Shown here piece by piece: positions 1 through 38,040 of a stretch of DNA of 38,040 bases. Each line of letters begins with the position of its first letter. Position 1 is the first letter of the stretch. The stretch is from Gryganskiella cystojenkinii (taxonomy: Eukaryota; Mortierellomycota; Mortierellomycetes; Mortierellales; Mortierellaceae): positions 1-38,040 of the forward strand of contig JAAAIG010000308.1 of NCBI GenBank assembly GCA_015852425.1. The letters run 5' to 3'. Position numbers and translations under genes: made by a program. A model generated the notes under the pieces. It was not told where the DNA came from. It worked only from the letters and a program-made list of their open reading frames with translations, and ran no database searches.

Positions 1-758
1 GCCGGCAATGTAACATATAGCTTGTGGGTCCCACCAGGCTTTGACTGGCGCAAGCACCTGCTGGCTGCAGAGAATGACGCCGACAACAATTGGACGGAAT
101 TGCCGTGTGTGCAAGAGCTCGAGTCAATGTTGTTGCCCAGAACATATCAGTCCCAAACTGAATTGTACGAAATTATCCGGCAGCGTCATCATCTATACCC
201 TCTCCTGCATGCCTTCTATTCCGCAATGAAATTGAAGAAAATGGACTGGGAGCGACGGAAAGCCCTAAAGTCTGAGCGTGACAAGGCCGTATCCGCTGCA
301 TTGAAAGAATGTCCATTGCCCACTTTAATCGTCTATGGGAAAGCCGAGTTCCGCACCAACATAAATCTGTCTTCGGCACATGAGACAATTAAAAAAGTGT
401 TTGCCGCCAAGGTAAAATTAACACCACTTTACTGGTTATCAAGGGAGTCGTTTTCACAGACGACGGTACTAACAGCACCAACTTTTTCTTTAACAAAAAA
501 TAGGCTGCATCTCTGGGTCATACTGTGGTGCTGGTGAACGAGTACATGACCTCGAAAATGTGCCCCGTTTGTGTCTCCCAGGGGATCGAAAATAGACTGG
601 TTCAGCGAGAAGACAGGACTTTCGTCTGTCCCTCGTGCCGAGTCCCAATTGATAGAGACCACGCCGGATCGCACAATATGGCTCTCCTTGGCTGGTTCTG
701 GGTCCACCATCAACAGAGACCTGGACCATTAGATTGGACTGCTTCCACTGTCAACTGA
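1..758 (+). CDS. Fanzor/TnpB-like RNA-guided nuclease, C-terminal part (5' end outside window)
   Basis: The reading frame is open from base 1, so the gene starts upstream of the window. Two exons (1..411, 504..758) are joined by a 92-nt GT-AG intron in phase 0 and give 221 residues here. The C-terminal block is diagnostic of the OrfB/TnpB family. It has the E-Y-M-T-S-K-M-C-P-V-C segment (Glu150, Cys157, Cys160), then C-P-S-C (Cys179, Cys182), forming a four-cysteine zinc ribbon. Directly after comes I-D-R-D-H-A-G-S-H-N-M, the RuvC-III block (Asp187/Asp189, Asn195). A preceding T-L-I-V-Y-G-K-A-E-F strand (108-117) fits the Fanzor strand usually written as I/V-x-G-D/N-x-x-F, with Lys114 where an acidic residue is common. 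An intron-bearing TnpB homologue in a fungal genome is a Fanzor. By family knowledge these are RNA-guided DNA endonucleases of transposon origin. Whether this copy is active cannot be judged without the N-terminus and RuvC-I. Confidence 0.78.
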
Positions 759-1303
759 ACCGCAAAAGTAGAGAATAGGGAACAGAGGGAAGGCGAGCAC
801 AGGAGGAAGAGGGAGGAGGAAACGGAGGAGAAGGATTAGAAACGTAAAAAAATAAACACGTCTTTTTGCCAAAATGCCACCGTCCATGTTCAGTTAAAAT
901 TGATCTCATACTGGAACAAAATTTTATGTTCTTGGAGGAAATGTCGGACCGCCGAAAACGAAGGAAGGGATAAGGGAGAGGTAAACCCAGAAATTACGAA
1001 ATTTCTCGATTGAAGCACGTGACTAAATGTGAACCAGGAGAAAGAGGTCCCTTTTTTTGTTTGTGTTTTTTTGCCACCTCTTTTTTTTTTCTTTATTTTA
1101 TTCAAAACTCCCATCCATCTCTTCTTTTCTCCCATCCTTCTTCTCTCTTCAACCATCCCCCTTCGGTTCACTCATTGTCTGCCTCCCTCCACTTCACTAC
1201 TCCTTCTAGTGGCATCCCCTGTATCATTTCATTCTTTCACCCCTGAATACGTTACTCTCCTTTCTTCCTCTACCCTCAAACCAACTCTCATTCCACCCAC
1301 ACC
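759..1303. other. Intergenic: Fanzor 3' flank and UBE2E promoter/leader
   Basis: No gene is seen. Bases about 770-845 are a purine-rich (AGG/GGA) tract just after the Fanzor stop. From about 1040 to 1300 the plus strand is strongly pyrimidine-rich (long T and CTT/CCT runs), typical of a fungal promoter and 5' leader ahead of the ATG at 1304. I could not define a transposon end or target-site duplication by eye. Confidence 0.5.
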
Positions 1304-2630
<1,327 letters not shown>

Positions 2631-3022
2631 ATGACTCGATCGAGGACCGGCCGGCGGCGGCAATGCAGGACTTTTTAAAAGCGAAACCAATTTGTTGCCC
2701 GTTTTCTTTTTCTCGACTCAGTTTTATCTTTTACCTTTTATTCGTTCTGTCTTCAAGGAACGAATCTCCGTCCAAACCCCCTCTTTTTCTCCCCTGTACT
2801 TTATCGCATCTTTCCCTCTTTTCCTTTGCTTTTTTGCGCGTAAGCCTCTTTGCCAACTTGCTTCAGGATTCCTTTCCTGCAAGTGCTAATAATCAAAAAA
2901 TAAAGAAACGGTTTATCCTTTAAAAATGATGTGCTATATATTTGGGATATGAATCCCTTCTCTATGAGGATGGGCAGAGTATTTTTAAATGGCCTATCTC
3001 ACTTTTACTACTTTTACTACTT
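2631..3022. other. Convergent 3' flanks of the E2 and OPI3 genes
   Basis: A gene-free stretch between two converging genes. It is T/C-rich on the plus strand, with an AATAAA hexamer at 2899..2904, about 270 nt after the E2 stop, as a plausible polyadenylation signal. No coding signal is seen. Just inside the OPI3 side, 3001-3030 holds three copies of a 10-base ACTTTTACTA-like repeat beginning directly at the OPI3 stop. Confidence 0.45.
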
Positions 3023-4470
3023 TTACTCTGTCTTCTTCTTCTCCGAGTAAATACGGTTCATATGAGGACCCTAGAATGCGACCAAAAAAGGCAGGGATCA
3101 GTATTACTTACAATGGAAACATCCCATATGGGTATTGGTGGTCGATGGAAACTGTTATTTTTTCTAGTTGACTTACCTCGAAGAACAAAACAGAGATCCA
3201 GAAGATGATGTACATATCTGCGGCGAGGATATAGCCAATCATGGATTGATAATAGATCGCAGTGCCGATGAGGGACAAGGTCGTGCCGACATACTGGGGA
3301 TCGCCCATGTACTTGTAAGGACCATCGGTGACAGGTGCATCAAACAAGAATCCAAAGCTGTCGCCGTTGTACATTCCCTTGATTCCGAGGGACTAAAAAC
3401 CCAGAGCATCGGTGGTATAGAGAGATGGAGGTCAGTAAAGATATAATTGACGTTCATGAGTCGTCTGGATGAGCAATTGATCCGGGCGAGTTGATTCTGT
3501 CAGTTACCTTCAACGTCCACAAGTTCAACAAAGCGCCAGAGACAAAGCATGTGGCTCCAATGACAGTGGCAAAGGCAACAGGGAAGATGACGAGCTAATA
3601 AGCCAAAAAAACAACCGGAAAAATTTCTCAACTGTGAGTAAAAGTTGGATCGAAACACGCCAAGCACAAAGGAGGTCTGCAAGGCGAAAAACAAGCTGAG
3701 CTTACAGATCCAGCATCGGGTGCGACAGCCAAGTGAATAAAGTGATCGCGGACCAAAGCACTGAGGACCAGGTAGACGGCATAGTAGTAGATGGCGTTCT
3801 TTCCGATCATCTATTCAACATTTTTTTTTTTTTTTTGTGGGGGAGAAATCGATGAAGTCAATATCACGTGGAATAAAATGGTCAAATTCAACGTGTCTCC
3901 ACATGGTCTGCTGTAGAACGCAATAACCCTTTCGACTTTTTCCTTCTTTCTTTTTACCTTAGTGAACTTGTGGGTGTTGTACTCAAAGCGAGCCGTTACG
4001 TTGTAGTTGACCACATGAAGGATCATGGACACTGTGTTGGAGAAGGGGGGAAAAGATATAGATTTCTATGCGTCAATAACTGGATATGATGAGCGAAAAA
4101 AAAAGCCCAGAGCAAAATCTTTTTTTTTTTTGCCCCAGAAAATTCGTCTAGGAAAAAAAAGGGAGATATTCCGTCGCCTCGTGGTCGGTGCTTTTCCCTT
4201 GTGAGGTCCGGATGTCGTTCGCCATGTCTTCTTTTTCCTGAAAGTTCTGAGCTGCCGTGGAGTCCATGGCTACTCTTCGGTCCTGATGCACTGGCTACTG
4301 TTGGTCGATGCGAAGAGCAAAAGGTCCGCAAATGAGCGATTCTTTTAACGGTTCTTACAGATGGCGACTTGGCATGCAGGGGTGTTGATCTTGTTCCACA
4401 TAAACTCGATAAACTGGGGGGACTGGAGTCCAGCGATTGAGAACTCGAAGGATTCGGTAGGAACGCCCAT
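3023..4470 (-). CDS. OPI3: Phosphatidyl-N-methylethanolamine N-methyltransferase (OPI3/PEMT family)
   Basis: Six exons in transcript order (4470..4359, 4031..3958, 3810..3706, 3594..3508, 3392..3177, 3070..3023), all in phase, give 213 residues, close to the usual ~206 of yeast Opi3. The enzyme makes the last S-adenosylmethionine-dependent methylations of phosphatidylcholine synthesis in the endoplasmic reticulum. Family marks are Y-N-V-T-A-R-F-E-Y-N-T-H-K-F-T-K near the N-terminus, S-L-G-I-K-G-M-Y-N-G-D-S-F-G-F-L, P-V-T-D-G-P-Y-K-Y-M-G-D-P-Q-Y-V-G, and a final membrane segment ending F-F-E-G-P. Four hydrophobic segments are visible. The C-terminus ends in K-K-T-E, which fits the dilysine (KKxx) ER-retrieval pattern. 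The 3-4 junction skips an alternative AG at about 3684; a small extra exon there cannot be excluded. Confidence 0.9.
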
Positions 4471-4643
4471 TGTGGTATAAGTTTTTGAATGAAGGGAAGG
4501 ATGAGGAAAAGAAATGTAATGAGACCAAACGTTTTAAAAGTTGGGGGGAAACCAAAAATCATCGATCCGCACGCGTCTGCGTGGCAGTCACTCGTGGAAT
4601 AGCACATGGAGAAAAAAAATATGCTGTCAATATTTTATGGTTG

Positions 4644-6656
4644 TTATGCTGTAGTGGTATCATCAATCACCTCTGTCTCTCCTTCTCCTTCTTCCGCCCC
4701 TTCTTCCTTCTCCTCGTCGTCCCCGAAATCAAATCCAAAACTAAATCCGCCTGAAGATCCAGCATTCTCGGCCCCACGTTCTGAAGTAGTACCATCCGTG
4801 GCTGTCGCGAGGGCACCGTCTGATCCAGCACCGAGCTTGGCTTGTTCCCAGAACGAAAGTGGTTCTGGTCCGTCAAGAGCCTCCTCGCCATTCGTGACAC
4901 CTTTGCATCTCTTGATCGATCTTGAAAGTCGCTCAATTTCCTCTTCGTTCTCGATCCAGAGCGCCATTAACAGCTTCCGCTTCTCGATTTCTGACTCGGT
5001 CAATGCTTCAGTCTCTGGAGTGACCTCAGTAGCTTCTCTTTCAATAGATTCGACGGCAGCAGCAGGAGGGGTCCAATTGCTCTTAAAAAACGCCTCCTTG
5101 AACTCTTCAAACAGACCCTCCCGCCGTTCATCAGCGACACCGGAGACTTGATCGCGCTTGAAATATAAAAACTGCATAGTCTCCTTCAGGTTTTGGGATC
5201 CGACATAGTTCTGAGTCACAGCAATACAGTCCTCCAGGTTCACGACCGCATGCCACCATCCACGAGGCACAAACATGATCTCGCCCTCACGACAGATTCC
5301 CTCCAAGGGTCGGTCCGCAGGGTTGTCAGGGAATTGAGTTGCCGCATAAAAATTACTGAACCACTCCATCAGTGAGACGGGCGACGTGACCTCGGACTCG
5401 TCTAGAAGGATTGGAGATAAAACATCATGTTAGTATTTTCTCTCTTGTACTAAGGGTCTACCACTAATAATATAAAAGGTTCACATCGATCATACCTTCG
5501 TTGGTAAAGACGCCAGGGGGCAAAATATGGGGCGGGAACATGATCCACTTCTTGGATCCAGTGATGACGGCATTCCACGCGGATGTAGCATTAGGATCCT
5601 AAGATAGCCCCCCAAAAAAAATCGAGCATTAGCATCGCAGTTCTGTGCAGTATCAACAACTTCCTATTTTTTTTTGCGACTCTCCTCTTTCTTCCAGCTT
5701 CTGGTCGTATTTACCTTGTGAAAAGTCGATCCGGATCGAGCAGGGCCAACGATTATCCAACGATAGTCGGGTCTCTTGGGCCCCATCATGCCAAAGAAGT
5801 CTTCCCGAAAGTAAACAGGGACCTCCATGTCCTTTAGGATCCCGTCGCAGCGCTCCCCGAATTTCTTGTCAAACAGGTATAACGGACTCTCGTCCTTGGT
5901 TCCCTGGGCGTATCGAAAGTAATTCTTCATCGTCATATCGACAGATTCTGCCCTCAGGATCGCCTCGGGCCAGGTCTTTAAAAAGTACTCGGTGGACCAT
6001 TTCTTCATTGCTGGCCAATGTTGGGCTCCATCCGTGATAATGACAGGTTTTCCGGGTCGTTCATATTCATCGATAAAGGACTCGGGACTCAACCCTGATC
6101 GACGATCAATGTTCTCCACGGCCACATACGGGTCCATCCCGATCGCGGCACAATAAAACGGTTGAAAGAGAACATCAGAATAAAAATTCTTCATCTTGAG
6201 TTGTTCCCGGTTTTTGAGGATCCAAGAGGGGTCGTATTTGGGATCGGATCGTTTCAGGAACGTAGCCCTCCAGGTATCGTCTTGCCATTCCCAATCACCC
6301 TTGTACCGGTCGATCAGCAGAGTCTTCCACATCTCGTCCAGGTGCGTGAGACCATAGAGAACTCTTGAGGTCGCTCCAAGCGTGAGGAGATCTTGGGGCG
6401 AGAGCAAGTTGAGTATCTCCATGACGACCTCATCCGTGAGTCGGGCGAGTCGACCAAGCGAAGGTCCTCGACAGGATCCTGTAAAGCCTGGTCGAGTGGC
6501 GTCCATGTAATAGTTACCAAGGGGTTTGATGCCCAAGGGATGTTGTAGGCCCATGACATGCTTTGTGGTCATTCTAGGTTTCTCATGACGGATAGTGAAC
6601 CTCTGCTTCTTGGCTGCAGGCTGACTCGACGATGCTGGTGGTTCGCGTGTGACCAT
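4644..6656 (-). CDS. F-box protein with JMJD6-type JmjC oxygenase domain
   Basis: Three exons (6656..5715, 5598..5496, 5401..4644) give 600 residues. An F-box occupies about residues 70-112 (L-T-D-E-V-V-M-E-I-L-N-L-L-S-P-Q-D-L and W-K-T-L). From about 185 the protein matches JMJD6: F-I-D-E-Y-E-R-P-G-K-P-V, then S-P-L-Y-L-F-D, then R-W-I-I-V-G-P-A-R-S-G-S-T-F-H-K-D-P with A-W-N following. The Fe(II) triad is His313, Asp315 and His399 (in P-R-G-W-W-H-A-V-V-N), all present, and a Lys in the G-S-K-K-W block can serve 2-oxoglutarate. It should therefore be an active 2-oxoglutarate oxygenase (lysyl hydroxylase or demethylase; substrate unknown). The F-box suggests SKP1/SCF attachment. The last 100 residues are acidic and low in complexity. 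The start ATG at 6656 sits in a good context (CCACCATGG); an in-frame ATG at 6725 would add 23 residues. Confidence 0.9.
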
Positions 6657-6816
6657 GGTGGACTGGATTGGGGGGTGGCGCAATAAGAAAGAAGAGCGAT
6701 TCGTTCTTAAACGGGGGCAATGCATTGAAAGATTTTATTTTTTTATTTTCAAAGAGTCTGTGACTTGCAAATTTGCCAAAAAAAAAAATTGGTGGCAATC
6801 CTGAAGAAAGCGTGCC

Positions 6817-8204
6817 TTATTTCATGAGCTCAAACAACTTGAGAGCCTTGGAACCAGCCTCGGCGACAACATCATCCTTATCATCGTCGTCATCATCGTC
6901 ATCGTGGCGGTTTTCGAACAACTTGACAGCCTCTGCCATGGCCATACCGGCCAGCACGGCCTTCATCTCACCGTGAGAAACCTTCTTGCCATCCTTCTCC
7001 TGGTGCTCCTCGTACTTCTTCATGGCCTCGTAAGCAGCTGGTAGGAAATAAAATTGGTAAAAATAGACAACAGAGACAGTCGGGCGTCAATAAATGGAGG
7101 GAATCACTAGTACAAAATGAGAAAACGAGCAATTTCAGCAACAAAAGTGGAGAGAACACTCCTCCTTCAATCCTTTTACCTGCAGCAGCGATGGCTTGGT
7201 GCTTGCGCGTTGAGGACTTTTTCTCCTTCTTCTCCTTCTCCTTCAACTTTTCCTGCTTCTGTTCAGGGGTCTCTGGAGCCTTCAACTTCCACCACTTTCT
7301 CTTGGCAGCCTTGGCAGCAGCAGCGTCCGCAGCATCCTTGGCCTCTTTCTCGGCTTTTTGCTTCGCCTGCAACTCGGCCAGGATCCTGGCCTGCTCAGCC
7401 TCGGCCTCCTTTTGCTTTGCCAACTTGCGCTCCGCATGGGAACGACGAGGATGACAACCCCACCAGTTACCAAACTTCTTCTTGTCAGCCTCCTCGTCAG
7501 CCTTGACGTCGACGATATGGTCCTGGTTGTAAAGCGCACGATGGGCCTCCTTCATCTCTTTGGGGTCGACCTTGGGAGCAAACTTCTTGAGCTTCTTCTT
7601 GTCAGCCTTCTGGGCTTCGGTCAACTCTGGCTCCGAGTCGGAATCATCATCGTCGTTATCGTCCTCGTCAAACTTTTCCTTGACACGGGCAGCCATCTTT
7701 TTGAAATAGTTCTGCTTCTCCTGCAGGTCAGTGTCGTCACCTTGCACACCGAGGTGCTTGAGCGCAGCGTCCGCAGGGACCGAGAGGGAGACGGCCTCTT
7801 CCTCGTCATCGTCATCATCGTCCTTGTGGTGCTTGTGGATGAGCTTGTCCCAGAAACTGCGGTCGGCTTCTTGACCGTGAGGAACAGACTTGTTCACAGT
7901 CTTGACCAACCACTTTTCATCCTTGGGGGGGACTATATTTTAGAGGAAAAGAAACGAAAAAAACACGCGCGTCTAAATAACCTTATGAACGGACAAAAAG
8001 GTCTCAGGCCCTTCACCGATTCCCAAAAAAATCGCCATGTCAATACAATGCCTTCTTTTTTTTCTTTTTACCTGGAGGGGGAACATCCTCGACTGGGGGA
8101 TCACTCTTGAGATGCAAAGCCTGTTCGACGGAATGCCAGGCGTGCTTGAAGACGTTCTCCTCTTTAGGGGGTTGTTGGTTCTCTCCTTCGGGACGTGCGA
8201 GCAT
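6817..8204 (-). CDS. Charged protein with CipC/DUF3759-like C-terminus
   Basis: Three exons (8204..8072, 7932..7180, 7037..6817) give 368 residues. The C-terminal part, K-H-Q-A-I-A-A-A-A-A-Y-E-A-M-K-K-Y followed by E-H-Q-E-K-D-G-K-K-V-S-H and a short A/L-rich helix, resembles the CipC family (DUF3759) of filamentous fungi, first noted as a concanamycin-induced protein; its biochemical role is not settled. Ahead of it lies a long, highly charged stretch that CipC proteins normally lack. It holds Asp/Glu runs near residues 80-90 and 130-145, then a Lys/Ala/Glu-rich likely coiled coil at about 215-285. Another Asp run precedes the C-terminus. No signal peptide or membrane segment is seen. The start at 8204 is the only ATG that reaches this frame. 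The family call rests on the ~50-residue C-terminal block only. Confidence 0.75.
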
Positions 8205-9054
8205 TGTTGTGGGGTGGCGGCGAAATGTGGTTGGGTATGTGGATGAAGCTGGAGGGGTGAGGAATGAAGGGGTGAAAAAGATGGAAAAGTTCGAAAGTCT
8301 TCTTTTTTAGCTGAGCCCTTCTTGCTGTCTGCACCGCCGAGAGAACGGTCGAATAAGCTTGACCCTGTTCTTCCAGTCTTCTCCCGAGGAACAGACATGC
8401 CCTTTATTCGCTTGTGTTTGTTTGTTTCGTGTGCCCGTTTCTGTGCTCTCAAAAAATTATTCGAGGTCTTTGAACAGTGGGGCAAAAGGTCAGCTGCGAG
8501 CACCACCCCCTCTAGCCCTTGTCGCCACATCGGTCGCGTTGGGTTATTGAGCCTTTCTACTTTTCTTGAAAGAATCCGCCGACTCGACTGAACAAGGGTT
8601 ACCGCCAAGAAGACTAGTCCGCATGTCCAGTCAAATTCTATCGCAAACGCCACCAAATGTCACCTTAGAAAAACAAATTTATGCCTGCGGACATCTGCTG
8701 CCTCCTGTCTTTCTCCTGTCCCTGCCCCCGCTTCTCATGTCTCTTTGTGGCTCCCACGATGTTTCCAGCTTCCCGGTCCCTGCTTGTAAGATGTCCATAT
8801 GGAAAATGGGACAAATGCAGAAAGTATTACCGAGGGAGCAAGGTGGCCTTCGTGGGGTTTGTCGCATCACAACTACTATCAGTCTCAGGACTAAGGAACC
8901 AAATTACGACTTCGTTCAATGTTGTCGACACTCAAATAAACCACACATATTACTTTATCCTCCTTAGTCATTAAATTGCGATGACTCCATTCCACTCTCT
9001 TTGTTATTCATTCTTCTTTTATTTACAATGGTCGATACGCTAGGCTTTGATATA
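8205..9054. other. Intergenic: CipC-like gene promoter and TAF2 3' flank
   Basis: No convincing gene. The minus strand has a long stop-free stretch over 7973-8656, but it has no conserved block and covers the presumed promoter and leader of the CipC-like gene. Short plus-strand frames at 8566-8974 show no family signal. Confidence 0.4.
9018..9023 (-). promoter_or_regulatory. Putative TAF2 polyadenylation hexamer (AATAAA on minus strand)
   Basis: TTTATT on the plus strand reads AATAAA on the minus strand, 32 nt downstream of the TAF2 stop codon. A position match only. Confidence 0.4.
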
Positions 9055-12000
9055 TTAGTCGTCGCGATCACTCTCGTCTTCCAATCCATCATCATGATCT
9101 CGATGACGACGACTGGTGCCTTCCTCCCCTTGGTCCGAATAGTAACGATCACGCTGCTCCCGGTCCTCTGAGGAACGCTTCTTGTGCTTCTTGTGCTTCT
9201 TGCTCTTTTTGTGCTTCTTGTGTTCTTTGTGCTCTCGATGACTCTCGCGATCACCACGGTCGCGATCGCGGTCCCGGTCTTGGTCTATATCACGGTCGGA
9301 CCAATCACGCTCTCTGGATCTGGAGCGGTCCCGGTCCCTGTCTCGTTCACGTTCACGACCACGATCACGGCCCCTGTCATGTTCACGATCGCGATCGCGA
9401 TCACGGTCTCTGTCTCGGCTATCACGGTGTTCCATGTGACGAGAAGACGAACCAGGACTGGATTTGTGTGAGCGGTGACCACTGCTGCTACTTTGGTGGT
9501 TTCGGTGCTCCTTTCGAGAAGAGGACGAGGGAGATCCATACTCGTCCGAATAAGACCGCTCTGTCTTTCGCTTCTTACTGCTACTGGAACTCGATCGTCT
9601 ATCTCGGTCATCATCCTCATCACTGCCGTCCGAGCTATCGACCTCAGCCTCCTCATACAAACGACGCTTCTTCTTCTGGGAATCAGAATCGTAACGAGTC
9701 GATTGAGAACCAGTTGGAGGTAATGGAGGCGACATCAAATGAGGTGCCTGGAGACGGATCGGGATCGGACCCGAGGGTTGAGAGGATGATCGGTCATCAT
9801 CCTCTTCATCTTCAGGATCCGAAAGATCACTTCCGCTAGACACATCCTGCTTGCGGCCATGTTTGCTGCTATTACTGGAATGGTGGTGATGACTCTTGGA
9901 CGAGGGCGAGGCTGCAGCAAACGTCGCGCTTTGGTGACTGGCAGGGGTCGTGTTGGCTGAGGCGGATCCGTACTTGTGACTAGAGGGCGCCGCGACCTTG
10001 CGTAAGGGTGTAGGAGCAGGCGTAGAAGAACCACGACGGCCTTGTTGATGGTGAGGTGACAGAGGGGAAGAGACTCCAGGCACAGTAACCGTCGAGGATG
10101 AAGGGATATAGGCAGGAACCAACTTTGCAGTCGAAGAGCTAGACTTTGGAGATGCAGTGACTCCCTTCTTGGGTGTCGTCGCCGCAGGTGAATCTGCCTT
10201 GAGTTTCGCACTGGCGCTGCTGGAGCCAACGGACGGAGATGATGCTGAAGACGACGACATCGCAGCAGCAGCGGGCTTTGGGTTCAACAGCCCCTCCTTC
10301 TTGGCAATGCCTTCCCAGTGCTTCTTCAGTCTCTCGCCCATGAGTGCAACAGCATCGCCAGGATGCGAATTGAACAAGGCGCAGTTGGAGAAAATTAGGT
10401 ACACGTCCTTGATGACTTGTTCTCCAGACTGATATCCTCCCTCTATCAGCTTCTTCTCGATCGTACCAAAGTCCATAGGGTTCTTGATGATGGAAGGGTA
10501 TGTCGGGATACCAAGCGCGATCGGGTCCACCGGTACGGCAAACACACCAAAGTCAACATGGTTCTTCAGTCGGTCAATGATCTTGAGGTGCGCGCTAAGC
10601 TCTTCGTTATTGACACTCTTGGCTTTGTTCGAGCCACCAGCACCGCTGGAGGTACCGCCCGTACCCGAAGAGGACAAGGTAAGGCTGGTCGGGTAGAGCT
10701 TTAGCAGTTCTTTTTTGGCACTTTCAACATCCTTATTGAGCATGGTGCGGATCGCTACCGCTCCAATCGAGAACGGATGATCAAGTCCGTTAAAGTTGAC
10801 ACAGTTCTGACACACCAGTCGAGCGTCGTCGGCGAATTTGTCCAGCGTCGAGTATTCACCCGCTTTTAACTTGGTCTTCATGGTTCCAAAGTCCATGGGA
10901 CTCTGGATCAAGACTGGATAGCTCGGCAGGTTCAAGGCTTTCCAATCCACCTATAAATCGACACAAGTCAAGAAAAAGGAGTATGTGTAAGAATTGAGTG
11001 GGGAAACAAACGGTATACGGCTGCACAACAAGGTATGACACGTACAGGATGCAGGAACGGTCCTGCGCTCTTATGCGCCGAAATCTTCTTCAGCATTTTC
11101 TCCATGTGCTTTTCCAAAACGTCCTTGGGTGGTTCAACGGCCTTTCCTGGCTTGGGCTTTGTAGAATTCAAAGAGGGTCGTCTTGCTCCAGCGCTGCCAC
11201 TGTTGTAGCCACCGCTGCCAGAGCTAGACGCGCCTACATTGCCACCAGTGCCAGTTGCCTCCTCCGGTTTTCCAGCCTTGCTCTTTGCTTTAGCCGCACT
11301 GCCACCGCCGCTGATCGAAGAGGGCGCAGCACCGTTGGCAAGATTAGCCGACGATTTAACACCGTTGCCTCCATGGTTTCCACCAATGGTCCCAAATATT
11401 GTCTCCCATTCCTTCCACATCAGCTTTTCGAGCTTCTCCGCTTGCTCACAGACATAAGAGCCCGCCGGATTGAACGTACGGCAGTTAGAGACGACCAGCT
11501 CAATAGCCTTCCGCACCTCATCCGCGTTCGCAAATTGGTTGTTTTCCTTGGGGTGGATGAGTTTCTTGTTAATGGTGCCGAGATCCATTGGAATGGCGAT
11601 GATAGTAGGATAATGAGGAATTCCCTGTGCGATCGGATCCACTGGCTGCAAGAACTCGAACGAACAAGGGTCTGCCATCAGGTTCTTGAGGACCTTTTTG
11701 CACTTTGTCAGCTCGGGAGGCTTGAGTTTTGGCGTGAACGGTGCTGTTGAAGAACCACTGGAAGCGTGTGACGAGGGCACTTTGTCCTTTTGCAGATTAG
11801 GGGCCACGGGAAGCAGAGGAGGTGCAGGTGAGGCAACACGACCCAAAGGAACCGAGGGCGGAACGTACGCAGGAACAGGGGATGCTTTTGATGCGGACGA
11901 CTTCTTGGGAACTAGAGCTGGTACCAAAGAGTCAGCCTTGGACACCACCTGCTGCGACGTCGCGCTTGGAGTGTGTCTAGCAGTTGATTGTGTTGCCAAA

Positions 12001-15000
12001 GCCGGACTGCTCGATCCCTTGGGTGTTTCCACGATAGTGATGTTGACTTCTGGGACTTTGGCGCCGACACTGTCCAGGACTCCGATCCACTCCCTCTCAA
12101 ACACGGTCTCCAACTCCTGCCCTTCGTTGTAGACATAGGAAGCGACTTGGTTGAACTTGAAGCAGTTGTTGATCATGAGTCGAACATCGTCCTCAAATGC
12201 TTGCAGAGAGCCATAGGCTCCTTGCTCCATTTTGGTCCTGATTGTATTCAAATCCATGGGACTGGTCACAACCTTTGGGTATTCTGGGATTTTTTCTGCA
12301 ACCGGGTCTACAGGCATACGGAAGTGTTCCGACGACTTGTGGGTCCACATCTTTCGCCAGACCCTGCGGCACTGTTTTAAATGCTCCGTCGGCATCGGCG
12401 GCACCGCTTTTTTGAATTGCACCTCAGCCGGCACTTTGGTTGGTGTGGAGGTCGCTAATGTCGAGGGAGTGGTCACATCCTTGATCGAAACAGGAGGAGG
12501 AAGCGAGACATCTTTAGGAACTGGCACAGATTTCGACTTGTGTTCCGCCTTTTTGTTAGGTGACTTTGGTGCTTTGGGCTCAGCTGGCATTCGAGGCGTG
12601 AGCTTTGGCGACATCAAAGGCTCCTGCTTGACGTGAGAAGATGAGGATTGGGCCTCAACTGGCTTCAAAGGCACGGTTGCGAGTTTGATCGAAGAAGCGG
12701 CTAATGTTCGGTAAAAGCGTTAAGTATTAATTAGTACAGTCTGCAATATGTCGCATCGTAACATTTGAAGGTCCAGTAACATAAGATGTACTCCAACTCC
12801 TACTTGGATCAAACACAGGGACCATAGCTGGAGCTTTAGGTTTAGGTGCCTTTGGAGTCTTGGGTACGTCGGGTTTTGTCTTTGGAGCCTTAGGGATCAC
12901 AGGAGCCTGAGTAGCAACGGGTGGAGAAGGGATCATTGCAGGCGCTAGCACCTGTTCGCGCGACTGCTGCATCATTGGAGAGGATGCAACAGCAGCAAGC
13001 AGGGCAGGAGCCATAGCTGGAATGGGTACCGATTGCGTGATACTGTGCACCGTCGATGTCGGCATTGTACCACCAAGAGTGAGAGGCGCCTGAGGAGACA
13101 TCGTCATTGAAACTGATAACGGATGAGGAGCGCTGTGGTCAACCATCGCCGGCGCATTGTCGATTACCATTGGCTCAGACGCGTATTCTGAGAAGCCGGG
13201 CAGAGGAGGCTCTTCCATGACGACATCGACCGTCCTATGCGCGGAGCGGAAAGCATACTTGGGAAGGATAGATGCAACCGGTGGGTAGAGAATGTCGCAG
13301 AAGAGGAGTAGGTACTTCAAGATTCTGTGCTCCAAATACGGGAACGTCGTCAGGATCCTCCAGACCTCTCGACGCAGGACTGGTTCATCTCCGTAGAGTT
13401 TCCGAATTATCTCTAAACCCTGCAGTGAATCTCCGTCTCCGCCATGGGCAGCAAACCCCACGGTCTGAACACCGTCCTCCTCCAAGATCAAGCTTTCTTG
13501 AAACTCACGATGACTGTCAAAGTCGTCTCGGGCCATCAGGACTCCGAGGAGTTCGGTCATTCCTTGCGCAAGATGGAATCGGACATAGGGAGACGGATCC
13601 TGCTCGATGATATTGCAGAGATATTCCGATGCCTTGGAGTGGTCCAAGGCGCCCAACAACAACAACGAGTCGAACGATGTCAGGCGGACGTTTATAAAGT
13701 TGCCAAATCGCGAGTGCATCATGAACGGCTTGAGATCGCGAGGAATAATTCCGGCCAACATCAGTCGCATGGTCGCTTGTAGGCAACTGACCGTCACGGT
13801 GTTGTGGTAGGTGGGGATCAAATAATCCAGAGTCCGATATCGGTCAATCTCGCGCACCGCCTGAGCCAGGATTTCTGCGCCGTCGGCCTCATCCAGTGAC
13901 TCAAACTCATCTTCATCCTCATTGCCATCCTCCTTTCGAGGCACTCGAGAATGATCTGGAATCAATGCGTGGCCAAGGGCTGAGATGAGTGTACTGACAT
14001 AATAATTGTCCGAGAATACGTTGCCAGTATTGTCATTGAAACGCAGGAGATCCAAAAGGAACTGTCGGACTTTGATAGGACAGAAGCCTTCGTCGTCTCT
14101 AATGTTCGCCAATGCTACAGGGATAGCCTACAACAAAAAATTGAAAGAATAGTGTTAGCTGATTTGTCGGTTTCATTATTCAAACAAGCAGCAATTGAAG
14201 GGTAGACTTGTTACCTTTTGAACGTAGTACTCTGCTACGCTACTAAAATCGTTCGGCTTGGGCATGCACGGGATAGTACTGTTTGGATCCTGGAAAGACG
14301 TCGTATGCATCGACGGGTAACAATACCGCTGCTGGAAAGTTTTGATCAAATGCAACAGACCGACCCAATCTGTGGAAGAACTAGCGCACTTTGCGACGCC
14401 ATAAGCAGCCTCCATTCGAACTCGGAAATAGCATCTGGTGTCTAACAGCGTTTTCAAAAGAGACGTCGAAGCTGCTGGTGATGGCATCTTGCTCAAAGCC
14501 AAAATAGCCTCATATTGCGCAACAACGTCTCTGTCTTTTTGCAACTGGGCGGCCCACATGAAGTCTGGCTGCTCGAATTGAAGTTCGCACAGCCATTCAA
14601 ACTCGGCGTCAAGTCGGATCCATTCGAACGTGGCACTGATAGCTCCAAGTTCGTCGTCCTGACCCCACTCGACAACTTGCCACTCTTCCTTCTCTTTCTC
14701 GTTTTCCCAGAGTCCAGCTCCGAATCCGAGAGCACCAAGGCCTTCTTCAACGTCACCTTCCTCCTCGGCCTCTCTTGCGGCAGCAGCTGCTGCTGCTTGT
14801 TTGGCCTGGAATCGTTTCGTGTTTCGTCGAATACGCTTGTACTTTGTGTTGAACTGAACCTCGAACCTCTTGAATGCGTCTTGGATGTCGAGAACGTGTT
14901 CGTAGGGAGTACCATCAGCTTCATGAATCCGAGCTGTCATGGTTCCTGTGAAGAGCGTCGGCGGGGGATGCTCGCCGTTCGCTGTTTGCCGTAATCGGTC

Positions 15001-17325
15001 TCCGTTGGTGGATTTTTGCTGCATGCTGATTTCGACCACCATTTTCTTGCGGTTGAAGTGATAGCTGAAGATGAAGATTGGGCACCCGCTATTGTAGATC
15101 CACTGGTCCGCGAATCCTTTGGTCTCCAATCCACTGACTTTCCGACAGATCTTTGTGAACCAATGAGTTCCAATCGCGTTATGGGCGAGCTCTCCGCTCA
15201 TGACCGAAACCAGGATCTTGGGGATAACTCGAGAAAGCCCAAGAGAGGACCCGCCTTTCGACATGCGCTTGTCAAGCATGTGCAAGACCAGTGGCGCCTT
15301 CAGTCCAATAAACTCGAGGTCATCCAGATCGATTGGGTATGCGATATTGAGGTTATAGAGAGGTGGGCGGTTCCTGTCCATGGCACAGCAACGCTCGACG
15401 TCCTTCTTCATCCTGAATCGATACTCGTTGTTTCCAAACATCTTTTTGAGGAACAGCGACGAGACGTAGTTTGTGAGACCGACAATCACCCAGATATCAG
15501 GCCAGGACTTTGGAACGATGTGGATTCCAAACCACTGTTGAGCCAAAGACTGTGTGAGCAACTTTCTTGACTCGTAGACCTGATCGATTACATCCTCGGG
15601 ATGGAGCAGCGAAGTACTGCAGACGGCCATGGTTGCAGAGGTGAAGGTTGGTGCCCAGGCATCCTCGACAAAGACCATCTTGTACGACGCGAATGGGTAA
15701 GATCCGATCTCATGCATAAAGAACTCCATGGCCTTGACCATAAAGGCGCAGGTGTGCCGCAGTTCAGGAAGCCGTTTTGGTGGACAAAATGCAAAAATGT
15801 CTGGTATTGGTCCGCGAAGATGTGCTGGTGTCTTTGGCGCTTTTTCCTTTTCGTCTTCATCGTCATCGCCAGCATCCTCATCCTCTGCATCTCCGTGATC
15901 TGGCATCGTATAGTCCTGAAGATTCAGCTTGATCACCTCAAAGACACCAGCTACAAAGGAGATGGACGCCGCTGGAGTCGGTACTTGGATACTGTAGTGG
16001 AAGACACTCTTTCCAGGGATGGACGGATGTGTCGTTTGTTGAACAAGATCGCCACTGCAGATGACTTGCACTTTCTCGTCGTCGTCATAGTCGTCCGCGG
16101 ACCACTCATCATCTTCGGGATCAATCTCTTCGCCAGGGGCATAGGATGGGACGATAAAGTCAATATCCCAAGTACATCTCTCTGCCAATCGATCCAAACA
16201 AGGAAGCCACAGGCGTGTTGCGCCGGGTAGAGGCTGGTTGATGGTATATACAGTGTGTGCTCTCTAATAGAAATTGGAAACATAGCGTTAGAAGACTGCC
16301 CAGCTGATACATGTCGTTATGTTGCCGCCAATGTTTTCAAGTAAAATAAAAAAAGGTCGTACGTTGGGAGCATTGACAGGGTCCGGCCCTGCAAAAAATA
16401 CACCTGCAGTAGGTCCCTCCAGTTTGAAATCGATTCGGACAGTCAAAGTAGCAAATGTTACACCACTGGAGAGAACTGGAGGAGCTGCAGGTGTTTGTGG
16501 CGTCGAGGGTTCTGGTGTCGCTGCGTCTGTTGTTGTTGAGAAATCATAAAGGTTAGACATCTGTTAAATAGAATAACCCATTCTTCTAAATAAAATAAAT
16601 GTGACCGACAGTTACCTTTTACCGTGTCTACTACATTAGATGCCCTGTTGATGGTGTCCTCGTCGAGCTGGAAAAAAAAAAGTTAGAGAACAAAATCTGA
16701 TCGTGAGAACTCCAAGGTCCAGCCGGATGAAGACAAACTCCACGGTCCTATTTTTTTTTGAATTTGGACTCTAGCACATACCATGCTCGGTACGACCATG
16801 CCCTTGGGGATAGTAATCGCCAGTTCTCCTTCGTCGTCCTCTGCTGTTGCCATGGACCATCTTTGTTTGAGATCCGGGTGATTGTTGACACTACCCTCTT
16901 TCAGCAGCGATAACGACTCTTTGATCGAGTCCTGATACGTGAAGTTGCAGGTGACTGAGTTGATCGATACCGCAGTGACAACTAGTAAGAAAATAACCGG
17001 GCATCCAAACAAGAGTTAGCATTTCGTGTGCTGAGTCACCGCGCATTGCACAATGACCTTTCCACAGCTACTATCATAACCATACCGCTCTGACGACAGT
17101 TGATGTGGAGTGTTGAGAGATCCTCGACCAATGGTAATATGTACAGCTCGGTTGAACCCTGTCCGTAGAGAAAACGAAGAAAGATAATGTTACTCTTCCG
17201 TGACTATTGCTTCATTCCAGTCATTATGATGCTTTGCTTCATCCCACTGTAGCCAGTGTATCCTATCGTCCCATACCAGTAGGGTTTCCTTGCAGAAGTC
17301 GACATCAATGACGACCTTTTGGTGA
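9055..17325 (-). CDS. TAF2: TFIID subunit TAF2 fused to four bromodomains and a KH/RD-rich tail
   Basis: Nine exons were traced: 17325..17277, 17158..17086, 16981..16782, 16667..16623, 16560..16363, 16263..14215, 14127..12804, 12700..11046, 10950..9055. They give 2495 residues, numbered from the first supported residue. The first ~1130 residues are TAF2, the TFIID subunit that binds core-promoter initiator DNA. Family marks are H-Q-K-V-V-I-D-V-D-F, R-L-W-L-P-C-L-D, C-T-W-D-I-D-F, then Q-P-D-F-M-W, E-R/K-D-V-V-A-Q-Y-E-A-I-L-A-L and F-S-D-N-Y-Y. The M1-aminopeptidase zinc site is gone: HEXXH reads Q-S-L-A-Q (426-430). After a Pro/Ala-rich linker come four bromodomains (about 1418-1517, 1642-1748, 1839-1949, 1982-2080), each with a P-V-D shelf, a P-M-D-L/F block and the ligand-binding Asn in N-C-x-x-F-N. 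A Ser-rich linker and a K-H/R-D tail end the protein. Usual TAF2 is ~1200-1400 residues. The start codon is unresolved: no in-frame ATG is visible upstream, so the 5' limit is only the first conserved exon. Confidence 0.9.
9058..9438 (-). repeat. RD/RE dipeptide and KH-rich tail at the TAF2 C-terminus
   Basis: The last 127 residues are almost all charged. They start with alternating Arg-Asp/Arg-Glu dipeptides and a few Arg-Ser steps, then a cluster built on K-K-H-K-K, then an acidic end. Animal TAF2 also ends in a His/Lys cluster, so the basic tail may be ancestral, with the bromodomains placed between it and the TAF2 body. Confidence 0.8.
10303..10599 (-). other. Bromodomain 4 of the TAF2 fusion
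   Basis: F-A-V-P-V-D-P shelf, N-P-M-D-F-G-T-I-E-K-K-L block, conserved Asn in S-N-C-A-L-F-N. It is followed by an Ala/Ser/Pro-rich, presumably disordered linker. Confidence 0.88.
10696..11123 (-). other. Bromodomain 3 of the TAF2 fusion (split by an intron)
   Basis: The domain is interrupted by the intron 10951..11045, which falls inside the shelf (F-L-H-P | V-D-W). It continues with S-P-M-D-F-G-T-M-K-T-K-L and the conserved Asn in Q-N-C-V-N-F-N. The join is phase 0, and the domain is only whole if the two exons are spliced, which supports the gene model. Confidence 0.86.
11394..11714 (-). other. Bromodomain 2 of the TAF2 fusion
   Basis: F-L-Q-P-V-D-P shelf, I-P-M-D-L-G-T-I-N-K-K-L block, and the conserved Asn in S-N-C-R-T-F-N. 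It is followed by a Gly/Ser/Ala/Lys-rich linker. Confidence 0.88.
12087..12386 (-). other. Bromodomain 1 of the TAF2 fusion
   Basis: About 100 residues. The shelf reads F-R-M-P-V-D-P, the ZA loop ends in Y-P-K-V-V-T-S-P-M-D-L, and the ligand-binding Asn is in N-N-C-F-K-F-N. It lies in the exon that begins right after the phase-1 intron at 12701-12803, which joins it to the TAF2 body. Confidence 0.88.
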
Positions 17326-17948
17326 CTTGTGCATGACCCGAAAAAAACAAATAAAAGAGAAGCAAAGAGATGGATGTTAGTCTTTGACTAGTCCTTCAAA
17401 TCGAGGTCGATCGCGTCCAGACAAAAGGTGGTGTGTTGTGTAGACTTATAATGTATGTGTCTTGGTGTTTGTCTCTCCTTTTTGCATGATGGAGTCTTGT
17501 TTGTGGCTTTAAACAGGGTTTCGCTGATGACAAGGCTTTGAATGGAAAGAAAAAAGTGTGGTCGATGCCAGGTACCAGGGATCCTGGTCTTTTTCAGGGC
17601 GATTCCTCGACAAAGAACGGCGGTCTTTGTGTTTCCCAATGCGACAGAGAGGTTCCCTGTGAACAAAAAGAGTGTCTGTTTGGCAGGGACTAGGGATAGG
17701 TTTCGAGATTGTTTGCTTTTTTTGGATGGATGGCACTGTCGTACGAATGACACGCGTTGTGTTTGAGAATGTGAAAAGATATAATGATACAAGGAAAGAT
17801 TGGACAAGCTGGGCGGATAAATGAAAGAAGAACAGTGCTGTGCTGTGTGAGGAGTAGGAGAAGAGGGCGTCCGTTCCTGTAATCTGTTCCCGAGCAGACA
17901 ATGTGAACTGGTGTGTTGCAAAGAGGTGGAAATGAGCCAATGCTGCAA

Positions 17949-17956
17949 TATTTATA
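17949..17956 (-). promoter_or_regulatory. TATA-like box (TATAAATA), probable TAF2 promoter
   Basis: The minus strand reads TATAAATA. It lies ~620 nt upstream of the first recognised TAF2 exon, which would leave a long, probably intron-containing leader. A sequence match only. Confidence 0.4.
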
Positions 17957-18159
17957 CTTGGTCAAGTGCGCAGCACTTAAGTTGGTGGCTTAGACCTTTA
18001 AGAATAAACAAGCATGTTGCATGAAGAAGGAGCATTCATTCATTCATTTCTTTTTCGTTTTCTGTACTTTACGCAAAAAAAGTCACTCCAACGGGACAGG
18101 ACATTTCATATCCATAGACACGCAGCAACGAACAACTCACAGCAGCAGCAACTTTCATT

Positions 18160-18185
<26 letters not shown>
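18160..18185 (+). repeat. (CA)n microsatellite in the RRP40 leader
   Basis: About 13 CA units, 27 nt before the RRP40 ATG, continuing as an imperfect ACAT/ACAC tract. A (CATT)4 tract lies ~110 nt further upstream. Confidence 0.9.
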
Positions 18186-18190
<5 letters not shown>

Positions 18191-18212
18191 ATATACGACA
18201 ACAGATCTCATA

Positions 18213-19140
18213 ATGTCGTCAACAGTCGCAGAAGAATCGCGTGACAGTCTACAGATCGTCCTCCCTGGAGACCTCTTGCCAGCAACAGACTCAAGTCTCC
18301 TCCACGACTCGGCCTCTGCTCCTGTCATCAAACTCGGACCAGGCCTTCAGCCCTTGCAAGACGACACCATTGCTGCGGTGAAGGCTGGAGTATTAAAGCA
18401 TGCTGAGGTTGGAAACCGTTGGTGGGTCGAGAGCAATCAACGGAGGGTAAGCTCGACTCTTTTTATTCGTTCTTGATTCCAAGATCATGAGCCCGACCAA
18501 GCCCTCTTCTTGATACTAACATACTCCCTACTTTTTATATCTAGTATGTGGCGGCAGCAGGAGAGTCTGTGATCGGCGTCGTTGTTGGAAAGACAGTGGA
18601 ACATTACAAGATCGATATCGGAGCGGCTCAGACGGCGTTGTTGGGAGTGCTTGCCTTCGAGGGCGCCTCAAAGCGTAACAAGCCCAACCATGAGGTAAGC
18701 TTCAGAGGTCAAAGGAACTATTGTTTGTGCAAGAGCTCATGAATTCAGATGGCTAAAAAACGTTTTTCTCCTCTCTCGAATAGATTGGCGCGCTTCTCTA
18801 CTGCCGGATCTCACTCGCGAACAAGGACATGGAGGCTGAACTCGAGTGCATGAACCCAACAACAGGAAAGGCTGATGGCTATGGTGATCTCAAGGGAGGA
18901 TTTGTCTTCAAGACATCCTTGGGATTGGCGCGTCGGTTATTGGACCCCAAGACCTTGATCCTGCGTTTGCTGGGTCAACATATCCCCTTTGAGACTGCCG
19001 TCGGTATGAACGGCAAGGTCTGGATCAACTCTGCAAACGCAAAACACACAATCCTGATTTGCAATGCTATCAAGAACTCTGAATTCCTCAGCCAAGAAGA
19101 GTGTGTAACAATGGTGAAGGGTTTGGTCGATAGATTATAA
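18213..19140 (+). CDS. RRP40: RNA exosome cap subunit RRP40 (EXOSC3)
   Basis: Three exons (18213..18446, 18545..18694, 18784..19140) in phase 0 give 246 residues, close to yeast Rrp40 (~240). It is one of the three S1/KH cap proteins that gate RNA entry into the nuclear and cytoplasmic exosome. The N-terminal part has V-L-P-G-D-L and W-W-V-E-S. An S1-type block starts R-R-Y-V-A-A-A-G-E-S-V-I-G-V-V-V-G-K. The C-terminal KH part carries G-M-N-G-K-V-W-I-N, the family hallmark, and ends near I-C-N-A-I-K-N-S-E-F-L. The ATG at 18213 begins the conserved frame directly after the CA-rich leader; the same frame stays open upstream without support. The gene is divergent from TAF2 and convergent with cytochrome c. 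Confidence 0.93.
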
Positions 19141-19507
19141 CAAACAAATGACCCAAAAATAAAAACTTGCATTTGAAAATGACTCGAGTCGCCCGAATAC
19201 TCGTTCAGTCTCAGCTAGATCGACCCCTGTTTGATTCAAGACTAAAGACCAGGACTGCACTTGATGACTGGGGTTGGAAACGATCAGATCGGGTTCACGA
19301 GGTTATGCGTTGTTTTTTTTCAGTAAGTTTTTATTTTATTACAGAGTAGTGTCTATGTCGACAGGCGAAATAACCCCAATGCTCAAAATAACGTCTAGAG
19401 AGTCAAAGAAAGGCTAGAACACTCGCAACTATTGGATTTGAATGAAATGATGCGAAGAGAAATAGTTGTGAAAGGGAGGAGAGGAAATGGCATTGCTAGA
19501 AAATAGC
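19141..19507. other. Convergent 3' flanks of RRP40 and cytochrome c
   Basis: No gene. AATAAA at 19158..19163, 18 nt after the RRP40 stop, is a plausible poly(A) signal. On the minus strand AATAAA motifs at about 19330-19340 could serve cytochrome c. Confidence 0.45.
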
Positions 19508-20288
19508 TTATTTGCAGGCCTCGTTAAGGTAGGCAATGACATCGTTACGCTCCTTGGGCTTCTTAAAGCCGTTGAAGGCCATCTTGGTACCAGGGATGTA
19601 TTTCTGTTGTCATTAAAAAGGGTCAAGAGAGGGCAAAGAACGATTAGAACAAAAATGAGCCAAAAACAAAGTGTCGAACACAAACATTACACCAGATATT
19701 AGAAGTGACGTCAAAGCGTGCTAATGCATGGTTCTTAAAAAATTTCGATTTCATACCTTGGGGTTCTCCAAGTAATCGTAGAGGGTCTCATCAGACCAGA
19801 GGACTCCCTTGTTCTTGTTGGCCTCAGTGTAAGAGAAACCAGCGGCCTGGCCGGACTTGCGTCCGATCATACCGTGAAGGTTAGGTCCGACCTTGTTGGC
19901 ACCGCCCTATTTGACACAAAGAGAGAGAAAAGACAGAAACAGGTGTGAGCGGAATGATCCGGAGGTGATCCTGTTGCATAGAGGGACAAGGGAGAATCGG
20001 GTTCCTTGATAAACTGAAGAACTTACAGCCTCAACGGTGTGGCACTGGGCGCAGCGGGTCTTGAAGAGCTTGGCTCCTATTGAACGATTCACAACAGGCG
20101 AGGCATCGGAAAGAGATGAGTAAAAAATAGTTGCGACACATCCCGATCAGATCTCCGAAGGTCGATGATTCCACTTGTGCGCGCGATTCTTCGAATTCCT
20201 TCTTTTTTGGAATCAGAAGAGAGAAGCGCTAAAGAGGAGGACAAAAGAGTACTCTATTCTTACCGGCAACGGCGTCTCCTTTTTCCAT
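19508..20288 (-). CDS. CYC1: Cytochrome c
   Basis: Four exons (20288..20264, 20076..20027, 19906..19757, 19603..19508) give 106 residues. The protein carries electrons from complex III to complex IV in the mitochondrial intermembrane space. The heme-attachment motif C-A-Q-C-H is at 17-21, the axial Met83 sits in G-T-K-M-A-F, and G-P-N-L-H-G and a Y-I-P-G-T segment are in place. The first exon is only 25 nt (Met-Glu-Lys-Gly-Asp-Ala-Val-Ala plus one base). It has no cleavable presequence, as expected for this protein. Confidence 0.96.
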
Positions 20289-21137
20289 TTTGAAAGTATA
20301 TGTGTGGGGGGGAAGTGTGTGAAGGGTTGAAGAGAAAAAAAGAAGAGAGGAGGGAGCGGGAAAGAAAAAAAAGAAAAGGATTCCGGCGGGTGGCTTGTCT
20401 CTGCGTCTCTCTCCGAAGTCCATCGATTAACGTTTTCCATTGTGCCTCATTTGGGACCTCCTCCGAGCTCTTTGAACTCCGCTATCTCGGTCTTTTTGTT
20501 CAATTGTTGTGAGTCCATGTCATCGTTTTCCGCGGGCTTAACCTTCTTGCTTCTGTTCTCTCTTGCCGGGTCTTGCTAGCATACAATTGACGGCAGAGTG
20601 ACCCCAGTGTCGACAGAGAGCACAGCAGCAATTTGTTTGACACAAAGATCGTCCTGTTTGCAGCAACTGCTTCTTGATGCCTCCCTCCTGAATGTTATGA
20701 GTGCAATGTGCCCTGTGTGCGACCCCCTTGTTCTTAAGGCAGTTGTTCTCCGAACCCTGCACTTTTTGTTTTGGACCGGGCTCGGGCTCGACGACACCAT
20801 TTATTTTTGTATTTTTGTTAATTTGCACGTTGTTTTGGACCGAAAGCTTGTTTCTCTCATCTTGACACTGCACGTGATGTAAATGACAAACAGTCACGCA
20901 CAAACAAAAATGTTTTTTGTGGCTGCTCATAAAGCGCGTTTGTTTTTTGCGTGCAGTCACGTTGCCTTGGGTTCTTTTTTTTTTTTTTTTTTTTCAAAAG
21001 CTCCTCTGAGAGGTCAACGGTGGTTTCTTTCCCTTTTTCTGGGCGAATAAACCACCACCCTTCTTTGCAACTCATTTGTTCCTCCTCTCTTATTTTTCAT
21101 TATTTTTTTTCCCCTCTCTACTCACGTATAAAACATA
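20289..21137. other. Intergenic between cytochrome c and CTP synthase (divergent)
   Basis: Promoters for both neighbours must lie here. The first ~120 bases are the purine-rich (plus strand) leader of cytochrome c. The last ~180 bases are the pyrimidine-rich CTP synthase leader with an 18-base T run at about 20977-20994. A short cysteine-rich reading frame on the minus strand (20538-20930) is listed separately. Confidence 0.45.
20538..20930 (-). CDS. Possible small zinc-knuckle (CCHC) protein
   Basis: One ATG-started frame of 130 residues. Near the C-terminus it carries C-A-L-C-R-H-W-G-H-S-A-V-N-C, which fits the CX2CX4HX4C zinc knuckle exactly. It is preceded by a further Cys/His cluster (H-R-A-H-C and C-Q-T-N-C). 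Zinc knuckles bind single-stranded nucleic acid and are common in retroelement Gag and RNA-processing proteins. The codon content is unremarkable and the frame lies in the divergent promoter of cytochrome c, so it may be a chance frame or a mobile-element remnant. Confidence 0.28.
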   Translation of the reverse strand: MSSHKKHFCLCVTVCHLHHVQCQDERNKLSVQNNVQINKNTKINGVVEPEPGPKQKVQGSENNCLKNKGVAHRAHCTHNIQEGGIKKQLLQTGRSLCQTNCCCALCRHWGHSAVNCMLARPGKREQKQEG

Positions 21138-22993
21138 ATGGTCAAGAAGTACGTTCTCGTCTCTGGAGGTGTCATCTCTGGTATCGGCAAGGGTATCATT
21201 GCCTCGTCCACCGGCCTCTTGCTCAAGACCATGGGTCTTAAGGTTACCTCAATCAAGATTGACCCCTACCTCAACATCGATGCTGGAACCCTTTCTCCTC
21301 TTGATCACGGTACATTACAACTCTCTTTCGCATCGTTTGCCTTCTTTGACATGTTGACATGTCGAAAAGAAGAATGGATGAATGTCTTCTAGTTTGTTTG
21401 GTCACTTATGGATACTGACAACGAACAAACAAACCTTCCTTACTAATAGGTGAGGTCTTCGTCTTGAACGACGGTGGAGAGGTCGATCTCGATCTCGGCA
21501 ACTACGAGCGTTACCTCGACGTTACCTTGACCCGCTCCAACAACATCACCACTGGCAAGATCTACAGGGACGTCATTGAGCGTGAGCGCAAGGGAGATTA
21601 TCTCGGCAAGACCGTTCAGGTCGTCCCCCACATCACGGATGCCATTCAGGACTGGGTTGAGCGCGTTGCTACCATCCCTGTCGATGATTCTGGTGAGGAG
21701 CCCGATGTCTGCATCATCGAGCTTGGAGGTACCGTCGGTGATATCGAGTCTGCCCCCTTCGTTGAGGCCATGCGTCAGTTCCAGTTCCGTGTTGGCCATG
21801 AGAACTTTGCCTTGATCCACGTTTCCTTGGTCCCCACCATTGGATCTGTTGGCGAGCAAAAGACCAAGCCTACTCAGGCTTCCATTCGTGATCTCCGTGG
21901 TTTGGGTCTCACTCCCGATCTCATTGCCTGCCGTTGTGAAAAGACTGGATTGGATGAGGGTATCCAGGCCAAGATCTCGATGTTCTGCCACGTCCAGCCT
22001 AACCAGGTTCTTGCCGTCCGTGACTGCAACTCTGTCTACCACGTTCCCGAGCTCTTGAAGGACCAGGGTCTCGTCGACTTTTTGTGGAAGCGTTTGAACA
22101 TTGAGCAGACCATCAGCATCTCTGCACCATTGAAGCAGAAGGGATCCGACATGTGGAAGAAGTGGAACCAGTTGACCTCTGCTCAGGAGCGTCTTCACGA
22201 TACCGTCACCATCGTTTTGGTCGGCAAGTACACCAACCTTCAGGATTCCTACGCCTCGGTCGTCAAGGCCTTGGAGCACGCCAGTTTGAACTGCCGCAAG
22301 AGATTGGTCATGAAGTGGGTTGAGGCCTCTGACCTCGAGCCCGAGACCCGCTCTGCCAACCCTGTCAAGTACCACGAGGCCTGGCAAGATCTTTGCTCTG
22401 CCCAGGGTATCCTTGTCCCCGGTGGATTTGGTAACCGTGGTGTTGAGGGCAAGATTGCTGCTGCCAAGTGGGCTCGTGAGCAAAAGGTTCCTTACCTCGG
22501 AATCTGCTTGGGTCTCCAGATTGCCGTCATTGAGTTTGCTCGTAACGTCTGCAACATGCCCGAGGCCAACTCAATCGAGTTGGACGAGAACACGTCGACC
22601 CCCGTTGTTGTCTACATGCCCGAGATCAGCAAGACTCATCTTGGAGGTACCATGCGTCTTGGATCCCGCCCCACCGAGTTCCAGGCCGGTACTGAAGACT
22701 CGACCATCCGCAAGTTGTACGGAGGTGGATCGACTGTTTTGGAGCGTCATCGTCATCGTTATGAGATCAACCCCGAGCTCATTGAGAAGTTTGAGGCCAA
22801 GGGCCTCAAGTTTGTCGGCAAGGACGAGACTGGTCAGCGTATGGAGATTGTCGAGTTGGCTGATCACCCTTACTTCTTGGGTGTCCAGTACCATCCCGAG
22901 TACTTGACCCGTCCCTTGAAGCCCTCTGCTCCCTTCATGGGTCTTATCCTCGCTGCTACTGGCGATCTTAAGAACCACCTTGCCACTCTTTAA
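21138..22993 (+). CDS. URA7: CTP synthase
   Basis: Two exons (21138..21309, 21450..22993) in phase 1 give 571 residues (family ~550-600). It amidates UTP to CTP using ATP and glutamine. The N-terminal synthetase domain opens with [17 protein letters not shown] and has [11 protein letters not shown] and the [13 protein letters not shown] block. The class I glutamine amidotransferase domain has its triad: Cys410 in G-I-C-L-G-L-Q, and His539/Glu541 in Q-Y-H-P-E-Y. The gene has strong C/G-ending codon bias, suggesting high expression. A long frame on the opposite strand is only a by-product of that bias. Yeast has two paralogues (URA7/URA8), so the symbol is by family, not proven orthology. Confidence 0.95.
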
Positions 22994-23829
22994 ACTCGAG
23001 CCACTGTCCTTTTCATCAATTTCATATCCTTTCTTCCTTTCACTTTTTTTTCGCAAAAGGCCGTTTTCAACTTGTACAATATTCATTAGTTCTCTTCGTT
23101 TTTTTGTTTTCCTGTTTCATTTTCATTTTTTTTTTACTATCATATCCAGCATCAAACAACAGCGTCCCATTGACCACATTCTTTCTTCTACGACAAGCAA
23201 TTGCATATTCCTCGTAGTAAAGAGTAGAAAGACTCACAAATAATAATGAAAACCCAAAAACACAGAAACACAAAGAAGGATTGAGGATGCCATGGGAAAA
23301 AAAGAACAAAGTCAGCCTGGCTGAAGAATCAGGCGCGAGCCGGGTTGTTGGGCTAACAATGCTTCTGTATCCCTAAAGGCGAAATAGGCATGAGAGGGAT
23401 GATGACTGGGAAAGGGAACAAGGTCGAGCATACAGTATCAGGAGTAAAAACGTGAACGCGAGAGCGATTTGCCGAGCTTTGGTGCTATCTGGGTCTTTTT
23501 ATTCCCAAAAGTGGAACCCTAGCCTCCCTTGGCAAACTCTCTTTGGAGCTCTCTGTTTTTTCCACAAAGCACAAACACCCCTGCTTTTGTCACTCTCTCT
23601 GGATCAGGACCCCGCCTCACTCCACGCAGGCACAGGGCAAAGGACGGGAGTCAGGAGACCATAGGACCCTTGACTTCAAAAAAGTCGGCATCCATCCTTT
23701 TTGCTTTCAAAGTGATTGACATCCTCCTCTCTTTCTTCATTCAATCCTCAGCTCCAGTCACTCTCTCAAAATCGACATCATTTCCATTACCATCTCTTTA
23801 AGTGCGCTTTATCCTCCCTCCCCGGTCTG
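22994..23829. other. Intergenic between CTP synthase and the PDH phosphatase gene
   Basis: Contains the T-rich 3' flank of CTP synthase and a pyrimidine-rich leader before the ATG at 23830. The phosphatase frame stays open upstream to about 23716 but has no ATG there. No other gene or structured RNA is seen. Confidence 0.45.
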
Positions 23830-26109
23830 ATGTCGCTCCGGCTCTCGGCTCTCCAGTCCCTGACCCGCTATCCTCGGTCAGGAACGTTGACTGGTCTCCA
23901 AAGAACAAGCGGAGGAGTGTCATTCTTTTCCACCTCCATCCCTCCTCATAACCGCATCCGTCCGACCTTGACCGTCAGTCGTCCCAAACGCACACATCCA
24001 ACAACTACAACAACATCCACTTCAACTCCTCCACATCAGCAGACAAAGCAGGAGGTTTTGCCACCAAACTCATCTACTACTCATCCCTCATCCACCTCAA
24101 GCTCACCAGTCAGTCGCATCACCCCACTCAGACCCACCGACGCCCTGAAAAACGGTCATCCCAAAAACGAACCACAGCATCGTCATCAACAACAACGGGA
24201 CCCTCGCTCTCAACAAAACCGTGACCCTCGTCAGTCTGGAGGACGATTCAACCCTTGGTTACATCACCTCGTCGAGAACCGTCGAAACGCTATCCGAGCC
24301 TTTGTCTTTGGAACCATTCTGTCCGGAACTGCAATCGGTGTCTACAACCTTGCGTTCTCGAAGAGTCCAGTTGCGGCCGGTTGGCAACAACTTCAACAGG
24401 ATTTTATGGCCGTTGCTCGCGCGTCTTTGACTCAATCCATCACCCCATCTGATCCCTCACCAGCAGCAGCAGCTTTGAGCAATACCAGTCGATCCTTCTC
24501 CAGTGGTCCTGCCGAGAGCCCCTTTACCATCGGACGATTCGAAAAGAAGATCAAGATGCTGTCATCCGAACAAGTGGAAGAACGTCTGGCTCACAACCAG
24601 AGATCCTTCAAGATCTCACCCGATGCAGTAGCGACACGCAAGGACAAACCAAACCAAGATCTGATCCTTGGCTATTGTATCAACCAGGTCGCATCCAACA
24701 ACCCGGTCGAGGACGATCTATCTGCGCATGTGATCCGAGGCAAGGACGGAACGATTGACAAGGTCTTTTTCGGCATCTTTGATGGTCACGGTGGCTGGTG
24801 CTGTTCTCAAAAGGTCGCTCAGGAATTAGCCCCGACGGTTGCAACAGAACTAGATGCGGTCAAGGAACGTCACGATATCATGGCCATCATGGAGGCGATC
24901 GAAAATGGGTTCTTGAAACTGGATGACAAGATTGTGAACCAGACTGTTCAGACTGTCCTCGAGTTTCCCTCAAGACCCCTGGCCTGTTCGAGTCTCTTGC
25001 CTGCGATCGCAGGATCGTGCGCACTTCTGGCCTATGTGGATGCAAAGGAGAAGGATCTCTATGTGGCTTGTACTGGTGACAGTCGTGCAGTTATGGGTGT
25101 CTATGAAACTTCGGCCACGGGTGGTCATTCCTGGAAGGCTGTACCCTTGTCGTTTGACCAAACTGGCAGGAACCGATGGGAGGTTCGAAGGCTTCAAGAG
25201 GAGCATCCTGGTGAAGAAAACACTGTCGTCATGCGAGGTCGTGTTCTCGGTGGTCTTGGTAGGTTGGGAGTGGCTTTCGATCTTCTTTTTTTTTTTTTGT
25301 CAACAGTTAATTATGAAGCCTAACAGCATATTGCACGTCTTTGATTAGAACCAACTCGTGCCTTTGGAGATGCTCGTTACAAGTGGTCCAAGGAGATCCA
25401 GGAACGAGTCTTCCAACTCTTCCCCTCTTATCGCCAACCGCACCGCAACTACCATACACCACCCTATGTCACGGCAAAGCCTGTGGTGAAGCATCACAAG
25501 ATTCGCCCCGAGGATCGGTTCTTGGTTATGGCTACGGATGGTCTCTGGGATAAGTTGACGTCCGAGGAGGTTGTCCAGTTGGTTGGAGATTTACTCGATG
25601 GCAAAAAGGGTGAAGAGAAAGTGGTCCTGAACCGGGAAGAGCTTGGCTTGATCAAGAGCAAGATCCAGACCCTCAAAGGCGTGATCACTGGCAAGAAGGA
25701 GGATCAGAACGAGGAAAGCCAGGAGTTGACACCCGCAAACTTGCCACCCAAGGGACCCGCAAGTCAGATCCGTCAGTTCACATTCAAGGATCCCTCGAAT
25801 GCCTCGACTCACTTGGTTCGAAACGCTCTCGGCGGAGGCAATGAGGACAAATTGGCGGCAACACTTTCGATCCCTTCACCCATGAGCAGAGTTTACCGAG
25901 ATGATATCACAGGTATAGAGCTTGACACATTTATTCTTTGTGGGCTTTTATGAGGATGTTTTGTACGCAAACGTGTAAAGCTAACACGCTCTCTTTTTGT
26001 TTCTTTTTTTTTTTATAAAAAAGTCACCGTGATCTTCTTTGGTCATCAAGATACCAAGGTGGCATTGTCGAGCGCGCAGAACAACGATGGACTTGTAGAC
26101 ATTATTTAG
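23830..26109 (+). CDS. PTC5: Mitochondrial pyruvate dehydrogenase phosphatase, PP2C family
   Basis: Three exons (23830..25258, 25349..25912, 26024..26109) give 692 residues. It is a metal-dependent (PPM/PP2C) phosphatase expected to dephosphorylate and activate the E1-alpha subunit of pyruvate dehydrogenase. The N-terminus is Arg/Ser/Thr-rich like a mitochondrial presequence. A long Thr/Pro/Gln-rich stretch follows, then one membrane segment at about 155-176, an arrangement known for Ptc5. The catalytic motifs are all there: F-G-I-F-D-G-H-G-G (Asp318), C-T-G-D-S-R-A, R-A-F-G-D, A-T-D-G-L-W-D and a C-terminal R-D-D-I-T-V-T-V. A Glu/Lys insert of ~60 residues before the C-terminus is usual for PDP-type members. 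The symbol is by domain layout. Confidence 0.9.
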
Positions 26110-26350
26110 AAAGCCTTCCGAGTTTAAAAAATTGCAAAGGATAAATGACGCTTTTCGTGTTTTGCGCTCTTTCTCTTCTGCCTCTCCCTCTCCCCTCCAC
26201 CTTCAATTCCAACCCGCAACCCGTAACCCATGCGTGTCTATTCTCTTCATCTTTTCCCACACTCCTTCCTATCGTCAGCAATCACGATTGCTGATACTCC
26301 CACGTCCTCTCATCGTAATAACAAGGTGCGTCATTTTCATTAATCGCCAT

Positions 26351-26520
26351 GCAGAAACATCTTGTCATTAGCAGTGTGCTTCTTTAGCTCTAGCAAATTT
26401 AATGAGTCTCTCGTAGACTCCTGGTTTGCCGACCGGGAAGTGATTGCGACAGCGGTGGTCGTCATTGGAGCTATTGTGGCATGTGCTTTATCCGGCGCCA
26501 CAGGCTCTTTTGTCTGATAT
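26351..26520 (+). repeat. 170-bp direct repeat, copy 1
   Basis: Nearly identical to 26538..26707 over 170 bases, with only about three or four mismatches. The two copies are separated by 17 bases that form an imperfect palindrome (AATGC...GCATT). Copy 1 has a stop soon after its start in the frame used by copy 2. Such high identity beside decayed sequence points to a recent duplication. Confidence 0.92.
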
Positions 26521-26537
26521 AATGCATGGCGCATTAA

Positions 26538-26707
26538 GCAGAAACATCCTGTCATTAGCAGTCTGCTTCTTTAGCTCTAGCAAATTTAATGAGTCTCTCG
26601 TAGACTCCTGGTTTGCCGACCGGGAAGTGATTGCGACAGCGGTGGTCGTCATTGGAGCTATTGTGGCATGTGCTTTATCCGGCGCCACAGGCTCTATTGT
26701 CTGATAT
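26538..26707 (+). repeat. 170-bp direct repeat, copy 2
   Basis: Second copy of the duplication. In one frame it encodes K-F-N-E-S-L-V-D-S-W-F-A-D-R-E followed by a hydrophobic Val/Ile/Ala stretch. That frame continues, after a TGA at 26702, into the pseudogene just downstream. This suggests the repeat was once coding sequence of the same gene. Confidence 0.92.
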
Positions 26708-27348
26708 TTATGCGATACCTACAGTTTTGGTGTACGCGATATGTTGACTAAGCCAATGGTGACTCTAATGGATTGAAAAAACGGTGTGGACATAGACACA
26801 GACCTGGCACTGAGCTCATGCGAAATGGCAGATAGATCGGCTTTCTGGAGGTAAAGGCCCCCGGCAGCAGCCATACCGTGAGAGAGTACCTGCAAGATTA
26901 TTGGAACCTGGCAAATTTCTCCAAAGATGCCATCGATGACTTTCTCCAACAAGGCGTTCGAATTACCTGTGTGGCCGCAGTACAATTGTTCAGTAAGTTA
27001 TTGTCTCAAAACATGTGCTGCGCGCCTTGGTCGTATCTTCACTACCTAACTGGGACCTCTTCTTTCCTTGGTCACTTTCTCTGTTACCAAGAACACCATC
27101 TAAGTTTGTACACGATGCAATACCTCAATGGACTCTACCACTGGTCACTCTCCTGCACAGCATACCTCCCTCGCGATCAACAGGATTCTGGTCTGGCATC
27201 GTGTATTCGACTGCTCAAAACAACACACTTGAGGTATAAGAAAGACAACTTGGTACAGCACATGTTATTGATAGGAGGAAAGACATCATTACAACGACTT
27301 CGTCGTTGGAAGAAGAACGAATACGACTGCTCAACACACTTGATGTAA
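26705..27348 (+). pseudogene. Decayed gene of unknown family with an EVK (PD-(D/E)XK-like) motif
   Basis: Protein-like sequence broken by several lesions. One frame gives G-V-R-D-M-L-T-K-P-M-V-T-L-M-D, a TGA, then K-N-G-V-D-I-D-T-D. After a frameshift at about 26800 it continues G-T-E-L-M-R-N-G-R, a TAG at about 26833, then I-G-F-L-E-V-K-A-P-G-S-S-H. From there it is open to 27348, with a good 99-nt, phase-1 intron at 26993..27091 (GTAAGT donor, CTAAC branch). The E-V-K at 26848-26856, followed by a helical Tyr/Asp/Lys block, resembles the nuclease-like domain of large fungal repeat families with a PD-(D/E)XK core. That assignment is from memory of motif style and is tentative. No start codon region is recognised. 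Confidence 0.5.
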
Positions 27349-27456
27349 ACATGTGTGTGGCGTAGATTGATAGGCCGTCCAGAAGCGATTATCTGTAGAC
27401 GTTTTTGGATACAATTGACACCAATCCGCTGCCGCGAACGCCTCCCAGGGTCGAGT

Positions 27457-27957
27457 ATGATGAAGAGCCAGATTGCAGCCGACCGTACTAGATTACTGTA
27501 CATCCAGCAAGCGAAAGAACGCGTTCTAATGTCGACACTGACCTGACAGTCTCTGTCGTCTAGTCCAGTATGATGAAGATGGCGTCCAGCCAGATTGCAG
27601 CCGACCATTCAATATTACTGTACGCATAGCAAGCGAAAGAACATGCTCTAATGTCTACAGCTGACCCGAGACTCGATTCACTGATGAAGAGCGCGTGCAG
27701 CCAGAATGCAGCCAACCATCCAAGATTACTGTACATCTAACAAGGGAAGAAGCATGTTTTAATGTCTACAGCTGACCTGAGAGTCTCTGAATTCACCTCC
27801 GTCTCGTCTGGTCCAGTGTGATGAAGAAGGCGTCCAGCCAGATTGCGGTCAATCATCAAAGATTACACCTAGCAAACGAAGGAACTTGTTTTTATGTCTA
27901 CCGCTGACCTGAGATGAGAAAGTAATCTGAATTAACCTCCGCCTCGTCTTAGGGAGG
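27457..27957 (+). repeat. Diverged tandem array, four units of about 110-140 bp
   Basis: Units start at about 27457, 27570, 27681 and 27820. Each runs TGATGAAGA..., CCAGATTGCAGCC..., GATTACTGTAC..., AGCAAGCGAAAGAAC..., TAATGTCTACAGCTGACC. The last two units carry an extra CACCTCCGTCTCGTC-like segment. In one frame three units translate to variants of V-Q-x-D-E-E-G-V-Q-P-D-C-S-Q-P-S-x-I-T-V, now with stops. This suggests a protein repeat that has decayed, or a noncoding satellite. Confidence 0.75.
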
Positions 27958-28435
27958 CACTTACTTTACCTGCATAGCATGGTGAGACTCTCAATAAACG
28001 TCAAAACAAGCTGAAAAGCTTCCAACGATTTCTAATGGAGGAGAGAAAGAGCTGACATTGGAAGCAAGTTTTATCTGGACGATGATGTTGGCTTGAGGAT
28101 AAAAAAATTAGAGGATGCAATCAACAGCATAGAGAGGCTATTATCCACTTTAAGGCTCTTATTGTACGACGTCTTTGCCCGAATCTCTCCTCTTGTCTTT
28201 GCCTCCAGATCCTGTGACGAAGACAAAAACTTACAGTCGCGTGACTGACTGCAAGAGATGCTCCCTCTTGACAGTGAAAACGAAGTTCAAAGGCGAAAAA
28301 TATATCAACAGTGAAAGAGCAATTTATTTTTCGGGAGCTGAGAGACTACCTCCAGTGGGCGAAAAAGCTGCTTGTAAAAATTGACGAAAAAAGACCGAAA
28401 TCCAGGTACTACACCACACCGCGGGTTCCTCTCCT
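27958..28435. other. Intergenic remnant before the F-box gene
   Basis: No gene seen. The sequence is A-rich with short frames only and lies between the decayed tandem array and the 3' end of the F-box gene; it is probably degraded sequence of the same island. Confidence 0.35.
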
Positions 28436-30236
28436 TTAGCGCGACATGTAAACTCGAGTGTTGATCTCCAGATCTCGAGACCAGGTCGGGTTCATTTGTA
28501 TCGCCTCGCCAGCCTCCAAAAGATCAATCATATCATCGATTAGTCCCCAAAGCGATCGGGGCGGTCTCTCCTGCTCGTTCAGTCTCCGGAAACACTCTTT
28601 GGTCCGTTCCGCGTCCTTGTGATTCAAATCAAAGGACGTTCGAGTCCAGGACTTCAACGCCGTGAACTTTGCACTTGAGGAACAGCCCGCAGTCCGGATC
28701 AGACTCGAATAACTCGTGCACTTGAAATACCAGGACATCTCGGCCATGATATCTGCAACTTCCGTCGCGTTCATGTTGGCCTTGCCCTGGATGTACTCTT
28801 CACAGAGTTTGGAATCCTGTCGAAGGGTCAAACCTCGTTGATCCAACAGTGTCTTGATCATCCGAACGCGACCCCGCCGAAGATCCTCTCGTCGATAACC
28901 CTTATCAAAGGCTGCGACACCGACGTCACCTCCAAGCAAGGACCGGATCACCTCGAGCTTCCGCTTGTTTTGACGGCGGGCCAACCTGATCTGGGTGATG
29001 GGCCATCGATCAGGACCACCCTTCTCGGCCTGATCTTGTTGCAACTGCTCTCGGATCTCGAGGTTGTATTGATCCCTTTGGATCCGGGGAATCAACTTTT
29101 CATACACGCGAGTGTCCTTTGCGGAGCAGTGCATCGTTTCAGGGTGCTTTGCAAAGTAACTTGTCCGACAAGGTAGACACATCCAGGATTTGCCAATCCT
29201 GTCCTGACGGTAGACAAAAAGAGGGTATCTCTCTTGGAAACCTGCGGATTTCGTCAGACAGAGATCACAGATCACGACGGCGTGACCGAGGACAAGGTCC
29301 ATAAAACTCGTGATTGTTCCTCCAGGACGACCGAGTTCACACTTTAGAGCAAGGTCTTGCCAGAGTGAGAGACCGTGGATGCGGGTTTTCCAGTCCAAGG
29401 AGACTCGTTGGAGGAGGGCGAGCCTCGAAGGCGGGACGTGAGACAAGATCCCGGTCTTGATGGCGTCAGGGAGGAGCGTCCAGCTCAGAGGTTGACTACC
29501 AAAGGTCGGGGAAGGCAGTGCTGGTCGTTGTTGTTGCTGTTGTTGTTCATCTGCTATCTTGTTTAGTGGTTTTTTGCCAGGAGTTGCGTGCACTATCGTA
29601 AGGTAAGGTGGTTATTTGTGCGTACACACAAAATAAAAGAGATGTTCAGCGCACGTATCTTTTGTTTTGCAAACATCTGCTTCAAGAGTGATATTTCTTT
29701 TGTACCTTTCGATTCCTCATCGCTGTCGTCCCAGAGAAGCTCATCTTCCTCATCGGTAGGGCTAGGGCCAGGGCCAGGGTCAGAGCCGTCGTCCAGTCGG
29801 ATTCTCCTACGAATATTTTGGAGGCAAGTAGGTATGGGATATGAGTGAGCCTGTCGCCCGATTTTTTTTTTTTTCGGCGCGTTCTAAGGTGTGGCGCGAG
29901 ATTGGTACTGTAAGAGCGTGGGGAGGGCCAGAGAAAACCGCTTACTTTGATTGTTTCATGGTGAGCTGGTGAACAAGAGTTTGAAGGGAGGCCTTTGAAA
30001 TCGAAGTTTGTGCAGAAATGGGCGAGAGTGGGAAGAGGAAGGAAAAACGAAAGGAAGTGAAGAAAAAAATACCACAACAAACAGAGGATCAACTCTCCAT
30101 TCACATATTGGCGCGTCAAATTGCAATAGCAATCAAGCAAGCTTTTGTATTGGTTTGCAGCTTGTACATCTGAGAGCTCTACGTTGAGGACATCGAGCAA
30201 GTGTGTTAGGAGTTTCTTTTTTCGGCTAACGGACAT
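28436..30236 (-). CDS. F-box protein with a four-cysteine zinc cluster
   Basis: Four exons (30236..30105, 29992..29946, 29806..29706, 29592..28436) join in phase to 478 residues. The N-terminal ~60 residues are helical and probably coiled-coil. An acidic Gly/Pro segment and a short Gln run follow. The F-box lies at about 129-175 (L-P-D-A-I-K-T-G-I-L-S-H-V-P-P and W-K-T-R, then L-W-Q-D-L). Cys202/Cys205 and Cys232/Cys235 (C-D-L-C and C-L-P-C) may bind zinc. The C-terminal half is helical and Arg/Lys-rich with no domain I recognise. F-box proteins usually select substrates for SCF ubiquitin ligases; the target is unknown. The exon 1 donor (GTGAAT) is not a perfect consensus, so the N-terminus is less certain than the large last exon. 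Confidence 0.72.
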
Positions 30237-30385
30237 ATTGGTACACGTAGTGTTTGCCAAAGATCACGAACGACCCCCGGACACGCTGGAATTGGTCCTG
30301 GTTGCAGGATCCGAGGAAGGGTTCTTTTTTTTACTTTGTCACAGCTTGATTTTCGTGCATGGGGAGAGTACGACAAGAAATCAGA

Positions 30386-31003
30386 CTAATGATCGATCAC
30401 CTTCTTTCGAAGAGACTCGAGGCCCTTGGCACCATCATCACCACTACCGTTCGTGTCATCGACACTCTCGCTCAAAGACAGCGAATAGATCATCTCCCGT
30501 TCCTTGGCCTTGATGAAATCTAGTGACTCTTCAAAGTACTGGAGACACTTGTCAGGGAAATCGTTCGCCATGTATTCTTCTCGGGGGATCTCACGGGGGC
30601 GGAACTTGGCTGCACGGGCAATGGCTGCCGCGCTCGAGGTGGAAGCTGAGAGCATGGTCAATACTGGTGTAGCAGCTGTAGAAGGAGTCAGGGTGTCACG
30701 AGGAAATGAGGGTGTAGTCGTCTTCGTCATTGTTTGATCTGCTTTTCGGCGTCCATGGTCGCTAACGGGAACAGCAGTCTCAAAAGAGGTCGTGTTGGAC
30801 GAAGAAGAGAGACCGCTCGAGGTACTTGTAGAGGATGGGATACTGGAACCCGCGGGGAAGTCGCCAGGCCGAACGGAGTTCAAAGAATCAATAGTTGATC
30901 GAAGGTCATTGCTGGTTCTACGAACGATGTTGGGGGTGCCGCCAACGTTGACGCGAGGGTTCTGTCCAAAGTTGGGACGATGATATCGGTTACGTGGGTA
31001 CAT
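30386..31003 (-). CDS. Hypothetical protein, 205 residues, Ser/Thr-rich
   Basis: Single-exon frame from an ATG at 31003. The N-terminus M-Y-P-R-N-R-Y-H-R-P-N-F-G-Q is followed by a low-complexity Ser/Thr-rich middle. A C-terminal acidic helix follows, built around P-R-E-I-P-R-E-E-Y and F-P-D-K-C-L-Q-Y-F-E-E-S-L-D-F-I. I do not recognise a family. The gene sits between the F-box gene and the CYK3-like gene, all on the minus strand, with ~150 and ~250 bases between them. The conserved-looking C-terminal helix and clean frame make it likely real; the frame stays open upstream without another ATG. Confidence 0.62.
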   Translation of the reverse strand: MYPRNRYHRPNFGQNPRVNVGGTPNIVRRTSNDLRSTIDSLNSVRPGDFPAGSSIPSSTSTSSGLSSSSNTTSFETAVPVSDHGRRKADQTMTKTTTPSFPRDTLTPSTAATPVLTMLSASTSSAAAIARAAKFRPREIPREEYMANDFPDKCLQYFEESLDFIKAKEREMIYSLSLSESVDDTNGSGDDGAKGLESLRKKVIDH

Positions 31004-31249
31004 TTGGCAAAACGGGAAAGGAGTGGGGAGAGCGTAGAGGTCCAGAGAGGTGTGAGGAGAGAACAAGAAGAGGAAAACACGCTCTTCTGGAAGAAGAGTA
31101 GCAGGGTATAGACTGCGTGAAGGAGGCACGGAAGGACGTTGAGGGATGAAGAAACTGTGATTGCATCACAAAGCTTAACAGATGCTCGAGAGCGCAGTGG
31201 TGGCGAAATTTTATTTTTTTATTTTTTCCATCAAGAGTAGGATGTCGTT

Positions 31250-34200
31250 CTACACGCACTTCCAGGAGGCGATCACAACCCCTCCGGTTCCCTCGCGTGC
31301 GACTCGACTCTTACCACCGTCATCCATTCGGACACACTCCCAGATGCCACGTTCCTTTACCTCGACCTGGGCCTCATGACACTGTCGAACAGGATCATAT
31401 ACCAACTTGTAGAGCCGATTCGTTTGAGTTCTTAATACCAGTCTTTCTGGTCGAGGAACCGCAAATGTCAAACCAAGACTGTTGTTGTGGTTGCCATTGT
31501 TGGACGAGGACAGACTAAGGATTGACGTCACACTGTTGCTTGCCGCCACAGCAGCCCCACGGGCATTGTGCACACCCAGAGACGAGGTCGACGCAATTGA
31601 GATCGAAGACTTCATATTTTGATGGTACTGTTGCTGATGACGACCCGACGATTGCATCGAATATGGGCTGCTTCGGCCCAAGGTGCTACTGCTAGCACTT
31701 GCTGAGGTTGCTCCAAGAGGCAGTGGCGCAGGGGTACTCGAACTACTCCGCCGGATCGTATGATACAAACTGTTATGGTACACTGGGGCCATGGACAAGG
31801 AACCGACCATTCCGATGCCAGCTAGAGCCGAGTGTGTTGGTCCAGTGGGAGACATGGATGCAACCGTGCTGGAGGGTCCATTGCCGTTACCACTATCTTT
31901 CTCCACCATTGCCATAGAGACCGCAGTTGCCGAAGCAGCTGCTGCTTGAGCCTGTGCAGACAGGGAGAGGACACAGAATCGGTACGTGTGTGGGTAGTAC
32001 AAGAGCTCGGACTGAGGTGCCTTGACATAGAATTCGTACGGTGAGAAGTGGGGGAGGACAAAGTTGAAAGGTGTCTTTGGCATGGTTCCTGTATGTTGGA
32101 TCGGAAGCGAGAGAGCTAAGGAGTAAGGAGTAGCGTCACTTGGAGCCTAAGAAAGGATGACATTAGGTTAGATGCAATGGACGACAGAAATGAACTTTGC
32201 TAAGAAACATAAAACCTTCTCTTACATTTTCAACCTTACGACCAGCGTAGATATGCACAACTCCCTTACGGACTCCGTTGGGTCCAAGCACAGTCTCTGG
32301 TGGAAGGACAGCCTTGATCTTGGCGATTCGGACACCCGAACAATGATGAGACTGCATTGTTGACTGCCCTCTTCCTCCTAGGACAACGCCCACTCCCAAG
32401 GACATGGATGCTCTGGACACCAGCATTGCCGATCCGGCACCAGGCGCACCGGGATGCTGTTGGAACTGGACTTGACTATAGGGGTTCCAGATCATGACTT
32501 GAGCCAAAGCCCTTTTGCGAACGACCTTTCCCTCAGCAGTCATGGCTTCGACTTCGGCCCTAAGTTCGACTCCTTCACCACATCCGAGTCCAACGCATTC
32601 GCCACCATAAACACCTTGAAATCCACCATTGGCCGTTCCCGGCATGTTCGATCCATTGCCTCTTGCTGAGCTGGCATCTCCAAAGGCTCCTAGAGACCCG
32701 TGTCTTCCGGAATTATGTCCACCGCCACAGCCATCGATTCGAATAACAACCTCGACATTCTCGTCGTCTTTGATGTCCAATCTTGACCTTCTCTTAAAGT
32801 CAACCAAACTCATACCCAGTTCAAAGAACGCTGGTCTGACAAACGGCATTTTCAAAAAGACCTGAGGAGGGATGGACGGTGAAATATACTGGTAGGTCAA
32901 GAACGTCGGGAAATGACTCTGGACGAAATCTATGGGCGAGCTCAAGAAGTAAAACGAGGCCGCGTGTTGAGGTCGGTTCGGATAATGCGCTGGATGGAAC
33001 GGTGAGGCAAGGCAGCAATCAATAAACCGATATTGCCCCTCGATACGGACCACGTTCCAGGCATGGTTCGCAGGTGGAATTTCTCTTGAAAAGACGTCCA
33101 TGGGACCCTTAATAAATCCCTTGACGACGCCAATATCCTCGATTCCGGCTGCGAGGGCCATCTCTGCAAACAGGTTCGCGAATCCTTCGCCAGTCTTGCT
33201 ACTTCGGGAAGTCAAAACTTCCTGAGCCAGCTCAGGGGCATCGTCTTGTAGGAATCCTCGAGCGAATTCTTCCATGCCTGTCGTGAAGGCCGGGTCTGAG
33301 TACTGAATAGGTGATCCGACAGAACTTGTAGGAGTCAAAATGGAAGAAGTCGCACAACTGCCAAAAGAACGATGGAGATTTGGGGAACTAAGATCTGCAG
33401 CGGTAGCGGCAGCAGATAGGGTCGACATATGATCACCAGCAGGCCCCAGCTTGTATCGGCCTCCAGAGACATCACGAGTGGGACCACCCTCCAGACGAAT
33501 GTTCTCGCTGACCCAAACAAACAGAACTCGAAGTTTCGAAAGTGGCGCCTTGGAGTAAGGTCGGGTGAGGTATTTTTGGGAAAGCAGCTGTGGAGTCATG
33601 TGCGGTCCTCGTTGGTTCACATTCCGGGCGACTTTATCGACTTGCGTGAACGTGTTGGGTCCAAAGTCCAAGAGACTGTTGGTGTTACCGGTTGTAGTCG
33701 CAGCCGTGACGGGATCCTTGATGACTTGACATCGCAACAAAACAATGAATGGATCTTGATCAGGGACGGTTCCGTTCACCTTGTCATTCTCGATCGGAGA
33801 TGTCGGAGCCGTGGCCCCGTTCAAGAACGCGGCTCGTTCTTTGCCCGGCTCTGGAGAGTTGACCCTCTTCAGACTCTTTTGCATCTCGATCCAAGCAAAA
33901 TGCTCATTCTTGTTCTTAATTGCATCCTTCTCTGCGACTTTACGAGGGTTCATGATTTGTTTCAGAGCTCGAACCAGAGTCGTCTTGGGTTTCTTGGCGG
34001 CATAGGTTCCCAGTTCGGACAGATCTTCTTCTTGGTCAGGGGTTTTGTCTGGATCGGCCCCATTCATTTGAAAGGAAGAGATATTAGCCATGGTGACGGA
34101 GCTTCCATGACCGAACTGGCCATGCTGATGATTCGACAGCTCGACAGCACTTTCGTTACGGTTACTGGATAAGAGACCTTGGACGTCGACTGAGAACTTG

Positions 34201-36726
34201 CGGGTCGTGAAATTAGAAGCGGTCATGGAGGCGATAACAGGCATGCGGGCCGTGTTACTCTTGGGTCGACGATCTCCTCTTGGCGGCTGCTGTGAATACG
34301 AGGCTGAGGTCGCGGACATCGAGGTTCCGGCACTGGTCGGCGTATCACCCGTCGAAGAGCCCGAAAGAAGCGGGGGCGAGGCTAGCATTGATCCGGTAAC
34401 ATCGCTCTCAGTAGGCGAGGTCACGAACGACTGTCCAAATGTTGCAAGGGAGGACTGAGGGCGAGGTTGAGGGATGATAATGCTGCTTGGACTTGGGGCT
34501 CGACCACCCAAAGGTTGCATGCGACAAAGAGGTGCTGTATGGTGACCACTGACCTTTTGCCGAGACTGTCTCTGTGCCTGGTGGTCATACGGGTTGAAGT
34601 TGACACTCTCCTCTCGTCGCAAGTTAACTTGACTCAAACTGCGTCCATGACTTGAATCGGCCGCGCCAGGGTGATGAGGAGGATACTGGTCATTTTGGCG
34701 GTTCTGGGACTTTACAGGATCAAGCGAGCTCTGTGATCTGTTGTGTCTGGCCAAGTTTTCAAGTGAAAGATCGGAGCGGGGGATTGGGTATCTTTGACCG
34801 TAAAAGTCCTGGAGTTGCTGCTGATGTTGTAGATGTTGCTGCTGCAGCTGTGAATGGCCCACGTGTGGTTGGGCACCTAAGTTGGCGATGCTGTGACGAT
34901 ACCCTCTTAGCTCATGATATTCTTGCTGGTGGTTACTTCCGCAGTTGGTATAATTTGCACCTAGTTGTTGATAATGCGTTTGTTGAACAGGCATAAACTG
35001 TTGCGAATAATAGTTGGTGGGTGTGTTGGATCGAGGCATCATTCCAGGCTGCTGTGGATCCTCGGCTTGTGTGACATTCTTTCCAGAGATACCAACCTCG
35101 TCATCGTCATCCAGTTGCTGCTTCTGGGGCGGGCGCACCGCTGCCGCATCTCCAAACAGGTTGGGCATAGAGTAACGGTTACCGACATTACGACCTCCTC
35201 CTACATTAGGTGAAAGTGCATTGCTGCTCCCTTTTTTGTGCCCTGTTGTCACCCCTGGTCGCGAAGGATTCATCGGCTTGTTTCCGGCGACAACAGCACT
35301 AGCGCTTTTCCGTCTGTCTGCGTATGCTGGATTGTACACGGCTTCGTTCGAGACTTGTACTGGCTCCATTGTTGGATTGGCTGAGGTACCTTCCCCATCT
35401 GGAAACGCGCCGGGCATGGATTTAGTACTGGTACTGACTGCCAAGTCGACAGGACTCTCGGCACTAGTCGATGCCTTGGTCGTTTGCAGTTCCGGTTTTT
35501 CGTTGCTGACAGCAAATAGACCACGAGAAGCAGCGGGAGATCCCAAGAGTTGACTGATTTGAGAGGTGAATTGACCGAGTCGAGATGACGCTGCGACGGA
35601 AACTTGACTGTTATTCGAGTTCTGTCTGCTGTGTTGCTGCTGCTGCTGCTGCTGCTTGGGAGTTGTTGATATGGCTCCGGTTATGGAGGTGGCCGAGGCA
35701 ACGGAACCTGATGCAGCTGAAGGAGATGTTGGAGAGAGAGCCGTATCTTCTATATCCGTCATGTCACCAATGATCGCCTGAGGGTTCTTTCGCCGTTGCG
35801 CTAAAGTAGGCACCAGATGTCAGGTTGTTATTAGCCTTGGTACGGGTTGTAAGAAAAAAAATGGTAAATACTATGTAAGAAATAGGCGTAAAGACACAAT
35901 ATCCTACTTGGTGCAAGAGAGGCGTTCACGCTGCCATTGCTGATCACCATTGAGCTGACAGGTTTACGCTTTGTGAATTTGGAACTATCGACGGATGATT
36001 GTCTCGAGTGCGGCCGAGAGGATTGTTGATTTGATTGAGAGAAGAGTGGTTTTGAAGGTAGCAGTACCCCTGCATCTAGAGAAGCCTCCTCTCTAAAGGG
36101 TCGGTGGTTGCGCGACGAGTAGAGAGATGGGGAAAAGAACGTAAAGGAGTGAACAAAGCATGCTCACTTCATATGACTACAAAGACAAGCCGTCTGCAAG
36201 TTGTTTTTCATCCTTTTTTTCCTTACATGATCTCGACGAAGTTGGAGGGGAAACTTCCAAAGACTAGACCGGGTAGCAACGATCCTTTCCACCAGCCGCC
36301 GTCTACTCGATTTTCGAGAGAGAGAAAGAGAGACAGGAGAGAAAATTGGCGATTCAGTCAGTCGATTAGTTTTCAGGCTGTTGTTGGTTGGAACTGAGCT
36401 TTGTTTGTATACGCCTCATGCAGGGTCCTAGTCCATGGAACCGGTCTTTATGGCTTTCAGTTTCTGTTTTTTGCCTTTGCTTACCATTATCATGCACTCT
36501 GATAATATCACCTAAGAAGGAGAGGGGACACAAGATCGATGTCAGGGGTAAGTAAGCAAGGGCGTTGAAGTCAATTTGATGAGTCGCGTCTTGGCTTTGC
36601 TCGCACACAGCCTAGGAAAAACAAATTTTTACCTTTGTTGAGAGACAGATCGCCTTCCTCCCGAGCCATGAACGCATAGATGACTCGGACGGTGCAGATG
36701 ACAGGCAGATCAGGGATGCTCTGCAT
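31250..36726 (-). CDS. CYK3: CYK3-like cytokinesis protein: SH3 domain plus inactive transglutaminase-like domain
   Basis: Six exons (36726..36633, 36511..36485, 36305..36227, 36092..35908, 35800..32226, 32146..31250) join in phase to 1618 residues. An SH3 domain fills about residues 10-66, split over three exons: V-I-Y-A-F-M-A-R-E-E-G-D-L-S-L, then G-D-I-I-R-V-H-D, then G-G-W-W-K-G and F-P-S-N-F-V-E-I. A very long Ser/Gln/Asn-rich disordered region follows. The transglutaminase-like domain is marked by N-H-A-W-N-V-V and Y-R-F-I-D-C-C-L-A-S. The nucleophile Cys expected before it is replaced (T-G-E-G-F-A-N-L-F), as in Cyk3, so the fold is probably not enzymatic. Cyk3 acts at the division site with chitin synthase and actomyosin-ring factors. 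This protein is about twice the yeast length. The symbol is by domain layout. Confidence 0.85.
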
Positions 36727-37315
36727 TGGGGTGAAGAGAGGTTGGTAGGGAGTGCGTTGATATGCTGTCAAAGTTGTGTCCGAAAGGGTATACAGCTCGA
36801 TGCGAAAGAACAATAAGTGAGAATATTGTGCAGGGCAGCGTGCAAAGACGGAGAGTGAGAACAAAAATTAAAGTTCCTGAACGAGAGGAGAATGGGGTGA
36901 ATGCAAAAAATATAAAGAATGCAAACAGAAATGAAAGAACGAAAGACAGTGAAAACAAAGGATTGAAAAGGAATGAGAAAGAGAGAGAGAGAGAAGAGTG
37001 AGGGAAGTTGGGGAAGAGAACGGCTTTTTCCTCCTGCCTTTTCATTCATTTGAACCCTCATTTGCGCCTTTATTTCTCATTCACATCCCCTTCCACTCTC
37101 GATGCCCATTGCAAATCCACAGTTGAAAGGTGATCAACACCACACTCTTTCACACTTCACAAAGAAAAAATCTCCGGTGCAACGTTACTATGCCTCTTTG
37201 TAAAAGTTGCATTCACTCTCCCATTGTAAACACGATGTCTGGGCTCCCATGCCTCATAGAATTGCCTGGCCCCCTCCCCTCATTCTGCATACGCACCCTC
37301 ATTCCTTGGAGCTAC

Positions 37316-37338
37316 GACAGACAGACAGACAGACAGAC
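37316..37338 (+). repeat. (GACA)n microsatellite
   Basis: Nearly six GACA units in the gene-free right end. Confidence 0.9.
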
Positions 37339-38027
37339 CACGTCCTGTTCTCTTCTGCCCCAACTTGAGTTGTTCTCGCACAAAAAAAATATCTATATTA
37401 TTACCGCGCGATGTCATAATCTGGCCTGGCTTTTTTCCGACTCTGCCACCCTCCTCGCTCTTTTTTTTTTCTTGACTCCTTTGAGTGGGGTTTTGAATTC
37501 TATTCCTCTTCCTCGACTCACCCGCCCCATCTTGAGTCCCCTCCTTCCCCTTCTTTGTTCCTGTCTTAGTCTGATCTTGTCTACAGCCCACAACTCTTTT
37601 GCCTTCTCTCGCCTAACTCGATAATTCGATTTGGTCCTTGTCCTGACTTTTGTTCGTTTTTCTCTCTTTTTGTCATCACCCTATCTGTCAGAGATAACAA
37701 ATAGGCTGTTTCTGTCACCCCTTCTACAATCGCCAAGATTGTCATTGATAGAGGACCTAGAAAAGCGAGATCTCTACCTACCACCACTGCTTCGCCCAAC
37801 ATAGAACCATTTCATGAAATGCTTCACGTGACACAAACTGAAAAACAGGGGTTGAACGTTGACTATCATTGACCTCCTTTTCTCAAGTTTGATAGAGCAT
37901 TGACCAGGCGAGAATAGGGGAAAGTGAAGGTTTTAATATAGCAATATGCAGGATTCATGCTAGTTTTGGTATGGATGGCTGTAACTCGGGAGAAATGAAA
38001 ACTTATTAGGAGGGAGTATGGGAATGG

Positions 38028-38040
38028 GTGTGTGTGTGTG
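38028..38040 (+). repeat. (GT)n microsatellite at the window edge
   Basis: Perfect GT dinucleotides running to the last base; the tract continues outside the window. Confidence 0.85.

Follow-up and report, generated by a model that had tools for sequence, protein, structure and literature searches.

Does the TFIID subunit TAF2 carry bromodomains in a fungus, and has the acetyl-lysine reader moved there from another subunit? In animals, acetyl-lysine reading by TFIID is usually ascribed to TAF1; in budding yeast it is ascribed to Bdf1, a separate protein. The question is raised by a locus of Gryganskiella cystojenkinii on contig JAAAIG010000308.1, of which the 38,040 nucleotides analysed are referred to as the window. 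A preliminary description of this DNA had read a TAF2 body and four bromodomains joined by phase-compatible introns, and the gene model agrees with it: the minus strand from 17324 to 9055 is one open spliced frame of 2,486 codons with its stop at 9057-9055, arranged in nine exons and eight GT-AG introns of 87-118 nt, with Pfam domains on both sides of the junction (Table 1). A candidate first coding exon lies beyond the span of 9055-17325 given in that description; it is identical at 8/13 residues to the N-terminus of a Dissophora relative (P0001; tblastn, E 0.007). Elsewhere on the minus strand of the window (4644-6734), an F-box is followed by a Cupin_8/JmjC hydroxylase domain split over two frames, which together are probably one gene.

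Table 1. Features of the TAF2 locus and its neighbours, in window coordinates
Feature	Position	Strand	Basis and detail
Candidate first coding exon, MQKGETNTKTHTL	17449..17487	minus	tblastn with N-terminus of relative P0001; ATG at 17487
Exons of the model	17324-17277, 17158-17086, 16981-16782, 16667-16616, 16526-16363, 16263-14215, 14127-12804, 12700-11046, 10950-9055	minus	splice model
TAF2 body, first six model exons and introns (M1-like, Ig-like, first part of TPR)	14128..17324	minus	splice model; Pfam PF01433, PF25316, PF25577
TAF2 exon: remaining TPR region and first part of Pro/Lys-rich linker	12804..14127	minus	PF25577 1.9e-37; linker alignable with eight relatives
Junction intron, GTAGGA...CTAAT...TTAG	12701..12803	minus	splice model; donor GTAGGA at 12803, acceptor TTAG at 12701; 103 nt, phase 1
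Bromodomain 1	12063..12386	minus	PF00439; Asn 1486 at 12155-12153
Bromodomain 2	11376..11717	minus	PF00439; Asn 1713 at 11474-11472
Bromodomain 3, split by intron 11045-10951	10699..11117	minus	PF00439; Asn 1908 at 10794-10792
Bromodomain 4	10282..10605	minus	PF00439; Asn 2048 at 10374-10372
Low-complexity basic tail with HREHKEHKKHKKSKKHKKHKKRSSED and stop, conserved in Mortierellomycota	9055..10281	minus	aligned in 6/8 relatives (those extending so far)
Rrp40 exosome subunit (neighbour)	17994-18476	plus	
CTP synthase (neighbour), no match in a plasmid search	21419-22993	plus	
PP2C phosphatase (neighbour)	23716-25323	plus	

Upstream of the junction, Pfam matches were obtained to Peptidase_M1 (PF01433, 2.6e-07), the TAF2 Ig-like domain (PF25316, 5.5e-32) and TPR_TAF2_C (PF25577, 1.9e-37 and 4.8e-19), and the scores of PF25316 and PF25577, 111.1 and 129.4 bits, lie above the cut-off of 27. 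Chains of solved TFIID structures were matched as well, namely Taf2 chain 6hqa_A (7.2e-135) and TFIID subunit 2 chain 30ff_DB (1,199 residues; 8.3e-90). TAF2 is present as a single copy, i.e. PF25577 was matched at the window locus only in an assembly of 1,050 contigs, and its body is 74-78% identical to that of relatives (eight compared, where enough residues align). Judged by these homologies, the window gene is the TAF2 of a Mortierellaceae fungus, and its membership of TFIID is predicted.

The junction between the two halves, for which a branch site and a frame restored at A|CC had been described, bears close inspection. The intron is in phase 1, a branch-like CTAAT lies 34 nt upstream of its end and the frame is restored as VFDP-A|CC-ASSIK. 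Its length and GC content (0.37) resemble those of neighbouring introns; its donor is slightly weaker than theirs, a judgement made by eye and not from a splice-site score. The junction intron is an ordinary one and is in frame. All eight Mortierellomycota relatives can be aligned on both sides of the junction, and in three of eight entries whose contigs were checked (P0046, P0070 and P0080) a single frame occupies 92-97% of the longest contig, compared with 41-82% in the other five; we infer that these three contigs are spliced messages. It is very improbable that two adjacent genes, TAF2 and a four-bromodomain protein, were wrongly merged into one, since, although the TAF2 exon frame meets a stop within the junction intron, in-frame ATGs soon follow in the downstream frame and the donor looks a little weak, the relatives are fused in all of the best 120 of 499 matches, with eight alignable on either side of the linker and three of eight checked entries being single frames that nearly fill their contigs.

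Downstream of the junction, PF00439 identifies two bromodomain stretches on each of two exons (9e-47 and 7.1e-29), and domains 1-4 reach 83.1, 74.8, 51.3 (for the larger of the exon pieces) and 57.4 bits, where the cut-off is 21.7. The exon join within bromodomain 3 is colinear with seven relatives, while the eighth, a partial model, stops there. The acetyl-lysine pocket Asn is present in 4/4 window bromodomains, as had been claimed, and across the family it is found in 426/435 TAF2 bromodomains, with the ZA-loop Tyr in 435/435. The window bromodomains are 43-76% identical to those of the eight relatives and the linkers and tail 24-45%; the bromodomains are thus more strongly conserved than the linkers. 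The protein does not have the BET arrangement, in which an ET domain (PF17035) comes after two bromodomains; the ET domain was matched on contigs C201, C937 and C348 and not on the window contig, C340. Downstream of the last bromodomain, at 9055-9220 on the minus strand, is a Mortierellomycota-conserved tail, REHKKHKKSRKHKKHKKRSSEDRD, which resembles the Lys/His-rich tail of animal TAF2.

The preliminary description treated the arrangement as a property of this one fungus, which proved too narrow: the fusion is common to Mortierellomycota, Mucoromycota and Basidiomycota. A search with the TAF2 body within the full-length protein gave 120/120 proteins, among the best 120 of 499, in which TAF2 is joined to 2-7 bromodomain matches, so the two halves are not always separate genes in relatives. 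This search admits proteins of about 1,367-4,350 aa and for that reason favours fused proteins; bromodomain-free TAF2 was taken from a second search (best 120 of 672), and TAF1 from the best 120 of 1,472, with about 8,000 candidates scored. Lineage labels were taken from source names; the 'lgn', 'ena' and 'jgi' proteins received theirs by rank in the bromodomain count. Among the matches listed, four bromodomains are found in 10/11 Mortierellomycota relatives (the eleventh is a partial model), or in 9/12 Mortierellomycota including the window protein under a stricter length rule; Mucoromycota TAF2 has four in 17/35 and six in 14/35, Basidiomycota TAF2 has three in 73/75, and ascomycete TAF2 has none. 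Five basidiomycete or basidiomycete-like TAF2 entries (P0136, P0138, P0140, P0141 and P0170), including one from Cryptococcus depauperatus, are also without bromodomains, possibly through secondary loss or truncated models. Two further entries have unusual records: P0157 is filed under the plant Salix suchowensis but has the look of a fungal TAF2, and P0017 (Bifiguratus) resembles a TAF2 model into which an unrelated gene has been merged.

Whether the reader has moved was addressed through the other TFIID-associated bromodomains of the same genome, which are not missing. Its TAF1 has a DUF3591 region, a zinc knuckle and one bromodomain, and two BET (Bdf1-like) genes (L013 and L014, on contigs C201 and C937) each encode two bromodomains and an ET domain. 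Because these are present, the reader has not gone from TAF1 in the window genome, and the earlier statement that it had moved fails there but fits the Mucoromycota and Basidiomycota examined, in which TAF1 is without a bromodomain. YEATS matches were also found on four contigs of this genome. In human TFIID, TAF2 lies in lobe C. The proposed move to another TFIID lobe is not established. In yeast, the structure has separate Taf1 and Taf2 lobes, yet its Taf1/Taf7 arm faces the Taf2-bound DNA (PMC6220335, in part), and human TAF1 is placed in lobe C (PMC11423858, in part).

Among the best 120 of 1,472 TAF1 matches, a bromodomain is present in 26 (22 Mortierellomycota, 3 Glomeromycota and 1 chytrid) and absent from 94, among them two short entries that look like Mortierellomycota (P0260 and P0261); most Mucoromycota and Basidiomycota TAF1s among the matches listed stop no further than about 120 residues from the zinc knuckle. 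Both proteins could be paired in 36 species, chosen by eye from the names in the TAF2 and TAF1 search listings. Bromodomains are on TAF2 and not on TAF1 in 31 of them (19 Mucoromycota and 12 Basidiomycota), on both in 4 Mortierellomycota, the window fungus among them, and on TAF1 only in Geosiphon. Gamsiella multidivaricata, Phycomyces blakesleeanus, Rhizopus arrhizus and Dispira parvispora, whose TAF2 entries break off in the TAF2 body or shortly past it, were excluded, and Linnemannia gamsii was paired via P0251, its second TAF1 entry (P0260) ending 120 residues past the zinc knuckle with no bromodomain. The opposite distribution of TAF1 and TAF2 bromodomains is striking, but the rows are related and represent few evolutionary events. 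Budding yeast Taf1 is without a bromodomain (PMC8266393, in part), and Ascomycota seem to lack one on either TAF1 or TAF2. Kickxellales may lack them on both, as P0353 is a TAF1 and P0198, from a different species, a TAF2 without bromodomains; P0148 and P0149 are placed by the trees not with Kickxellales but with a smut relative. Loss of the TAF1 bromodomain thus does not require bromodomains on TAF2, given the yeast and ascomycete case, to which Kickxellales may add another.

The opposite distribution might be taken to mean that the TAF2 bromodomains are TAF1 bromodomains transferred within TFIID, and the AU test does not reject a grouping of TAF2 with TAF1 bromodomains (p 0.203). The bromodomain tree is weak (110 columns), its sample beyond TAF2 being own-genome or TAF1 bromodomains only, and a second tree omits four own-genome rows of the first. 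TAF1 bromodomains nevertheless form their own clade (99/90), the TAF2 bromodomains group with own-genome BET bromodomain 2 in the second tree (92/94, not starred), and Mortierellomycota carry bromodomains on both TAF1 and TAF2. The best tree lends no support to a TAF1 origin, and such a transfer appears quite unlikely.

The reading preferred here, and held with reasonable confidence, is that the window gene encodes a TAF2 with a covalent four-bromodomain array that would anchor in TFIID and read the acetylated nucleosome, and that fungal lineages differ in how this reader is arranged. The Taf2 body keeps the yeast protein in TFIID next to promoter DNA (PMC6220335, in part) and, by homology, the TAF2 body would anchor the window protein in TFIID at the promoter. 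Given the conserved pocket residues and the analogy with TAF1 and Bdf1, the flexible bromodomain array could then bind acetylated histone tails of the adjacent nucleosome, so that TFIID would be expected to prefer acetylated promoters. In Mucoromycota and Basidiomycota the TAF2 array seems to replace the bromodomain that TAF1 has lost. The TAF2 tail of Ascomycota ends instead in a motif of the type that docks a separate reader, and Mortierellomycota keep bromodomains on both subunits. Alternatively, the fused protein is made and its bromodomains read acetylated non-histone proteins or tether TFIID to SAGA or remodellers, or its disordered tail provides crowding. The targets of a bromodomain are not readable from sequence, and the long low-complexity linkers and conserved HKKHKK tail would suit such functions; nevertheless, conservation of the pocket residues, the distribution opposite to that of TAF1 bromodomains and the example set by the TAF1 double bromodomain and Bdf1, which read histones (PMC8266393, in part), make them unlikely.

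A broader version of the histone-reading model concerns the site at which the bromodomains are attached. At its end the yeast Taf2 tail has a hydrophobic-x-hydrophobic-Lys-hydrophobic motif, to which the ET and YEATS domains of Taf14 bind (PMC9177701, in part; consensus from PMC7442819, in part). A looser hxhKh pattern, from these papers, was added after the strict pattern had missed the Glomeromycota and 8/52 Ascomycota, and both were counted against shuffles. The sets comprised 52 named Ascomycota; 66/75 Basidiomycota rows, leaving out eight without an organism name and P0192, which came from the bromodomain-free TAF2 search; 25/35 Mucoromycota, leaving out five 'partial' entries, one chimeric model, P0042, P0043, P0045 and P0099; and 7/12 Mortierellomycota, leaving out five 'partial' entries. 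Within the last 60 residues, Ascomycota TAF2 has the looser motif in 50/52 (2.8 expected from shuffles) and the strict one in 44/52 (0.5 expected), and both Glomeromycota TAF2s have the looser motif. Basidiomycota TAF2 has it in the last 60 residues in 0/66 (strict) or 4/66 (looser, 6.4 expected) and in the linker that joins bromodomain 1 to bromodomain 2 in 60/66 (expected 1.2 strict, 7.2 looser). This basidiomycete linker (P0047-P0120) contains a conserved IKLKV/IKLKI-type peptide resembling an ET-domain docking motif. At the end of Mucoromycota TAF2 the motif occurs in 1/25 (strict) or 2/25 (looser, 1.8 expected), and the looser form is present in 12/25 (3.2 expected) over the 150 residues that precede bromodomain 1, a stretch that may include folded TAF2 body. 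Two of the seven Mortierellomycota proteins have it at the very end, past the bromodomains, and the scan found no ET-type motif past residue 1120 of the window protein.

The positions of the motif across lineages suggest that the bromodomains entered beside a site that docks separate readers elsewhere, which is a pattern rather than a binding result. It is tentatively proposed that the TAF2 C-terminus is a general chromatin-reader port in fungal TFIID, at which ET/YEATS readers would be docked in Ascomycota, and bromodomains would have been built in, with those of TAF1 then dropped, in Basidiomycota and Mucoromycota; Mortierellomycota would be living intermediates, and acetyl-reading would have been handed between subunits. 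The docked-reader part is not general, because the end motif is absent from the window protein, 5/7 Mortierellomycota and, in its strict form, 24/25 Mucoromycota.

Single bromodomains are orthologous between Mortierellomycota and Mucoromycota: the third of Mortierellomycota pairs with bromodomain 5 of Mucor (100/83), and the fourth groups with bromodomain 6 of Mucor and Endogone and bromodomain 2 of Calcarisporiella (99/99), so the fusion in these two lineages predates their split. On the TAF2 body tree (28 rows) the presence of bromodomains needs three changes, so that bromodomains were either lost in Ascomycota and others or gained a second time in Basidiomycota. An independent fusion in Basidiomycota is possible, if somewhat doubtful. 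It would account for the three changes, for the grouping of basidiomycete TAF2 with bromodomain-free ascomycete TAF2, for the differences between lineages in bromodomain number and spacing and for the BET bromodomain that falls inside the TAF2 set in the free tree; against it, the AU test does not reject a single clade of all 44 TAF2 bromodomains sampled (p 0.14), and the starred support for orthologous domains makes at least the Mortierellomycota and Mucoromycota fusion common to both.

Several known systems come close to the TAF2 fusion. The C-terminal bromodomains of metazoan TAF1 are likewise covalent on a TFIID subunit, and the own-genome TAF1 keeps one; the window protein, however, carries its four on TAF2, and these are not united with the TAF1 kind in the best tree. 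Yeast Bdf1/Bdf2 likewise tie acetyl-lysine reading to TFIID, and BET bromodomain 2 is the nearest among the own-genome and TAF1 bromodomains sampled, but Bdf1 binds Taf7 as a protein of its own (PMC8266393 and PMC13373324, both in part), whereas the window readers are fused to TAF2. Taf14 on the yeast Taf2 C-terminal tail is likewise an acyl-lysine reader at this position (PMC9177701, in part), although it is a non-covalent YEATS and ET reader and the window protein is without its docking motif past residue 1120. The architecture of the window gene is shared by database entries from Mortierella, Linnemannia, Mucor, Rhizopus and many Basidiomycota. CNAG_03273, the Cryptococcus neoformans TAF2 orthologue, is mentioned in passing as matched only via the Spt7 bromodomain region (PMC12844337, in part). 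In the literature searched, which left out the main 2019 TFIID survey and so gives no ground for a claim of priority, no functional study of TAF2-bromodomain proteins was found. That survey, by Antonova et al. in Genes & Development, reportedly covers gains and losses of epigenetic readers.

Bromodomains on TAF2 constitute a third arrangement of TFIID acetyl-lysine readers, found in Mucoromycota, Basidiomycota and Mortierellomycota. As there are lineages with bromodomains on TAF1 only, on both subunits, on TAF2 only and on neither, the role of TFIID bromodomains and their hand-over between subunits can be asked about directly, and the fusion may help explain how fungi altered the reading of chromatin by TFIID.
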